Shown here one piece after another: positions 1 to 64,000 of a stretch of DNA of 64,000 nt. How positions within the stretch are numbered: the first letter of the stretch is position 1; every line of letters starts with the position of its first letter. The DNA is from Bacteroides caccae (GTDB taxonomy: Bacteria; Bacteroidota; Bacteroidia; Bacteroidales; Bacteroidaceae), in NCBI RefSeq assembly GCF_002222615.2, contig NZ_CP022412.2:3348001-3412000 (forward strand). Reading direction: 5' to 3'. The notes under the pieces are model-generated. The model searched no databases. It was given only the letters and a program-made list of their open reading frames with translations, and was not told where the DNA came from. The position numbers were made by a program, and so were the translations under genes.

Positions 1-1473
1 CAACACTTCGCTTTTTCTATCTTCTTTTACAATAAGATTGTCAACAACATCACTATCCACACGGGTAAAACGAGATTTCTCGAATTTTTGTTCCAACATG
101 CTTACCATAGCTACATCTAATTGACCATCCATCAACAAAACATCATAGCCTTTATTGGTAGCTGCCTCTATATAACTATATTGTTCATCCTTATTATTAG
201 CATATAAATAAATCAGATTTCCGTCTTTGTCTGTCTGATTATCTTTAATCAAAGTTTGGTATTCTTCAAATGTGTAATGTTTACTATCCGTATCGGTGAA
301 AAGGGCGAATTTCTGCGCTTTCTCGTAAAAATCCTCTTGAGTCAGCATACCATAATTGATAAATATTTTCAAATCATTCCACTTGTCTTCAAACTGTTTG
401 CGGTCATTCTTAAAGATAGATTGCAAACGGTCGGAAACTTTCTTCGTGATATATGTTGATATCTTCTTCACATTCGAATCGCTTTGCAAATATGAACGGG
501 AAACATTCAATGGTATATCCGGAGAATCTATGACCCCATGCAATAAAGTTAAAAAGTCCGGTACAATGCCTTCAACTGAATCTGTCACATACACCTGGTT
601 GCAATATAATTGAATTTTATTCTTGTTCAGTTCAATATTACTTTTTACTTTAGGGAAATAGAGGATACCCGTTAAATGGAATGGATAATCCACATTCAGA
701 TGAATCCAGAAAAGTGGTTCATCAGACATCGGATACAACTTACTATAAAACGATTTGTAGTCCTCATCCGAAAGTTCACTTGGTTTGCGTGTCCACAAAG
801 GAGTAGTATCATTAATGATATTATCTTCGGCTGTTTCTACTTGTTTGCCATCTTTCCATTCTTTTTTCTTTCCAAAGGCAATAGGAACAGGAAGGAAACT
901 GCAATATTTTTTCAAAAGCTCAGATATACGGGATTCTTCAAGAAACTCTTTGCAGTCATCATCAATGTATAAGATGATATCTGAACCACGACCTGCTTTA
1001 TCTACTTCTTCAATAGTAAATTCTGGGCTACCATCACAAGTCCATTTTACAGCTTGTGCACCATCTCTATACGATTTGGTGATGATTTCAACTTTCTTGG
1101 CGACCATAAATGCTGAATAGAACCCAAGTCCGAAATGACCGATAATAGCATTTGCATCATTCTTGTATTTTTCCAGGAAGTCATTAGCTCCTGAGAATGC
1201 GATTTGATTGATGTATTTTTCGATTTCTTCTGCAGTCAGACCAATACCGTGATCGGAGATAGTAATGGTGTCTTTACCTAATTCAACATGAATAGTCAAA
1301 TCGCCTAGTTCACCTTTAAATTCACCAATAGAAGCGAGTGTATTTAGCTTCTGAGTGGCATCTACTGCATTGGATACTAATTCACGAAGAAAAATTTCAT
1401 GGTCACTGTACAAAAACTTTTTGATGATAGGGAAAATGTTTTCTGTTGTAACCCCAATATTACCTTTTTGCAT
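1..1473 (-). CDS. htpG: HtpG (Hsp90) chaperone, C-terminus cut by window edge
   Basis: ATP-dependent cytosolic Hsp90 chaperone. The frame starts MQKGNIGVTTENIF and runs off the left edge after 491 residues, so the C-terminal part, including the dimerisation domain, is missing. The GHKL ATP-binding motifs are visible: the ELVSNAVDA helix with its Asn near residue 35, the DHGIGL loop near 73-78, and the GHFGLGFYSAF lid around 115. The middle domain follows, with LNVSRSYLQ near 365. The ATG at 1473 is the only sensible start because it begins the conserved N-terminus. It lies downstream of clpC on the same strand, but a strong terminator separates the two, so htpG probably has its own promoter. 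I could not find a TAnnTTTG box in the 65 bases upstream. Confidence 0.97.
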   Translation of the reverse strand, partial: MQKGNIGVTTENIFPIIKKFLYSDHEIFLRELVSNAVDATQKLNTLASIGEFKGELGDLTIHVELGKDTITISDHGIGLTAEEIEKYINQIAFSGANDFLEKYKNDANAIIGHFGLGFYSAFMVAKKVEIITKSYRDGAQAVKWTCDGSPEFTIEEVDKAGRGSDIILYIDDDCKEFLEESRISELLKKYCSFLPVPIAFGKKKEWKDGKQVETAEDNIINDTTPLWTRKPSELSDEDYKSFYSKLYPMSDEPLFWIHLNVDYPFHLTGILYFPKVKSNIELNKNKIQLYCNQVYVTDSVEGIVPDFLTLLHGVIDSPDIPLNVSRSYLQSDSNVKKISTYITKKVSDRLQSIFKNDRKQFEDKWNDLKIFINYGMLTQEDFYEKAQKFALFTDTDSKHYTFEEYQTLIKDNQTDKDGNLIYLYANNKDEQYSYIEAATNKGYDVLLMDGQLDVAMVSMLEQKFEKSRFTRVDSDVVDNLIVKEDRKSEVL

Positions 1474-1538
1474 AATACGTATATTTTTAAATTTATCTAT
1501 TTGATTGATTTTAGTTGATATATTTGTTCAGATAAACA

Positions 1539-1570
1539 CAAAAAAAATGCCAGACCCTAAGGTCTGACAT
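1539..1570 (-). terminator. Rho-independent terminator after clpC
   Basis: A CAGACC-CTAA-GGTCTG hairpin at 1551-1566, extended by flanking G-C and A-T pairs. A run of eight or more A on the plus strand at 1539-1547 gives a U tract when read on the minus strand. It sits 40 bases past the clpC stop and before htpG. Confidence 0.85.
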
Positions 1571-1609
1571 TATGGCATATCTTATGTGCCCTTATTGAAA
1601 ATAATTCCT

Positions 1610-4144
1610 TTATTGAGGAGTAACGACTTTCATCTCCAAACCTCCTTTTTCTTCATTAAGAGAGACTTGAATTATATCTTTTTCTTTTAAAGAAGAAGAT
1701 ATGATAAGTTCAGATAATCCATCTTCCAAATATGTCTGAATTGCTCGCTTTAAAGGACGGGCACCATATTGTACGTCATACCCTTTTCCAGCAATAAATT
1801 CTTTCGCCTTATCATCAATAATAAGTTTATAACCAATAGCTTCGATTCTATCATACAATCCTTTCAGCTCAATATCAATAATCTTCGTAATAGCTTCCAA
1901 GGAAAGTTGGTCAAATGTTATGATTTCATCTACACGGTTGATAAATTCGGGCGCGAATGATTTATTCAAAGCTTTCTGTATGACACTTCGCGAAAATTCT
2001 TTGTCATCCAGACGGCTTTGTGTTGCAAATCCGACCCCGCGACCAAAATCTTTCAACTGACGGGTTCCAATATTGGAAGTCATAATAATAACCGTATTTT
2101 TAAAATCTACCATTCTGCCATAACTGTCAGTTAGGCGACCTTCATCCATTACTTGAAGAAGGAGATTAAACACATCGGGATGTGCTTTCTCTATTTCATC
2201 AAGCAGGACGATAGAATATGGTTTACGACGCACTTTTTCTGTTAATTGTCCGCCTTCTTCATATCCTACATATCCCGGAGGTGCTCCAACCAGACGTGAT
2301 ACGGTAAACTTCTCCATATACTCACTCATATCTATACGAATCAACGCATCAGAAGAACCAAACATATATTTAGCTAATTCTTTGGCCAAATGAGTCTTAC
2401 CAACTCCTGTCGGGCCTAAGAACATAAACGTACCAATCGGCTTGTTCGGATCTTTAAGCCCCACACGACTTCGGAGAATTGCTTTTACCAACTTTTCGAT
2501 AGCGGTATCTTGTGCTATAACCTTAGACTGCAAGTCTTCTTTCATACCAGCAAGTTTGATTCCTTCTGCCTGCGCCATACGCTGCACAGGAATGCCTGAC
2601 ATCATTGATATAACATTGGCTATTTCTTCTGCATCGACAGTTTGCCTATTTTCTTTCAAGTTGGCTTCCCATTCTTTTTTCATCTCATCCAGTTGGGAGG
2701 AGAGCTCTTTTTCTTTATCGCGGAAACTGGCGGCGAGTTCGAAATTCTGTGATTTTACAGCTTCATTTTTCTTGCTCTTGGCTTCTTCTATTAACTTCTC
2801 TTGTTCTTCTATTTCTTTTGGAACATTGATATTCGTAAGATGTACACGTGAGCCTGCTTCGTCCAAAGCATCAATAGCCTTGTCGGGGAAATTACGGTCT
2901 GTAATGTAACGATCTGTCAACTTGACACAAGCTTCTAATGCCTCGTCTGTGTAGTACACATTATGATGATCCTCGTACTTGTCTTTAATATTGCGTAATA
3001 TTTGAAGAGTTTCTCCAGCAGTGGTAGGCTCTACCATTACTTTTTGAAAACGACGTTCCAAAGCACCATCCTTCTCAATATTTTTACGATATTCATCAAG
3101 GGTTGTAGCACCAATGCACTGTATTTCTCCTCTTGCCAATGCTGGTTTTAGCATATTCGCCGCATCCATAGAGCCTGCGGCAGAACCTGCGCCTACAATG
3201 GTATGAATCTCATCAATGAATAAAATCACATTAGGGTTTCTCTGTAATTCATTGAGAATAGAACGAATACGTTCTTCAAACTGTCCGCGGTATTTGGTCC
3301 CCGCGACGACAGCAGTCATATCAAGAGCTACCACTCGTTTATCAAAGAGAATCCGTGAAACTTTCTTCTGAATGATTCTTAGAGCAAGACCTTCAACAAT
3401 AGCTGATTTACCTACGCCGGGTTCTCCGATCAGAATTGGATTATTCTTTTTACGACGGCTTAAAATCTGCGCCAGGCGTTCTATTTCTCTTTCTCTGCCA
3501 ACAACAGGATCCAACCGGCCTTCTTCTGCCGCTTTTGTCATATCAGTGCCGAAATTATCCAATACCGGCGTATCGTTAGACGGCTTTTTTGAAGCGGTTT
3601 GCGCTTGTTGCTGATGTTCTTCGGCATTACCTCTGCCACCGGAGCGTGATGAAGACATTTCTTCTTCGTCATCATCGTCTTCAGTAAAACCCATACCGGA
3701 ATTAATATCCGGTTGCAATGTAGCTTGTTCCAATACTTTCACGTAATTTACATTATTTGATTCAAGTACGGAAGCTGCCATATTATTTTTCTCTCTTAAG
3801 ATTGCCAACAAAACATGTTCTGTGTCAGCGATGTTACTTTTCATTCCACGTGCTTCTAATATACACATTTTTAATATTTTCGCCGCATCATTAGACAACG
3901 GCACCTCTGTATCGGGCAATAGCATATCATCAGCTTCTGCCTTCAACTGAGCTTCAATCTGCTGCTTTATCGCAGCTAAATTGGTGTTGAGTTTAGACAA
4001 TATCTCGATAGCTTTTCCTTCACCGTCGCGGAGCATTCCCAGAAGCAGGTGTTCAGGGCCTATATACCTACTTCTCAATCGATTAGCTTCTTCTTTACTA
4101 TAGACGATAATGTCGGAAACTCTTTGTGAGAATTGATTATTCAT
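1610..4144 (-). CDS. clpC: ClpC-type AAA+ unfoldase
   Basis: Class I Clp/Hsp100 ATPase of 844 residues that unfolds substrates, normally for the ClpP protease. Two Clp_N repeats occupy about residues 1-145. An acidic, Ser/Gly/Gln-rich linker follows (about 150-195). The first AAA+ module has Walker A GEPGVGKS at 240-247 and Walker B LFIDEIH. A UVR-like middle helix ([15 protein letters not shown]) separates it from the second module, with Walker A GPTGVGKT and Walker [12 protein letters not shown]. The short middle domain marks it as ClpC/ClpA-like rather than ClpB, which has a long M-domain coiled coil. It is transcribed alone, with a -7 box just upstream and a terminator after it. No CtsR or McsAB genes are nearby, so Firmicutes-style control is not indicated. 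Confidence 0.95.
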
Positions 4145-4178
4145 ACTTCTTCCTTTTCTTCTAAGGGTTATTTACTGG

Positions 4179-4186
4179 CAAATATA
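4179..4186 (-). promoter_or_regulatory. -7 box of clpC promoter
   Basis: The minus strand reads TATATTTG, a perfect match to the Bacteroides primary-sigma -7 consensus TAnnTTTG, 35 bases before the clpC ATG. I see no convincing -33 TTTG at the expected distance. Confidence 0.6.
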
Positions 4187-4523
4187 CGCATTAAATCAGG
4201 TTTGTATTGCAATATTTGCTTTATTTCTTATATCTACAAATGGCGTGCCATAAAAACAGTGTATTTGTATTATATATATAAGGTATAACAAATATCAGAC
4301 TATTTATTACTGTTATTAGCCTTGTTTTATTTCTAATATTTATTGTTTTTCTCATTTTGTTTTCGTATTTTAAAGTTTAGCTAAAGATCCTACAAGGAAA
4401 GCTTTAGGATGTCTATGAGAAGAATAAAACTTTCTTCCTAAAAACTTTCGTATATCGGGGAAAAGTAGTACTTTAGCGTGGTTTTTCACAAACCGTAGAA
4501 TGTATAATTAATAATCATTTTAA
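4187..4523. promoter_or_regulatory. Divergent clpC/gyrA intergenic region
   Basis: Very AT-rich spacer between divergent clpC and gyrA. For gyrA the best -7 candidate is TACTTTAG at 4469-4476, one mismatch from TAnnTTTG, 47 bases before the ATG. A weak hairpin, ATCCTA paired with TAGGAT, lies near 4387-4411. I found no open reading frame or repeat here. Confidence 0.4.
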
Positions 4524-7094
4524 ATGCTTGAACAAGACAGAATTATAAAGATTAACATCGAGGAGGAAATGAAGTCATCGTACATTGACTACTCCATGTC
4601 GGTCATTGTTTCACGTGCCCTTCCGGATGTTAGAGATGGATTTAAGCCCGTTCACCGTAGAATTCTATACGGAATGATGGAACTGGGTAATACTTCAGAT
4701 AAACCTTATAAAAAATCAGCCAGAATCGTGGGTGAGGTACTGGGTAAGTATCACCCTCATGGAGATTCTTCTGTTTATTTTGCAATGGTGCGTATGGCTC
4801 AGGAATGGGCAATGCGTTATCCCTTGGTAGATGGACAAGGTAACTTTGGTTCTGTGGATGGTGATAGCCCTGCTGCTATGCGTTATACAGAAGCACGTCT
4901 TAATAAGTTGGGTGAAGCAATGATGGATGACCTGTACAAGGAAACCGTTGATTTTGAGCCTAACTTTGATAATACGTTGGTAGAACCCAAAGTAATGCCG
5001 ACGCGTATCCCAAATCTTCTTGTGAATGGAGCATCTGGTATTGCAGTAGGAATGGCTACTAATATGCCCCCGCACAACCTTGTGGAAGTAATTGAGGCAT
5101 GTGACGCATATATCGATAATCCGGAGATTACTGTAGAAGAGTTGATGAACTTTGTTAAAGCGCCGGATTTCCCTACAGGTGGGTATATATATGGTGTAAG
5201 TGGGGTACGTGAAGCATATCTGACAGGTCGTGGACGTGTGATCATGCGTGCTAAAGCTGAAATTGAAATAGGACAGACACATGACAAAATCGTAATCACT
5301 GAGATTCCTTATAATGTAAACAAGGCAGAATTGATTAAGTATATAGCTGATCTTGTTAATGATAAAAGAATAGAAGGAATTTCGAATGCCAACGATGAGT
5401 CTGACCGTGAAGGTATGCGTATTGTTATCGATGTGAAACGTGATGCAAATGCTAGCGTAGTGCTGAATAAGCTCTATAAAATGACTGCTTTACAGACATC
5501 TTTTGGTGTAAACAATGTTGCATTGGTTCATGGGCGTCCTAAAACATTAAATTTAAGAGACCTAATTAAATATTTCATAGAGCATCGTCATGAGGTTGTT
5601 ATTCGTCGTACTGAATTCGATCTTCGCAAGGCGAGAGAACGTGCACATATTCTTGAAGGCTTAATTATTGCTTCTGATAATATTGATGAAGTAATCCGTA
5701 TTATTCGTGCTGCTAAAACTCCTAATGATGCCATTGCTGGCTTAATAGAACGATTCAACCTGACAGAAATTCAGTCCCGTGCAATTGTAGAAATGCGTTT
5801 GCGTCAGTTGACAGGTCTTATGCAAGATCAACTTCATGCAGAGTACGAAGAAATAATGAAGCAAATCGCTTATTTGGAAAGTATTTTGGCTGATGATGAA
5901 GTATGCCGCAAGGTAATGAAAGATGAATTGTTAGAGGTTAAAGCCAAGTATGGTGATGAACGTCGTTCTGAGATAGTTTATTCTTCAGAAGAATTTAACC
6001 CGGAAGACTTCTATGCTGATGATCAGATGATTATTACAATTTCTCATATGGGTTATATCAAACGTACCCCATTAACCGAATTCCGTGCACAAAATCGTGG
6101 TGGAGTAGGTTCAAAGGGGACAGAAACTCGTGATGAAGACTTTGTTGAGCACATTTATCCGGCTACAATGCATAACACTATGATGTTCTTTACACAAAAA
6201 GGTAAGTGTTACTGGCTGAAAGTATACGAGATACCTGAAGGTACAAAGAATTCCAAAGGACGCGCTATTCAGAATTTGCTAAATATCGATTCAGATGATA
6301 ATGTAACTGCATACTTGCGTGTGAAGAACTTAGATGATTCAGAATTTATCAATAATCATTATGTATTGTTCTGTACCAAGAAAGGTGTAATCAAAAAGAC
6401 GTTACTTGAGCAATATTCTCGTCCTCGTCAGAATGGTGTAAATGCTATTACTATTCGTGAAGATGACAGCGTAATCGAAGTTCGTATGACAAACGGTAAC
6501 AATGAGATCATTATTGCTAATCGTAACGGACGTGCTATTCGCTTCCATGAAGCTGCTGTGCGTGTAATGGGACGTACTGCAACAGGTGTACGTGGCATAA
6601 CATTGGATAATGATGGACAGGATGAAGTAGTTGGAATGATTTGTATCAAAGATTTGGAAACAGAATCTGTAATGGTTGTTTCTGAACAGGGATATGGTAA
6701 ACGTTCTGAAATAGAAGATTATCGTAAAACCAATCGTGGAGGTAAAGGTGTAAAAACTATGAATATTACCGAAAAGACTGGTAAACTGGTAACAATCAAA
6801 TCTGTAACTGATGAAAATGACTTGATGATTATCAATAAATCTGGTATCACAATCCGTCTAAAAGTAGCAGATGTCCGTATTATGGGACGTGCAACTCAAG
6901 GTGTCCGTCTGATTAATCTTGAGAAACGTAACGACCAAATAGGCTCGGTATGTAAAGTAATGACAGAAAGTCTTGAAGATGAAATTCCTGCTGAGGAAAA
7001 AGAAGGAACAATTATAAGTGATCCTAATGCAGATACACCGAATGCTGAAGACGTCACGGACGTAAATGAAAGTAATAACGATATTGAAGAATAG
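4524..7094 (+). CDS. gyrA: DNA gyrase subunit A
   Basis: The DNA-breaking and rejoining subunit of gyrase (856 residues), which introduces negative supercoils with GyrB. The winged-helix core holds the catalytic tyrosine at Tyr121 in AAMRYTE. The C-terminal beta-pinwheel carries a GyrA-box-like NRGGKG, which marks gyrase rather than topoisomerase IV ParC. The tail after about residue 820 is acidic, as is common in GyrA. In the quinolone-determining region the residue equivalent to E. coli Ser83 is Ser82 (wild type), while the one equivalent to Asp87 is Phe86. The start at 4524 gives the usual short N-terminal arm before the conserved [10 protein letters not shown]. gyrB is not nearby. A TPR protein follows 32 bases later with no terminator between, so some co-transcription is likely. 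Confidence 0.97.
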
Positions 7095-7126
7095 ACATAA
7101 TATTAATAATTAATCAAACAACAATC

Positions 7127-8341
7127 ATGAAAAGAGTATTATTTTCGATGGTTTTATTGATGGCTGTTAGCTTCTCATTTGCTCAGATGAAGAATGTAAA
7201 AGAAGCAAAAAGCATTGCCAATGATGTGAAACCTAATTTTAAGCAAGCTGAACAGCTGATTGAAGAGGCTATGAAGAATCCTGAAACTAAGGATCTTGCT
7301 GACACATGGGACGTTGCTGGATTTATTCAGAAGCGTATCAACGAAGAGCAAATGAAAAATGCTTTTCTGAAAAAACCGTACGATACATTAAAAGTATACA
7401 ACAGTATTTTGAAGATGTATGAGTACTATAATAAATGCGACGATTTGGCTCAGGTACCTAATGAAAAAGGTAAGATTAAAAACAAATATCGTAAAGCAAA
7501 TGCTTCTAGTATGTTGGCTGAACGCCCTAATTTGATTAATGGTGGTATCCAATATTTCAATTTGGATAAGAATAAGGAAGCATTAAAATTTTTCGCTACT
7601 TATGTAGAATCAGCTTCTTATCCGATGTTGGCTGATAAAGAGTTAGCTAAAAATGATACACTTCTTCCTCAAATTGCATATTATGCAACATTAGCGGCTG
7701 ATAGAGTAGGCGATAAAGATGCTATTATCAAGTACGCTCCTTCAGCATTGTCTGATAAAGATGGAGGTAAGTTTGCTATGCAGTTAATGGCAGATGCTTA
7801 TAAAGCTAAAGGTGATACTGCTGCATGGATTAAATCTTTGGAAGAAGGTATTCTTAAGTTTCCAGGAAATGATTATTTCTTTGCAAATCTAGTTGATTAT
7901 TATAATACTTCTAATCAAGCTTCTAAAGCAATGGAATTTGCTGATAAGATGTTAACTAATGATCCTAATAATAAGTTATATTTATATGTGAAGGCATATC
8001 TTTATCATAATATGAAAGAGTATGATAATGCAATCGAATACTACAAAAAAGCTATTGCTGCTGATCCGGAATATGCAGAAGCTTATTCTAATGTAGGTTT
8101 AGTGTATCTGATGAAAGCACAAGATTATGCAGATAAAGCAACAACAGATATCAATGATCCTAAGTATGCTGAAGCTCAAGCGGCAGTGAAGAAATTCTAT
8201 GAAGAAGCAAAGCCCTTCTATGAAAAAGCTAGAGCTTTAAAACCTGACCAGAAAGATTTATGGTTGCAAGGTCTTTACCGTGTATACTATAATTTGAATA
8301 TGGGTCCGGAATTCGAAGAAATTGATAAGATGATGAAATAA
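7127..8341 (+). CDS. Exported TPR-repeat protein
   Basis: A 404-residue protein with a clear signal peptide (MKRVLFSMVLLMAVSFSFA, cleavage before QMK) and no transmembrane segment afterwards, so probably periplasmic. The mature part is alpha-helical. Canonical TPR units sit at about residues 275-330, including the motif DNAIEYYKKAIAADPEYAEAY; earlier repeats are degenerate. TPR proteins are protein-interaction scaffolds, and no enzymatic motif is visible. It follows gyrA closely on the same strand and ends at a good terminator. Proteins of this shape are common downstream of housekeeping genes in Bacteroidota, but I cannot give a specific role. Confidence 0.75.
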   Translation: MKRVLFSMVLLMAVSFSFAQMKNVKEAKSIANDVKPNFKQAEQLIEEAMKNPETKDLADTWDVAGFIQKRINEEQMKNAFLKKPYDTLKVYNSILKMYEYYNKCDDLAQVPNEKGKIKNKYRKANASSMLAERPNLINGGIQYFNLDKNKEALKFFATYVESASYPMLADKELAKNDTLLPQIAYYATLAADRVGDKDAIIKYAPSALSDKDGGKFAMQLMADAYKAKGDTAAWIKSLEEGILKFPGNDYFFANLVDYYNTSNQASKAMEFADKMLTNDPNNKLYLYVKAYLYHNMKEYDNAIEYYKKAIAADPEYAEAYSNVGLVYLMKAQDYADKATTDINDPKYAEAQAAVKKFYEEAKPFYEKARALKPDQKDLWLQGLYRVYYNLNMGPEFEEIDKMMK

Positions 8342-8359
8342 TATATTTCTTTGATGAAG

Positions 8360-8395
8360 AAAAAGAAGGTTACACAAAAGTTGCCTTCTTTTTTT
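8360..8395 (+). terminator. Rho-independent terminator after the gyrA-TPR unit
   Basis: AAAAAGAAGG at 8360-8369 pairs with CCTTCTTTTT at 8384-8393, followed by more T. It begins 18 bases past the TPR stop codon. Confidence 0.85.
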
Positions 8396-8428
8396 ATGCT
8401 TTTTAAAAATATGAGTTCATTAAGAAAC

Positions 8429-8468
8429 AGCAAAAGGGAGCAAAGTTTATTTATTGCTCCCTTTTGCT
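8429..8468. terminator. Second hairpin between convergent genes
   Basis: A perfect 15-bp inverted repeat, AGCAAAAGGGAGCAA at 8429-8443 and its complement at 8454-8468, with a 10-base AT-rich loop. It stands between the convergent TPR and Usp genes. It likely acts as a terminator for the Usp gene on the minus strand or as a bidirectional backup. Confidence 0.65.
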
Positions 8469-8526
8469 ATTAAACATAATGTTGATTATTCCACTGTTTA
8501 AAACACTAAAATTCTATTTCTTTTGA

Positions 8527-9648
8527 TCATCCGTTCATAACAAGTAACGGCGTATCTGAATGAAAAATCATCTTACGAGCAATACTTGGATTGAATAATC
8601 GAGCGAATATATTTCTTTTGTATGAAGTCAATGCGATTATATCTATTTGATTATCTTTGATATATTGTTCAAGTCCTTTTAGTAGATTATCACTCATTAC
8701 GACATCATAATGGATTTCAAGCCCTGGGTATTGCTTGTGAAAATATTCTTTTATGCCAACAAGTTTTATTTCATTCCACGTATCTTTTGATTCAGCAAGA
8801 TGTATCAAAGATACTGAAAAATGAAATGACTTCCAACTATTGAAAAATGCATCAAAAGCTATTAAATCTCTTTGATCGAAATTAGTTATAAAAGCGATCT
8901 GTTTTACCTCACTGAATTGTTTGAATGGTGTATTCTCCGGAATAGCTAATACGGCTGTACGATTTCGGTCAATAACCTCAGCAGTTACACTGCCAATCAG
9001 ATCTATATCTTTTTGATTTTTTCCTCGTGTCCCCATAATGATGAGTTTAGGACGTTGCTCTTTAGCGTATCTCAATATTTCTTCTTCTGGAATGCCTTCA
9101 CGTAAAATACAGCTATATTTGACATCTGGAAATTCCCCCGATTCAACTTTATCTTTTATTTTATCAGATAAAGCTTTGAGATCAGAATGAACTTTGTGAA
9201 TAATTGTTTTTACAGATTCTTCATCTCCAATTTGATAGTTGAATACATCTCCGTATGGCAATGACGATGCATATATAGGTGTAAAATATACATGCAACAA
9301 AATAATCTCTGCGTTCTCTGTTTTAGCTAGGTTGAAGGCAAATTCACATGCTTTCATCGAATAACTAGAGAAATCGACCGGAATTAAAATCTTATTTGAT
9401 TTTTCTCCTTTTTTTGTTTCCTTCTCTCCTACTATACTTTCCGATAGCCAAGCAGAGCTTTCTGTGATTTTCAGTGCATGCGGTAGATCGCTTTCCTTAA
9501 TTCGTAAGCGTACTCCAGAGGATACAACAGGCTGTATTTGGTTCACATTATGAATGTATGTCTCAATACCTTCATTTTCAAGTACATTTTTTAGAATCTG
9601 AGCTTTGGTATATGTCAGAATTGCTAGAGTTACTAATTTGTCTTCCAT
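8527..9648 (-). CDS. Tandem universal stress protein with N-terminal DUF2007 domain
   Basis: A 373-residue cytoplasmic protein in three parts. Residues 1-65 resemble the DUF2007 'putative signal transducing' fold (KAQILKNVLENEGIETY). Residues about 85-240 form a full UspA domain starting KILIPVDFS and ending in the nucleotide-binding signature GTRG-x9-GS (GTRGKNQKDIDLIGS). Residues about 245-373 are a second Usp domain in which that signature is degraded (LTSYKRNIFARLF), so probably only the first domain binds ATP. Usp proteins respond to starvation and redox stress; the specific signal is unknown. It is a single gene between terminators. Confidence 0.8.
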   Translation of the reverse strand: MEDKLVTLAILTYTKAQILKNVLENEGIETYIHNVNQIQPVVSSGVRLRIKESDLPHALKITESSAWLSESIVGEKETKKGEKSNKILIPVDFSSYSMKACEFAFNLAKTENAEIILLHVYFTPIYASSLPYGDVFNYQIGDEESVKTIIHKVHSDLKALSDKIKDKVESGEFPDVKYSCILREGIPEEEILRYAKEQRPKLIIMGTRGKNQKDIDLIGSVTAEVIDRNRTAVLAIPENTPFKQFSEVKQIAFITNFDQRDLIAFDAFFNSWKSFHFSVSLIHLAESKDTWNEIKLVGIKEYFHKQYPGLEIHYDVVMSDNLLKGLEQYIKDNQIDIIALTSYKRNIFARLFNPSIARKMIFHSDTPLLVMNG

Positions 9649-9677
9649 AATTGATACATTTTGAAGGTGAACAAATA

Positions 9678-9712
9678 AGAAATCCCAATTGTTTAACGCA
9701 ATTGGGATTTCT
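9678..9712 (-). terminator. Hairpin after the small HTH gene
   Basis: A 13-bp perfect inverted repeat (AGAAATCCCAATT with AATTGGGATTTCT, 9-base loop) lies 12 bases past the stop of the HTH gene. The run after it on the minus strand (TATTTGTT) is only a weak U tract. Confidence 0.65.
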
Positions 9713-9724
9713 GTTTGCTATATT

Positions 9725-10015
9725 TTAAACTTGCACAGATTCGGTAGCCTGTTCTTTTTGCATACTCATATTCAATTCATCTAGAATCTTTAAAGCCCGA
9801 TCGAGAACTGTTGTATCGTCTAACATAACAAGCCCACCATCTGGACCGGGCTCAAGATGTATTCCGACACTTTTTCCCTCCTTGAAATTATGGCCTCCGA
9901 AAAAGTTTCGCACAGTATCTACGTGTAAACCAAGTTCGTCTGCTATTCGATGCATGCTACCGCTGGGCAATGAATCTTTAATCTTACGAAGTTCATTAAA
10001 TGTTATTGTTCTCAT
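9725..10015 (-). CDS. Small putative DNA-binding (HTH) protein
   Basis: A 96-residue soluble protein. Residues about 18-40 (SMHRIADELGLHVDTVRNFFGG) look like a helix-turn-helix with the usual Ala and Gly placement. Next comes a short beta-like part with GPDGGLVMLDD and a C-terminal helix. It resembles small conserved Bacteroidota proteins annotated only as DNA-binding. No catalytic residues are visible. It is monocistronic, bounded by hairpins on both sides. Its targets are unknown, and the HTH assignment rests on motif shape only. Confidence 0.6.
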   Translation of the reverse strand: MRTITFNELRKIKDSLPSGSMHRIADELGLHVDTVRNFFGGHNFKEGKSVGIHLEPGPDGGLVMLDDTTVLDRALKILDELNMSMQKEQATESVQV

Positions 10016-10073
10016 GTCTCATAAATTTAATGGTTAGTACTATGTGATTTTTTATCACGCTATAAACTTAAGC

Positions 10074-10114
10074 AAAAAAAAAGATAAAACAAATTATTTG
10101 CTTATCTTTTTTTT
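10074..10114 (-). terminator. Terminator of the bat operon
   Basis: AAAAAAAAAGATAA at about 10074-10086 pairs with TTATCTTTTTTTT at 10102-10114. The stem is AT-rich with a U tract on either strand, and it lies just past the batE stop on the minus strand. Confidence 0.7.
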
Positions 10115-10142
10115 CAAAATTGATAAAATCTATTAATACCTT

Positions 10143-10976
10143 TTATATCACTTCAATAGCAGAAGCTGGGACCCATCCTACTTTTCCATCTTCTAAGTGA
10201 ATTTCTTTCCATTCTTTCATAGAATTGTCTTTGACGTTTACCTTTCTTCCTTCATGAAGAATAAATAAACTAGTACCACTTTCACTTGGAGTACTTCGCA
10301 CTGTGACACTCGGATTCATAACTATCGCTTCGTTACGGTTTACCAAATTTTCTTTTTGTTGTGAAGCAAAAAGATTAGAGCATACTGTGATTATTAAAAA
10401 GATAATCCCTGAAATGAAGCCTATCTTTTTCCACATAATCTGTTTTGAAAATATAAAGAAGTAGAGAGATACTATCAGTAGAATGAAAGAAACAATTCCC
10501 CATGTGGCCCATGCATCTACACTCATACAATTAATCAAAGACTTAGTCCATGAGATAAAAAAGACTTCAGGAGTAGGTTCTACTTTATCTATTGTTTTGG
10601 CACGTGCTACTTCGAGATTAGCACGGATGTCGCTATTTCCCGGTTGCAAAAGCAAGGCACGTTCGTAATTAAGAACCGCCTTTGCTATTTCACCTATTTT
10701 ATAATAACTATTTCCGAGGTTATAATAAACTTCAGATGCTTCTCTATTCTTTAGTAATGCTTCGTATATTTGAATGGCAGCCGCATAATCTTCTTTTATA
10801 TATGCGGAATCTCCTTTAGTTTTTGTCACATCTTCCAATTTGTTATCAAGAAGTGTATGTGTATCGACATGGATAGAATCAGCTTCGTTTATTTGTCTGG
10901 GTTCAATGCTCAGTGAATCTTGCGCGAAGCAAGTTACCGACATTGATAAGAATATAAAAAATAATATTTTTTTCAT
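10143..10976 (-). CDS. batE: BatE: TPR, membrane and SH3-like domain protein
   Basis: A 277-residue protein, last gene of the Bat operon. A signal peptide (MKKILFFIFLSMSVTCFA) is followed by TPR units at about residues 60-125 (SEVYYNLGNSYYKIGEIAKAVLNYERALLLQPG). Two transmembrane helices at about 155-205 separate this from a C-terminal bacterial SH3-like domain (VTVRSTPSESGTSLFILHEGRKVNV, ending WVPASAIEVI). The arrangement of TPR then SH3 is typical of BatE. It starts 18 bases after batD. It probably works as an envelope scaffold with BatA-D. The molecular activity of Bat proteins is not established. Confidence 0.85.
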   Translation of the reverse strand: MKKILFFIFLSMSVTCFAQDSLSIEPRQINEADSIHVDTHTLLDNKLEDVTKTKGDSAYIKEDYAAAIQIYEALLKNREASEVYYNLGNSYYKIGEIAKAVLNYERALLLQPGNSDIRANLEVARAKTIDKVEPTPEVFFISWTKSLINCMSVDAWATWGIVSFILLIVSLYFFIFSKQIMWKKIGFISGIIFLIITVCSNLFASQQKENLVNRNEAIVMNPSVTVRSTPSESGTSLFILHEGRKVNVKDNSMKEWKEIHLEDGKVGWVPASAIEVI

Positions 10977-10994
10977 GACACAATCTCTTCTAAG

Positions 10995-12827
10995 TTAATG
11001 TTTTATTGAATTCTCCATTTTGCTTATCACTTCTATTGAAGATGAATAAACTTTATCCATTGCCTGATTTTCATCTCCCGGAGCAAAACGGGCAAATTCA
11101 CAGTCATTCAATGCATTCAGGAATTCCTTAATTAGCTCTTCACTCACTCCATGATTTCTCAATTTTTCCTCAATATTATCTTTAGACAAACGGGATACCG
11201 GAATATTCAGTTTATCACTGATATAGCCCCACAATGCTTTCAAAACTTCATCATAGAAAGCATCTTTCTTATTTTCAGAAAGCAGTTTACCAGCCAGCTT
11301 CATACGTTTTATTGCTACTTTATTAGCCTTCTTCGTTCTCATCTTCGCTACATTGGCATTCTCTGCTGCTTGTTTGCGATAAATTATAAAGAAAAGAATA
11401 AAGGCAAGAGCCGGAATAATATAGAATAGCCAGTACGACATTGAACCATAGAAGAAGCTTCCTTTAGGTTGAAAAGTCACTTCGTTTTGTTTAATATAGC
11501 GAATATCTTCACCCAAGACTTTCAAATCCTCCTTATTGGTGAAGTTAGCAATAACTTGATCTGCATTTCCTGCACCTTTCTCTACGTTTATTACATAATC
11601 TTCTGTATTCAGAGTTTTATAAGATTTGGAACGGATATCGAAATAACTAAAAGATACACCCGGAATTTTATATGTTCCGGCATGTCTAGGGATTGCTAAA
11701 TATTCAATGACTTTATTCCCAGTAAGCCCTTCTTTTGTTAATCTCACCTGATTATCAACTTTAGGATCGTACACTTCAAAATCATCTGGAAATTTGATTT
11801 CCGGATTGGAAATAAGTTTCAGATTACCCGTTCCGGAAATCACTAATTTAATAGTTATTGCATCATTCGTTTTTAACTCCTTACTGTTGATAGAAGAAGA
11901 AATGTTGAACTCTCCTACTCCACCTAAGAAGTTTGTCGGTTTACCAGCCGGAAGTGGATTAACATTGATGGCTATTTTAGGAGTTGTGATAGGCTTCTTA
12001 ATCTCTATAACATTGTTTCCTCCATTAAAAAAAGCATCAAAAGGATCGGCTGACTGTACTGGTTTATTTACCGTCATTTGGAACTGTGCAGGCTCTATAA
12101 ATAGTTTGCCCGACTGTTGTGGAAAGAGCACGAATTGGCGATAAACAGTTGTATAGTAGTTACGACCTTTATAATGCTCAGGTGTCCATCGAGCATTTGT
12201 AGTCATTTCGATTTCCTGTGAATGAAAACCCTTGAAGTCAGGTAACTTGGCATTATTAAGCTGTAAGTTAGATTCTCTGGTATATATTTTATATGTCAAT
12301 ACGAACGCTTCCTGCTCATAAACATTTGTCTTACTTGCAGTTGCTGTAATAAACAAATCTTGGTTAGATACACTTGCATTCGATGAAGGCTGTATGGAAG
12401 AACTATTATCATTATTCCTCCTGCTACTATTATGATTTTGATCTTGTGGCAATACTTTTATTTTCACTGAGTTAGATATCATTTGATTACCGTCAGCTAC
12501 TATTGAAGCACCAGGAACAGTAAACTCACCAGCAGTATTGGCCATCAATATATAAGTGAAAGTAATACTACTAGTAGATGATACACTACCATTCACAATC
12601 TGAGTACTACTTTGTTCTGATCGGCTTGGCCCCATTAAAACATCAAATCCTTTGATAGAAGGAGCACGAAAATCTTTTACTTTCTGTGTTGTAACCGTAT
12701 ACGATAGCCTAAATTGATCGCCTACCACCACCACGTCCGGAGCAGAAGCAACAAACGACACTTTATCAGCGAAAGTTTGGGTGCTATATGCCATCAATGT
12801 CATTAATATAATAATTAGTTTTCTCAT
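10995..12827 (-). CDS. batD: BatD envelope protein
   Basis: A 610-residue protein with a signal peptide (MRKLIIILMTLMAYSTQTFA), a long beta-rich extracytoplasmic region holding repeated immunoglobulin-like modules (about 25-440), one transmembrane helix near 470-488 (MSYWLFYIIPALAFILFFIIY) and a helical cytoplasmic tail of about 120 residues with many Lys. A Ser/Asn-rich linker at about 130-155 splits the first two beta modules. This matches the BatD/oxygen-tolerance family in length and layout. It is 31 bases downstream of batC. In the Bat model BatD would contact the vWA proteins BatA/B through the membrane; that role is inferred. Confidence 0.88.
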   Translation of the reverse strand: MRKLIIILMTLMAYSTQTFADKVSFVASAPDVVVVGDQFRLSYTVTTQKVKDFRAPSIKGFDVLMGPSRSEQSSTQIVNGSVSSTSSITFTYILMANTAGEFTVPGASIVADGNQMISNSVKIKVLPQDQNHNSSRRNNDNSSSIQPSSNASVSNQDLFITATASKTNVYEQEAFVLTYKIYTRESNLQLNNAKLPDFKGFHSQEIEMTTNARWTPEHYKGRNYYTTVYRQFVLFPQQSGKLFIEPAQFQMTVNKPVQSADPFDAFFNGGNNVIEIKKPITTPKIAINVNPLPAGKPTNFLGGVGEFNISSSINSKELKTNDAITIKLVISGTGNLKLISNPEIKFPDDFEVYDPKVDNQVRLTKEGLTGNKVIEYLAIPRHAGTYKIPGVSFSYFDIRSKSYKTLNTEDYVINVEKGAGNADQVIANFTNKEDLKVLGEDIRYIKQNEVTFQPKGSFFYGSMSYWLFYIIPALAFILFFIIYRKQAAENANVAKMRTKKANKVAIKRMKLAGKLLSENKKDAFYDEVLKALWGYISDKLNIPVSRLSKDNIEEKLRNHGVSEELIKEFLNALNDCEFARFAPGDENQAMDKVYSSSIEVISKMENSIKH

Positions 12828-12858
12828 TGCTTATGAAATTTATATCGTCAACTTAATA

Positions 12859-13581
12859 TTACCAGTCTTTTTCCAAACGCCCACCTTGCAACACTTTCTG
12901 TTGTTTCTTCACTTTATCCTGCACATCCTTTTCATCCTGCATCACAGAATTAAGTAATTGTTCTGCATTCTCCTTCGACATTTGATTGTCTTTCTTTTCA
13001 GATTTTGGAGGTTGTTGCTGATCTTTCTTTTCATCCTGTTTTTGATCATTCTGTTTGTCTTTATTCTTATCTTGTTGTTGATCTTGCTTCTGTTGCTGGT
13101 CTTTGTTTTGATCTTGATTTTGGTCCTGATTCTGCTGTTGATCTTTCAGCATTTTCTGGGCAAGTGCCAAATTATATCGAGTTTCATCGTCAGCTGGATT
13201 ATTGCGTAACGACATTTTATACGCTTCTACTGCTTTTGCATAATCTTTACCAGCTTGAAAAAGAACCCCCATATTATGATAAATATGAGCCAGTTTCATT
13301 TTGTCTTTTTCGATTTTGCCGGCAGCTACATATTGTTCCATAGCATCCTGAAACTTTTGTTGCTGTGAGAGAGTATTCCCCAGATTATACATGGATACTG
13401 TCGACTTAGGGTTTACTTCTAAAGCTTTCCGATAATTCACCTCCGCATCTACAAATACGCTGTCATTAAACAAACGGTTTCCTTTACGGATGTAGTCACG
13501 CTCTGCTTTCTGTGCCGAGACACTGGCTACCGATAGTAGAAAAATAGTGAATAGAATATATTTACTTCTTAACATATGCAT
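12859..13581 (-). CDS. batC: BatC: TPR protein with charged Gln/Lys/Asp tail
   Basis: A 240-residue exported protein. After the signal peptide (YILFTIFLLSVASVSA) come about three TPR units at residues 30-145, including VSMYNLGNTLSQQQKFQDAMEQYV. Residues about 148-200 are almost only Gln, Asp, Asn and Lys in short QNQD / QQQK repeats, a likely disordered linker, then a basic C-terminus. TPR followed by such a tail is characteristic of BatC. It abuts batB (2 bases). M1 (13581) and M3 (13575) are both possible starts. Large open frames on the opposite strand here are a by-product of the repetitive codons. Confidence 0.85.
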   Translation of the reverse strand: MHMLRSKYILFTIFLLSVASVSAQKAERDYIRKGNRLFNDSVFVDAEVNYRKALEVNPKSTVSMYNLGNTLSQQQKFQDAMEQYVAAGKIEKDKMKLAHIYHNMGVLFQAGKDYAKAVEAYKMSLRNNPADDETRYNLALAQKMLKDQQQNQDQNQDQNKDQQQKQDQQQDKNKDKQNDQKQDEKKDQQQPPKSEKKDNQMSKENAEQLLNSVMQDEKDVQDKVKKQQKVLQGGRLEKDW

Positions 13582-13583
13582 AG

Positions 13584-14612
13584 CTATTTCTTATTAGAAA
13601 ATAGGTGAACGTTTTTGAACAAAGGATTTTTACGATCTAGAATTAACAATTCTGCTAACAATAATATTAAAATAATCCATGCAATAGCTTGAAACTGTTC
13701 GTTAAACTCTGTATACACTTTCGACTCAACATCTGATTTCGCCATTTTATTCACTTCCTGATTAATAGCTTTCTGAGCAGAGTTAGTATTATCTACTCGT
13801 ACATAAATACCTTTTCCTTCTTTGGCAATTTCCTGACACATAGCTTCGTTTAAGCGTGTGACAATAACATTCCCTTCACGGTCACGACGATAATCATTTG
13901 TACCTTCTATGGGAATAGGTGCACCATCAGGCATACCCACCCCTAATACACTTACTTGAATACCTTTTTCAGCTGCAACTTTAGCAGCTTCTACAGCTCC
14001 GCCTTCATGGTTTTCACCATCTGTAATTACAACAATGGCACGTCCCACTCCTTCTTGAGGTGTAAAACTCCGTACAGCCAAATTAATAGCTTCTCCAATA
14101 GCCGTACCTTGTTTAGAAATCAATGAAGGACTAATCGACTCCAAAAACATCTTGGCAGAAATATAGTCGCTGGTAATCGGTAACTGTGTAAATGCATCTC
14201 CTGCAAATACAATCATACCGATTTTATCATTATCCAGTTCATCAACTAACCTGGAAATTAATCTTTTAGCTTTTTCCAGACGACTTGGCTGTACGTCCTG
14301 TGCCAACATCGAATTTGAAATATCCAAAGCAATAATAACTTCTACCCCTTTACGCTTCACTGTTTCCTGTTTGGAGCCAAACTGAGGACGTGCTAATAAT
14401 ACAGAGAACAAGCCGATAACAACAAATATTATCCAAAATTTTATATCCGGACGATATTTGGATACATCAGGCATCAACTGGGCCAGTAAAACCGGATCAC
14501 CAAAACGTCGAATATTTTTTCTTCTCCTGTAATTGGAATACAAGTAGAAAACTGCTAAAAAAGGTAATAGCAACAATAAATATAAATATGTAGGTTCTTC
14601 AAATCGGAACAT
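13584..14612 (-). CDS. batB: BatB: membrane von Willebrand factor A protein
   Basis: A 342-residue protein with two transmembrane helices near the N-terminus (about 9-27 and 58-77), a vWA domain (about 88-300) and a C-terminal helix (about 308-327). The metal-ion-dependent adhesion site is intact: DISNS near residue 97, a Thr in the GTAIGEA loop and the Asp in VITDGENHEG. It presents the vWA fold on the outer face of the inner membrane. It lies 45 bases after batA. BatA and BatB are paralogues and are thought to form a complex; the substrate is unknown. Confidence 0.9.
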   Translation of the reverse strand: MFRFEEPTYLYLLLLLPFLAVFYLYSNYRRRKNIRRFGDPVLLAQLMPDVSKYRPDIKFWIIFVVIGLFSVLLARPQFGSKQETVKRKGVEVIIALDISNSMLAQDVQPSRLEKAKRLISRLVDELDNDKIGMIVFAGDAFTQLPITSDYISAKMFLESISPSLISKQGTAIGEAINLAVRSFTPQEGVGRAIVVITDGENHEGGAVEAAKVAAEKGIQVSVLGVGMPDGAPIPIEGTNDYRRDREGNVIVTRLNEAMCQEIAKEGKGIYVRVDNTNSAQKAINQEVNKMAKSDVESKVYTEFNEQFQAIAWIILILLLAELLILDRKNPLFKNVHLFSNKK

Positions 14613-14657
14613 TTTCTTCTTATTTTACGATTGACAAATAACGATTGACAAACATCC

Positions 14658-15641
14658 TTATGGAATCTTTTTGAGTATTGAGTTACGCAATAACACTTCT
14701 AATAACACACAAAGGAAAGCCGCCAATGCAAACCACTGATATTCTTCGTCCCTCTTACTATACTCCTTTACATTCAGTTTAGTTTTTTCCAGTTTATCAA
14801 TTTCCTCATATACTTCTTTTAGTTTCGAGTTACTCGTAGCCCTAAAATAGTTACCATCGGTTGTACCTGCAATCTGTGTCAACGTTTTCTCATCAATTTC
14901 CACCGGCATATTTACATATTGCACCGTATTTCCAACTGGATAGGGATAAGGTGCCATACCATTCGTCCCCACCCCAATAGTATACACGCGAATACCAAAA
15001 CTTTTGGCTATCTCAGCAGCCGTCAATGGAGAAATATCCCCTTTGTTATTAGTACCGTCTGTCAATAAAATAATCACCTTAGACTTTGCCTTACTATCTT
15101 TCAGTCGGGTTACTGCATTTGCTATTCCCATACCTACTGCTGTACCATCTTCGATAAGGCCACATTTGATATTATGAATCATATCCAATAAAACAGCATG
15201 GTCGACAGTAAGCGGACATTGAGTGAAAGTTTCACCTGCAAATAAAGTTATACCGATATTATCGTTAGGGCGGCCGTTAATAAATTCAGCAGCTACATCC
15301 TTTGCAGCTTCCAACCGATTCGGCTTTAAATCCTCGGCTAACATACTAGTAGATACGTCAATAGCGAGCATTATATCAATCCCTTCTATTTCGCTATTCT
15401 GCCATTTATTAGTCGTTTGCGGACGTGCAAGCACTAGAATAACCAGCACTAAGGCAATAACACGCAATAAGAATGGAACATGCAACAAATAGTTCTTATA
15501 GCTTTTAGGTGTATGTGCATATACACGAGCATCCGAAATTTGAAGAGTTGCTTCACTTTTCTTTTGCCTCAGAATATACCATACAATATAAGGTATAAGT
15601 AATAATAGCAAAAACAGATATTCAATATTGGCAAAAATCAT
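14658..15641 (-). CDS. batA: BatA: membrane von Willebrand factor A protein
   Basis: A 327-residue paralogue of the next gene. It has N-terminal helices (about 7-24 and 56-74), a vWA domain (about 88-290) with complete MIDAS residues (DVSTS, then GTAVGMG, then LLTDGTNNKG), and a terminal helix near 305-320. It sits 51 bases after the BatD-like gene and opens the batA-E block. B. fragilis bat mutants gave the family its aerotolerance name. The residue pattern supports metal-dependent ligand binding, which has not been assigned to a particular partner. Confidence 0.9.
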   Translation of the reverse strand: MIFANIEYLFLLLLLIPYIVWYILRQKKSEATLQISDARVYAHTPKSYKNYLLHVPFLLRVIALVLVILVLARPQTTNKWQNSEIEGIDIMLAIDVSTSMLAEDLKPNRLEAAKDVAAEFINGRPNDNIGITLFAGETFTQCPLTVDHAVLLDMIHNIKCGLIEDGTAVGMGIANAVTRLKDSKAKSKVIILLTDGTNNKGDISPLTAAEIAKSFGIRVYTIGVGTNGMAPYPYPVGNTVQYVNMPVEIDEKTLTQIAGTTDGNYFRATSNSKLKEVYEEIDKLEKTKLNVKEYSKRDEEYQWFALAAFLCVLLEVLLRNSILKKIP

Positions 15642-15692
15642 TTCATTTATGATTTAACAGTTTACTATTTAGTATTCAAGCTATATATACTT

Positions 15693-16781
15693 TTAAGCAA
15701 AAAGATTATATAGCTGCATACCTATATATATAAAGGTACCTATCAATGCGGTTGACAAAATTGCGATTCCGCAAATTAACAATACTTTTGTCCGTAAAGA
15801 ACGCTTCTCTATAATTGTAATTTCCGTTGGTTGCGGTTTTTGATTTTCTTCTTCAGGTTGCTTCGTTTCATTAATAAAGTCAATAGCATTGATCAGATTG
15901 GCATCATTCTCGTTCATTTGCGGATCGTGCTTCGCGAACTTCACTAGATCGGCTGTCTGGAAAAGCTCCTTCAAATCAGAAATAGCTTCTTTATCCTTCA
16001 TTTCTAATAGCTTGTCAATAATCTCAGATGAAGTCATTTCAAGCGCATTGAAACCAAAACGATCTTTTATATAGGTGCGAAGTGTATCAGTCAATTCTGT
16101 GTAATATTCCTTCGGTTGTCCTTTCTGCCATACTTTCTCATTCTTGATACGCTCTATCTCTTTCATTGCAGCCTGATGGGGCGGCAATTTAGGTTCTACC
16201 TTTATTTTGCGGATAATAGGTTTGTTATCCCGGATACGAACTATGAGATAAATCAATAGACCAAGTAAAGGCAAAGCCAAGAATGAACAGCCAATTAACC
16301 CATACCAGTCTTCCCATGCGAAAGGAGCTTTCATCACGGTTTTCTGTCCAAAAAATTGGTCTGGATGTAATGTGTCAACCGGTATTGAATATACTTTCAA
16401 TGCCAAAGCTCTTGATCTATACTCTTTGCCATCTACTGTAACAGGCATTGGTGGTAGATAATACAAAGCCGAGTCAAAAGAAGTAACAGTATACTCTTGA
16501 GTAATCATCATACGCTGACGATCGTTCAAGAACTGAGTATCCGGCTTGGCAGTTTCTATAATTTCTACCCCTCGTACCAGTGTATCGGTATAAGCGGGAA
16601 AAACAGCCCGTTGCTTGGCATCCATAGCTACTTGTAATTGTATTTTCGCTTGTTCACCAATCAGTATCTGCAAAGAATCTATCTTTGCCTCCACTGTTAC
16701 AGATTGTGCTCCTACTCTATCAATAGACAGTAAACATAACAATGCTATCAGAATAATATTTTTATTCATCTTTGATTTCAT
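15693..16781 (-). CDS. BatD-like two-helix membrane protein of the Bat operon
   Basis: A 362-residue protein. The signal peptide ends near AQS (residue 26), and a beta-rich extracytoplasmic domain follows to about residue 150 (VTVEAKIDSLQILIGEQAK resembles the BatD beta modules). A transmembrane helix (about 165-185) leads to a cytoplasmic helical domain with a Pro/Lys start, and a last helix lies at about 335-355. No catalytic motif is visible. Its start overlaps the DUF58 stop as TAATG, so the two are translationally coupled. A membrane gene in this slot is usual for Bat operons of this group, but I cannot name it beyond that. M5 (16769) is an alternative start. Confidence 0.75.
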   Translation of the reverse strand: MKSKMNKNIILIALLCLLSIDRVGAQSVTVEAKIDSLQILIGEQAKIQLQVAMDAKQRAVFPAYTDTLVRGVEIIETAKPDTQFLNDRQRMMITQEYTVTSFDSALYYLPPMPVTVDGKEYRSRALALKVYSIPVDTLHPDQFFGQKTVMKAPFAWEDWYGLIGCSFLALPLLGLLIYLIVRIRDNKPIIRKIKVEPKLPPHQAAMKEIERIKNEKVWQKGQPKEYYTELTDTLRTYIKDRFGFNALEMTSSEIIDKLLEMKDKEAISDLKELFQTADLVKFAKHDPQMNENDANLINAIDFINETKQPEEENQKPQPTEITIIEKRSLRTKVLLICGIAILSTALIGTFIYIGMQLYNLFA

Positions 16782-17650
16782 TAGTTTCGTTTGGCAAATA
16801 AATTCAACAATGCCTTTACGTAATCCTGGTCAGTTCTTACAGATACAGAGTCTACGTTACTTTTAGTAAATGTATCATTCAATTCTGTCTGTTTTTGTAT
16901 CCACCAGTCGCGATGTGCCCGACGTACAGCTTTGGAAGAAGTATCAATCCATTGCTCATGTCCGGTTTCTGCATCTTTTATCCGCATCAATCCCACCGGA
17001 GGAAGATCACTGACTCTCCTATCATAAACCTGTAATGCTACTACATCATGTTTCCGGTTAGCAATAGTCAAAGCATTTTTGAAACTTTCCTGATCGATAA
17101 AGTCGGATAAAACAAACGCAGTACAGCGTCTTTTCATAACATTAGTCAGATATTCCAATGCAAGACGTATATTAGTGCGATGACTTTCCGGCTGAAAATC
17201 AATCAATTCACGAATAATATATAGAATATGCTTACGTCCCTTCTTGGGAGGAATAAACTTTTCTATCCGGTCTGAAAAGAATATCACACCGATTTTATCA
17301 TTGTTTTGGATAGCAGAGAAAGCAAGAGTAGCGGCAATTTCCGTTATCATGTCTTTCTTTAATTGCTTGACCGTACCAAATTCTAAACTTCCGGAAACAT
17401 CGACCATCAACATAACTGTCAGTTCGCGTTCCTCTTCAAACACTTTCACATAAGGTTTGTTGAAGCGCGCCGTCACGTTCCAGTCTATGTCACGTATGTC
17501 ATCCCCAAATTGATACTCACGAACCTCCGAAAAGGACATTCCTCTACCTTTGAAAGCCGAATGATATTGGCCTGCAAAAATATTGTTAGACAATCCTCGT
17601 GTCTTGATTTCAATTTGGCGAACCTTTTTTAGTATTTCACTTGTTTCCAT
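16781..17650 (-). CDS. DUF58 protein with vWA-like fold
   Basis: A 289-residue cytoplasmic protein. The N-terminal DUF58 signature is present (AGQYHSAFKGRGMSFSE and FGDDIRDIDWNVTAR, about residues 25-65), followed by a vWA-like fold starting with the MIDAS triad DVSGS at about 89-93. DUF58 proteins pair with MoxR AAA+ ATPases and vWA proteins, as here. It begins 37 bases after moxR and overlaps the next gene by one base (TAATG). Its role is probably as a soluble adaptor between MoxR and membrane-bound BatA/B; this is inferred from conserved gene order. Confidence 0.88.
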   Translation of the reverse strand: METSEILKKVRQIEIKTRGLSNNIFAGQYHSAFKGRGMSFSEVREYQFGDDIRDIDWNVTARFNKPYVKVFEEERELTVMLMVDVSGSLEFGTVKQLKKDMITEIAATLAFSAIQNNDKIGVIFFSDRIEKFIPPKKGRKHILYIIRELIDFQPESHRTNIRLALEYLTNVMKRRCTAFVLSDFIDQESFKNALTIANRKHDVVALQVYDRRVSDLPPVGLMRIKDAETGHEQWIDTSSKAVRRAHRDWWIQKQTELNDTFTKSNVDSVSVRTDQDYVKALLNLFAKRN

Positions 17651-17687
17651 TTATAAAGTAGTTAAGTGGTAAGTAGTTAACTACCAA

Positions 17688-18683
17688 TTAAGGTACTTCA
17701 ACCTTATTCAAAATCTTACTGATGATTTCGTCCGAAGTCATACTGTTTGCTTCGGCTTCGTATGTCAGTCCAATACGGTGACGGAGCACGTCATGCGCAA
17801 CAGCACGTACATCCTCTGGAATCACATAACCGCGGCGTTTAATGAAAGCATACGTACGGGCAGCTAAAGCAAGATTGATAGATGCACGAGGCGAACCACC
17901 AAATCCGATCATATCTTTCAATTCTTTCAGGTCATATTTTTCCGGGAAACGAGTTGCAAATACAATATCTACGATATAGCGTTCAATCTTTTCGTCCAAA
18001 TACACCTGACGAACTACTTTTCGTGCTTCGATAATTTCCTCTGCCTTCAGAATTGGCTTTATATTGAACTTTTCTCCATTTATATTCTGGCGAATAATCA
18101 ACTTTTCTTCCTCTAGTTTTGGATAATCGATAACAACTTTCAGCATAAAACGGTCAACCTGTGCTTCAGGAAGCGGATAAGTACCTTCTTGTTCGATAGG
18201 GTTTTGAGTTGCCAATACAAGAAAAGGCTCCGGTAATAAGAAAGTCTCTTTACCAATAGTAACCTGACGTTCTTGCATAGCTTCCAGCAAAGCACTCTGA
18301 ACCTTGGCAGGAGCACGATTTATTTCATCGGCTAATACAAAGTTTGCGAAAATCGGTCCTTTTTGTACTTTAAACGATTCATCTTTCTGACTGTAAACCA
18401 TTGTACCGATAACGTCAGCAGGCAATAAGTCGGGGGTAAACTGGATACGGCTATATTTAGCGTCAATCAAAGAAGCAAGAGTTTTAATAGCCAAAGTTTT
18501 TGCCAAACCAGGCACACCTTCCAAAAGGACATGGCCATCGGAGAGTAATCCGATAAGCAGTGATTCAACCAAATGTTTCTGACCAACAATGATTTGGTCC
18601 ATACCTGTCGTAAGATTGGTAACGAAAGCACTTTGTCTTTCAATCCGCTCATTTAGCTCGCGGATATCAATTGATTCAGCCAT
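17688..18683 (-). CDS. MoxR-family AAA+ ATPase
   Basis: A 331-residue AAA+ ATPase, first gene of the Bat operon. Walker A is atypical but normal for MoxR (LEGVPGLAKT, about 53-62). Walker B is LADEINRAP and sensor 1 is ATQNPIEQEGTYPLPEAQ. The C-terminal lid holds GGSPRASINLALAARTYA (about 265-285). MoxR proteins act as chaperones that mature metal centres or complexes with vWA partners, and here DUF58, BatA and BatB are the obvious partners. It is transcribed from a -7 box 81 bases upstream with a hairpin in the leader. Confidence 0.93.
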   Translation of the reverse strand: MAESIDIRELNERIERQSAFVTNLTTGMDQIIVGQKHLVESLLIGLLSDGHVLLEGVPGLAKTLAIKTLASLIDAKYSRIQFTPDLLPADVIGTMVYSQKDESFKVQKGPIFANFVLADEINRAPAKVQSALLEAMQERQVTIGKETFLLPEPFLVLATQNPIEQEGTYPLPEAQVDRFMLKVVIDYPKLEEEKLIIRQNINGEKFNIKPILKAEEIIEARKVVRQVYLDEKIERYIVDIVFATRFPEKYDLKELKDMIGFGGSPRASINLALAARTYAFIKRRGYVIPEDVRAVAHDVLRHRIGLTYEAEANSMTSDEIISKILNKVEVP

Positions 18684-18726
18684 AAATACTTAATATTTTA
18701 TTATTTAATTCCCATTAATTTGATGT

Positions 18727-18755
18727 AAGCCTTGCCTGTGTATAAGGCTTTTTAT
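18727..18755 (-). other. Leader hairpin of the moxR-bat operon
   Basis: AAGCCTT and AAGGCTT arms with a 10-base loop lie in the 5' leader between the -7 box and the moxR ATG. Read on the plus strand it resembles a terminator, but no plus-strand gene precedes it. It may affect leader folding or mRNA stability. Confidence 0.4.
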
Positions 18756-18763
18756 TTTGCTTC

Positions 18764-18771
18764 CAAAAGTA
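18764..18771 (-). promoter_or_regulatory. -7 box of the moxR-bat operon promoter
   Basis: The minus strand reads TACTTTTG, matching TAnnTTTG. A TTGC at about 18793-18796 is suitably spaced for a -33 element. The predicted leader is about 75 bases. Confidence 0.65.
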
Positions 18772-18918
18772 CGCCATATAATTAACGATTGCAACTAATT
18801 TTTATTAAAAAACAATGCGAAATCTTTAGATTAAGGTACTTTCATACGCTTTTGTACATCCATAACACTTCCCCCGACCAGTACAAGTAATGTATAGCCG
18901 GGGAGTAGATAGTTATAA

Positions 18919-20226
18919 TTATTCTTTTGTAAGTTCCGGTATTTTGATTGTAGTACCATAAGGCACGTTATTCGGATTTTTAATCACATCCGGATTATGC
19001 TTCACTATATATGGCCACATCGCTTTTGTACCATAGAAACGTAAAGAAACTCTTGTTAAAGTTTCACCTTCCTTGATTGTATACTTTGTCTTTGTTCCTG
19101 TTATTTTATATGATGCAGAATCAGGATAAGCAGAAACTGAAGGTTGCTGCTGGACAGGCTTACTCTCAGTCTTTGCAGGAGTTAATATTTCTTCTTTTTT
19201 TACAATTAACTGTGGCTCAACAACGTTCTTCGGTGTAGTAACAGTTACCTCTACAACAGTATCTTTATGTTCAATAGTATCGGAAAGCTGCGCTTCAGTT
19301 CGAACAGGTTGAGTTGTTACAGGCGGCATATCGAGGGTATTCTTGTCAGATGAAGAAGAAAACAGGTCCGGATAATAGATAAATAAAATCACACCTCCAC
19401 ATAGTAACAATACTATGACGATTACAGCTATCAAATAAGGAACAGGAGATTTCTCCTTTTTAACAACCTCTTTTTTAGATATCGGGCTAACAGTAGTTTG
19501 TACAGAAGCTTTAGTCGGCTTTGTAATTTCCGACTGTGGTGATACAATTGGAATTTCGGGCTTTAGATTTGCTTTCAGAAGTTCTTGTTCAATAATCTGC
19601 TCTGCCGTAATTCTTTCTTTCTCTTTTACTGGTTGTTCTGGCTGTTGTTGTTCAACCATAAGTGATTCTTCAACCACTACTTTTTCTTCAATAGACTGTT
19701 CCGTTATTCGTTCCTCCTGAACCGTATCCACTTCTTCGGAAGAATCTTGTTCAGCAATCTGACTTTCATTTTCTACTATAGGATTAGAAGTATTCTCTTG
19801 ACTTTCCTCCTTTTTATTATAATCTTCTATTGTTGAAGCAAGAATTTCCTCACCTACTTCTTCCTCTTCCACTTCTTCTACCGGAGTATCTTCCAATACT
19901 GTGTTTTCATTCAACACAACAGTCTCGAAATGTGCAAAAGGTTTATTAATTGTATCTCTCAAATTCGCGTCCGGAGAAAATGAAACCTTTGTATGCCCTT
20001 TTATCTGGAAACGTTCACCTGTGTTAACATTGACACTTTCCCGGCTATCTACATCGATAAGTTTGAAAGTTCCCAATCCTTTGATTTTTACAGTCTTCTC
20101 GTTTTCCAAGGCTTGTTCAATCAAGAGAAAAAACTCTTTTACGAACACCTCGGCATCCTTCTTGGTCATGCTATGTTTAGCAGCCAACAAGTCAGTAAGG
20201 TCTTGAATTGTTAGTCTTTCATTCAT
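18919..20226 (-). CDS. Transmembrane HU-LysM fusion protein
   Basis: A 435-residue protein with an unusual build. Residues 1-100 are an HU/IHF-like DNA-binding domain (FVKEFFLLIEQALENEKTVKIKGLGTFKL, then a beta arm). Residues 105-262 are a Glu/Gln/Pro-rich low-complexity linker ending in KKEVVKKEK. Residues 263-286 form one transmembrane helix, and residues 380-431 form a LysM-like module (YTIKEGETLTRVSLRFYG...YGTTIKIPEL). The positive charges before the helix predict HU in the cytoplasm and LysM in the periplasm, as if to tether DNA to peptidoglycan. It follows a plain HU gene by 12 bases in the ftsY-rimO operon. The domain calls are by eye. The orientation and the tethering role are inferred. 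Confidence 0.8.
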   Translation of the reverse strand: MNERLTIQDLTDLLAAKHSMTKKDAEVFVKEFFLLIEQALENEKTVKIKGLGTFKLIDVDSRESVNVNTGERFQIKGHTKVSFSPDANLRDTINKPFAHFETVVLNENTVLEDTPVEEVEEEEVGEEILASTIEDYNKKEESQENTSNPIVENESQIAEQDSSEEVDTVQEERITEQSIEEKVVVEESLMVEQQQPEQPVKEKERITAEQIIEQELLKANLKPEIPIVSPQSEITKPTKASVQTTVSPISKKEVVKKEKSPVPYLIAVIVIVLLLCGGVILFIYYPDLFSSSSDKNTLDMPPVTTQPVRTEAQLSDTIEHKDTVVEVTVTTPKNVVEPQLIVKKEEILTPAKTESKPVQQQPSVSAYPDSASYKITGTKTKYTIKEGETLTRVSLRFYGTKAMWPYIVKHNPDVIKNPNNVPYGTTIKIPELTKE

Positions 20227-20238
20227 AACGGGAAATAT

Positions 20239-20517
20239 TTATTTAAACTTATCTTTCAATGTATTGCTAGGTTTATAAGATAACACCAATTTGGGAGGAA
20301 CCAACATACGTTGTTTACTTGCCGGATTAATTGAAATACGTTCCGCTTTCTTTTTTACTTCAAAAGAACCGAATCCTTGTACTGCAATCACGTTGCCTTC
20401 TTCCAGTTCTTGTACCATATCAGACAGTAAAGAACCTATTAATTCGGCAGTATCCTTAATGGTGTACCCCAGTCTTTCAGCTAGTTCAGATGTAAATTCC
20501 TTATTATTCATAGTCAT
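20239..20517 (-). CDS. HU-family DNA-binding protein
   Basis: A 92-residue nucleoid protein of standard HU length. The N-terminal helices (FTSELAERLGYTIKDTAELIGSL) lead into the HU core VIAVQGFGSFEVKKKAERISINP and the arm tip, then back to SYKPSNTLKDKFK. The arm reads INPASKQRMLVPPK, close to the canonical NPxTG arm but with Ala-Ser instead of Thr-Gly. It overlaps the end of rimO by 14 bases and precedes the HU-LysM gene by 12 bases. It may bind DNA alone or as a heterodimer with the HU domain of its neighbour, which is an inference. M3 (20511) is an alternative start. Confidence 0.9.
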   Translation of the reverse strand: MTMNNKEFTSELAERLGYTIKDTAELIGSLLSDMVQELEEGNVIAVQGFGSFEVKKKAERISINPASKQRMLVPPKLVLSYKPSNTLKDKFK

Positions 20518-21814
20518 TTATTATCTTTGCATATAAATCAAAATCGTCTGCATCTACTACTTCTACTTGATAAAACTTTCCGATCTCAAGCTCTTTTTCA
20601 GAACAATTAATCAATACTTCCGGATCTACTTCCGGCGAATCAAATTCAGTTCTTCCGATATAATAATCGCCTTCTAACCGATCAATGATAATTTTCATCT
20701 GTTTACCGACTTTTTCTGCACTCAACTCTGCCGATATGCCCTGCTGAATATCCATTAATTCATCAAGTCGGGCTTGTTTCACTTTTTGCGGAATAGAATC
20801 TTCATAAGTTTCTGCAGCATAAGTACCTTCTTCTTCCGAATAAGCAAAAGCTCCCATTCTATCGAAGCGTACTTTACGGACAAACTCCTTTAACTCTTCA
20901 AAGTCTTCCTCTGTTTCTCCAGGATGTCCTACCATTAAAGTTGTTCGCAGGTGAATACCAGGAACTTCTTTACGGAATTGTTCAATCAGTCTGTAAGTAT
21001 CCTCCTTTGTCACTTGCCGACGCATCAGCTTCAACATATTGTCACTGATATGTTGCAAAGCTATATCCATATACTTGCAAACATTGCCACGTTCACGCAT
21101 TACACGAAACAAGTCAATCGGGAAATGTGCCGGATACGCATAATGCAGACGAATCCATTCTACTCCTGGTATTTCCGAAATACGTTCAATCAATTCCGGA
21201 AGCATTTGTTTCTTATACAAATCAACTCCGTAATAAGTTAGCTCCTGTGCTATAACCTGAAACTCTTTCACGCCTTGCGACACCAGATACCGGACTTCAT
21301 CCAAGATTTCTTCTATCGGTTTAGATATATGACGTCCTGTAATAATCGGGATAGCACAATACGAACATTTACGATCACATCCTTCCGATATTTTCAGATA
21401 AGCATAATGCTGCGGAGTGGTCAGCGTCCGTTCAATATACAACTCCTCATGATAGCTTTTCCCCAAATCATGCAAAAGTTCCTTCCAGTTGAATTTACCA
21501 TAGAATTTATCTACTTGTGGTATTTCAATAGCCAGCTCCCTGAGATAACGTTCAGAGAGACACCCCATTACGAAAAGTTTCTTTAAGTCACCTTCTTCCT
21601 TTCTTTTGGCAAACTCCAGAATCATATTGATAGATTCTTCTTTGGCATCGCCGATGAAACCGCATGTATTGATGACTGCAATTTCCCCTTGTGGAGTTTC
21701 AGTATCATGAGTCACGCTATATCCTACTTCTTCCAGTTGACGCATCAACTGCTCAGAGTCCACCAAATTTTTAGAGCATCCCAAAGTGATTATATCTATT
21801 CTCTTTCTTTTCAT
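20504..21814 (-). CDS. rimO: Ribosomal protein S12 methylthiotransferase RimO
   Basis: A radical-SAM enzyme (436 residues) that methylthiolates the conserved Asp of ribosomal protein S12. The N-terminal UPF0004 domain supplies three cluster cysteines (Cys13, Cys51, Cys85). The radical-SAM CxxxCxxC is Cys146, Cys150, Cys153 in CDRKCSYC. A C-terminal TRAM domain ends the protein. The opening ITLGCSKNLVDSE is diagnostic of RimO over MiaB. Its ATG overlaps the ftsY stop by four bases (ATGA), so the two are translationally coupled. Confidence 0.95.
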   Translation of the reverse strand: MKRKRIDIITLGCSKNLVDSEQLMRQLEEVGYSVTHDTETPQGEIAVINTCGFIGDAKEESINMILEFAKRKEEGDLKKLFVMGCLSERYLRELAIEIPQVDKFYGKFNWKELLHDLGKSYHEELYIERTLTTPQHYAYLKISEGCDRKCSYCAIPIITGRHISKPIEEILDEVRYLVSQGVKEFQVIAQELTYYGVDLYKKQMLPELIERISEIPGVEWIRLHYAYPAHFPIDLFRVMRERGNVCKYMDIALQHISDNMLKLMRRQVTKEDTYRLIEQFRKEVPGIHLRTTLMVGHPGETEEDFEELKEFVRKVRFDRMGAFAYSEEEGTYAAETYEDSIPQKVKQARLDELMDIQQGISAELSAEKVGKQMKIIIDRLEGDYYIGRTEFDSPEVDPEVLINCSEKELEIGKFYQVEVVDADDFDLYAKIINDYE

Positions 21815-22770
21815 GCATTTTCTCCAAACAAGGAATCAACAAATTCGTTTTTGCGGAATACTTGTAAATCCTCCATTCCTTCACCCAAACCGATGTATTT
21901 AACAGGAATCTTAAATTGGTCGGAAATACCAATTACAACACCGCCTTTAGCAGTCCCATCAAGTTTAGTGATAGCCATAGCGGTAACCTCCGTTGCCAGA
22001 GTAAACTGCTTGGCTTGTTCAAAAGCATTCTGTCCTGTAGAGCCGTCCAATACAAGTAATACTTCATCCGGTGCATCAGGCACTACTTTCTTCATTACAT
22101 TTTTAATTTTGGTCAGCTCGTTCATCAGGCCGACTTTATTGTGCAAGCGTCCGGCTGTATCAATAATAACGATGTCAGCATTGTTGGCAACAGCAGAGCT
22201 AAGGGTGTCATAAGCTACCGATGCAGGATCAGCACCCATTTTCTGTTTAACGACAGGCACCCCTACCCGCTCTCCCCAAATCATCAGCTGTTCTACAGCA
22301 GCCGCACGGAATGTATCAGCGGCTCCCAAGTAAACAGATTTACCAGCTTTCTTGAATTGATAAGCCAGTTTGCCGATAGTTGTAGTCTTTCCCACTCCAT
22401 TGACCCCTACTACCATAATCACATAAGGCTTTCTTTCGATCGGAACATCAAAATCAGCTACATCATCCGAGTTATTCTCGGTCAACAAAGCGGCTATTTC
22501 GTCACGTAATATATGATTCAATTCCTGAGTATTCACATATTTATCCGCAGCGGCACGTTTTTCGATGCGCTTAATAATATTCAAAGTCGTCTCTACGCCT
22601 ACATCCGACGTAATCAACACTTCTTCCAGATTATCCAACACTTCGTCATCTACCTTTGACTTACCAGCCACGGCACGAGCGATTTTACTAAACACGCTCT
22701 CTTTGGTTTTAGATAACCCCTTATCTAAAGTTTCCTTCTTCTCCTTTGAAAAAAAACTAAAAAATCCCAT
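21811..22770 (-). CDS. ftsY: Signal recognition particle receptor FtsY
   Basis: SRP-receptor GTPase (319 residues from the chosen start) that docks ribosome-SRP complexes at the inner membrane. The short N-terminal helix (MGFFSFFSKEKKETLDKG) replaces the long acidic domain of E. coli FtsY. The NG domain has the P loop GVNGVGKTT, DTAGR and TKLDGTAKGG. A reading frame extends 30 codons upstream (to 22860), but a -7 box at 22803-22810 lies inside that extension, so the Met at 22770 is the real start. It is the first gene of ftsY-rimO-HU-HU/LysM. Confidence 0.95.
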   Translation of the reverse strand: MGFFSFFSKEKKETLDKGLSKTKESVFSKIARAVAGKSKVDDEVLDNLEEVLITSDVGVETTLNIIKRIEKRAAADKYVNTQELNHILRDEIAALLTENNSDDVADFDVPIERKPYVIMVVGVNGVGKTTTIGKLAYQFKKAGKSVYLGAADTFRAAAVEQLMIWGERVGVPVVKQKMGADPASVAYDTLSSAVANNADIVIIDTAGRLHNKVGLMNELTKIKNVMKKVVPDAPDEVLLVLDGSTGQNAFEQAKQFTLATEVTAMAITKLDGTAKGGVVIGISDQFKIPVKYIGLGEGMEDLQVFRKNEFVDSLFGENA

Positions 22771-22802
22771 ATTGACAGTTGTTTGTATAATACATAATGC
22801 TA

Positions 22803-22810
22803 CAAAGATA
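22803..22810 (-). promoter_or_regulatory. -7 box of the ftsY operon promoter
   Basis: The minus strand reads TATCTTTG, a perfect TAnnTTTG, 33 bases before the ftsY ATG. It decides the ftsY start. Confidence 0.75.
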
Positions 22811-22845
22811 TAACAAAGGATTGAAAAGTAAAAAAAAGAAGCAAT

Positions 22846-22884
22846 AAAAAATCCCCTCATTGTTTGTCAATGAGAGGATTTTGT
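22846..22884 (-). terminator. Terminator of the rpmB-rpmG-DUF4295 operon
   Basis: AAAATCCCCTCATTG and CAATGAGAGGATTTT form a 15-bp stem with one mismatch and a TTTGT loop. On the minus strand a run of U follows. It begins 26 bases after the DUF4295 stop. Confidence 0.85.
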
Positions 22885-22909
22885 ATTTATAGCGCGTATG
22901 CTATTTCAA

Positions 22910-23068
22910 TTATTTTTTGAAAAAGTCTTGTACTTTTTCATTCGGAACCATTTGCTCATCAAAAACGTATGCTCCAGTCTTAGGAGATTTTACCATTTTG
23001 ATAACCTTAGTATAAGCACGACCTTCTTTAGAGCCTTCGTGCAAACTTGCTACTGTTTTCTTTGCCAT
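22910..23068 (-). CDS. DUF4295 small basic protein
   Basis: A 52-residue, Lys-rich protein starting MAKKTVASLHEGSKEG and ending VQDFFKK, with KVIKMVKSPKTGAYVF in the middle. It matches the DUF4295 family found next to L28 and L33 in Bacteroidota. It follows rpmG by 16 bases and ends at a terminator. Its conserved place after two ribosomal protein genes and its charge suggest a ribosome-associated protein; this is inference, as the family function is unknown to me. Confidence 0.85.
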   Translation of the reverse strand: MAKKTVASLHEGSKEGRAYTKVIKMVKSPKTGAYVFDEQMVPNEKVQDFFKK

Positions 23069-23084
23069 GGGTTATACTTCTTTA

Positions 23085-23273
23085 TTATTTAATTTCCTTG
23101 TGTACTGTTACTCTTTTCAGAATTGGGTTGTATTTTTTCAACTCAAGTCTTTCTGTAGTATTCTTTCTGTTCTTAGTTGTGATATAACGAGATGTTCCCG
23201 GCATTCCACTGTCTTTGTGTTCTGTACATTCCAGAATCACCTGCACTCTGTTACCTTTTGCTTTCTTTGCCAT
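23085..23273 (-). CDS. rpmG: 50S ribosomal protein L33
   Basis: A 62-residue L33 starting [19 protein letters not shown] and ending [14 protein letters not shown]. The conserved [16 protein letters not shown] is present. It lacks the four zinc-binding cysteines of the C+ form (only one Cys), so it is the zinc-independent type. It lies 21 bases after rpmB. Confidence 0.96.
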
Positions 23274-23294
23274 TGTAAGTTTTCTCCTCTACGT

Positions 23295-23555
23295 TTAGCC
23301 GATTACTTTAATGCTTTTCCAATCACAATAACCTTTAGCCACAGCTTCAGTCAGCGCAGCATCCAGTCCTTTTTTGTTAATAATACGCAACCCGTTAGCG
23401 CAAATGCTAAGGCTGATCCAACAATCTTGTTCTACATAGTAGAACTTTTTATTAAACAAGTTCAAATCAAAGGTTCTTTTAGTTCTTCTCTTTGAGTGTG
23501 AAACATTGTTGCCAATCATGGCTTTCTTTCCGGTAATTTGACAAATCTTCGACAT
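23295..23555 (-). CDS. rpmB: 50S ribosomal protein L28
   Basis: An 86-residue L28 starting [27 protein letters not shown], with the usual family N-terminus and the conserved [19 protein letters not shown]. It is the first gene of rpmB-rpmG-DUF4295. A possible -7 box (TTACTTTG on the minus strand at 23605-23612, one mismatch) lies 50 bases upstream. Confidence 0.96.
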
Positions 23556-23677
23556 TTCTATCTTATTTTTATAGTTTTATATCTATACTTCTTTCAAACA
23601 GGACGCAAAGTAAGCACTTTTATCCGTATAAAACAAGAAATTCCTAAAATAATTCACTTCTGAATACCAATTTTCCC

Positions 23678-24910
23678 TTATTTGAGTAAATCCCGTAAAA
23701 TTAATAACGCATTATTGCCGGCTCTTTCAATATTCATGGATCTTCCGCGATTTGTTTCCTGCTTGTAAGTACGAATTTCGTTTTTATAACCAGCAGCTAT
23801 CCAAACTGTCCCTACCGGTTTTTCAGGAGTTCCTCCTCCGGGACCGGCTATGCCTGAAGTTGCCACAGCACAGTCGGTTTTCAATGCTTTCATCGCACCT
23901 TTTACCATTTCAATCACAGTTTCTTCACTAACAGCTCCATGCCGTTCCAAAGTTTCGGGAGAAACGTACAAGAGATTCATCTTTACTTCATTGGAATAAG
24001 CCACTATACTTCCATTAAAATATTCCGAACTTCCGGCAATAGATGTTAATCGTGCGGCAATACTTCCTCCAGTACAACTTTCTGCAGTGGAAACGGTTAT
24101 TTTCTTCTTTTTCAGCAATTCGCCGATAATAACTTCCAAAGGAGTATCTTCCTCACAGAAGATATCTTCACCCAAAATCTTCTCTAATTTAGCTTTTTCG
24201 CTATCTAGAAGCGCCCGCACTTCTTTTTTATCTTGTCCGCGTCCGGTCAATCGCAGGCGGATTATTCCAAGTTTTGGTAAATAGGCCAGTTTGATGCTTT
24301 CCGGCAGTGCAGTTTCCCATAGTTCCAGTTTTTCAGCCAATACAGACTCTGGATAGTGTTGTACAAGAAATGTTTGATGCATAATCACATCCGTTTGAAA
24401 TTTCTCATGCAACTTGGGCAATATGGATTCCGTCATCACAACTTTCATCTCCTGCGGAACTCCCGGCATTGAAACGAGAACTCTGTCGTTTCTTTCAAAC
24501 CAACTAACAGAAGCACTCCCTACCGGATTATTTATAACGGTACAGCCCTCGGGAACCATTGCCTGCCCTTTATTTAAGGCATTCATGGGGATTTTCCCGG
24601 CCAACACCCGTTTTATGTTTTCAAAAACCTCTTCACTAAATACCAGTCTAGTATGGAAATACTTACATAGCGTTTGTTTTGTTATATCATCTTTAGTAGG
24701 ACCTAGTCCCCCGGTCACTAAAACAATATTCACCCTTTTCATCGCATTATCGATCGCTTCAAGAATCTCATCTTCCCGGTCACGGATTGAAACAATACGA
24801 AGAACCTCAATGCCTATCTTATTTAATTTCTGTCCTATCCAGGCAGAATTAGTGTCGACAACCTGCCCTATCAGCAGTTCGTCACCAATGGTTATTATTT
24901 CAGCAAACAT
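23678..24910 (-). CDS. cinA: CinA-like competence/damage-inducible protein
   Basis: A 410-residue protein. The N-terminal MoaB/Mog-like domain starts [21 protein letters not shown] and has [11 protein letters not shown] (about 65-75). The C-terminal CinA amidohydrolase domain (about 255-410) has [16 protein letters not shown] and [21 protein letters not shown]. Family members hydrolyse ADP-ribose and/or deamidate NMN in pyridine-nucleotide salvage. It lies on the same strand as tsaD, 76 bases downstream of it with no strong hairpin between, so co-transcription is possible. Confidence 0.93.
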
Positions 24911-24986
24911 ACTTTCCTTATTTTATCCTATATATTAAGATATATTTTTAGTCTTACGGACAAGGAGCCTATTTTCAATAAGGAAA

Positions 24987-26009
24987 TTATTCTAATGTAA
25001 CGCGAGAATAGGCCGGAAGATCAATAGAGCAAAAATCCCTATCCAAATATTTAAAATATCCGGTAATAGCGATCATTGCTGCATTGTCGGTAGTATAGCT
25101 GAATTTTGGAATAAAGATATCCCAGTCATATTTTTCGGCATGTTCCCGAAAAGCATTACGTAATCCGTTATTCGCAGAAACTCCTCCTGCTACGGCTACT
25201 TCCTTGATTTTGTATTCTTTTGCAGCTTTACGCAATTTATCCATTAGAATATCTACAACTGTTGCTTCCAATGATGCAGCCAAATCCACTTTATGATGTT
25301 CTATAAAATCAGGGTCCTCTTTCAGCCAGTCACGTAATGAATAGAGGAATGAAGTTTTTAATCCGCTAAAGCTATAATCCAGCCCCGGAATATGCGGTTT
25401 GCTGAATGTGAATGCTTTCGGGTTTCCCTGGCGTGCCAGTTTATCAATAATCGGTCCACCCGGATAACCGAGCCCCATTACTTTGGAGCACTTGTCAATA
25501 GCTTCACCTGCAGCATCATCAATCGTCTGCCCCAAAATCTCCATATCGTTATAGGCTTTCACTAATATAATTTGTGAATTTCCTCCAGATACTAATAGAC
25601 ATAAGAAAGGAAAATTGGGTTGTCTATTTTCCTCACCTTCTGCTTTAATAAAATGAGCTAAAACATGTCCATTCAGATGATTAACATCAATCAATGGAAT
25701 ATTTAAGGAACGAGCGAATCCTTTAGCGAAAGAGACACCGACGAGCAATGAACCCATTAATCCCGGACCACGTGTAAAAGCTACCGCACTCAATTCTTCT
25801 TTAGTGACTCCAGCACGTTTCAGCGCTTCATGTACTACCGGTACGATATTTTGTTGATGCGCCCGTGAAGCCAGCTCGGGTACTACTCCACCGTATGCTT
25901 CATGTACGGCTTGGCTCGATACCACGTTCGACAGCAGATAACCATCTTTGATAACAGCTGCCGACGTATCATCACAAGAGGACTCAATTCCTAATATTAT
26001 TACACTCAT
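24987..26009 (-). CDS. tsaD: tRNA N6-adenosine threonylcarbamoyltransferase TsaD
   Basis: The catalytic subunit (340 residues) that adds threonylcarbamoyl to A37 of ANN-decoding tRNAs, working with TsaB, TsaC and TsaE. ASKHA fold. It starts MSVIILGIESSCDDTSAAV; the metal-binding His pair is in NHLNGHVLAHF (about 110-120). Nucleotide loops follow: LLVSGGNSQII, DDAAGEAIDK and VAGGVSANNGLR. It diverges from tamB and shares a short regulatory region with it. Confidence 0.96.
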   Translation of the reverse strand: MSVIILGIESSCDDTSAAVIKDGYLLSNVVSSQAVHEAYGGVVPELASRAHQQNIVPVVHEALKRAGVTKEELSAVAFTRGPGLMGSLLVGVSFAKGFARSLNIPLIDVNHLNGHVLAHFIKAEGEENRQPNFPFLCLLVSGGNSQIILVKAYNDMEILGQTIDDAAGEAIDKCSKVMGLGYPGGPIIDKLARQGNPKAFTFSKPHIPGLDYSFSGLKTSFLYSLRDWLKEDPDFIEHHKVDLAASLEATVVDILMDKLRKAAKEYKIKEVAVAGGVSANNGLRNAFREHAEKYDWDIFIPKFSYTTDNAAMIAITGYFKYLDRDFCSIDLPAYSRVTLE

Positions 26010-26034
26010 AAGTAATTAAACTATTAAAACGGTG

Positions 26035-26042
26035 CAAAAGTA
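26035..26042 (-). promoter_or_regulatory. -7 box of tsaD promoter
   Basis: The minus strand reads TACTTTTG, a perfect TAnnTTTG, 26 bases before the tsaD ATG. Confidence 0.65.
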
Positions 26043-26076
26043 ATCATAAAACTACGATTCATAACGAACTATTTTA

Positions 26077-26084
26077 TATTTTTG
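26077..26084 (+). promoter_or_regulatory. -7 box of tamB promoter
   Basis: TATTTTTG on the plus strand matches TAnnTTTG and puts the transcript start near 26091. The tamB start codon must therefore lie after this point. Confidence 0.6.
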
Positions 26085-26180
26085 TTCGCAAAATAAAAAT
26101 AATCGCTTATCAGAACGCTGAAAAAGACTGTACGCTGGGTAGTTGGTATTGTACTGGGAGTATATATCGGAACTATTGTT

Positions 26181-29100
26181 TTGCTGAATATACCAAGTGT
26201 TCAGCAAGTCATGAGTGTATTTGTAGCCGAGGAGCTCTCCGACTTATTGAATACACGGGTGACAATTGGCCGGATAAATATAGGATTGTTGAACCGTATC
26301 ATCATTGACGATGTATTGCTTGACGACCAAGACGAGCAGGAAATGCTCAAAGTGACTCGTTTGTCTGCCAAATTTGATATCATGCCTTTTTTTAAAGGTA
26401 AGATATCCATTAGCAGTGTCCAGTTATTCGGTTTCAATATCAATCTTCAAAAAAAGACACCAGACTCTCCACCTAATTTTAAATTCGTATTAGATGCATT
26501 TGCTTCCAATGATACGGTGAAGAAAGACAACTCATTGGATTTGCGTATTAATTCTATCCTGATTCGTCGTGGGCGAATGGCTTATCATGTACTTTCAGAA
26601 GAAGAAACACCCGGGAAGTTTAATGCCAAACACGTCCAGCTTCAGAATATTATAGCTAATATTTCATTGAAAGCCTTGAGTAAAGATTCAATAAATCTGG
26701 GAATTAAGCGGTTGAGCCTTGATGAAAAAGTATCCGGTTTCTCTTTGAAGAAGATGAGTCTGAAGCTAGTTGCCAATAGCAGGCAGACAAGCATTGACAA
26801 TTTTGCTATCGAATTGCCCGAAACATCTCTGAAACTGGATACAATTCATTTGATATATGATAGTTTGAAAGCCTTTGACCGTTTTACGGAACAGGTTCGT
26901 TTTTCTTTCCGTACGTTGCCGTCACAAATCACTTTAAAAGATATTTCTCCTTTTCTTCCGGCGCTATCGCACTTCAAAGAGCCGATATCGTTGGATATGG
27001 AAGTAAAAGGTACTGTCAATCAATTGACCTGTTCGCATCTGGAAATAACAGCCGACAATCGTCAGTTCCGCCTTAAAGGAGATGTGGCACTTCAGGACTT
27101 GTCGCATCCGCAAGACGCTTATGTGTTTGGAACCCTATCCGAACTTACTGCTACTACTCGTGGCGTAGGATTTTTAGTCCGCAATTTGAGTCATGATTAT
27201 AATGGAGTGCCTCCAGTACTGGAACGCTTGGGAAATGTCAGTTTCCGGGGAGAGGTTTCCGGCTATTTCACAGATATAGTAACTTATGGCCAATTGCATA
27301 CTGATTTGGGCGGTGTCAATATGGACTTGAAATTGAGTTCTGATAAAAGTAAGGGATTGTTTGCTTATTCCGGTGCCGTTAAAACAACCGACTATAAGTT
27401 AGGTAAATTATTGGCTAACGAGCAACTGGGAGAAATCACATTCAACTTAGATGTACATGGGCGCCATGTAACCGACCGACTCCCTGTTGTTGAATTGAAA
27501 GGGCTGATAGCTTCCGTAGATTATAGTAGATATAGATATGAGAATATTACACTGGACGGAGAATATAAGCAAGGAGGATTTAATGGCAAAGTAGCACTGG
27601 ATGATCCGAATGGCTCTATTTATCTGAATGGAGATGTGAATGTTTCCTCCAGAATTCCTACATTTAATTTTCAAGCTATTATCAATAAATTGCGGCCGCA
27701 TGACCTGAATCTCACCTCCAAGTATCCGGATACGGAATTCTCTTTGAAACTAAGAGCCAACTTCACGGGAGGCTCAGTTGACGAAATGATTGGAGAAATC
27801 AATGTGGATAGCCTCGAATTTATGTCACCAGAGAAACAATACTTCATGAACAACATGAATATCCGGGCCAGCAAACAGAATAACGAGAATCAGTTGAGAT
27901 TGACTTCAGAGTTTCTGACAGCAAGTGTGGAAGGAAAGTTCCAGTATCACACATTGCCTGCCAGCATTCTGAATATTATGCGGAAATATGTCCCGTCATT
28001 AATATTACCTCCCAAAAAGCCAATTGAAACACACAATAATTTCCAATTCGATATACATATATATAATACAGATATTCTATCCACGATTTTTGATATTCCG
28101 CTGACGGTATATACTCATTCCACTTTGAAAGGATACTTTAATGATCCCTTGCAGCGTTTGCGTGTGGAAGGATACTTCCCCCGTCTTCAATATAAGAACA
28201 ACTTTATTGAGTCGGGCATGATTTTGTGCGAGAATCCATCAGATCATATTCGTGCGCGGGTGCGCCTGACCAATCTGAAGAAGAAAGGAGCAGTCAACCT
28301 TTCTTTGGATGCGCAAGCTAAAGACGACAATATCAGTACGACATTGAATTGGGGAAATAGTGCTGCGGTGACATATAGCGGGCAATTGGCCGCTGTGGCA
28401 AAGTTCTTGCGTACCGAAGGAGAGAAGCCTTTATTAAAAGCAATGGTAGAGGTGAAACCGACGGATATTATTCTGAATGATACCCTTTGGCAGATACATC
28501 CTTCACAGGTAGTAGTGGATTCCGGCAAGGTAGACGTGAACAACTTCTATTTTAGCCACCAGGATCGTTATGTACGTATAAACGGACGTCTTTCGGACAA
28601 TCCGCAAGATAGTGTAAAGGTTGATTTAAAGGATATCAACATGGGATATGTGTTTGATATTGCAAGTATTTCCGATGATGTAAATTTTGAAGGAGATGCT
28701 ACAGGAACTGCCTATGCAAGTGGTGTTTTCAAAAAACCTGTGATGAATACGCGTTTATTTATAAAAAATTTCTCTCTTAATCAAGGACGTTTGGGCGATT
28801 TGAACATATATGGCGAATGGGATAATGAAAATAGAGGAATCCGACTGGATGCATCTATCAAAGATATTTCTACGACCCCGTCACGTGTCACCGGCATCAT
28901 TCATCCGCTAAAACCGGAAAGTGGGCTTGACTTAAATATCGAAGCAAATGAACTGAATCTGAAGTTTCTGGAACATTATATGAAGTCTATTGCAAATGAT
29001 ATAAAAGGACGGGCAACGGGTAAAGTACACTTCTACGGGAAATTTAAAGGATTGAATCTCGATGGCGCAGTCATGACGGATGCTTCCATGAATTTTGATA

Positions 29101-30656
29101 TTTTGAATACTCATTTTGCTATAAAGGATACCATTCTTTTAGCTCCTACCGGATTGACGTTCAACAATATACATATTTCTGATATGGAAGGCCATTCGGG
29201 AAGAATGAACGGTTATCTGCATTTCCAGCATTTTAAGAACTTAAATTATCGTTTTGAGATACAAGCAAACAACATGCTTGTAATGAATACAAAAGAATCG
29301 ACGGACATGCCTTTCTATGGCACGGTGTATGGTACCGGAAATGCATTGCTTACCGGAAATGCCATACAGGGACTAGATGTTAATGTCGCCATGACGACCA
29401 ATCGAAATAGCATCTTTACTTATATTAATGGTAGTGTTGCATCAGCTACGAGTAACCAGTTTATCAAGTTTGTAGACAAAACTCCCCGCCGCACTATTCA
29501 GGATTCTATTCAAATAATTTCTTATTATGAACAATTGCAACAAAAACGTCAGGAAGCTGAGGAAGAGCAAAAGACGGATATACGATTGAATATTCTTGTA
29601 GATGCGACGCCAGATGCAACAATGAAGATTATCATGGATCCTGTTGCCGGAGATTATATCAGTGGCAAGGGTACAGGAAATATACGAACAGAATTTTACA
29701 ATAAAGGGGATGTGAAGATGTTCGGTAGCTACCAAATTAATCAGGGAGTATATAAATTCAGTTTGCAGGAAGTGATCCGTAAAGACTTTGTTATCAAGAA
29801 CGGAAGTACGATTACCTTTAACGGTGCCCCTCTGGATGCAAACTTAGACATTCAGGCTTCCTACACGGTAAATTCAGCATCTCTGAATGACCTGATACCG
29901 GAAGAATCTTCGTCAATCATACAACAACCCAATGTTAAGGTGAACTGTATCATGAATTTGAGCGGGATATTGGTACGACCTACTATTAAATTAGGTATTG
30001 AGCTTCCGAACGAACGGGATGAAGTACAAACATTGGTACGTAATTATATTAGTACGGAAGAACAGATGAATATGCAAATCCTTTATCTATTGGGTATTGG
30101 TAAGTTCTACACGGAGGATGCACGTAATAATCAAAATTCAAACGTGATGTCTTCGGTACTTTCTTCCACCCTCTCCGGTCAATTGAATAACGCCTTGTCG
30201 CAAGTCTTTGAAACGAATAACTGGAATATTGGAACAAATCTAAGCACAGGCGATAAAGGCTGGACAGATATGGAAGTGGAAGGCATCTTGTCCGGTCAGT
30301 TACTGAATAACCGGTTACTTATTAACGGAAACTTTGGTTATCGGGATAATCCAATGGCAAACACGAATTTTGTGGGCGACTTTGAAGCAGAATGGCTGAT
30401 AAACCGTTCGGGAGACATTCGTTTGAAAGCTTACAATGAAACGAACGACCGATATTATACAAAGACAAATCTGACTACACAAGGTGTAGGTATTATGTAC
30501 AAGAAAGATTTCAATAAATGGAGTGACCTGTTCTTTTGGAATAAGTGGAAGCTACGTAATAAACGAAAACAGGAAGAAAAGTCCAAACAGCAGACAGACA
30601 GTATCGGAAATGCCAATACAGCAAAGTCTGTATTAAAAAGGCAACATGAGCAGTGA
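26181..30656 (+). CDS. tamB: TamB-like translocation and assembly protein (start uncertain)
   Basis: A giant (1491 residues from TTG 26181) beta-helical inner-membrane-anchored protein of the AsmA/TamB family, which bridges the periplasm for outer-membrane protein insertion or lipid transport. The C-terminal TamB/DUF490 domain is clear (about 1130-1460: QTDIRLNILVDATPDATM-like start, GTGNIRTEFYNKGDVKMFGSY, then VKVNCIMNLSGIL and RPTIKLGIELP). The N-terminal AsmA-like part starts VFVAEELSDLLNTRVTIGRINIGLLNRI. The membrane anchor is encoded in frame just before 26181 (26118-26189), but no ATG, GTG or TTG occurs between the in-frame stop at 26100 and 26181. A CTG at 26118 would give a perfect KKTVRW-helix anchor. 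The Lys/Gln-rich C-terminal tail is usual in Bacteroidota. Confidence 0.88.
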   Translation: MLNIPSVQQVMSVFVAEELSDLLNTRVTIGRINIGLLNRIIIDDVLLDDQDEQEMLKVTRLSAKFDIMPFFKGKISISSVQLFGFNINLQKKTPDSPPNFKFVLDAFASNDTVKKDNSLDLRINSILIRRGRMAYHVLSEEETPGKFNAKHVQLQNIIANISLKALSKDSINLGIKRLSLDEKVSGFSLKKMSLKLVANSRQTSIDNFAIELPETSLKLDTIHLIYDSLKAFDRFTEQVRFSFRTLPSQITLKDISPFLPALSHFKEPISLDMEVKGTVNQLTCSHLEITADNRQFRLKGDVALQDLSHPQDAYVFGTLSELTATTRGVGFLVRNLSHDYNGVPPVLERLGNVSFRGEVSGYFTDIVTYGQLHTDLGGVNMDLKLSSDKSKGLFAYSGAVKTTDYKLGKLLANEQLGEITFNLDVHGRHVTDRLPVVELKGLIASVDYSRYRYENITLDGEYKQGGFNGKVALDDPNGSIYLNGDVNVSSRIPTFNFQAIINKLRPHDLNLTSKYPDTEFSLKLRANFTGGSVDEMIGEINVDSLEFMSPEKQYFMNNMNIRASKQNNENQLRLTSEFLTASVEGKFQYHTLPASILNIMRKYVPSLILPPKKPIETHNNFQFDIHIYNTDILSTIFDIPLTVYTHSTLKGYFNDPLQRLRVEGYFPRLQYKNNFIESGMILCENPSDHIRARVRLTNLKKKGAVNLSLDAQAKDDNISTTLNWGNSAAVTYSGQLAAVAKFLRTEGEKPLLKAMVEVKPTDIILNDTLWQIHPSQVVVDSGKVDVNNFYFSHQDRYVRINGRLSDNPQDSVKVDLKDINMGYVFDIASISDDVNFEGDATGTAYASGVFKKPVMNTRLFIKNFSLNQGRLGDLNIYGEWDNENRGIRLDASIKDISTTPSRVTGIIHPLKPESGLDLNIEANELNLKFLEHYMKSIANDIKGRATGKVHFYGKFKGLNLDGAVMTDASMNFDILNTHFAIKDTILLAPTGLTFNNIHISDMEGHSGRMNGYLHFQHFKNLNYRFEIQANNMLVMNTKESTDMPFYGTVYGTGNALLTGNAIQGLDVNVAMTTNRNSIFTYINGSVASATSNQFIKFVDKTPRRTIQDSIQIISYYEQLQQKRQEAEEEQKTDIRLNILVDATPDATMKIIMDPVAGDYISGKGTGNIRTEFYNKGDVKMFGSYQINQGVYKFSLQEVIRKDFVIKNGSTITFNGAPLDANLDIQASYTVNSASLNDLIPEESSSIIQQPNVKVNCIMNLSGILVRPTIKLGIELPNERDEVQTLVRNYISTEEQMNMQILYLLGIGKFYTEDARNNQNSNVMSSVLSSTLSGQLNNALSQVFETNNWNIGTNLSTGDKGWTDMEVEGILSGQLLNNRLLINGNFGYRDNPMANTNFVGDFEAEWLINRSGDIRLKAYNETNDRYYTKTNLTTQGVGIMYKKDFNKWSDLFFWNKWKLRNKRKQEEKSKQQTDSIGNANTAKSVLKRQHEQ

Positions 30657-30666
30657 TAAAACGCAG

Positions 30667-30718
30667 ATGCCTTGAAAATAAGAGTTTCTTTATAGGGAAA
30701 CTCTTATTTTCAAGGCAT
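30667..30718. terminator. Long perfect hairpin between convergent tamB and PepSY genes
   Basis: A 21-bp perfect inverted repeat (30667-30687 and 30698-30718, arms beginning ATGCCTTG and ending CAAGGCAT) with the loop CTTTATAGGG. It begins 11 bases past the tamB stop. It has no real U tract, so it may be a bidirectional or RNA-stabilising terminator. Confidence 0.7.
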
Positions 30719-30811
30719 GAAACCCATAAAAAATAATCGCATGATTGACTCTACCTAAAACTATAAATGAATAGTTCGTTACCGTTCCATAATAAGATTA
30801 TTGTACAATTA

Positions 30812-31249
30812 TTAGTCAAGTATTTGTCCGTCAGCTCTTATTTTCACATCTATCTCACTATTTTCTATGTCAATCAAGTAGTATGTAGCACCCGTTGCTT
30901 CTTCAACATATTCAGTGTCGTCGTCATCAACTCGTCCAGGATATGTAGCATGAATCGTATTTTTTACAGGATCAGGCAATGTGTTGAAATGTACCTCCCA
31001 TGAAGTTAAAACCCACTTACCTTCTTGAGTAAACCATGCAGATGCTTCATGTCCGTCATAGAAATCTGCTACGTAATATCCGTACTTGTTTTCCCATTCT
31101 ACGTTTGTGGCATTCGGATATTTAGCCGAAAATGTACTTTGCAATTCAACAGGAACAGCTATTGATTCATCATCATTATTATCGCAACTATGTAAGCTCC
31201 ATGCAACACCTAATACCAATAAAAAGGTAAAAATCTTTCGTTTCATCAT
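30812..31249 (-). CDS. PepSY-like periplasmic protein (DUF2874 type)
   Basis: A 145-residue exported protein. The signal peptide holds a lipobox-like LHSC (MMKRKIFTFLLVLGVAWSLHSC), so it is probably a lipoprotein with Cys near residue 22. The mature part has the repeat typical of PepSY-like 'beta-lactamase-inhibitor-like' proteins: LQSTFSAKYPNATNVEWENKYGYYVADFYDG, then WEVHFNTLPDPVKNTIHATYPG. No enzyme motif is present. Its paralogue lies 20 bases upstream on the same strand, so they form an operon. Proteins of this kind often sit beside two-component systems and secondary transporters in Bacteroides; a ligand- or stress-sensing role is inferred. Confidence 0.75.
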   Translation of the reverse strand: MMKRKIFTFLLVLGVAWSLHSCDNNDDESIAVPVELQSTFSAKYPNATNVEWENKYGYYVADFYDGHEASAWFTQEGKWVLTSWEVHFNTLPDPVKNTIHATYPGRVDDDDTEYVEEATGATYYLIDIENSEIDVKIRADGQILD

Positions 31250-31269
31250 TAGTTCTAATTTTTTAAGGT

Positions 31270-31707
31270 TTAGTTATCAATATCGATCAAATTGAATTTC
31301 AGATCGAACTTTAATTCCACACGATTGGAAAGTTGCACTTCATATTCCTTTTTATCGCGTTCAATTTTCAGCACTCTAGTATCAGGATAATTAGTTGTCA
31401 CATATTTCTGAATAGTTGTGGGGATAATAGCTGTGGGAACAGAAGTATATTTGCAATTCACCTCCTCCCAGTTTCCATTCTTGCCAAACTCCACTTTATT
31501 GCCATTCGTGAAAATCACTTCATAACTTTTATAGAAGAAATCACTTTCCATTTTTGCCAAAGCAACTTTACTATCGGCAAAATGCTGTTTGATGAACTGT
31601 TGAGCCGGTTGTGGCATTTGAGTAACCTGGATTGGTTTGTCATCGTCTGCACGTGCTACTGTTTGCAAAGTAAACAAACATACTAATAAGAATACTAACT
31701 TTTTCAT
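31270..31707 (-). CDS. PepSY-like periplasmic protein, paralogue
   Basis: A 145-residue exported protein from the Met at 31707, which begins a standard signal peptide (MKKLVFLLVCLFTLQTVARA). The frame could extend 12 codons upstream, but that part (ITVKPIKKTTI) would spoil the signal. Two PepSY-like units follow: MPQPAQQFIKQHFADSKV with DFFYKSYEVIFTNGNKVEF, then IPTTIQKYVTTNYPDTRVLKIERD with YEVQLSNRVELKFD. There is no lipobox, so it is soluble in the periplasm. It leads a two-gene operon with 30812-31249 and diverges from the NEW3-ABC operon across the operator-like array. Confidence 0.75.
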   Translation of the reverse strand: MKKLVFLLVCLFTLQTVARADDDKPIQVTQMPQPAQQFIKQHFADSKVALAKMESDFFYKSYEVIFTNGNKVEFGKNGNWEEVNCKYTSVPTAIIPTTIQKYVTTNYPDTRVLKIERDKKEYEVQLSNRVELKFDLKFNLIDIDN

Positions 31708-31828
31708 AATCGTTGTTTTTTTAATTGGTTTTACTGTTATCATTTAATTTATACTGCAAAGATGAGGGGAAAATCTGAAAAGATTTGGGAATTTTGAGAA
31801 TTTCCGAAAAAATAAATCTCATAAAAAT

Positions 31829-31907
31829 ATAGTGACGCTATGCCCTCAACATAGTGTCACCATATCTATGGAATATCGTCACTATCGAATGGAAATAACG
31901 TCACTAT
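31829..31907. promoter_or_regulatory. Four-copy ATAGTGACG/CGTCACTAT operator-like array
   Basis: ATAGTGACG at 31829, a variant ATAGTGTCAC at 31851, and its inverse CGTCACTAT at 31877 and again at 31899. Start-to-start spacings are 22, 26 and 22 bases, close to two helical turns. The array lies between the divergent PepSY and NEW3-ABC units, 63 bases upstream of the NEW3 -7 box. It looks like a multi-site operator or activator region. Confidence 0.65.
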
Positions 31908-31969
31908 ATATTTCATCACAGAATTAGATTCTTTATGATTCTTTTAAAACTACTAATAAACACATCGTT

Positions 31970-31977
31970 TATTTTTG
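31970..31977 (+). promoter_or_regulatory. -7 box of the NEW3-ABC operon promoter
   Basis: TATTTTTG matches TAnnTTTG and lies 50 bases before the ATG at 32028. It rules out the longer frame starting at 31935. Confidence 0.65.
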
Positions 31978-32027
31978 CAAACACAAATTTGACAGTATTC
32001 ATATTAAATAACCATAAGAACTTTTTT

Positions 32028-33179
32028 ATGACTATGAGAACAAATTGTTTTTTATTAGTAGCTATTCTATTGGGATTAATTCCCTTGAACTACACACACG
32101 CAAACGACTCAATTCCTAAAAGCGTGATTCTGTACACTCCCTACACCAAAATTTCTGTATCACCGGGAGCGTCAATTGATTACAGTATTGACCTCATTAA
32201 CAATACGGATGAATTGACAAATGCAAACCTTTCTGTTAGCGGATTGGGCAGCAGTTGGAAACACGAAATGAAATCCGGCGGTTGGAGCCTTAGTCAATTG
32301 TCCGTACTTCCCAAAGAAAAAAAGACTTTTAATCTGAAAGTCGATGTTCCATTGAAGGTAAATAAAGGAAACTATCATTTTGTAGTGTATGCCGGAAATG
32401 CTAAACTTCCTTTGGATATTGTAGTTGCTCAACAAGGTACTTACCAGACTGAATTTACTACCGACCAGCCCAATATGGAAGGTAACTCCAAGTCAACCTT
32501 TACCTTCAGTACCACTTTAAAGAACCAGACTGCCGACCAACAGTTGTATGCTTTAATGGCTAATGCACCAAGAGGATGGAATGTTATTTTTAAACCTAAC
32601 TACAAGCAAGCTACCTCTGCACAAGTGGAACCCAACAGTAGCCAGAATGTAAGCATAGATATTACTCCTCCTGCCAATGTAGAAGCCGGAAGCTATAAAA
32701 TCCCGGTACGTGCTGCTACGGGAACTACTTCGGCTGAACTTGAATTGGAAGTAGTTGTGACCGGTTCTTTTCAAATGGAACTAACTACTCCGAGAGGATT
32801 ACTAAGCACCGATATCACTGCCGGAGACGTGAAGCGAATTGAAGTGGAAGTAAAAAATACAGGTTCATCATTGTTGAAAGATATCCAGTTATCTGCCAGC
32901 AAACCAGCTGATTGGGAAGTAACTTTCGAACCAACAAAAATTGATGCATTAAAAGCCGGCGAAACATCGACGGTAACCGCTATATTAAAAGCTTCTAAAA
33001 AAGCACTCCCAGGTGACTATGTGACTACCATTATGGCAAAAACTCCTGAAGTAAACGCTGATGCGCAATTCAGAATCGCAGTAAAAACTCCGATGATATG
33101 GGGGTGGGTAGGCGTTTTGATTATTGCGGCTGCTATCGGTGTAGTTTACTATCTGTTCCGTAAATATGGAAGGAGGTAA
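32028..33179 (+). CDS. NEW3-domain membrane-anchored protein of an ABC transporter operon
   Basis: A 383-residue protein. The signal peptide (about 1-25, ending NYTHA) is followed by about three Ig-like beta modules of the NEW3 type (about 40-345; repeats such as VSPGASIDYSIDLINNT, PSRGWN-like PRGWNVIFKP, then EVEVKNTGSSLLKDIQLSASKPADWEVTFEP). A single C-terminal transmembrane helix (about 355-375) ends in Arg-Lys-Arg, so the beta part is outside. It abuts the ABC ATPase (3 bases) and the permease. Proteins of this build are found with ABC-2-type exporters and may be the extracytoplasmic partner; the substrate is unknown. The start was set by the -7 box and signal peptide. Confidence 0.78.
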   Translation: MTMRTNCFLLVAILLGLIPLNYTHANDSIPKSVILYTPYTKISVSPGASIDYSIDLINNTDELTNANLSVSGLGSSWKHEMKSGGWSLSQLSVLPKEKKTFNLKVDVPLKVNKGNYHFVVYAGNAKLPLDIVVAQQGTYQTEFTTDQPNMEGNSKSTFTFSTTLKNQTADQQLYALMANAPRGWNVIFKPNYKQATSAQVEPNSSQNVSIDITPPANVEAGSYKIPVRAATGTTSAELELEVVVTGSFQMELTTPRGLLSTDITAGDVKRIEVEVKNTGSSLLKDIQLSASKPADWEVTFEPTKIDALKAGETSTVTAILKASKKALPGDYVTTIMAKTPEVNADAQFRIAVKTPMIWGWVGVLIIAAAIGVVYYLFRKYGRR

Positions 33180-33182
33180 ATT

Positions 33183-33926
33183 ATGGGCGAACAAGTGATC
33201 GTACTTACCGATCTGACCAAACAATACGGTAATTTTACTGCTGTGGATCATATTCGCCTGCATATTCAAAAAGGAGAAATATTCGGATTACTGGGTCCGA
33301 ACGGTGCCGGAAAATCAACTACCATTTTAATGATGTTAGGGTTGACAGAACCGACATCGGGTTCCGTTGAGATTTGCGGCATCAATTCGACTACACACCC
33401 TATCGAAGTAAAAAGAAAAATCGGCTATTTGCCCGAAGATGTAGGATTTTATGATGATATGACAGGACTGGAAAATCTGATATACACAGCACGCTTGAAT
33501 GGTATTCCTGATAAGGAAGCGAGAGAAAAGGCCATGGAGTTAATGAAACGTACAGGATTGGAAGATCAACTGAAAAAGAAAGCAGGAAAATATTCACGCG
33601 GGATGCGACAACGGTTGGGACTTGCGGATGTACTTATCAAGAATCCGGAAATTATTATTCTGGATGAACCGACTTCGGGTATTGATCCTGCTGGTGTTCA
33701 GGAATTTATCGAACTGATCCGTTGGCTAAGTAAGGAGAAGGGATTGACCGTGCTCTTTTCCTCTCATCACCTGGATCAGGTACAAAAAGTATGCGACCGG
33801 GTCGGATTATTTAGTAATGGGAAAATACTCGCACTGATTGATATGACAGAACTGAAAGATAAGAAACAGGAACTGTCTGATATCTATAATCATTATTTTG
33901 AGGAAGGAGGAGAACAACATGAATGA
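33183..33926 (+). CDS. ABC transporter ATP-binding protein
   Basis: A 247-residue ATPase with all motifs: Walker A GPNGAGKST (about 38-46), Q-loop region IGYLPEDVGFYDDMTG, signature YSRGMRQRLGLA (about 137-148), Walker B IIILDEPTSG and switch His in SSHHLDQV. The sequence is of the CcmA/NatA exporter class, which pairs with ABC-2 permeases. Its last 8 bases overlap the start of the permease. Confidence 0.93.
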   Translation: MGEQVIVLTDLTKQYGNFTAVDHIRLHIQKGEIFGLLGPNGAGKSTTILMMLGLTEPTSGSVEICGINSTTHPIEVKRKIGYLPEDVGFYDDMTGLENLIYTARLNGIPDKEAREKAMELMKRTGLEDQLKKKAGKYSRGMRQRLGLADVLIKNPEIIILDEPTSGIDPAGVQEFIELIRWLSKEKGLTVLFSSHHLDQVQKVCDRVGLFSNGKILALIDMTELKDKKQELSDIYNHYFEEGGEQHE

Positions 33927-34875
33927 AGTCAATCATCCTTTTTGGGTTATCGTCAATAAAGAAATATCCGATCATGTCAAAAGTTGGCGTTTTATTATTT
34001 TGATCGGTATTATTGCACTGACCTGTATGGGTTCTCTATACACTGCCCTTACTAATATTGGCGCAACAATAAAACCGAATGATCCGGATGGTTCGTTTCT
34101 GTTTTTGAAATTATTTACAGCCTCGGACGGAACTCTCCCCTCTTTTACGTTGTTTATCAACTTTTTGGGACCTCTATTAGGTATTGCTCTAGGATTTGAT
34201 GCCGTCAATTCAGAGCAAAATAAGGGGACATTAAGCCGTATGTTATCTCAGCCTATTCATCGTGATTGCATAATTAATGCGAAGTTTATGGCTGCTTTGA
34301 TAGTAATAGGTGTTATGCTATTCGTACTCGGTTTTCTGGTAATGGGATTCGGACTGATTGCAATCGGTATTCCTCCTACGGCTGAGGAATTTTGGAGAAT
34401 TGTATTCTTCATTATAACAAGTATTTTCTATGTTGCTTTTTGGTTGAATTTGGCAATCCTATTTTCATTGCGTTTTCGCCAGGCAGCTACATCAGCGTTG
34501 GCATCTGTGGCAGTGTGGTTGTTTTTCAGCGTATTCTACACAATGATTGTAAATCTGGTGGCAAAAGGATTGAGCCCTTCACAAATGGCGTCGCCTTATC
34601 AGATCATCAGTTATCAAAAATTCATTCTCGGATTAATGCGTCTGGCACCTAGCGAGTTATTTAATGAAGCTACTACGACGCTGTTAATGCCTTCTGTAAG
34701 AAGTCTAGGACCACTTACAATGGAACAAGTTCAGGGAGTTATTCCAAGCCCACTTCCATTAGGACAAAGTCTTCTGGTAGTATGGCCACAACTCACGGGA
34801 TTAATTGCAGCAACAGTTATCTGTTTTGCTATCTCTTATATTATGTTTATGAGAAGAGAAATTCGATCCCGATAG
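33919..34875 (+). CDS. ABC-2 type transporter permease
   Basis: A 318-residue membrane protein with six transmembrane helices (first at about 22-42, then four between about 95 and 205, last near 290-310). The pattern 'NSEQNKGTLSRMLSQPIHRD' between helices 2 and 3 is the ABC-2 permease signature. The start is the ATG at 33919, preceded by a purine-rich AGGAAGGAGGAG at 33901-33912 and overlapping the end of the ATPase. Its gene partners are the ATPase and the NEW3 protein. It is probably an exporter; the cargo is not evident. Confidence 0.88.
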   Translation: MNEVNHPFWVIVNKEISDHVKSWRFIILIGIIALTCMGSLYTALTNIGATIKPNDPDGSFLFLKLFTASDGTLPSFTLFINFLGPLLGIALGFDAVNSEQNKGTLSRMLSQPIHRDCIINAKFMAALIVIGVMLFVLGFLVMGFGLIAIGIPPTAEEFWRIVFFIITSIFYVAFWLNLAILFSLRFRQAATSALASVAVWLFFSVFYTMIVNLVAKGLSPSQMASPYQIISYQKFILGLMRLAPSELFNEATTTLLMPSVRSLGPLTMEQVQGVIPSPLPLGQSLLVVWPQLTGLIAATVICFAISYIMFMRREIRSR

Positions 34876-34894
34876 AGATTCGCACCACAAAATC

Positions 34895-34980
34895 CACAAA
34901 GGACACGGAGAAATAGTTTGAACGATCAGTTTATAATAACCGATAAATATCTTGTTCACTCTCACTCCGTGTCCTTTGTG
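34895..34980. repeat. Widely spaced 16-bp inverted repeat
   Basis: CACAAAGGACACGGAG at 34895-34910 recurs as its exact complement CTCCGTGTCCTTTGTG at 34965-34980, with a 54-base spacer. Direct extension of the right arm reads TTCTCTGTG. It lies between the convergent ABC permease and the sensor kinase, and resembles dispersed intergenic repeats. Confidence 0.7.
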
Positions 34981-34999
34981 TTCTCTGTGACGAAAACGA

Positions 35000-36271
35000 T
35001 CATTTCAAAATCTCGAAACAATGCTCCTCTTGTTCGAAGTAATAACGTATATTCAAATGTTGTAGACGACAAATTGAATCGGCTATTGCCAACCCTAGTC
35101 CGGTAGAACCCTCTTTTTTACTTCCTTGATAGAAACGTTCAAAAATATGTTCTTCATCTAATGGATGTCCTGACCCGGAATTTCGGAAAGTAATGCTGTT
35201 TTTTGTAATAATAATCTGTATACGTCCTCCGTCCATATTATGCACGAATGCATTCTTCAAGAGATTAGTTAATAGAGCAACTGCCAAAGACTCGTTCATT
35301 ACAATATGAAAACGATCCTGCTCAGTGATATTTACTTCTATGTTGCGGTAATCATAGACCTCTTTATAGTCTTCCAAATATTGCTTGAGAAGTGTGTTCA
35401 GTTCCAAATCTTTGGTATCAGTAAACTGTCCATTGTCAATCTTAGTAAGCAATAATAAAGATTTATTCAGTTTGGTTATATATTCCAATGTCTGATGCGT
35501 TTTCATTAGTTCTCCAAGTTGATTTTCCGACAATGAATCATCATCCATTAACATTTCCAACCGATTACGGCAAATGGCAAGTGGTGTTTGTATCTCATGC
35601 GAAGCATTTCCGATAAATTGTTTCTGTTGTTCGAACATTTGTTCCGTCCGTTCGGCATATCGGACAGCTGCATCATTTAGTTTCCGGAATTCTGTGATTT
35701 GGGTATCATTGTTCAATGCTTCGTTTTTCTTTCCCGTCTGATAACTGTCCAACCAATGAAGAAGTACATATAATGGACGCATATTTCGATAGAATACCCA
35801 TACAGATATGATTATGATGCAGAGTAACAGGGCTACATATAAAAAGATAATCCATACTTGAATAGCATCTTTCAAATCATCCTTCTCGATACTGGGAGTA
35901 GATACAGTCAGTTCATAATAACGTCCTTCGTCATTTTTAAAGATAGTGGTCAGGATACGCGCCGGCTCTGTTTCCCCTTTTTCTACGATATAGACCATAG
36001 AATCTTTATATTGGATATCATTGCGGTTTCCAGCATATTCTTTAGTTACTTCAGTAAGATAATACTGATTATTTGAACCGTTGTTTTCAGAAGGAAGCTC
36101 CTCTCCTGCCAATGCCCGAATGATAATTGTCTCCGAGTAGTCTTCAAGTGAATCATCGACTTCATCATTTACTTCATCAATCATTGTAACATAAAAAAAT
36201 ACGGCCCAAATTGTCAGGATAAGTGTCAGGGCTAAAGTGATGCGAAGAATGATGTAATATATTAATTTCAT
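35000..36271 (-). CDS. Sensor histidine kinase
   Basis: A 423-residue membrane kinase with two transmembrane helices (about 8-29 and 142-163) around a short periplasmic domain of about 110 residues. A linker leads to the HisKA H-box (ASHEIQTPLAICRN, His near 224) and the HATPase_c domain, with an N box NLLKNAFVHN and G boxes GSGHP and GSTGLGLAI. It begins 9 bases after the response regulator gene and is surely co-transcribed with it. The periplasmic domain could read the PepSY-like proteins or a stress in the envelope; this is an inference from location. Confidence 0.92.
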   Translation of the reverse strand: MKLIYYIILRITLALTLILTIWAVFFYVTMIDEVNDEVDDSLEDYSETIIIRALAGEELPSENNGSNNQYYLTEVTKEYAGNRNDIQYKDSMVYIVEKGETEPARILTTIFKNDEGRYYELTVSTPSIEKDDLKDAIQVWIIFLYVALLLCIIIISVWVFYRNMRPLYVLLHWLDSYQTGKKNEALNNDTQITEFRKLNDAAVRYAERTEQMFEQQKQFIGNASHEIQTPLAICRNRLEMLMDDDSLSENQLGELMKTHQTLEYITKLNKSLLLLTKIDNGQFTDTKDLELNTLLKQYLEDYKEVYDYRNIEVNITEQDRFHIVMNESLAVALLTNLLKNAFVHNMDGGRIQIIITKNSITFRNSGSGHPLDEEHIFERFYQGSKKEGSTGLGLAIADSICRLQHLNIRYYFEQEEHCFEILK

Positions 36272-36280
36272 GGATGACTC

Positions 36281-36970
36281 CTATTGTTTCTGTTCTTCTA
36301 CTATCATTTTGTAACCGAATCCGTAAACTGCTTTAATTTCAAGATCTGCTCCTGCATCCTTCAGCTTTTTACGAAGATTTTTGATTTGGGCATAAATAAA
36401 ATCGAAGTTATCTACTTGATCGATATGATCTCCCCATACAGACTCTGCCAATGTATTTTTATTAACCAAGTGTCCAGGGCGATTTATGAAGTATAATAAG
36501 ATATCATACTCCTTTCTATTTAATTCCAGTTCCTGATTATTGACAAAAACACGATATTTATCCGGCTCTATCCGTACATTTCCCTGACGGATATCAATTT
36601 CTCCGTCATGCTGATTGCGGCGAATTACACTTTTTATCCGGGCATTTAATTCAGCTAGATGAAACGGCTTCGGCAAATAATCATCTGCACCTAATTCTAA
36701 TCCCAAGACCTTATCTTCCAAAGAATCTTTGGCAGAAATTATAATCACATTTTCCCGTTTATGCAAGGCTTTCAACCGTTCTAGAAGGTCAAGACCACTT
36801 CCGTCCGGTAACATAATATCCAATAAGATACAATCATAGTCATAGTCTTCAATTTTGCGTAAAGCAGAGTTGAAGTCACCTGCTGCTTCTACAACATAAC
36901 GTTCTTTCTCCAGTGAACGTTGAATTAGTTCCCTTAAAGAGGGCTCATCTTCTACAATTAATATCTTCAT
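36281..36970 (-). CDS. OmpR-family response regulator
   Basis: A 229-residue two-component regulator. The receiver domain has acidic pocket Glu7/Asp8, phospho-acceptor Asp51 in CILLDIMLPDG and Lys near 101 in ADDYLPKPF. The C-terminal winged helix (about 130-229) has the trans-reg motif ELNRKEYDILLYFINRPGHLVNKNTL. The longer frame from 37003 would add MYHVRKKGEDF before the conserved MKILIVEDEP, so 36970 is the likely start. It forms an operon with the kinase. Candidate targets are the nearby PepSY and NEW3-ABC promoters. Confidence 0.92.
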   Translation of the reverse strand: MKILIVEDEPSLRELIQRSLEKERYVVEAAGDFNSALRKIEDYDYDCILLDIMLPDGSGLDLLERLKALHKRENVIIISAKDSLEDKVLGLELGADDYLPKPFHLAELNARIKSVIRRNQHDGEIDIRQGNVRIEPDKYRVFVNNQELELNRKEYDILLYFINRPGHLVNKNTLAESVWGDHIDQVDNFDFIYAQIKNLRKKLKDAGADLEIKAVYGFGYKMIVEEQKQ

Positions 36971-37040
36971 AAAATCTTCTCCTTTCTTTCTTACATGATA
37001 CAAAGAAAGAGGATATTTCTGAAAAAAAACTGAAATGGAT

Positions 37041-37081
37041 AAAAAAAGAGTCCGAAATTTAATCTGAAACTTCGGACTCTT
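37041..37081 (-). terminator. Terminator of proS
   Basis: AAGAGTCCGAA (37046-37056) pairs with TTCGGACTCTT (37071-37081). A run of A at 37041-37047 gives a U tract on the minus strand. It lies 65 bases past the proS stop. Confidence 0.8.
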
Positions 37082-37145
37082 GTATGAGAAAGTAATATCT
37101 TTATTAAATAAATAGACCTTTCTTTCAACTGTTTAACCGCACAGT

Positions 37146-38639
37146 TTAATAAGAGCGTGCAAATATAACACGGCAAGCAGACGGTTTGCCTGTTACCATA
37201 CATTTGCCCGGTTCTTTATCTCCCGGAACGAACGACTCGAATGGAATACAACGGATAGTTGCCTTCGTTTCTTCTTTGATTTTTTCTTCTGTTTCAGTCG
37301 TTCCGTCCCAATGAGCCAAGATAAAACCACCTTCCTCTATCTTTTCCTTGAATTCTTCGTATGTGTCTACTACTGTAATTTTAGAATTACGATAATCCAA
37401 TGCTTTCTTGTAGATATTAGCCTGAATTTCTTCGAGCAGGTTCTGAACATAAGCTTCAATGCCCTCGCAAGTGATAGTTTCTTTTTCAAGTGTATCGCGA
37501 CGCATTACCTCCATTGTATTGTTTTCAAGATCACGTCCACCCATAACCAGACGAACAGGTACACCTTTCAATTCATAATCTGCAAATTTGAAGCCTGGAC
37601 GTTTATTATCTGCATTATCATACTTAACAGAAATACCTAATGCTTTCAACTTGGTAACAATACCCGCTACTTTGGCATCAATTTGTTTCAGTTGCTCATC
37701 GTTCTTGTAAATAGGAATAATAACTACTTGAATCGGAGCCAGATGCGGAGGTAATACCAGTCCATTGTCATCTGAATGAGTCATAATCAGGGCACCCATT
37801 AAGCGGGTAGAAACACCCCATGAAGTAGCCCATACATATTCCAATTTATTCTCTTTGTTCACGAACTGAACGTCGAAAGCCTTGGCAAAATTCTGTCCCA
37901 GAAAATGAGAAGTACCACTTTGCAGTGCTTTTCCGTCCTGCATCATAGCTTCGATAGTGTAAGTGTCAAGCGCACCGGCAAAACGCTCGTTGGCAGACTT
38001 TACACCTTTCACAACCGGAACAGCCATATATTTCTCTGCAAATTCACCATATACATTCAGCATTCTTACTGCTTCTTCTTCAGCTTCTTCGCGAGTAGCA
38101 TGGGCAGTATGTCCTTCTTGCCACAAGAATTCAGCAGTACGCAAGAACAGACGAGTACGCATTTCCCAACGGAAAACGTTCGCCCACTGATTGCAAAGAA
38201 TAGGCAGGTCACGATAAGATTGAATCCAGTTTTTATAAGTATTCCAGATAATTGTTTCTGATGTCGGACGAATAATCAATTCTTCTTCCAATTTTGCGGC
38301 TGGGTCTACTACTACCCCCGAACCGTCTTCTGCATTTTTCAGACGATAATGTGTCACTACGGCACATTCTTTTGCGAAACCTTCCACGTGTTCAGCTTCA
38401 CGGCTCAGGAATGATTTCGGAATTAATAATGGGAAATATGCGTTTACGTGACCTGTTTCTTTAAACATATCGTCCAGTTGACGTTGCATTTTCTCCCAAA
38501 TAGCGTATCCGTAAGGCTTAATCACCATACATCCGCGTACGGCAGATTGTTCTGCCAAATCAGCTTTTACCACCAAATCGTTATACCATTGCGAGTAATT
38601 CTCGCTACGTTTGGTAAGGTCTTTCAGTTCTTTTGCCAT
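37146..38639 (-). CDS. proS: Prolyl-tRNA synthetase (archaeal/eukaryotic-like type)
   Basis: Class II aminoacyl-tRNA synthetase, 497 residues, that charges tRNA-Pro. Motif 2 is [25 protein letters not shown] (about 155-180) and motif 3 is in [28 protein letters not shown]. The anticodon-binding domain (about 305-410) and a C-terminal zinc-like domain ending ARSY follow. It lacks the INS editing domain of the E. coli type, and is of the ProS type 3 found in eukaryotes, archaea and some bacteria. It is a single gene with its own -7 box and terminator. Confidence 0.96.
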
Positions 38640-38683
38640 TATATTTTTTTATTTAAAGTACTCATAAGTGTCAAAACAGGGTG

Positions 38684-38691
38684 CAAAAATA
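38684..38691 (-). promoter_or_regulatory. -7 box of proS promoter
   Basis: The minus strand reads TATTTTTG, matching TAnnTTTG, 45 bases before the proS ATG. Confidence 0.55.
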
Positions 38692-38782
38692 CGAAAAATG
38701 CATGAACTGCCCTATTCTTCATGCATTATTTTCATAGTAGAAAGAGACTTTGCCCATTGTTATCTTTCAGTCACAAAAAGAA

Positions 38783-38815
38783 AGCCAGATAGCTAAAAAA
38801 TAACTATCTGACTTT
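38783..38815 (-). terminator. Terminator after tRNA-Gly
   Basis: The plus-strand arms AGCCAGATAG and CTATCTGACT pair with one mismatch around an A-rich loop, 8 bases past the tRNA 3' end. The minus strand continues into TTTCTTTTT. Confidence 0.75.
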
Positions 38816-38822
38816 TATCGTG

Positions 38823-38895
38823 AGCGGTAAGCGAGACTCGAACTCGTGACCCTTAGCTTGGGAAGCTAATGCTCTACCAACTGAGCTACTACCGC
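38823..38895 (-). tRNA. tRNA-Gly (anticodon CCC)
   Basis: On the minus strand the acceptor arm GCGGTAG pairs with TTACCGC (G-T at the last pair). The D arm is GCTC/GAGC. The anticodon stem TTAGC/GCTAA surrounds the loop TTCCCAA, anticodon CCC, and the T loop is GTTCGAGTC. The length is 73 bases and the 3' CCA is not encoded. It has its own promoter and terminator. Confidence 0.93.
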
Positions 38896-38935
38896 ATTTT
38901 TACCAGTTTAAAGGATCTTCCTTTAAATTACACTG

Positions 38936-38943
38936 CAAAGGTA
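38936..38943 (-). promoter_or_regulatory. Promoter of tRNA-Gly
   Basis: The minus strand reads TACCTTTG, a perfect -7 match. A -33 TTTG lies at 38962-38965, 18 bases further upstream. A 10-bp AT-rich hairpin (TTTAAAGGA with TCCTTTAAA) sits in the leader at 38907-38927. Confidence 0.75.
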
Positions 38944-39056
38944 AATATAATTTTTATATCTCAAATAAAATCCTTGATTTTTTAATAGGGGAAATATTAC
39001 ATAACTTTGAACTAAATCAGAATAATCGATAACTCTTTCATTGAGTTTAAAAAGTT

Positions 39057-39104
39057 GTTTCTCCATTTGTTGGAGTGAACAAACCTGTTCCTTCATCTGT
39101 TAGA
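39057..39104 (+). promoter_or_regulatory. Operator-like repeats upstream of the TolC operon
   Basis: An imperfect dyad at 39057-39080 (GTTT-CTCC, 7 bases, GGAG-TGAAC) overlaps a direct repeat, CATTTGTTGGA at 39064 and CATCTGTTAGA at 39094, exactly 30 bases apart. It lies 32-79 bases before the TolC start, suitable for a regulator site. Confidence 0.45.
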
Positions 39105-39135
39105 AAGTCTCAAATTTAGATTTAACCTAACCAGC

Positions 39136-40548
39136 ATGAAAAAAAATAAATCACTTTTTGTACTACTTGCTTTGTGTTTCTCTGCTATTTGGGCAGATGC
39201 ACAGGTTTCATTGAGTTTTGAGGAATCATTACGTCTACTCCGACAAGAAAATCAAAGCTTAAAGATAGCCGATAAAAGTATAGAAATAGCTAAGGCAGAG
39301 CGAGATAAATTGAATGCTTTTTGGTATCCCAGCCTTCAATCTTCGGGTGCATTTGTACATATGTCGGAGAAGATCGAGGTGAAGCAGCCGTTGTCTCAAT
39401 TTACAGATCCGGCAAAGAATTTTGTACATTCCATAATTCCGGACGATCAAGTTATTTCGGCGATTCTGGATCAGATAGGGGCAAATACTCTTGTTTTCCC
39501 CCTGACTCCACGTAATTTAACCTCTATTGATTTATCTGCAGAATGGGTACTCTTTTCCGGAGGAAAACGATTTCATGCAACTAATATCGGCCGGACAATG
39601 GTGGACTTGGCACGTGAAAACCGGGCACAGACTGCTGCTACCCAACAAAATCTGTTAACGGAAAGTTATTACGGATTACGGCTGGCACAGCAAATCGTAA
39701 CCGTTCGGGAAGAAACTTATAAGGGACTGCAAAAACATTATGAGAATGCACTGAAACTGGAAGCTGCCGGAATGATTGACAAAGCAGGACGGCTTTTTGC
39801 CCAAGTAAATATGGACGAAGCCAAACGTACACTGGATGCTGCACGAAAAGATGAAACTGTGGTTCAAAATACGCTCAAGGTATTACTGAATAAAAAAGAT
39901 ATGGATGAAAACATTGTTCCCACTTCTCCACTTTTTATGAATGACTCTTTGCCGCCGAAAATGCTTTTCGACCTATCTGTTAACAGTGGGAACTATATGC
40001 TTAACCAGTTACAGCTACAAGAACATATTGCCAAACAGGAAGTGAAGATTGCTCAAAGCGGCTATCTGCCGAATATAGCCCTTTTCGGAAAACAGACCTT
40101 ATATTCGCATGGCATTCAGAGTAATTTACTGCCACGTACAATGATAGGCATTGGCTTTACATGGAATCTATTCGACGGATTAGATCGTGAAAAGAAGATC
40201 CGGCAGTCGAAATTAACTCAACAAACATTAGCCCTCGGACAGATGAAAGCCCGTGACGATCTAGCAGTTGGAGTAGATAAACTCTATACGCAATTGCAAA
40301 AAGCACAGGATAATGCAAAAGCATTGAATGCTACGATTGCTTTAAGTGAGGAACTTGTACGTATCCGGAAGAAATCATTTGCAGAGGGAATGGCAACTTC
40401 CACCGAAGTTATTGATGCCGAAACAATGCTTGCCAGTGTAAAAGTAGCTCGCCTGGCAGCCTATTATGAGTATGATGTAGCACTAATGAATTTACTTTCA
40501 CTTTGTGGTACACCTGAACAATTTATAAACTATCAACCTAAACCGTAA
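39136..40548 (+). CDS. TolC-family outer-membrane efflux protein
   Basis: A 470-residue outer-membrane channel. The signal peptide is MKKNKSLFVLLALCFSAIWADA. Two helical hairpin repeats typical of TolC follow, the first starting SLSFEESLRLLRQENQSLKIADKSIEIAKAE, the second TPRNLTSI-region then AARENRA-type helices, and near the C-terminus FAEGMATSTEVIDAETMLASVK. It opens a four-gene exporter operon and is 6 bases from the HlyD gene. Export target unknown. Confidence 0.88.
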   Translation: MKKNKSLFVLLALCFSAIWADAQVSLSFEESLRLLRQENQSLKIADKSIEIAKAERDKLNAFWYPSLQSSGAFVHMSEKIEVKQPLSQFTDPAKNFVHSIIPDDQVISAILDQIGANTLVFPLTPRNLTSIDLSAEWVLFSGGKRFHATNIGRTMVDLARENRAQTAATQQNLLTESYYGLRLAQQIVTVREETYKGLQKHYENALKLEAAGMIDKAGRLFAQVNMDEAKRTLDAARKDETVVQNTLKVLLNKKDMDENIVPTSPLFMNDSLPPKMLFDLSVNSGNYMLNQLQLQEHIAKQEVKIAQSGYLPNIALFGKQTLYSHGIQSNLLPRTMIGIGFTWNLFDGLDREKKIRQSKLTQQTLALGQMKARDDLAVGVDKLYTQLQKAQDNAKALNATIALSEELVRIRKKSFAEGMATSTEVIDAETMLASVKVARLAAYYEYDVALMNLLSLCGTPEQFINYQPKP

Positions 40549-40554
40549 CAAACA

Positions 40555-41541
40555 ATGAAACCAACTAGTAGAACCCTTTCATGGGCTTTTGTTATTATTT
40601 TGCTAGTCGTCGGTATCTTTACCGCCCTTGGAATGATATTGATGCACAAACAACCACTGGTTCTGCAAGGAGAAGCAGAGGCCACAGAAATCCGTATCAG
40701 CGGAAAACTTCCCGGACGCATTGATACGTTTCTCGTTCAAGAGGGAGATTGGGTGCGTCAGGGAGACACTCTTGTAGTAATTAATAGTCCGGAAGTACAC
40801 GCCAAGTTTCAACAAGTCAATGCATTGGAGCAAGTAGCAGTACTGCAAAACAAAAAAATTGATGCCGGCACCCGACGACAGATTGTAGCCACTGCATTGC
40901 AACTCTGGAATAAGACTAAGAGCGACCTGTCACTTGCGAAAATAACTTATAATCGTATACTTACTTTATACAAGGACAGTGTAGTTACTTCTCAACGGAA
41001 AGACGAAGTAGAAGCTATGTATAAGGCAGCATTAGCAGCCGAACGCGCTGCTTACGAACAATATCAAATGGCAGTGGATGGTGCACAGACGGAAGACAAA
41101 GCATCTGCCGCCAGTATGGTAGATGCTGCCCGAAGTACTGTTGATGAAGTCTCAGCCTTACTGGTAGATGCCCGGTTGACTGCACCGGAAGACGGACAAA
41201 TAGCCACAATCTTCCCTAAACGCGGTGAATTGGTCGCACCGGGAACTCCTATTATGAATCTGGTAGTCATGAATGACGTTCATGTTGTACTTAATGTACG
41301 CGAAGACTTAATGCCACAATTTAAAATGGGTGAAACGTTTGTTGCAGATGTACCTGCTATCGATAAAAAGAATATAGAATTTAAAATCTATTATATTAGT
41401 CCGTTAGGTAGTTTCGCAACCTGGAAATCAACCAAACAGGTTGGTAGTTATGACCTGCGCACGTTTGAGATCCACGCCCGCCCTACTCAAAAGATAAAAG
41501 ATTTGCGTCCGGGAATGTCTGTATTACTGACGTTAAATTAA
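40555..41541 (+). CDS. HlyD-family membrane fusion (adaptor) protein
   Basis: A 328-residue periplasmic adaptor. One N-terminal transmembrane helix (about 9-28). The lipoyl-like half-motif is RISGKLPGRIDTFLVQEGDWVRQGDTL (about 48-75), its second half LTAPEDGQIATIFPKRGELVAPGTPI (about 205-230). A coiled-coil hairpin lies between (about 85-195). The C-terminal beta barrel has VLNVREDLMPQFKMGE. It connects the inner-membrane permeases to TolC. It starts 6 bases after TolC and ends 7 bases before the permease gene. Confidence 0.9.
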   Translation: MKPTSRTLSWAFVIILLVVGIFTALGMILMHKQPLVLQGEAEATEIRISGKLPGRIDTFLVQEGDWVRQGDTLVVINSPEVHAKFQQVNALEQVAVLQNKKIDAGTRRQIVATALQLWNKTKSDLSLAKITYNRILTLYKDSVVTSQRKDEVEAMYKAALAAERAAYEQYQMAVDGAQTEDKASAASMVDAARSTVDEVSALLVDARLTAPEDGQIATIFPKRGELVAPGTPIMNLVVMNDVHVVLNVREDLMPQFKMGETFVADVPAIDKKNIEFKIYYISPLGSFATWKSTKQVGSYDLRTFEIHARPTQKIKDLRPGMSVLLTLN

Positions 41542-41548
41542 TAAAAGA

Positions 41549-42733
41549 ATGAGTCCATCACAAACATATTCACCCTTTCGTACCGTACTACTCCGGGAGT
41601 GGCGACGAATGACTTCGCGACGCCTTTATTTTGGTGTCTGCATCATCCTGCCATTATTCACACTCTTCTTTATGGCAACTATTTTCGGCAACGGACAAAT
41701 GGAAAATATTCCTATCGGCATTGTCGATCAGGATAATACCGCTACTTCCCGTAGTATTATTCGAAATATATCTGCCGTACCGACTTTTAAAGTAACAAAG
41801 TATTTCGTGAATGAAGCAGCCGCTCGGGAAGCCGTACAAAGAAAAGAAATTTATGGTTATCTTTCTATTCCTCCCAAATTTGAACAAGACGCCATTACAG
41901 GACAAGATGCAACTCTTTCCTACTACTATCATTATGCTTTATTGTCTGTAGGTGGCGAGTTAATGGCTGCATTCGAAACAGCATTGGCTCCAGTGTCACT
42001 CTCTCCTGTTGTGATGCAAGCTGTTGCTCTGGGAGTGGAACAAGATCAGATTACAACTTTCTTATTGCCAGTACAGGCAAGCAATCATCCAATATATAAT
42101 CCAAGTCTGGATTACTCCGTTTATTTGAGCCAGCCATTTTTCTTTGTCTTATTTCAAATATTAATTTTATTGACTACAGTATACGCAATCGGCATTGAAA
42201 TCAAGTTTCGTACAGTAACTGATTGGCTAGTTGCTGCAAAAGGGAATATGGTAACGGCGATATTAGGAAAACTGTTGCCTTATACTATTATATATATCCT
42301 GATAGGTTGGCTGGCCAATTATGTGATGTTCAGAATTCTACATATTCCTTTTCAAGGGAGTTGGTGGCTAATGAATATAATGACAATGCTTTTCATTATT
42401 GCGACACAATCATTGGGATTGTTCCTATTTTCATTATTTCCTGCCATTTCACTGATTATTAGCATAGTATCTATGGTAGGCTCTTTGGGAGCTACTTTAT
42501 CCGGGGTAACTTTTCCTGTTCCCAATATGTATCCGTTGGTTCGGGATGCTTCCTATCTTTTCCCAGTCCGGCATTTCACGGAAATGATGCAGAATATGCT
42601 TTACGGGAGTGGCGGTTTTACCCAGCTTTGGCCATCGGCCATGTTTCTTTGTATTTTCCCCCTGCTCGCTTTTTCGTTGCTTCCTCATTTAAAAAGAGCC
42701 ATAGAAAGTCATAAGTATGAAAACATTAAGTAA
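41549..42733 (+). CDS. ABC-2 type permease (YhhJ/YbhR-like), first copy
   Basis: A 394-residue inner-membrane protein with one N-terminal helix (about 27-47), a periplasmic domain (about 50-190) and five further helices in the last 190 residues. The sequence opens with RTVLLREWRRMTSRRLYFGVC and carries IGIVDQDNTATSRSIIRNI (about 52-70), typical of YhhJ/YbhR. It overlaps the next, paralogous gene by 17 bases, so the two make a heterodimeric channel by inference. No ATPase gene is in this operon. Confidence 0.85.
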   Translation: MSPSQTYSPFRTVLLREWRRMTSRRLYFGVCIILPLFTLFFMATIFGNGQMENIPIGIVDQDNTATSRSIIRNISAVPTFKVTKYFVNEAAAREAVQRKEIYGYLSIPPKFEQDAITGQDATLSYYYHYALLSVGGELMAAFETALAPVSLSPVVMQAVALGVEQDQITTFLLPVQASNHPIYNPSLDYSVYLSQPFFFVLFQILILLTTVYAIGIEIKFRTVTDWLVAAKGNMVTAILGKLLPYTIIYILIGWLANYVMFRILHIPFQGSWWLMNIMTMLFIIATQSLGLFLFSLFPAISLIISIVSMVGSLGATLSGVTFPVPNMYPLVRDASYLFPVRHFTEMMQNMLYGSGGFTQLWPSAMFLCIFPLLAFSLLPHLKRAIESHKYENIK

Positions 42734-43901
42734 ATTACAACAGTTATCATTCATCATTCAGCGTGAATTTCTGGCTATCAGTACCAGCTATGCAGTATTG
42801 TTAGTATTGATAGGAGGTATTTTTGTATACGGGTTACTCTATAATTATATGTATGCCCCTAACATTGTGACAGATGTCCCTATCGCCATAGTCGACAATT
42901 CGCACAGTGAGTTGAGCCGTAATTTCATCCGTTGGTTGGATGCTACTCCGCAAGCTGATGTTTACAGTCAGGCAATGGACTATAATGAAGCCAAAGAATG
43001 GATGAAACGAGGCAAAGTACAAGGAATACTGTATCTGCCGCACGATTTTGAGGCACGGGTATTTCGTGGAGATGAATCTATTTTTTCCCTTTATGCAACA
43101 ACTGATGCATTTTTGTACTTTGAAGCCTTACAAGGAGCTTCGTCACGTGTGATGTTGGCGATTAACGATAAATACCGACCCGATGAAGCTGTGTTTCTGC
43201 CCCCACAGGGATTATTGGCTGTAACTATGGCAAAACCGATCAATGTAGAAGGGACCGCACTTTATAATTATACGGAAGGATATGGCTCCTACCTGATTCC
43301 TGCCGTTATGATGATTATTATATTTCAAACTTTGCTAATGGTTATCGGTATGGTGACCGGAGAAGAATATAGTTCAGACGGAATCCGTACTTACGCTCCT
43401 TTCGGCCATACTTGGGCAGCCGCCATACGCATTGTAGCAGGAAAGGCATTTGTATATTGCGGATTGTATGCTATCTTTTCTTTCTTTTTATTAGGATTGC
43501 TCCCTTATTTTTTCAGTATTCCCAATATTGGAAATGGTCTGTATATTGTGCTATTAATGATTCCTTACCTGATAGCTACTTCTTTCCTCGGACTAGCTGC
43601 TTCCCGTTATTTTACCGATTCGGAAGCACCTTTGTTAATGATAGCTTTCTTTTCAGTCGGATTGATTTTCCTTTCCGGAGTTTCTTACCCAATGGAGTTA
43701 ATGCCTTGGTATTGGAAAGCGGCACATTATATTCTTCCGGCAGCTCCTGCAACACTTGCTTTTGTACAATTAAATTCAATGGGAGCAAGTATGGCTGATA
43801 TACGACCAGAATATATTACTTTATGGATTCAAGTACTCGTTTATTTTATATTAAGTATATGGGTATACCAAAAAAAGCTTCAGAAAAGTCAACTTCGTTA
43901 A
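42717..43901 (+). CDS. ABC-2 type permease (YhhJ/YbhR-like), second copy
   Basis: A 394-residue paralogue of the preceding gene with the same layout: N-terminal helix (about 22-42), a periplasmic domain with PIAIVDNSHSELSRNFIRWLDATPQ (about 53-77), and five or more C-terminal helices. The conserved GEEYSSDGIRT in the cytoplasmic loop is like the ABC-2 substrate-energy coupling loop. It is the last gene of the exporter operon. With TolC and HlyD it would form a tripartite exporter; energy must come from an ATPase encoded elsewhere. Confidence 0.85.
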   Translation: MKTLSKLQQLSFIIQREFLAISTSYAVLLVLIGGIFVYGLLYNYMYAPNIVTDVPIAIVDNSHSELSRNFIRWLDATPQADVYSQAMDYNEAKEWMKRGKVQGILYLPHDFEARVFRGDESIFSLYATTDAFLYFEALQGASSRVMLAINDKYRPDEAVFLPPQGLLAVTMAKPINVEGTALYNYTEGYGSYLIPAVMMIIIFQTLLMVIGMVTGEEYSSDGIRTYAPFGHTWAAAIRIVAGKAFVYCGLYAIFSFFLLGLLPYFFSIPNIGNGLYIVLLMIPYLIATSFLGLAASRYFTDSEAPLLMIAFFSVGLIFLSGVSYPMELMPWYWKAAHYILPAAPATLAFVQLNSMGASMADIRPEYITLWIQVLVYFILSIWVYQKKLQKSQLR

Positions 43902-43992
43902 GTAAATAATCAACTTAGGAAACAAAAAATTTCCAAACGAAAGTTTTCTATAAGAATGTGCTACATTTCTTTGTTTTTCTCATCGCTTTTGT

Positions 43993-44016
43993 ATAGTTTC
44001 GTAAACTATTATTTTT
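43993..44016 (+). terminator. Short hairpin after the exporter operon
   Basis: ATAGTTT-CGT-AAACTAT at 43993-44009 then TATTTTT. The stem is short and AT-rich; it may be a weak terminator or a site in the HTCS promoter region. No other gene fits in 43902-44054. Confidence 0.4.
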
Positions 44017-44054
44017 AAATAGCAGTTAAAAACAATTTAAAAATAAATGATTAT

Positions 44055-47000
44055 ATGAAATACATTGTATATATTTTCCTTTTGTTTCCTATTCTGGTCA
44101 CGGCACAAACTTACAAATATATAGGAATAGAAAATGGATTAAGTAATCGAAGGATATTCAACATTCAGAAAGATGATCAAGGCTATATGTGGTTTCTCAC
44201 CAATGAAGGAATGGATCGTTATAATGGTAAAGATATAAAGCATTATAAACTGAACAAAGATGATAATTCCGTTGCTTCCCAAATACACCTCGGTTGGTTA
44301 TATGCTACTCCGGAGGCAGGTTTATGGGTGATTGGCAGAAAAGGACGTCTCTTTCAATATGAAAAGCAATATGATCGTTTTACGATAGGATATAAACTAC
44401 CGGATATATCGAAAACGATTAGTTATGGTTATGTAGACCACAACAATAATATTTGGTTATGCTGCAATGATTCTATTGTATTATACAATATCAAAAATGC
44501 TCATACATTTCAGTTCCCTAATATACTACACAGCAATATTACAGCCATAGAGCAGATAGATGACAATCATTTCTTTATAGCAACAGAAACAGGCGTGAGG
44601 TATGCTAAACTGGAAAACGGTGCTTTACAAATTATCCCTACCGAGACGCTTGATTATTTTCATACGCAAGTAAGTGTGTTGTATTTCCAGCAACAGCAAA
44701 AAAAATTATATATCGGCTCATTTGAGAGGGGTATTTTTGTATATGATATGCTTTCCCAAGAGATTATCCGGCCTGAAGCAGATCTTAGTGATGTGAATAT
44801 AACCCGTATCAGACCATTAAATGAAACAGAACTATTAGTGGCAACCGAAGGCATGGGCGTATATAAGCTAGACATGAACAAATGCATATTAGAACGTTAC
44901 ATATCAGCAAATTACCAAAGCTATAATGAAATGAATGGTGACAACATCAATGACGTATTTGTTGATGAATCAAAACGAATATGGCTTGCCAATTATCCCA
45001 CAGGAATTACAGTTATAGATTATCGTTATGAAAACTATCATTGGATGAAACACTCTATGGGCAACAAGCAGTCCATTGTCAATGACCAGGTGCACGCTGT
45101 CATTGAAGACAGTGATGGAGATTTATGGTTTGGTACGAGTAACGGCATTAGTCTTTACAATTCGGGAACGGGAGAATGGCATTCTTTTTTGAGTTCTTTC
45201 AATCATCAGCTAAAAGACAAAAATCATATATTCATAACTTTATGTGAGGTTTCACCCGGCATTATCTGGGCAGGAGGCTATACTTCCGGTATATACAAGA
45301 TAAATAAAGCAGATTTATCCGTGGAATATTTCTCTCCTTATTTACTTTCACACATAAATATGCGCCCGGATAAATATATCCGTGATATGATAAAAGACTC
45401 AAAAGGACATATATGGTCGGGAGGATACTATAATTTAAAATGCTTTGATTTGGCAACTAACAGTGTTCGCCTATATCCGGGAGTAAGTTCTATTACAGCT
45501 ATTGCCGAAAAAGATAGTCATAATATGTGGATCGGAACGGCAATGGGATTGTATTTGCTGAATAGAGACTCCGGGAAATACGAATATATTAAGTTGGAAG
45601 CCGGATCGACCTACATCAATACGCTTTATCAAGCAGATAACGGACTGCTATATGTTGGTACGAATGGAGCGGGAGTATTTATATATGATGCACAAAATAA
45701 GAAATTTGAGCATTATATAGCTAAAAATTCCGCACTTGTTTCCAACAGCATTTTTACTATTTTGCCTGAAGTTGACGGACGAATCATGATGAGTACGGAA
45801 AATGGGGTCACCAGTTTTCATACGAAGGAAAAAATATTCCATAACTGGACCAAAGGAGAAGGATTATTGCCTGCCTATTTCAATGCTTCATCCGGAGTAT
45901 TACGTAAAAATAAGAACTTTGTATTTGGTAGTACGGACGGAGCTATCGAACTTCCCCAAAATGTAAAGTTCCCCGATTATGTATATACAAAGATGATATT
46001 CAGCGATTTGAATATTTCATACCAGCCTGTATATCCGGGAGAAGAAGATTCTCCATTGGAGAAAAGTATCAATGATACGGATGTGTTGGAGCTGAAATAT
46101 AATCAGAATACATTCTCATTTAGAGTTTCCACTATCAACTATGATTCTCCGGGAAATGCTCTCTATGCATGGAAGTTGGATGGTTTCTTCGAAAAATGGA
46201 CCGAACCGGGAACAGCCAATCTGATTCGCTATACCAATTTGCCACCGGGAAAATATACTCTTTATGTACGTGCCATTTCAAGGGAAGAACATGATATTGT
46301 TTTTGAAGAGCGTACAATGAGAATTGTCGTTACGCACCCTTTTTGGTCTAGTTGGTGGGCAATCACTTGTTACGTGTTATTAGTAATTTTGGGATTCATC
46401 TTTATTCTACGGGTTATGAATTTAAGAAAGCAAAAGAAAATTTCAGATGAAAAGACGAGTTTCTTCATTAATACAGCTCATGACATACGTACTCCGCTAA
46501 CTCTGATTAAAGCTCCTTTAGAGGAACTGCTGGATGAAGAACCTTTATCCGCCAACGGAATAACTCGTGCAAATACTGCATTAAGAAATGTGGGGACTCT
46601 TTTACGGTTAACCAACAATCTTATTAATTTTGAGCGTGCGGATGTGTATTCTTCAGAATTGTGTGTTTCCGAATATGAGTTGAACACCTATATGCACGAA
46701 GTATATGAAACTTTTTCTTCCTATGCTGCTATCAAACATATTGACTTCACCTATGAGAGTTCTTTCAGTTATTTGAATGTGTGGTTTGATAAGGAGAAAA
46801 TGGATTCAATTCTAAAAAACATTTTATCAAATTCACTAAAATACACTCCGGAGAATGGTAAAGTAAGTGTTTCAGTATCCGAAAGTAATGATTCTTGGAA
46901 AGTAATAATTGAGGATACGGGCATTGGAATTCCATCCAGTGAGCAGAGTAAGTTGTTCAAGCTCCATTTCCGAGCCAGTAATGCTATTAATTCCAAAGTT

Positions 47001-48047
47001 ACGGGTAGTGGCATCGGGCTAATGCTGGTAGGAAAATTAGTTCGTCTTCATGGTGGTAAGATTAATGTGGAAAGTATAGAACATCAAGGAACTACTGTCA
47101 GGATTGTTTTCCCGAAAAGTAATAAGCATTTTCAGAATGCCGGTTTGATTCCACCAGCCAAACCGTTGGAACAGACTCCTGAACTGACGGTTCCCAATAT
47201 TTCTGCCACACCGGTGAATACCGTAGAAACAACAAACTCACAACGTATTCTAATTGTAGAAGACAATGATGAGTTGCGTTCCTATCTGGTCAGTTCATTA
47301 TCTTCGATGTATCACGTACAAGCTTGCGGAAATGGGCGGGAAGCACTAATTATTGCAAAAGAATTCTGGCCCGACCTTATTCTTTCAGATATCATGATGC
47401 CGGAGATGAGAGGCGATGAGCTATGTGTCGCTATAAAAAATGATATTGAGACATCACATATTCCGGTACTGCTGCTTACAGCTTTGGGAGATGAAAACAA
47501 CATTCTTGACGGGATGTCAATCGGTGCAGACGCATATATTGTCAAACCTTTCAACGTGAGAATATTGAAAGCAAGTATTGCAAACTTATTGGCTAACAGG
47601 GCGTTGTTACGTAGCAGATATGCTAATCTGGATATTGATTCGGAACCTATGATACCGTCAGCAAACGGAACCACCAGTCTTGATTGGCAGTTTATATCCG
47701 CTGTAAAGAAAAGTATTGAGGAAAATATGGATAATACAGGTTTCTCTGTCGATGTACTTTGTGAGTTGCATCACATGAGCCGTACTAGTTTCTATTGTAA
47801 ACTGAAGGCGTTGACAGGACAGTCTCCGACAGATCTGATTCGAATTACCCGTTTGAAACGTGCTACACAACTATTAAAAGAAGGTGGACATACTATTGCC
47901 GAAATCTCAGATATGACCGGCTTCTCTGAAAGCAAATACTTCCGGGAGGTATTCAAGAAACATTATAAGATGAGTCCGACTAAATATGCAAAAGAAGGAA
48001 GTAACTCCTCTCCTATTATAACGGAAGACAATTTATCCGATGACTAA
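44055..48047 (+). CDS. Hybrid two-component system sensor-regulator (HTCS)
   Basis: A 1330-residue single-chain two-component system. Signal peptide (about 1-17), then a periplasmic sensor of two seven-bladed beta-propellers built from Reg_prop repeats (for example YMWFLTNEGMDRYNG near 49, LWFGTSNGISLYN near 356, MWIGTAMGLYLLN near 493). A Y_Y_Y domain lies at about 680-755 and a transmembrane helix near 764-785. The kinase domain has the H-box HDIRTPLTL (His near 808) and ATP lobe DTGIGIPSSEQ with GSGIGLML. The receiver has Asp near 1112 (LILSDIMMPE), and the C-terminal AraC HTH (about 1220-1315) has FSVDVLCELHHMSRTSFYCKL. It lies beside an exporter, not a SusC/D polysaccharide locus, so its ligand is unclear. 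Confidence 0.93.
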   Translation: MKYIVYIFLLFPILVTAQTYKYIGIENGLSNRRIFNIQKDDQGYMWFLTNEGMDRYNGKDIKHYKLNKDDNSVASQIHLGWLYATPEAGLWVIGRKGRLFQYEKQYDRFTIGYKLPDISKTISYGYVDHNNNIWLCCNDSIVLYNIKNAHTFQFPNILHSNITAIEQIDDNHFFIATETGVRYAKLENGALQIIPTETLDYFHTQVSVLYFQQQQKKLYIGSFERGIFVYDMLSQEIIRPEADLSDVNITRIRPLNETELLVATEGMGVYKLDMNKCILERYISANYQSYNEMNGDNINDVFVDESKRIWLANYPTGITVIDYRYENYHWMKHSMGNKQSIVNDQVHAVIEDSDGDLWFGTSNGISLYNSGTGEWHSFLSSFNHQLKDKNHIFITLCEVSPGIIWAGGYTSGIYKINKADLSVEYFSPYLLSHINMRPDKYIRDMIKDSKGHIWSGGYYNLKCFDLATNSVRLYPGVSSITAIAEKDSHNMWIGTAMGLYLLNRDSGKYEYIKLEAGSTYINTLYQADNGLLYVGTNGAGVFIYDAQNKKFEHYIAKNSALVSNSIFTILPEVDGRIMMSTENGVTSFHTKEKIFHNWTKGEGLLPAYFNASSGVLRKNKNFVFGSTDGAIELPQNVKFPDYVYTKMIFSDLNISYQPVYPGEEDSPLEKSINDTDVLELKYNQNTFSFRVSTINYDSPGNALYAWKLDGFFEKWTEPGTANLIRYTNLPPGKYTLYVRAISREEHDIVFEERTMRIVVTHPFWSSWWAITCYVLLVILGFIFILRVMNLRKQKKISDEKTSFFINTAHDIRTPLTLIKAPLEELLDEEPLSANGITRANTALRNVGTLLRLTNNLINFERADVYSSELCVSEYELNTYMHEVYETFSSYAAIKHIDFTYESSFSYLNVWFDKEKMDSILKNILSNSLKYTPENGKVSVSVSESNDSWKVIIEDTGIGIPSSEQSKLFKLHFRASNAINSKVTGSGIGLMLVGKLVRLHGGKINVESIEHQGTTVRIVFPKSNKHFQNAGLIPPAKPLEQTPELTVPNISATPVNTVETTNSQRILIVEDNDELRSYLVSSLSSMYHVQACGNGREALIIAKEFWPDLILSDIMMPEMRGDELCVAIKNDIETSHIPVLLLTALGDENNILDGMSIGADAYIVKPFNVRILKASIANLLANRALLRSRYANLDIDSEPMIPSANGTTSLDWQFISAVKKSIEENMDNTGFSVDVLCELHHMSRTSFYCKLKALTGQSPTDLIRITRLKRATQLLKEGGHTIAEISDMTGFSESKYFREVFKKHYKMSPTKYAKEGSNSSPIITEDNLSDD

Positions 48048-48093
48048 AAAGGAGGTAACTTTCTCGTTTTAGGAAAAAGTTACCTCCTTTAAT
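48046..48093. terminator. Bidirectional terminator between HTCS and S-component gene
   Basis: AAAGGAGGTAACTTT (48048-48062) pairs with AAAGTTACCTCCTTT (48076-48090). U tracts are available on both strands. It separates the convergent HTCS and the Fe-S/TonB operon. Confidence 0.9.
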
Positions 48094-48108
48094 TATTCTT
48101 CGAATGAG

Positions 48109-48621
48109 TTATTTACATATCAGATACTTAATGAAAAGATAACCTCCGAATACTTGCAGACACATCCCGGGAATTCCAATGCGGAAATCCTGGATAGCAT
48201 TATAAAAATTACCAATGTATATCCATTCTCCTAATGTACCTGCTACCTGATAGGCAAATACTACCCCTATCAGCATTATGACAGAAATACGTCTGAAGTG
48301 TTGCGCTGTCCATCCGGCAGCAATAGCCAATAATACGGATTTCAATAAAATTACAGGTAATGTGGCGGGAGCCGGCATACTAAACAGTAGAGAATTTATA
48401 GCCGGTGATAAGACGGCAGTCAGTAAACCGACTTTCCAACCATATTTATAAGCCCCAATCAGTGTAAAGAAGTAGATTGGCAGCCAAGTTATTCCTCCTT
48501 GTGGAATGAGATGAAAGAGTTTGGGAAAAAGGATGTTACCAATGATGAATAACGAGGCTGCCCAATAGGTCTTTACGTTGCTGTAATCCAACGAATAGAG
48601 TTTCACGGTTGTTGTTTCCAT
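48109..48621 (-). CDS. ECF-type transporter S component-like membrane protein
   Basis: A 170-residue integral membrane protein with about six helices (first at 19-37, then LPIYFFTLIGAYKYGWKVGLLTAVLSPAINSLLF near 46-80). Its size and helix pattern, and the 'GWKVGLLTAVLSP' loop, resemble the substrate-binding S components of energy-coupling factor (ECF) transporters, which bind a vitamin or metal and share a common ECF-AAT energising module. No A or T gene is nearby. It is the last gene of the five-gene operon, 12 bases after the TonB receptor, so the two probably handle the same ligand in succession. The assignment is by eye and the ligand is not known. Confidence 0.6.
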   Translation of the reverse strand: METTTVKLYSLDYSNVKTYWAASLFIIGNILFPKLFHLIPQGGITWLPIYFFTLIGAYKYGWKVGLLTAVLSPAINSLLFSMPAPATLPVILLKSVLLAIAAGWTAQHFRRISVIMLIGVVFAYQVAGTLGEWIYIGNFYNAIQDFRIGIPGMCLQVFGGYLFIKYLICK

Positions 48622-48633
48622 ATCTTCATTATT

Positions 48634-50523
48634 TTAAAAATTCACATTAATGCCACCCATAAATGTTGCTTTTGGCATGGGATAGCCTGCATTTATTTCA
48701 TATCGTTGCGCTAACAAATTCTCTCCTTTGACAAAGATATCTGCAAAATGACATATACGATAGTTGCCTCGAAGATTCCATAGAACAAAATTTTCTTGTT
48801 GCTCATGCCCCTTTGTAACGGAGGAATAAAGTCCGCTCACATATTGAAAGCCTGTTGAAATATTCCAACGACCGGAGGTATAGTCCATACCTGCATATAG
48901 TTTATGTTCAGGAGCGGCCAGAACGGGATTTTCCATGTGCAGCCAACTATAATTGGCATAGATGTTCCAATGAGAGTTAATACGATAGCCGACATTGGTT
49001 TCAATGCCCCAGTTTTCAATTTCTCCGGAGTTGATATTCAAAGGAGGCGTCAATCCATTACTCATAATAATATTGTCGCCATTGATGTAGTAAAGGTTCA
49101 TTCCGTAAGACAATGCTCCTTCCAATAAACATTGAGAGTACGAGAACTCATAATTAATCATCTTTTCAGGCTCCAACTCGGGATTGGCAGGAGCAAACAT
49201 ATACATTTCCCGGATAGTCGGATTGCGATAGCCTTTACTTACCATTGCTTTTACTTCCGTATTTTTCGGAAAATGAAATGCCAGACCTCCTTGTGGAATC
49301 CATTCTGTACCGACATGAGAATGATGATCTACACGGACTCCTGCATCCAGAGATAACCAGCTATTTATATCCTGACGAAAGTCAATATACCCTGCAAATT
49401 CATCCATTTGCTTATCTACTCCCGATTTGCGTTCGCCCGTAGCCAGAACTTTATTCCAAGATTCCCCTCCGAAATGTTGATAATCAAATCCTGTTGTCAC
49501 ACGGTTACCCGTGAAAAGAGTGGCACTCTGATACCACGATATACCCAGCATCCGGTCTTTGGAATTAAAATGTGACTTTTGTGGTTCTTCTCCAGTTTTA
49601 TATCCGTCGTTTATCTTATGCCGTCCCCAGTTGTAGAAAAAGCTCAAGGTACCTGAAGTCTTTTCATAATGATTCTCTAAAGCAAACGAAGTCATGCCGC
49701 GAGTGATGCGTGAATCATTGTCGAAAAGCGGAGTTTGAACCGTTCCAGGATTGGAAGCATTGAAATGCGTTACATTTATATCTTCCCATACTTTCCAGAA
49801 AGTACTTAAGTCATAGCCTAGTTTGGCATATCCTCCATATTGCTCGAACTCCATATCGGAACGATGTCCATCCGTCCGGTTGTATGAACCTGTCACGACA
49901 CTGCTGAAACACCCTTTCTTCACCCGATTTGAAAATTCTGTCTGCAAAGTATTATAAGAACCATAACCTACTTGCATATTGTTCTTCACCCCTTCTTCCT
50001 GTTGTTTACGGGTAACAATATTGATAACTCCGCCCATTGCATTCGAACCATAAAGGACAGATGCAGGACCACGTAGAACCTCTACCCTTTCTGCCAGCAT
50101 GGATTGGTAGGCATCTGCTATCGGATGTCCCATTAGCCCCATATATTGCGGGTGACCATCAATTAAGACTAATAGCCCCGCTGTCGGACTACCACCAATC
50201 CCCCGTAAACTCATGCCACCTGCTGCACCTGTAGACACACCATATCCCATAATACCACGACTGGTAGTAAACCACCCCGGTACTTGTTCGGTCAATAATG
50301 GCAACAAGGAAGGTTCATACCTTTTTTCTATCTGTTGTCTATTGACAATGGAAATAGTCATAGGCAAATGGCGTATATCCGTTTCATTGCGTGTTCCGGT
50401 AACTACGACCTCATCAATAACATAATTTCGTCCTATTTGCGTACTGTCTTTTCTGTTTTCTGCCATTCCCGAAATGGACAACAGACTACTGAATAGAAAT
50501 AAACAAACTGTATTCTTTCTCAT
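48634..50523 (-). CDS. TonB-dependent outer-membrane receptor
   Basis: A 629-residue receptor with a signal peptide (about 1-22). The TonB box region and plug are clear: DEVVVTGTRNETDIRHLPMTI (about 34-54), LRGIGGSPTAGLLVLIDG, and VEVLRGPASVLYGSNAMGGVINIVTR (about 150-175). A 22-strand barrel follows and ends in FMGGINVNF (terminal Phe). It has no N-terminal carboxypeptidase-like domain, so it is not a SusC. The length is similar to BtuB and small siderophore receptors rather than glycan receptors. It sits between the DUF1893 and S-component genes with short spacings. The ligand is undetermined. Confidence 0.9.
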   Translation of the reverse strand: MRKNTVCLFLFSSLLSISGMAENRKDSTQIGRNYVIDEVVVTGTRNETDIRHLPMTISIVNRQQIEKRYEPSLLPLLTEQVPGWFTTSRGIMGYGVSTGAAGGMSLRGIGGSPTAGLLVLIDGHPQYMGLMGHPIADAYQSMLAERVEVLRGPASVLYGSNAMGGVINIVTRKQQEEGVKNNMQVGYGSYNTLQTEFSNRVKKGCFSSVVTGSYNRTDGHRSDMEFEQYGGYAKLGYDLSTFWKVWEDINVTHFNASNPGTVQTPLFDNDSRITRGMTSFALENHYEKTSGTLSFFYNWGRHKINDGYKTGEEPQKSHFNSKDRMLGISWYQSATLFTGNRVTTGFDYQHFGGESWNKVLATGERKSGVDKQMDEFAGYIDFRQDINSWLSLDAGVRVDHHSHVGTEWIPQGGLAFHFPKNTEVKAMVSKGYRNPTIREMYMFAPANPELEPEKMINYEFSYSQCLLEGALSYGMNLYYINGDNIIMSNGLTPPLNINSGEIENWGIETNVGYRINSHWNIYANYSWLHMENPVLAAPEHKLYAGMDYTSGRWNISTGFQYVSGLYSSVTKGHEQQENFVLWNLRGNYRICHFADIFVKGENLLAQRYEINAGYPMPKATFMGGINVNF

Positions 50524-50539
50524 ACTTTAGTCTGTATTT

Positions 50540-50959
50540 TTACTCTTTATTTTTGATTCTTTCGAGAAAGCCACGAATCAGCTGCAAAATAGCTTCGGCC
50601 GATTCCTCTTCACTGCACATAGTTTCTACGGGACACCAGCCTGTATGGTCGCGATTCCATATAAAGGGCACTTCCTGTACAAAGTCTACTTTTACATCTG
50701 ATGTCCGAAACAAGTCCATAGCGTTTGAACTGACAACATCTGTATATAACTCTTTTATACCACCTAAAATCATGAGGGCGGCAGCTCCTTTCCCAACTAC
50801 TTTATCAGCAATCAGAGCTCCTTTCAGGAACTCCGGCTCCCGGGTCAGCAAATCGTATAAATCGGCTACTCCGCGTTGGGTAAAAGTGCGAATCTTTCCT
50901 TCGTTGGCTATCACACAGGAATATCCTCCTGTATGTAGTAGATTGATTAATTCTTCCAT
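50540..50959 (-). CDS. DUF1893 protein
   Basis: A 139-residue protein without signal peptide. It starts MEELINLLHTGGYSCVIANEGKIRTF and has GVADLYDLL, then GALIADKVVGKGAAALMILGG (about 45-67), matching the DUF1893 family. A conserved segment near the C-terminus has WCPVETMC (two Cys), then a helical tail. The start overlaps the end of the aldo-keto reductase gene (TAATG). The family function is not known to me. Its cysteines and coupling to a Fe-S reductase suggest a redox or metal role, which is inference. Confidence 0.78.
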   Translation of the reverse strand: MEELINLLHTGGYSCVIANEGKIRTFTQRGVADLYDLLTREPEFLKGALIADKVVGKGAAALMILGGIKELYTDVVSSNAMDLFRTSDVKVDFVQEVPFIWNRDHTGWCPVETMCSEEESAEAILQLIRGFLERIKNKE

Positions 50960-52362
50960 TATAAAGTCCCTTGTTTCAGTTGTTCTACAAATTGGTCTAT
51001 CCGATGCAATTCTTTCGGTATATCAATATTCTGCGGACAATGTGACACACACTGATTACATCCGATACAATGACTGGCCTGTCGGAGTTTGGGCACGCTG
51101 CGATCATAACCGACAAGAAATGCCCGGCGTGCTTTCGCATAATTTTCATCTTGCCCGTTTTCAGGAACATTGCCCTCGTTGACACAACGATTATAATGTA
51201 ACAGTATAGCCGGAATATCCAACCCATACGGACAGGGCATACAATATTTACAGTCATTGCAAGGAATGGTAGGGTATTTCAACATTAATTGCGCCGTTTC
51301 TTCAAGAAATTCTTTTTCTTCATCAGTAAGTGGTTCCAATGGTGAATAGGTACGGAGATTATCTTGTAAATGTTCCATATAAGTCATACCGCTTAGTACG
51401 GTCAATATATCCGGAAAAGAACCGGCAAAACGGAATGCCCACGATGCAACACTGTTTTCAGGACGGCGCTGTTTGAGTCGTGCTACTAAATTATCATTCA
51501 ACTTAGACAGACGTCCGCCCAACAACGGCTCCATAATAATAGAAGGGATTCCTCTTTTAGCCAATTCACCGTACAGATATTCTGCGTCGGTATTTCGGGT
51601 ATTTGTCTCTTTGGCATGTTTCCAGTCAACATAGTTTAGCTGTATCTGCACAAAGTCCCACTTTATTTCATCATGCCGGGAGAGGAGATAATCATAAACT
51701 TCAATATCCCCATGATAAGAAAATCCGAGATTCCGGATACGTCCCGCTTCACGCTCTTTAATCAGGAAGTCGAGCATACCATTGTCCAGATACCGTCCTT
51801 TAAGGGCATCCATTCCTCCCATACCGATACCATGAAGCAACATATAGTCAATATAATCTACTTGAAGCTCTGTAAATGATTTATGATACATTCTAAGTGA
51901 AGCCTCACGAGACCATGTGTCCGGCGAGAAATTGGACAGTTTGGTGGCAATAAAATATTTGTCACGTGGGTGGCGGCTTAATGCAATGCCTGTTGCCTTC
52001 TCAGAAAAACCTTGCACATAAGCCGGAGATGTATCGAAATAGTTTACTCCGTGAGCAATAGCATAATCTACTAATCCATTCACCGCGTCTTGGTCGATTA
52101 CCTCACCGTTACCGTCGGGAGATGGCTTAAGAGGCCAACGCATACAACCGTATCCCAAAAGTGAAACACGGTCACCTGTTGTTGGCGAAGTACGGTAGGT
52201 CATTTTATCAGTAGGTATTTCCCCTTCTCCCGATACACTATTTGATGAGGAAGTACCTTTAGAAGAACATCCGTATAATATGGCTGTTGATGTAGCTGCA
52301 CTGATACCTACAATTTTAATAAAATCTCTTCTGTTTATGTTTTTTTTATTCTTTTCTTCCAT
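50959..52362 (-). CDS. Exported aldo-keto reductase with C-terminal 4Fe-4S motifs
   Basis: A 467-residue protein. The N-terminus combines a Tat-like twin arginine (RRDFIKIVG, Arg11-Arg12) with a lipobox (ILYGC, Cys32), so it is predicted to be an exported lipoprotein. The AKR TIM barrel follows (about 55-345): catalytic-tetrad candidates Asp and Tyr in FDTSPAYVQG, Lys in ATKLSN and His in LLHGIG. The C-terminus has CNDCKYCMPCPYGLDIPA and, near the end, CIGCNQCVSHCPQNIDIP, two bacterial 4Fe-4S sites. AKRs usually work in the cytoplasm with NADPH; an exported Fe-S AKR would take electrons from a membrane donor, here plausibly the upstream NapH-NapG-like protein 19 bases away. Confidence 0.88.
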   Translation of the reverse strand: MEEKNKKNINRRDFIKIVGISAATSTAILYGCSSKGTSSSNSVSGEGEIPTDKMTYRTSPTTGDRVSLLGYGCMRWPLKPSPDGNGEVIDQDAVNGLVDYAIAHGVNYFDTSPAYVQGFSEKATGIALSRHPRDKYFIATKLSNFSPDTWSREASLRMYHKSFTELQVDYIDYMLLHGIGMGGMDALKGRYLDNGMLDFLIKEREAGRIRNLGFSYHGDIEVYDYLLSRHDEIKWDFVQIQLNYVDWKHAKETNTRNTDAEYLYGELAKRGIPSIIMEPLLGGRLSKLNDNLVARLKQRRPENSVASWAFRFAGSFPDILTVLSGMTYMEHLQDNLRTYSPLEPLTDEEKEFLEETAQLMLKYPTIPCNDCKYCMPCPYGLDIPAILLHYNRCVNEGNVPENGQDENYAKARRAFLVGYDRSVPKLRQASHCIGCNQCVSHCPQNIDIPKELHRIDQFVEQLKQGTL

Positions 52363-52381
52363 AATCTCATCTCAATTTAGA

Positions 52382-53896
52382 TTATATAATTCTATGCATC
52401 TGATGTCCTGTTACATAAATAGCACTGAAAGGACGGGACGGACATAGATTCTCACAAGCTCCGCAGCCAATACATTTTTCCGCATTCACAACCGGAATTT
52501 TGGGAGAATCCGCCATATCCGGATCGGAAACTACCATTTGGATAGCACCGGTCGGACAATGACGCGCACAGTTGCCACATTCAACTCCATCGGTCAACGG
52601 TACGCAGTTTTCTTTAATCCATACGGCATGCCCGATTTGAATGGCAGACTTATCAGCAAGGCTAGTCAGATGAATAGCGTCCGTAGGACAGACCTCCGCG
52701 CATTTTGCACATTCAGGACGACAATAGCCACGTTCATAAGACATTTCCGGCTGCATCAAAGTCAACAAATTGCCAGAAGGGCGGAGTACCTGATTAGGAC
52801 AAACCGAAACACATAATTGACAGGCTGTGCAATGCTGTGCAAAATTGCGCGCACTTAATGAACCGGGAGGTAAAATGGGATTTTCCCGATGGGGAATCTT
52901 CTTGTCTTCAATGGTTGCCAGTCCGCCGTCCACTTTCTTTTCCTGTGCTTTTAGTGCGGCGGTGGTTGCGAAGATAGCCGATGCAGAAAGAAAACTGCGG
53001 CGAGCATTGTCTACTTGCTCCGTAGTAACGGATTTAGCTTTGGAGGTAGTTATCATCTCAGGTTCCGCTTCTATTTCGGGGATACGTCTTGTGTATTTAA
53101 TAGCCCCTTTCTTACATTTTCCCAAGCAGTTCATACAAACGACGCAACGGCTATAATCTATTTTATGCGTTTTCGCATCAATACAGGACGCCTTACAATT
53201 ACGTGCACATAATCCGCATCCGTTACATTTGGAAGTATCAATCACCGGTTTGAAGATAGAATATCGGGATATGAATCCTAATACCGTACCTACCGGACAA
53301 ATCGTATTACAGTAAGTCCGTCCATTACGCCATGCCAATATAATAAGTACAATTAGAGTAACCACGGCAATAACCAAAGTAGAAAAACTTTTTATCCATA
53401 CGTCCACTTCATAAAAAGCATAACTGCCGGCCCGTTCGGCAAAGTATGCCAGAAGGTTGTTTCCCCACTGCCAAACCGGAGCGAACAAAGCAGAGACCAT
53501 TCGCCCATACGCGCTATAAGGTGCTATCAGAATTGCCAAAGCATTCAAGCCTACAATCATTGCAATAATAAACACTGCTAAAACGCCATAGCGGAGCCAT
53601 TTCATAGCCGGAGAATAACGGAAACGATTCTTTTTACGTTTGCCGGATACCCACGAAATAGCATCCTGAAATACTCCCAAAGGACAAATGACCGAACAAT
53701 AAATACGCCCGAACAAGATTGTAAGTATGATAAGGAATAATACCACACCTACATTCAAGGCTAATACAGCCGGCAGGAATTGAATTTTTGCCAGCCATCC
53801 GAACCATGTATGCAATGTCCCTGTAAAGTCGAGAAATAACAGGGTGACAAGTGTAAAACACACAATCGCGGCTGTAAGTCTGATAGTACGTAACAT
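52382..53896 (-). CDS. Membrane polyferredoxin resembling a NapH-NapG fusion
   Basis: A 504-residue protein. Residues 1-215 hold about five transmembrane helices with two conserved CxxxCP loops (Cys67/Cys71 and Cys196/Cys200), the NapH/NosR-type quinol-oxidase motif. Residues 224-261 have two ferredoxin sites (CNGCGLCARNC and CVVCMNC-type). After a linker comes a second Tat-like RRSFL motif (Arg299-Arg300) with a short hydrophobic stretch, then four more 4Fe-4S sites: Cys356-366, 392-403, 431-447 and 475-485. The second half looks like NapG, normally a separate exported subunit. It is first in the operon, with a promoter about 110 bases upstream. It probably moves electrons from menaquinol to a periplasmic partner. 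Confidence 0.85.
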   Translation of the reverse strand: MLRTIRLTAAIVCFTLVTLLFLDFTGTLHTWFGWLAKIQFLPAVLALNVGVVLFLIILTILFGRIYCSVICPLGVFQDAISWVSGKRKKNRFRYSPAMKWLRYGVLAVFIIAMIVGLNALAILIAPYSAYGRMVSALFAPVWQWGNNLLAYFAERAGSYAFYEVDVWIKSFSTLVIAVVTLIVLIILAWRNGRTYCNTICPVGTVLGFISRYSIFKPVIDTSKCNGCGLCARNCKASCIDAKTHKIDYSRCVVCMNCLGKCKKGAIKYTRRIPEIEAEPEMITTSKAKSVTTEQVDNARRSFLSASAIFATTAALKAQEKKVDGGLATIEDKKIPHRENPILPPGSLSARNFAQHCTACQLCVSVCPNQVLRPSGNLLTLMQPEMSYERGYCRPECAKCAEVCPTDAIHLTSLADKSAIQIGHAVWIKENCVPLTDGVECGNCARHCPTGAIQMVVSDPDMADSPKIPVVNAEKCIGCGACENLCPSRPFSAIYVTGHQMHRII

Positions 53897-54169
53897 AATT
53901 AAATTGTTTTCTTTTTATAGTAGTTTATATCTATATTACAGATTAATCAAGCACTCATTACTTTTTTAGCATCATATACTTTATTTATACTAATAATTTA
54001 TGCAGCAAATATACTCGATTTTAAATATTCGCAAAGTAGATAGATTACAGATTATTATACCAATATTACAGAATCACTGTTTATAGACGGGCTAAATCTT
54101 TTTTTGTTACCTATTATTCTTTTTTGTAAAAGCGATATCATGATATGAACATCTTATCGTCATTTTGCC
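53897..54169. promoter_or_regulatory. Divergent control region of the Fe-S operon and FucP-type gene
   Basis: AT-rich region. On the minus strand a -7 box TATATTTG at 54006-54013 with a TTTG at 54032-54035 drives the Fe-S operon; its leader is about 100 bases with no strong hairpin. On the plus side nothing except the box at 54170. No reading frame or known riboswitch shape is seen. Confidence 0.55.
54006..54013 (-). promoter_or_regulatory. -7 box of the Fe-S/TonB operon promoter
   Basis: TATATTTG on the minus strand with a -33 TTTG candidate at 54032-54035, 18 bases apart. Confidence 0.55.
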
Positions 54170-54177
54170 TATCTTTG
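54170..54177 (+). promoter_or_regulatory. -7 box of the FucP-type gene promoter
   Basis: TATCTTTG on the plus strand, a perfect TAnnTTTG, 42 bases before the ATG at 54219. It rules out a start at 54165. Confidence 0.7.
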
Positions 54178-54218
54178 TGCCCCGAAGGCAAAGAACGCTC
54201 TTTTTTAATAAACTCACT

Positions 54219-55394
54219 ATGCAGAAATTAGTCAAGAAGGAATATCAGATTCCTTTTATTCTGGTCACTTCCCTTTTCTTTCTATGGGGATTTGCACATG
54301 CTATTTTAGATGTGTTAAACAAGCATTTTCAGGATGTGATGAATATAAGCCGTGCTCATTCGGCATGGGTACAAGTCATGTTTTATCTGGGATATTTCGT
54401 CATGGCTATCCCAGCAGGACTGTTTATCAATAAATATGGCTATCGCAAAGGAGTAGTATTCGGTTTGTTGCTCTATGGTATCGGTTCGCTGCTTTTTATT
54501 CCCGGTGAATACTGGATGTCGTTTCAGTTCTTCCTTTTCTCCCTGTTTGTCATTGCCTGCGGTTTGGTATTTTTGGAAACAGCCGCCAATCCTTATATGA
54601 CGGAATTAGGTGAACGGGAAACTGCCGCCAGCCGATTAAATCTGGCACAATCATTTAACGGATTGGGTTGTATCTGCGGGCCGCTTATAGGAGGTTTATT
54701 ATTGTTTTCGGAAGAAGGTAGTTCGAATATCTCATTGCCATATACATTAATGGGAATCATTGTACTGGCAGTTGCTTTAGTATTTAACAAAGTCCGTTTG
54801 CCGGAGATTACCCATGAAGAAGACACGGATAAACAGGGGCAGGCACAGGGACTCTGGTCACACAAGCTTTTTATTTTTGGTATCGCAGCTTTATTCTGTT
54901 ATGAAATTGCAGAAATCTCTATTAATAGTTTTTTTATTAATTATGTGGTAGATGACGGCTGGATGAACGCCCGCGATGCTTCTGTGATTCTTTCGTTCGG
55001 TGGTCTGGGGCTATTTATGTGCGGACGATTTGCCGGTAGTTGGGTGATGCGGCAGATACGGGCAGAGAAAGTATTGTTCTTTTGTGCTGTCGGTACAGTC
55101 GTAACAAGTTCTTTAATTGTACTGAATCTGGGGATCATATCACTAATAGCTCTTTTCTTGGGTTACGCTTTTGAAGCAATTATGTTTCCTACTATTTTTG
55201 CACTTTCATTACGGGGACTGGGCAATCATACCAAACGTGCATCCTCTTATTTAATGATGTCTCCCATTGGAGGGGCTGTCGGCCCCTTGCTCATGGGATA
55301 TGTAGCAGACCAGACTACAATGTCCTTCTCATTCATCGTTCCGTTGCTTTCATTCATAGTGGTGATGATGTATGCATGGAAAACATTGAGATAA
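54219..55394 (+). CDS. FucP/GluP-type sugar-proton symporter (MFS)
   Basis: A 391-residue major facilitator superfamily transporter with about 12 helices. The opening IPFILVTSLFFLWGFAHAILDVLNKHFQDV is the L-fucose permease/GluP signature. GYFVMAIPAGLFINKYGYRKGVVFG (loop 2-3) and LETAANPYMTELGERETAASRLNLAQSFNGLGCICGPLIGG follow, both typical of this family. The sugar specificity cannot be read from sequence. The start at 54219 was chosen because a -7 box overlaps the upstream extension. It is monocistronic and its stop abuts the stop of the convergent DUF3098 gene. Confidence 0.9.
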   Translation: MQKLVKKEYQIPFILVTSLFFLWGFAHAILDVLNKHFQDVMNISRAHSAWVQVMFYLGYFVMAIPAGLFINKYGYRKGVVFGLLLYGIGSLLFIPGEYWMSFQFFLFSLFVIACGLVFLETAANPYMTELGERETAASRLNLAQSFNGLGCICGPLIGGLLLFSEEGSSNISLPYTLMGIIVLAVALVFNKVRLPEITHEEDTDKQGQAQGLWSHKLFIFGIAALFCYEIAEISINSFFINYVVDDGWMNARDASVILSFGGLGLFMCGRFAGSWVMRQIRAEKVLFFCAVGTVVTSSLIVLNLGIISLIALFLGYAFEAIMFPTIFALSLRGLGNHTKRASSYLMMSPIGGAVGPLLMGYVADQTTMSFSFIVPLLSFIVVMMYAWKTLR

Positions 55395-55643
55395 TTAACT
55401 CCGCCTGGGGCGGTATAGAATACCGAATATATTTATCAAATATCCTGTCAGACATACTACGGGTGCTACCTTTATACGCAATCCGCTGAATATATCAGGG
55501 TTGTAGGCGGCAGGGGTACTCCCCTCACCGCTCATGAATAGATAACCTACTATTATTACTACCGAACCAATTAGCAGAATTATATAATTTCTTCTGCTAA
55601 ATACTGTTTCTGTCTCTTTCTGTTTCATTATTTTTGATTTCAT
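55395..55643 (-). CDS. DUF3098 small membrane protein
   Basis: An 82-residue protein with two transmembrane helices (about 22-41 and 58-76) and a loop GEGSTPAAYNPDIFSGLRIKVAPV, the DUF3098 pattern. It follows the DUF2723 gene by 14 bases, so they form an operon. Its stop codon directly abuts that of the FucP-type gene with no spacer. M6 (55628) is an alternative start. Function unknown; in other Bacteroidota DUF3098 proteins are encoded near cell-division or envelope genes, as I recall. Confidence 0.75.
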   Translation of the reverse strand: MKSKIMKQKETETVFSRRNYIILLIGSVVIIVGYLFMSGEGSTPAAYNPDIFSGLRIKVAPVVCLTGYLINIFGILYRPRRS

Positions 55644-55657
55644 ATTCTTCTTCCGTT

Positions 55658-58600
55658 TTAGTTTTTGTAATTCATAGTTGGAGCGAATAGCGCATATTTT
55701 TCCTCAAACCGCCGGTTGCTCTCTTTATATTTTTCTCCGTCTATCTTCTTCAAGAGTTCATTATATTGGTTCCATTGCCAGAATTTATAGATACAATCAT
55801 TGCGAACCATTTCTATACGGTTTCCTTTTAATGAAAAAGCCCAGTTTATATAATCTTCCGCTTCAGCTATCAAATGTACAGCCAGAGTCACTGCTTTCGT
55901 TTTTTCACCCAAAGCAGCATAGGCCGTCGCTATATCATAAGAACCGCTTTCATGTGTTTCGGGAACATTATATCCCGGAATAACCTGTTCCGCATAAGCG
56001 AGTACTTTCTTTGCACGCTCATTATCTCCTTGCGCTATCAGTTCTTTGGCAAGTTGCGCAAAAAGCCTGCGATGATACCAACACGTGCGTAGTGTTGTTT
56101 CATCCAGATAGAGCCCCGGAGTATCCAGTCCGCCATATTTATATCTATTCATAACGTTGTCATAAAGCCTTTCCACATCTACTGCATAAAGTCTGTTTTC
56201 ACCGACATCTCCCCACTTTTTATAGTCAAAAGGTGTAAAGCGGAATGCTAATCCTTCCTGTACAAAGTAATTGTCAAACTTCAGTTTACTGACACTTCCT
56301 ACGGAAATTGCAAGATAAAGCGGACGTTCCCAATTACAGTTGGCAAGCATTTCCAGCATGAGTAAATCGACTTTAGTCAACATACGTATATCCGTTAAAG
56401 GAATATACAGTTTGTCCGGTATGGCATCCTTCAAGTCCTCCCCTTTCAAATGTCGGATTGTTTTGGGGAGCATGATTCCCGAACGGAGCAGCGCGTCCTT
56501 ATCAATGTGGATATTTATCGTATCCGTAGGGATTACGTGAAACTCCGGTTTCTCTGAGAACACCCAATATTTCAAGATATTTTTTACCTCAAACGGGTCT
56601 TCTCCGAAGCTGTCACGGGCTTCCTCCGGGTGCTTCCGGTACAGTTCCTCAATTTGTTTTTTCAGTTCCGGACGTACGGCCACATATTCGTTGGTTCCTT
56701 CCTTATATTGATTTTTATTCCAGCTTATAGGCAGTCCGGGAGCATTATACAACGGGCATTGCTGTTGATAAATATACCAATCGGTCTGCGCATAACTTAG
56801 GTTACAAACACGTGCATCCCTGCGTACTTCTTCCGTATCCTGATTATACCATAGCGGGAACGTATCGTTATCTCCGTTACAAAAAATAATCGGATTTCCT
56901 TCATCGGGAAGAGTCATCAGATAGTTAGCCCCAAAGTCGCGACAAGTAAAACGGGCGCTCCGGTCATGGTCATCCCAGGTCTGGCTCGCCATTTGCACCG
57001 GAATCAATAAACAGATTGTCATTAACACACTGACTTGCACCGTCGAAGCTGTTTTCCGGCGAAGCATATCACATAATCCTGCCGCTCCTATCCCTATCCA
57101 GATAGCAAAAGCATAGAACGAACCGGCGTATGCGTAGTCCCGTTCACGCGGCTGACCGGGAGTTTGATTCAGATAAAGCACAATAGCCAGTCCCGTCATA
57201 AAGAAAAGGAAGAACAGTACACTAAACTGCTGTTTGCCTTTCTTACTGCGGTTCCATTGCCAATAGATTCCGAACAGTCCTAATAATAGCGGCAGTCCGT
57301 AAAACACATTGTGCCCTTTGTTCTGACGTAAAGATTCCGGTAACAAACTTTGGTCACCTAATCTTAAATTATCTAACCAGGAAATTCCCGTTATCCAGTT
57401 CCCATGTTCCGGTTCGCCACTCCCTTGCACATCGTTCTGCCGTCCTACAAAGTTCCATAAGAAATAGCGCCAATACATATAATTGAGCTGATAGGTAATG
57501 AAATAAGTGAGGTTTTCTTTTTGCGTGGGAGCCGCTTCGCTTCCTCCCGTCCAATTTTTGTATGAAGCAGCCATTCGCTCATTCCACATTCGGGGAAACA
57601 ACATATTCTGAGTATAGCACACATCTTCTTTATACCGGATTATTTTATATTTACCTTTTTCCTTATCCGGACGATATACAGCACTTCCCTTTGTCGTTTT
57701 TACTCTGTAATAGTCACCTTCAGGCACATATTCCGGTTCGGATGCATAAGTTTTTCCATAAAGCAGAGGAGCACTTTCATACTGCTCGCGATTCAGATAA
57801 CTTTTAAGTGTAAAAATGTTGTCCGGCGCATTCTCATTAAGCGGAGTATTAGCGTTGGCACGAATCAGTATCACCGCATAGGTGGTATAGCCTACGGTGA
57901 GCATAAGCAAGCACCATAAAGAAGTATGCAACATACGTTTTCGGAAACGATAAATGGCTCCGACCAGTACGAGAAATGTTAAAGTTAAAAAGACGATCAG
58001 CCCCGTATGGAAAGGAAGTCCGAACACATTGACAAAGAGCAGTTCGAACCACCCTCCCATATCAGCTATGCCAGGAATATAAACAAAAAGGATAAATACG
58101 ATAAGAAGACCGGATATGACAATTGCAGCAGCTACTCCTTTAAACGATATTGCATGATACTTCTGATAATAGAAAACCAGCACAATGGCCGGGATGCAGA
58201 GCAGATTAAGCAAATGCACTCCAATTGACAGCCCAATAATAAAAGCTATCAGGATAATCCAACGGTCACCATATACCGAATCCGATTCATCTTGCCAGCG
58301 AAGAATCATCCAGAAGACCAATGCCGTAAGAAAAGAAGAGAAAGCATAAACTTCACCTTCTACCGCACTGAACCAAAATGTATCACTGAATGTATATGCC
58401 AAGGCTCCGACAAATCCCGACCCCAGAATGACGATAACATCTATCGTTGATAAATTCTGCTCTTCATTTACTATCAGGGATCTTACTAACCGGGTGATGC
58501 TCCAAAAAAGAAACAGGATGCAACCGGCACTCAACAACGCATTCAGAAAATTCACCAGCCAAGACACTTGCGATGCCTCGGAAGCAAACTGGGTAAACAG

Positions 58601-58792
58601 GTTTCCTACGAGCATATAGAAAGGTGCACCCGGTGGATGCCCTACTTGTAACTTTTCGGCACACGAAATAAATTCGGGACAATCCCAAAAACTAGCAGTA
58701 GGTTCAATCGTCATTCCATATACAAAAGCTGCTATTAGAAAAACAATCCACCCACTAAAATCATTCCATTTTTTAAATAATAAGTTATTCAT
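55658..58792 (-). CDS. DUF2723 polytopic membrane protein (glycosyltransferase-like)
   Basis: A 1044-residue protein with about 11-12 transmembrane helices in the first 600 residues and a large soluble C-terminal part. The N-terminal motif TASFWDCPEFISCAEKLQVGHPPGAPFYMLVGNLF (about 32-66) contains the Asp-Cys-Pro-Glu of the DUF2723 family and resembles the catalytic loop of PMT-type glycosyltransferases. RERDYAYAGSFYAFAIW (about 548-564) is also conserved. The C-terminus has repeat-like helices (AYAALGEKTKAVTLAVHLIAEAE) suggestive of TPR. It is probably an O-glycosylation or lipid-linked sugar transferase, by family only. A -7 box lies 23-30 bases upstream and DUF3098 follows. Confidence 0.85.
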   Translation of the reverse strand: MNNLLFKKWNDFSGWIVFLIAAFVYGMTIEPTASFWDCPEFISCAEKLQVGHPPGAPFYMLVGNLFTQFASEASQVSWLVNFLNALLSAGCILFLFWSITRLVRSLIVNEEQNLSTIDVIVILGSGFVGALAYTFSDTFWFSAVEGEVYAFSSFLTALVFWMILRWQDESDSVYGDRWIILIAFIIGLSIGVHLLNLLCIPAIVLVFYYQKYHAISFKGVAAAIVISGLLIVFILFVYIPGIADMGGWFELLFVNVFGLPFHTGLIVFLTLTFLVLVGAIYRFRKRMLHTSLWCLLMLTVGYTTYAVILIRANANTPLNENAPDNIFTLKSYLNREQYESAPLLYGKTYASEPEYVPEGDYYRVKTTKGSAVYRPDKEKGKYKIIRYKEDVCYTQNMLFPRMWNERMAASYKNWTGGSEAAPTQKENLTYFITYQLNYMYWRYFLWNFVGRQNDVQGSGEPEHGNWITGISWLDNLRLGDQSLLPESLRQNKGHNVFYGLPLLLGLFGIYWQWNRSKKGKQQFSVLFFLFFMTGLAIVLYLNQTPGQPRERDYAYAGSFYAFAIWIGIGAAGLCDMLRRKTASTVQVSVLMTICLLIPVQMASQTWDDHDRSARFTCRDFGANYLMTLPDEGNPIIFCNGDNDTFPLWYNQDTEEVRRDARVCNLSYAQTDWYIYQQQCPLYNAPGLPISWNKNQYKEGTNEYVAVRPELKKQIEELYRKHPEEARDSFGEDPFEVKNILKYWVFSEKPEFHVIPTDTINIHIDKDALLRSGIMLPKTIRHLKGEDLKDAIPDKLYIPLTDIRMLTKVDLLMLEMLANCNWERPLYLAISVGSVSKLKFDNYFVQEGLAFRFTPFDYKKWGDVGENRLYAVDVERLYDNVMNRYKYGGLDTPGLYLDETTLRTCWYHRRLFAQLAKELIAQGDNERAKKVLAYAEQVIPGYNVPETHESGSYDIATAYAALGEKTKAVTLAVHLIAEAEDYINWAFSLKGNRIEMVRNDCIYKFWQWNQYNELLKKIDGEKYKESNRRFEEKYALFAPTMNYKN

Positions 58793-58814
58793 TGCTCTGT
58801 AACTTTTTTGTTTG

Positions 58815-58822
58815 CAAAGTTA
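58815..58822 (-). promoter_or_regulatory. -7 box of DUF2723 operon promoter
   Basis: The minus strand reads TAACTTTG, a perfect TAnnTTTG, 23 bases before the ATG. The predicted leader is very short. Confidence 0.6.
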
Positions 58823-58933
58823 TAGAACAAGCATATAAAAGAGAAGATTCTTATCGGACGAATACGGACACTTTATACTTATAATCAGTTGATATTCAAC
58901 AACGTCACATAAACAAGCACAGACAAATGCAGA

Positions 58934-60022
58934 CTATAATGATTTCACAATATCTTCCAACGATTCTTTAGAGTTTGCCAGCATTAATTTCTCCGTTTTT
59001 ATCCTGGAGATTCTCCGGGTCAGAGTCTCAACAGTCAGTTTCATTAAATCTGCAAAACAAGTAGGCTGAACACCTTCGCGTAAAAAAGCACATACCCTCA
59101 AATCTTCTTCTGTAAGTTTCGGACTTATCTCTTTCAATTTGGATACAAGGCCGTAAACGTTTTCCTGAAGTCGTAAAAGTTCCGTCCAGTCTCTTTCTGA
59201 AAAAGACGGTATTTTGGGAGACAAAGCAGTTCGTTCCTTCAACTGACGGACTTTCGAGATAACCGGAGAATTTTCATAAATATGCTGTTGAAGGGATTGA
59301 TACTTTTCTTCGAGATAATTACATTGCATCGCCAATTTGTCAGATTCAACCTCTTTCATCTGCATTTCTTCCTTAAAGGTATCCAGTTGCGAGTGTACAG
59401 ACAGATGTTTCTTCCATAGCAATCCAAGCAAGAGGGACATGGCACCGAACACTCCCAAAGCGGAAGACAGAATCACGGTAGAACGGTCTTTACTGTCAAT
59501 CAACATCAATTGGCTGGCATACGCTTTTCTTTCCATTTCCAGCGCTTCGTCAAAGTTGCCATATTTCTGATAATAAAGACTACATCTCCTGCAAATCTTA
59601 GTCATTTGTTCATATTCTTCTGTTTGCGCAGCTAGTCTTATTGCTTCTTTGAAATGAGTTTCAGCGTCTTTCTCCTGATTCAAATCACTTTCTACACATG
59701 CCAGATAATAATAGGCTTTTGACTTCTGAATTTCATTTCCGTATTGCTCATAATAAGACACGGCCTGACGAATCTGATGATCAGAAGAATGAGGTATATT
59801 CTTATCTTCATTGAATTGAGTACAAAGCAAATTGTATTCTGCAAGTTGCGCCTCATTCATTTGGTTCATTTGAATAGTTTCAAGAATAATGGATGCCGTA
59901 TCCGGATCTTGCTCCATTAATTGAGCAGCTTTATCTAATCCTTGTTTCACATTAGTCCCCTCCGGATGACATGCGGCCAAAGAGAGGACAAATACATACA
60001 ATAAAATTCGAAGATTACTCAT
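58934..60022 (-). CDS. TPR lipoprotein with C-terminal HTH-like region
   Basis: A 362-residue protein. An N-terminal lipobox-type signal (LSLAAC, Cys18). TPR-like helices at about 25-175 (LAEYNLLCTQFNEDKN, AYYYLACVESDLNQEKDAETHFKEAIRLA). One transmembrane helix (about 185-206), a coiled coil (about 210-250), then a helical C-terminus that looks like a LuxR-type HTH (LTEEDLRVCAFLREGVQPTCFADLMKLTVETLTRRISRIKTEKL). A lipoprotein signal and a cytoplasmic HTH do not fit the usual export topology; if the N-terminal segment is an ordinary helix, the protein would have two membrane spans with TPR outside and HTH inside. It may be a membrane-bound regulator. Single gene. Confidence 0.75.
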   Translation of the reverse strand: MSNLRILLYVFVLSLAACHPEGTNVKQGLDKAAQLMEQDPDTASIILETIQMNQMNEAQLAEYNLLCTQFNEDKNIPHSSDHQIRQAVSYYEQYGNEIQKSKAYYYLACVESDLNQEKDAETHFKEAIRLAAQTEEYEQMTKICRRCSLYYQKYGNFDEALEMERKAYASQLMLIDSKDRSTVILSSALGVFGAMSLLLGLLWKKHLSVHSQLDTFKEEMQMKEVESDKLAMQCNYLEEKYQSLQQHIYENSPVISKVRQLKERTALSPKIPSFSERDWTELLRLQENVYGLVSKLKEISPKLTEEDLRVCAFLREGVQPTCFADLMKLTVETLTRRISRIKTEKLMLANSKESLEDIVKSL

Positions 60023-60058
60023 AGTCTCAATTTTTAATCTCTACATACAAATATGCGA

Positions 60059-60066
60059 CAAATTTA
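60059..60066 (-). promoter_or_regulatory. -7 box of the TPR-HTH gene promoter
   Basis: The minus strand reads TAAATTTG, matching TAnnTTTG, 37 bases before the ATG. Confidence 0.5.
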
Positions 60067-60239
60067 TAAGATTATTGTTAGAGTAGCGAATATTTCTTCC
60101 TTCTTTTAGTAAACTCTAAACTTGATATAGTATAAAATTAATCGTCTGATAACTGTTATTCTTTCGTCTAAATTTACTTTCTATACTTTTCTTGATAAAT
60201 ATCAAGGAACAGCAAGCAGTTAATTAGGAAGATAAGCTG

Positions 60240-60247
60240 TATCTTTG
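60240..60247 (+). promoter_or_regulatory. -7 box of the HAD-SDR operon promoter
   Basis: TATCTTTG on the plus strand, a perfect TAnnTTTG, 20 bases before the HAD ATG. The predicted leader is about 12 bases. Confidence 0.65.
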
Positions 60248-60266
60248 TAGCAATAAAAAATATATC

Positions 60267-60887
60267 ATGATTAAGAACATTGTATTCGATTTTGGTGGAG
60301 TTATTGTAGACATTGACCGTGATAAAGCCGTTCAGGCATTTATCAAACTGGGATTGACGGATGCAGACAGTCGGTTGGATAAATATCATCAAACCGGAAT
60401 ATTTCAGGAATTGGAGGAAGGTAAACTTAGCGCTGATGAATTTAGAAAACAACTGGGAGATTTATGCGGACGAGAGCTTACTATGGAAGAAACCAAACAG
60501 GCATGGCTGGGCTTCTTCAACGAAGTAGATTTGCGCAAACTTGATTATATGTTGGAATTACGGAAGTCTTATCATGTATATATTCTTAGTAATACCAATC
60601 CTTTTGTCATGTCATGGGCTTGTAGCCCCGAATTTTCCTCAAGGAAGAAGCCATTGAATGATTATTGTGACAAGCTGTATCTATCTTATCAGGTAGGACA
60701 TACAAAACCTGCACCGGAAATATTCGACTTTATGATAAAGGATTGTAATATAATTCCTTCCGAAACTTTATTTGTAGATGACGGAACTTCAAATATCCAC
60801 ATGGGCAAAGAGCTGGGATTCGAAACTTTCCAACCCCGGAACGGAACTGATTGGAGAGCAGAACTGACTGCTATATTAGAGGAGTAA
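60267..60887 (+). CDS. HAD-family phosphatase (YihX-like)
   Basis: A 206-residue haloacid dehalogenase-fold phosphatase. Motif I is VFDFGGVIVDIDRDKA (nucleophile Asp8, second Asp of DxD replaced by Gly as in YihX). Motif II is LSNTNPF, Lys in motif III is in GHTKPAPEIFDFMIKD, and motif IV is FVDDGTSNI. Length, order and the NTN motif match E. coli YihX, an alpha-glucose-1-phosphate phosphatase. The actual substrate is not determined. It is followed 32 bases later by an SDR gene, likely co-transcribed. Confidence 0.85.
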   Translation: MIKNIVFDFGGVIVDIDRDKAVQAFIKLGLTDADSRLDKYHQTGIFQELEEGKLSADEFRKQLGDLCGRELTMEETKQAWLGFFNEVDLRKLDYMLELRKSYHVYILSNTNPFVMSWACSPEFSSRKKPLNDYCDKLYLSYQVGHTKPAPEIFDFMIKDCNIIPSETLFVDDGTSNIHMGKELGFETFQPRNGTDWRAELTAILEE

Positions 60888-60919
60888 TAATTGGCCCTTA
60901 TATCACTTTCTGAAAAAAC

Positions 60920-61729
60920 ATGCAACCACAAGTCATACTTATCACCGGAGCATCTTCCGGGTTCGGGAAAATCACAGCGCAAATGTTATCTGAACAGGGG
61001 CACATTGTTTACGGAACAAGTAGAAAGCCTTCCGGAAACATGAACAATGTAAAAATGCTTGTTGCCGATGTCACTAATATTCTTTCTATCCACGAAGCTG
61101 TCGGACAGATTATATCAGAACAAGGACGGATTGACGTATTGATTAATAATGCCGGAATGGGTATCGGCGGCGCTTTGGAACTCGCAACAGAAGATGAAAT
61201 ATCCGGGCAGATGAATACTAATTTCTTCGGCGTAGTGAACATGTGCAAAGTGGTGCTGCCTTATATGCGCAAGGCACGAAGAGGAAAAATCATCAATATC
61301 AGTTCTATCGGTGGAGTAATGGGTATCCCCTATCAGGGATTTTATTCCGCTTCTAAATTTGCAGTCGAAGGATATAGTGAGGCTTTAGCCTTGGAAGTTC
61401 ATCCGTTTCATATAAAAGTTTGTATTGTAGAACCGGGAGATTTCAATACCGGATTTACAGATAACCGGAATATTTCGGAAGCAACAAGAGTAAATACCGA
61501 TTACAAGGAGAGTTTCCTGAAATCATTGGAAATTATAGAAAAGGAAGAACGTAACGGATGTCACCCGAAGAAGTTAGGGCATGCAATCTGTAAAATAGTA
61601 GCATGCAAAAATCCTCCCTTCCGTACGAAAGTCGGACCATGGATACAAGTCACATTCGCTAAGAGTAAGAAATGGCTGCCTGACGTTGTCATGCAATATG
61701 CTCTTCGAATATTCTATGCCATTCAATAG
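60920..61729 (+). CDS. Short-chain dehydrogenase/reductase
   Basis: A 269-residue SDR oxidoreductase. The cofactor motif is TGASSGFG (residues 10-17, TGxxxGxG), the fold motif is NNAG (about 80-83), and the catalytic Ser (ISSIGG), Tyr and Lys are in YSASKFA (about 144-150, YxxxK). An Arg-Ser after the second strand (TSRKP) suggests NADP(H) preference. The Pro/Arg-rich C-terminus (KNPPFRTKVGPW) is typical of classical SDRs of the oxidoreductase type. The substrate is not evident. It is second in the HAD operon and ends before a terminator. Confidence 0.85.
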   Translation: MQPQVILITGASSGFGKITAQMLSEQGHIVYGTSRKPSGNMNNVKMLVADVTNILSIHEAVGQIISEQGRIDVLINNAGMGIGGALELATEDEISGQMNTNFFGVVNMCKVVLPYMRKARRGKIINISSIGGVMGIPYQGFYSASKFAVEGYSEALALEVHPFHIKVCIVEPGDFNTGFTDNRNISEATRVNTDYKESFLKSLEIIEKEERNGCHPKKLGHAICKIVACKNPPFRTKVGPWIQVTFAKSKKWLPDVVMQYALRIFYAIQ

Positions 61730-61739
61730 GCAGGTATGC

Positions 61740-61790
61740 AAAAATCGCCTTCTATAACTTTAATAGTTATAAAAAGCGATTTTTTATTTC
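61740..61790. terminator. Terminator between SDR and DUF6064
   Basis: AAAATCGC and TATAACT pair with AGTTATA and GCGATTTT (an interior loop between) and run into TTTTTATTT. It separates the convergent SDR and DUF6064 genes. Confidence 0.8.
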
Positions 61791-61818
61791 TAGAAAAAAC
61801 TATTCTCTCTGTTTCAGA

Positions 61819-62547
61819 TTAGTTTTTGGGTACTAATTCCAGAAACATTGTAGTGGTCAGTAATATAGCCAATCCGATACAGACAGTTATTAATAACCAA
61901 TTAATATATTTTGCTTTCGGCTTCGTATCGGCATGCAGGTTATTCAGGAAATACTCTCTGAAGAAAAGATACAAGCCGGGAATGGTTGCACTTGCCAACA
62001 AAAAGTCTTCCGGAATCTGGAAGAAATAAGTTTTGGATAATCCTATCAATGACCAGTGGCAAAGAAAAAGCACCAGAAACATATTCACTTTATGAGCAAA
62101 CAGCAATAGTAGTCCGATTGTAAATACCACCACGGAACAGGGCATTACCGGAGAGGTCATTTCCGGGAAACTAAGTCCGCGGGCCAACGAAACCAGTGGG
62201 TATATAAAAGGCATTGCCAACAAGATATACGATAAGATATCATACTTATGTGTACGTTCAAAAGTTGTATATCCCGTAATAGTATCCCAAATCCAGATAA
62301 TAGCCATTACTCCCCAAAACATAGCCATTACTCCATTATAGCTGCGTTCCTCACAATAAATATAATAATAGATAACTGAAATCCATGAATACAGCCCTAT
62401 CATGTAGAACTTCATTCCCATTTTCACACACGGACGTGGCCGGCAGATGAGCAATGCTGTCAGCACGATACCAATAAGAATAATAACTATCTGCAAAAGC
62501 CAGGTGGCTGAATTATAATATGCGATTGTTCTCCAAAAAATCTCCAT
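61819..62547 (-). CDS. DUF6064-like integral membrane protein
   Basis: A 242-residue membrane protein with about seven helices (first at about 15-36, YNSATWLLQIVIILIGIVL). The first 40 residues, with an aromatic start and TWLLQ, and the GLSKTYFFQIPEDF segment near 165-178, fit the DUF6064 family. There are no catalytic residues I can recognise. It sits 13 bases after the ThrE C-half gene and is probably in the same operon; the link is not explained. Confidence 0.6.
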   Translation of the reverse strand: MEIFWRTIAYYNSATWLLQIVIILIGIVLTALLICRPRPCVKMGMKFYMIGLYSWISVIYYYIYCEERSYNGVMAMFWGVMAIIWIWDTITGYTTFERTHKYDILSYILLAMPFIYPLVSLARGLSFPEMTSPVMPCSVVVFTIGLLLLFAHKVNMFLVLFLCHWSLIGLSKTYFFQIPEDFLLASATIPGLYLFFREYFLNNLHADTKPKAKYINWLLITVCIGLAILLTTTMFLELVPKN

Positions 62548-62560
62548 AAAAGTAGTTTAA

Positions 62561-63046
62561 TTAATGTCTTGTTAAAGAAAAAGCCCGGTGTGGAAACAGG
62601 AACATCGGGAATGTGGCTCCTACCGCCAACATGAATATTACAGTACTGGCTATCAAGCTATTGGAGAAAAACATACCCATGAATTTATCCAGTTGCTCCG
62701 GGTCATTCATATTCTGTAAACACATAATCAGTGAAAATACCATATTATAGGCAAACTTGCCCGGAATCATCGGAAGCAATGCCGGAATATAGAGTACCGT
62801 CATTGGGCAATAGACCCTTTTTCCCAGCCATAGACTACCAAAACCTATTACCAAACCGGCAAATAAAGAAGCGGTAGCAATATCTACCCCTAAATAAGTC
62901 ATCAGGCAAAAACGACATGCGTGTCCTAATGCCGCTAAAATCGCAATCATTTTAAATGCGCGCAAAGGTGGGTCGGAAATAGCTCCGAAGCCTATACCCG
63001 CCACTGCTGCAAAAAATCCATCGGAAAGAATATCGAGTGCTACCAT
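62561..63046 (-). CDS. ThrE-type exporter, C-terminal half (DUF3815)
   Basis: A 161-residue membrane protein with about five helices, matching the DUF3815 (ThrE_2) half of threonine/serine exporters. It starts MVALDILSDGFFAAVAGIGFGAI and has VLYIPALLPMIPGKFAYNMV (about 83-103), a pattern conserved in the family. The two halves are separate genes here, with the N-half upstream by one base. They probably assemble into one transporter. Confidence 0.8.
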   Translation of the reverse strand: MVALDILSDGFFAAVAGIGFGAISDPPLRAFKMIAILAALGHACRFCLMTYLGVDIATASLFAGLVIGFGSLWLGKRVYCPMTVLYIPALLPMIPGKFAYNMVFSLIMCLQNMNDPEQLDKFMGMFFSNSLIASTVIFMLAVGATFPMFLFPHRAFSLTRH

Positions 63047-63047
63047 A

Positions 63048-63815
63048 TCAAATTAAGCTGTTTTTTACCATTAATAATGTAAAGGAAAGGCCGATCGCAA
63101 TGCTGACAATCAGCAAGGACGCCTCCGTCAAGCGGGCAAATCCGGTCAGGACATATCCTTCTACCACATCAATCACACCATTAATCAAAGGCACCCCCGG
63201 AACGAGATACAGTACGCTGGTTGCCAGTGCTATTTCGGAAGTCGTATCAAATATCAAAGCTGTGGATGCACATAGGGAAGCCACGAACGCCGAAACAATA
63301 AATGTTATATAATGATTGATTTTCTTTTTCTGCATCTGTTGTTTCAGGTAAAATCCTGTAATTGTGGCTGAGAAAACAATGCCCATAGAAATCAAATCCC
63401 CTCCGAACAGTTTACAGAAAGAAGCATTGGCAAATCCTACCAGCAATAATACAAAAAGAGGATGTATCATCGGAGCGGAAACTATTTTCCTGTATTTTTC
63501 CGTCAGTTCTTCCAACGAGAGGCGATTGTCCACGGCTTCCCAACTCAATGCACTTAATTCCGAGTTATGTTCAAAACTAATAGGATGTGCAGGAATGTCT
63601 ATAACCTCGTTGCAAGCCTCATTGGTTTGTTTGTCAATAATCGTAAGAATGATGTTTTTATGAAATACTCCTAATTTTACGTCTAGCCCGAAAGCCTCAC
63701 CGATACGTTTGGAATTACGGACAACCCGCGAAGTATGTACTCCGGCTCCCATTAGGTGGGCAGAATATTCGGCAATGAATTTTCCTTTTGATAATAAAGA
63801 TTCGCTTGTCTTCAT
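63048..63815 (-). CDS. ThrE-type exporter, N-terminal half (DUF1212)
   Basis: A 255-residue protein. The soluble N-terminus (KFIAEYSAHLMGAGVHTSRVVRNSKRIGEAFGLDV) and the five-helix membrane part (about 125-250, including YLVPGVPLINGVIDVVEGY) fit the DUF1212 half of ThrE-type threonine/serine exporters. The frame could start 12 codons earlier at 63851, but a -7 box overlaps that region at 63841, so the Met at 63815 is used. It is the first gene of ThrE-N, ThrE-C and DUF6064. The exact amino acid exported is not known. Confidence 0.85.
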   Translation of the reverse strand: MKTSESLLSKGKFIAEYSAHLMGAGVHTSRVVRNSKRIGEAFGLDVKLGVFHKNIILTIIDKQTNEACNEVIDIPAHPISFEHNSELSALSWEAVDNRLSLEELTEKYRKIVSAPMIHPLFVLLLVGFANASFCKLFGGDLISMGIVFSATITGFYLKQQMQKKKINHYITFIVSAFVASLCASTALIFDTTSEIALATSVLYLVPGVPLINGVIDVVEGYVLTGFARLTEASLLIVSIAIGLSFTLLMVKNSLI

Positions 63816-63840
63816 GCATGTGGTATTTTTAAATCGGCTG

Positions 63841-63848
63841 CAAAAGTA
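63841..63848 (-). promoter_or_regulatory. -7 box of the ThrE operon promoter
   Basis: The minus strand reads TACTTTTG, matching TAnnTTTG, 26 bases before the Met at 63815. It decides the start. Confidence 0.6.
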
Positions 63849-63915
63849 CAAAAAAGAGTCATAGCAGAAGCCTTATTCTTGAATATTTTCTCATTAAATA
63901 TCCGAAAACAAAAAC

Positions 63916-63960
63916 ACAGCCTTTCACAGAGCTAAAAAATAAGCTACTGTGAAAGACTGT
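63916..63960 (-). terminator. Terminator of a gene beyond the right edge
   Basis: CTTTCACAG (63921-63929) pairs with CTGTGAAAG (63947-63955), extended inward by an AGCT-like pairing and outward by AG/CT. The minus strand continues into TGTTTTTGTTTTC. It therefore ends a minus-strand transcript that begins outside the window. Confidence 0.75.
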
Positions 63961-64000
63961 ATCAATCCTTTGATTAGCAATAAAATAAATCGTCTTCCTT

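Follow-up and report, generated by a model that had tools for sequence, protein, structure and literature searches.

Why should a gene for a membrane-bound electron carrier share an operon with genes for a TonB-dependent outer-membrane receptor and an ECF S-component-like protein? Five genes of Bacteroides caccae (contig NZ_CP022412.2) raise this question, and an earlier note on the same DNA had proposed that their products capture a ligand, reduce it outside the cytoplasm and then import it. Positions below refer to the window, the whole stretch of 64,000 nucleotides that was analyzed.

54006-54035, minus strand: candidate Bacteroides-type promoter, TTTG-N18-TANNTTTG, about 110 bases 5' of the first start codon
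48109-53896, minus strand: putative operon of five open reading frames
52382-53896, minus strand: NapH-NapG fusion, 504 aa, by Pfam and NCBIfam matches
50959-52362, minus strand: lipoprotein aldo-keto reductase (AKR) with a Tat signal and two 4Fe-4S motifs, 467 aa, by Pfam
50540-50959, minus strand: DUF1893/TM1506-family protein, 139 aa, by PF08973
48634-50523, minus strand: TonB-dependent outer-membrane receptor, 629 aa, with TonB barrel and Plug
48109-48621, minus strand: ECF S-component-like membrane protein, 170 aa, by ECF_trnsprt (PF12822) and predicted fold
48048-48090, no strand assigned: near-palindromic hairpin terminator between the operon and a convergent regulator gene

Five genes of a putative envelope operon

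The coordinates of the open reading frames give intergenic gaps of 19, -1, 16 and 12 bases from upstream to downstream, exactly as the earlier note had described for its five minus-strand genes. As to its shared upstream promoter, a single match to TTTG-N18-TANNTTTG, which we take to be the Bacteroides promoter consensus, lies between the operon and its divergent neighbor, but the pattern occurs 7 times across the whole window where 7.26 matches are expected by chance, and the promoter is therefore a candidate only. At the downstream end, the terminator hairpin folded on the minus strand at -24.9 kcal/mol (z -7.5), and none of 200 shuffles was equally stable. An Rfam scan of the window and of 12 related loci gave no riboswitch at the gathering score, cobalamin riboswitches included.

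The family assigned to each gene in the earlier note is supported by Pfam and NCBIfam and, for the S component, by the predicted fold. In NapHG, the product of the first gene, a membrane part of the NapH type that carries two CX3C motifs comes first, then a ferredoxin part, an internal segment with twin arginines and a ferredoxin with four clusters, so that the hallmarks of NapH and of a NapG part with a Tat signal are both present. Pfam finds Fer4 in six stretches and Fer4_5 in two. NapH and NapG models account for the three best NCBIfam matches, with scores under the curated cut-offs for NapH, NapG and the NapH/MauN family (86 vs 213, 79 vs 234 and 73 vs 269 bits, respectively). Across 65 proteins, the window's included, 29 of the 30 cysteines are common to at least 98%, and the twin arginines R299 and R300 are found in 62 and 60. 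By family, NapHG would oxidize menaquinol.

The AKR matches PF00248 at 111 bits (cut-off 24) as well as Fer4_9, and the presence of the AKR domain together with the Asp-Tyr-Lys-His tetrad places it in the superfamily. In an alignment of 67 proteins that includes the window's, the tetrad (D110, Y115, K141 and H177) is complete in all 67, the coenzyme-side loop is conserved, and both the lipobox cysteine C32 and the eight Fe-S cysteines, whose conservation the earlier note had singled out as worth checking, are invariant (67/67). The twin arginines R11 and R12 occur in 66 and 64 of these proteins, and TatC is encoded by the B. caccae genome and by 77 of the 78 genomes that have DUF1893. With twin arginine, lipobox cysteine and translocase all in place, the AKR is a predicted Tat-exported lipoprotein. 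TatC genes also lie inside 16 of 80 DUF1893-anchored loci, and of the 90 AKR places in relatives at least 29 have one nearby.

The DUF1893 protein scores 167.8 bits against PF08973 (TM1506/DUF1893; cut-off 27), which assigns it to the family; it has a deaminase-like fold and lacks an N-terminal hydrophobic stretch. Residues D52, K53, G56, K57 and C109-P110-x-E112 are invariant among 34 aligned Bacteroidales sequences, and a passage in PMC8946771, citing Iyer 2011, reports auto-ADP-ribosylation for the TM1506 family. Fusions of DUF1893 with TonB in a single open reading frame occur in 3 of the 80 anchored loci and, among 40 TonB loci, in another set of 3 that has one locus in common with the first; in L232 the fusion partner is the AKR. 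Its compartment is unsettled, because it stands before a signal-peptide-like stretch in the L058 fusion but behind a Tat-AKR in L232.

For the receptor, the best PDB match is BtuB (E 2.7e-14 over 37-615, nearly the full length), and the score against the BtuB model TIGR01779 is 130 bits versus a cut-off of 600. The S component reaches 22.5 bits with PF12822, under the cut-off of 30.7, and a Firmicutes protein 31% identical to one of its relatives passes the same model at 71.8. Its predicted structure has the ECF S fold, with riboflavin-binding TmRibU as the top Foldseek match, RibU, BioY, FolT, ThiT and PanT nearly tied, although no match reached E 0.001. The predicted fold bears out an assignment that is weak by sequence. 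No EcfT/CbiQ (PF02361) was found in the B. caccae genome at E 0.001, in a search whose control was positive in 10 of 14. Therefore, the protein cannot be a standard ECF importer and would be solitary; solitary S proteins are known.

Synteny and modularity of the gene set

The five-family set is not limited to this strain, the first thing that the earlier note had wanted checked. Among 80 named loci anchored on DUF1893, NapHG and AKR are found in 65, the S component in 54, TonB in 17 and all five families in 12, with loci cut by contig ends scored as misses. The linkage between DUF1893 and the S component is above chance, since the latter is encoded by 73 of the 78 genomes that have DUF1893 versus 39 of the 223 that lack it (p 1e-34, n=301, kinship ignored). 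Again with kinship ignored, the S component coincides with TatC in 110 of 112 genomes and with TonB in 25 of 37 (p 4e-10, n=344), and in the 25 genomes holding both, 17 of 27 TonB places have an S component no more than 5 kb away. TonB is absent from 63 of the 80 anchored loci, and import there would therefore need another receptor.

Relatives also recombine the parts. In a second operon of the B. caccae genome, NapHG and a Tat-exported DUF362 protein accompany an S component of 61% identity, and TonB joins this version in L241 and L246; in these the S component keeps NapHG and the exported enzyme changes from AKR to DUF362. The earlier note would have given way to a receptor and S component found mostly with unrelated partners. 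This is partly the case, since both recur with another redox partner in the DUF362-NapHG version. Of the 54 S-component loci, 48 also have NapHG, AKR or both. The gene set is modular, and the presence of all five families in 12 of 80 loci speaks against a tight five-part machine. What the sequences show is the anatomy of the operon, the conserved catalytic and cluster residues, the Tat signals, and an S component that is repeatedly linked to redox partners and to TonB. The link between the parts looks real because they recur in relatives in many different combinations.

It is conceivable, if rather doubtful, that two modules have merely come under one promoter, NapHG-AKR serving the envelope as a general-purpose, Tat-dependent reductase (of toxic or damaged carbonyls, for instance), and TonB with the S component a separate uptake route. 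The NapHG-AKR pair has a life of its own, because 64 of 90 AKR places in relatives have neither an S component nor DUF1893 within 5 kb, and Parabacteroides distasonis carries two free-standing pairs (NapHG-AKR-AKR-NapHG) with the other three families absent within 24 kb. TonB and the S component, for their part, occur without NapHG or AKR in L159, L172 and L180 (L180 being a contig of 5.8 kb), and an Fe/Mn superoxide dismutase gene with a signal-peptide-like start, checked by Pfam in one case, lies in 4 of the 80 loci. However, promoter sharing does not predict that an S component should again accompany NapHG where the enzyme is DUF362, in B. caccae and elsewhere, and the recurrence of NapHG-AKR-TonB-S component orders without DUF1893 in L164, L165, L235 and L238 also argues against two unrelated modules.

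A possible route of electrons and ligand

The reading we tentatively prefer, and to which we give slightly less than an even chance, is that of a cell-envelope unit coupling electron transfer to uptake. Menaquinol would donate electrons to the NapH part, from which they would pass through the ferredoxin clusters to the NapG part, placed in the periplasm by the internal twin-arginine segment, and on to the two 4Fe-4S clusters of the exported AKR. The ligand, a scarce compound and probably either a metal-organic cofactor or a small chelate, would enter the periplasm through the TonB receptor, and the AKR, or the DUF362 protein in sister operons, would reduce or rearrange it there. The solitary S component would then let the product across the inner membrane, and DUF1893 would bind or process it. 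These steps are read from protein families, and we infer the direction of flow, the ligand, the electron donor, and the role and place of DUF1893. Layout, the family fit from NapHG to the Tat-AKR, synteny and the proximity of TonB to the S component make the earlier proposal of capture, reduction outside the cytoplasm and import plausible; the lack of EcfT weighs against it. The AKR places without S component or DUF1893, the free-standing NapHG-AKR pairs of P. distasonis, the loci without TonB and the unsettled compartment of DUF1893 also count against a coupled unit, as do two further points: known AKRs use NAD(P)H, which is not supplied to the periplasm where the exported AKR would act, and electron flow from the Fe-S clusters into the AKR active site has no ready explanation if no flavin takes part.

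More speculative, and in our estimation improbable, is a fully specified version of this unit, a quinol-driven machine in which TonB would capture a metal-organic chelate or cofactor (nickel-like, to judge from NikR-linked relatives), an AKR with a locked-in nicotinamide refilled via NapHG, or the stand-in DUF362, would convert it in the periplasm, and the solitary S component would import it for DUF1893. We know of no other anaerobic envelope pathway that spends respiratory electrons on AKR-based micronutrient salvage.

The nickel clue also permits an unlikely alternative, acquisition of nickel or another metal, in which TonB would take up a chelate, the envelope redox enzymes would free or reduce the metal, and the S component would pass it inward. 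In 14 of 40 loci, a relative of the TonB receptor (38-48% identity) comes immediately after a NikR-like gene. Of the 14 linked NikR proteins, 7 retain all four nickel-site residues in a comparison by eye with an E. coli sequence, and the other half have altered metal sites; all three tested exceeded the Pfam NikR_C cut-off. In the receptors themselves, H133 is found in 55 of 55 aligned sequences, H302 in 98% and H220 in 85%, and the ligand is possibly a metal chelate. FmdE genes come after TonB in 5 of 40 loci. They also follow the S component in L152 and in L155, and the one in L155 adjoins a prismane/CO dehydrogenase-family gene. Passages in the literature state that most FmdE genes adjoin metal-ion transporters (PMC2954224), describe NikR, TonB and nickel transporter genes together in Caldithrix (PMC5317091), and assign DUF362 to the Pfam clan that also holds LarA, a nickel enzyme (PMC11770544). 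Against metal acquisition, the B. caccae operon has no NikR gene, NikR_C and the LarA N domain are absent from the genome, and neither the 80 DUF1893 loci nor 40 S-component regions yielded a NikR-like gene. Moreover, a branch of the TonB tree with support 99/98 parts 13 of 14 NikR-linked receptors from 29 of 30 redox- or S-component-linked ones, and the ligand may thus have changed between the groups.

That the S component works outward, supplying the exported AKR with a nicotinamide nucleotide or a flavin much as an ECF-type exporter of Listeria supplies flavin to envelope flavoproteins (PMC9973259), seems improbable: NapHG and/or AKR accompany it far more often than TonB (48 versus 15 of 54 loci), TmRibU is its top match, and an AKR with the full hydride-transfer tetrad and coenzyme-side loop should carry nicotinamide, but the same paper gives the Listeria exporter ECF ATPases and the T subunit that B. 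caccae lacks, no operon protein has an FMN-binding domain, the fold matches are nearly tied, and TonB-S component pairs without redox genes exist.

Regarding the coupled unit that we prefer, the earlier note knew of no described system with this combination, and we found no description of it in the open-licence literature. The joining of NapH-type envelope electron transfer to uptake genes is real and, in the open-licence papers searched, undescribed. It ties the Tat Fe-S AKR, DUF1893 and DUF362 of gut Bacteroidales and the S component together and to a specific TonB receptor, which gives each family a testable partner and a common ligand to seek. If menaquinol electrons are spent outside the cytoplasm on preparing a nutrient for uptake, this would extend the known uses of anaerobic respiration in the gut. 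The occurrence of a solitary S component next to redox genes is also relevant to the mechanism by which these proteins act without an ATPase.

Relation to known systems

TM1506 of Thermotoga maritima (1vk9) and the Borrelia DUF1893 protein 9e9a have Pfam family and fold in common with the B. caccae protein, which is 21% identical to 1vk9 over the fold match. The ECF S components RibU, BioY, FolT, ThiT and PanT are matched in fold by a protein that differs in staying under the Pfam cut-off, in lacking an Rfam-level riboswitch in the window and 12 related loci, and in having no EcfT/CbiQ in its genome. The EetB/FmnA flavin exporter of Listeria is alike in that an S-type subunit is encoded beside envelope electron-transfer genes; however, by the account in PMC9973259, Listeria has ECF T and ATPase subunits, and the B. 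caccae operon has no flavinylation gene. BtuB is the closest receptor of known structure, yet the B. caccae protein scores far under TIGR01779 and lacks a cobalamin riboswitch, and the NikR-linked receptors, 38-48% identical to it, mostly sit on another branch of the tree.

Comparable to the redox half are the NapH-like extracytosolic electron-transfer systems of PMC8238504, in which a modular NapH-like protein likewise serves varied envelope oxidoreductases. According to that source these systems were defined in flavinylation gene clusters, whereas the B. caccae operon proteins have no FMN-binding domain, and no word beginning with "aldo" occurs in its main text. The quinol dehydrogenase NapG/NapH of periplasmic nitrate reductase likewise has a NapH membrane ferredoxin and a NapG four-cluster part, which B. 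caccae keeps in the right order but as one fused protein far under the curated cut-offs, and with an AKR as its partner in place of a molybdoenzyme.

Operon architecture and conservation

From the ORF coordinates we confirm the five minus-strand genes of the operon in the order, strand and spacing claimed by the earlier note: a NapH-NapG fusion (NapHG), an aldo-keto reductase (AKR), DUF1893, a TonB receptor and an ECF-like S component, separated by gaps of 19, -1, 16 and 12 bases in a genome of 4.57 Mb on one contig. A hairpin at the operon end (-24.9 kcal/mol, z -7.5 by folding) separates it from a convergent regulator gene. The flanking genes are:

44055-48047, convergent to the operon: hybrid two-component regulator
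54165-55394, divergent from the operon: FucP-like sugar symporter

In several close Bacteroides loci, a regulator related to the former also lies downstream. A motif search found a single TTTG-N18-TANNTTTG match about 110 bases 5' of the operon's first ATG, which we treat only as a candidate promoter because such matches are no commoner in the window than chance predicts.

The synteny check across relatives covered 80 named loci, kept from the 127 nearest DUF1893 relatives found, scoring up to 8 kb on either side. NapHG, AKR and DUF1893 occur together in 65 of these 80 anchored loci, the S component in 54, the TonB gene in 17 and the complete set of five in 12 (the contig of one locus, L064, ends within the AKR). 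DUF1893 is without any of the other four families in five, two of which (L077, L078) have less than 1 kb of upstream sequence. The operon is genuine and modular, and many Bacteroidales conserve it. DUF1893 is present in 78/301 genomes of the family and 1/296 drawn over the phylum, and the S component in 112/301 family genomes and 37/344 of the order. Within a 101-genome subset, 22 of 29 DUF1893 places have an S component within 5 kb.

Several loci carry two of the genes in a single reading frame:

L058:7998-10310, L064:924-3209, L070:7059-9506, L244:7556-9841, L245:7782-10058: DUF1893 + TonB receptor
L232:12675-14603: AKR + DUF1893, 643 aa

The DUF1893-TonB frames, those of L058, L064 and L070 being in anchored loci, could be real fusions or contain an internal start; in L058, a signal-peptide-like stretch separates the two parts. 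If the L232 frame is real, DUF1893 would leave the cytoplasm together with the Tat-AKR. In Alistipes/Rikenellaceae (L062, L096, L102, L107), an Fe/Mn superoxide dismutase whose start resembles a signal peptide lies between DUF1893 and the S component, and a 208-aa lipoprotein-like gene, present in eight loci, is also inserted in the operon. In Subdoligranulum variabile (L263:4633-6522), the protein preceding a Firmicutes S component joins a domain like this lipoprotein to a nucleoside-kinase-like part.

A redox pair and an uptake pair

Domain searches identified Fer4_5 and ferredoxin domains in the NapH-NapG fusion, and 29 of its 30 cysteines are common to at least 98% of 65 aligned proteins, including that of the window. 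Its internal twin-arginine segment (R299 in 62/65, R300 in 60/65, the window's included) fits export of the last part of the protein. The AKR has a Tat signal and a lipobox, and the lipobox cysteine, the complete catalytic tetrad and eight Fe-S cysteines are kept in all 67 aligned proteins. TatC, encoded at C1:1771303 in the B. caccae genome, was found in 237/301 family genomes, including 77/78 with DUF1893 and 110/112 with the S component; co-occurrence is strong by statistics that ignore kinship. A TatC gene, identified by Pfam in the one member checked, lies in 16/80 anchored loci, where it usually follows the S component or DUF1893. In 101 genomes, at least 29 of the 90 AKR places also have TatC nearby.

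These AKR places, spread over 71 of the 101 genomes, include 22 with an S component close by and 21 with DUF1893, 17 of them having both; 46 have neither of these nor, among the matches listed, TatC nearby. In P. distasonis, the gene order is NapHG-AKR-AKR-NapHG, and a search of the surrounding 24 kb found no S component, DUF1893 or operon-type TonB receptor; the annotation of this stretch does list two TonB-linked receptors of other kinds. The S component in turn occurs with NapHG-AKR-TonB without DUF1893 (L164, L165, L235, L238), with TonB only (L159, L172, L180), with TonB-DUF362-NapHG (L241, L246) and with TatC (L175, L178), and lies within 5 kb of TonB at 17 of 27 TonB places in the 25 genomes holding both. 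The B. caccae genome itself has a paralogous operon outside the window, whose S component is 61% identical to the window's:

C1:3226907-3231679 (L003:6908-11680), minus: DUF169 - S component - Tat-DUF362 - NapHG - patatin

These mixed arrangements indicate a redox pair that stands by itself and an uptake pair, with the two often joined.

Clues to the ligand

Among 40 loci centred on relatives of the TonB receptor, 10 have NapHG, eight the S component, six DUF362, five FmdE (3' of TonB), four TatC and 14 a NikR-like gene directly 5' of TonB. The features adjoining TonB are:

L214, L215, L216, L219, L220, L221, L224, L226, L227, L229, L230, L231, L249, L253: NikR-like genes
L224:6761-8230, L225:9926-11365: nucleoside-hydrolase domain fused to FmdE, signal-peptide-like start (the only two FmdE tested)

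All three NikR-like proteins tested score above the Pfam NikR_C cut-off. Three histidines and a cysteine, which we take to be the nickel-site positions, are kept in seven of the 14 and not in the other seven; judging by these residues, regulators with replaced histidines may sense something other than nickel. In L152, FmdE is also flanked by the S component and TonB; in L155, its neighbours on either side are the S component and a gene of the prismane/CO-dehydrogenase family. Across 55 aligned receptors, H133 is invariant, H302 is kept in 98% and H220 in 85%.

Our best guess for the receptor family's ligand is a metal chelate. It may not hold for this operon. One branch in a tree of the 55 receptors (support 99/98) splits 29 of 30 redox- or S-component-linked receptors from 13 of 14 NikR-linked ones, the DUF1893 and S-component loci yielded no NikR-like gene, and a search of the B. 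caccae genome found neither NikR nor a LarA N domain.

Electron transfer and uptake

The earlier note proposed that a ligand is captured, reduced outside the cytoplasm and imported. The operon underlying this proposal stands, and the reading is partly supported; it is weakened by the AKR places, most of which lack the S component and DUF1893 nearby, and by the P. distasonis pairs that stand alone. We give electron transfer coupled to uptake slightly less than an even chance; the ligand is the missing piece of the mechanism. None of the open-licence papers searched describes this operon, which we read as a novel form of envelope electron transfer of the NapH type with uptake genes attached.
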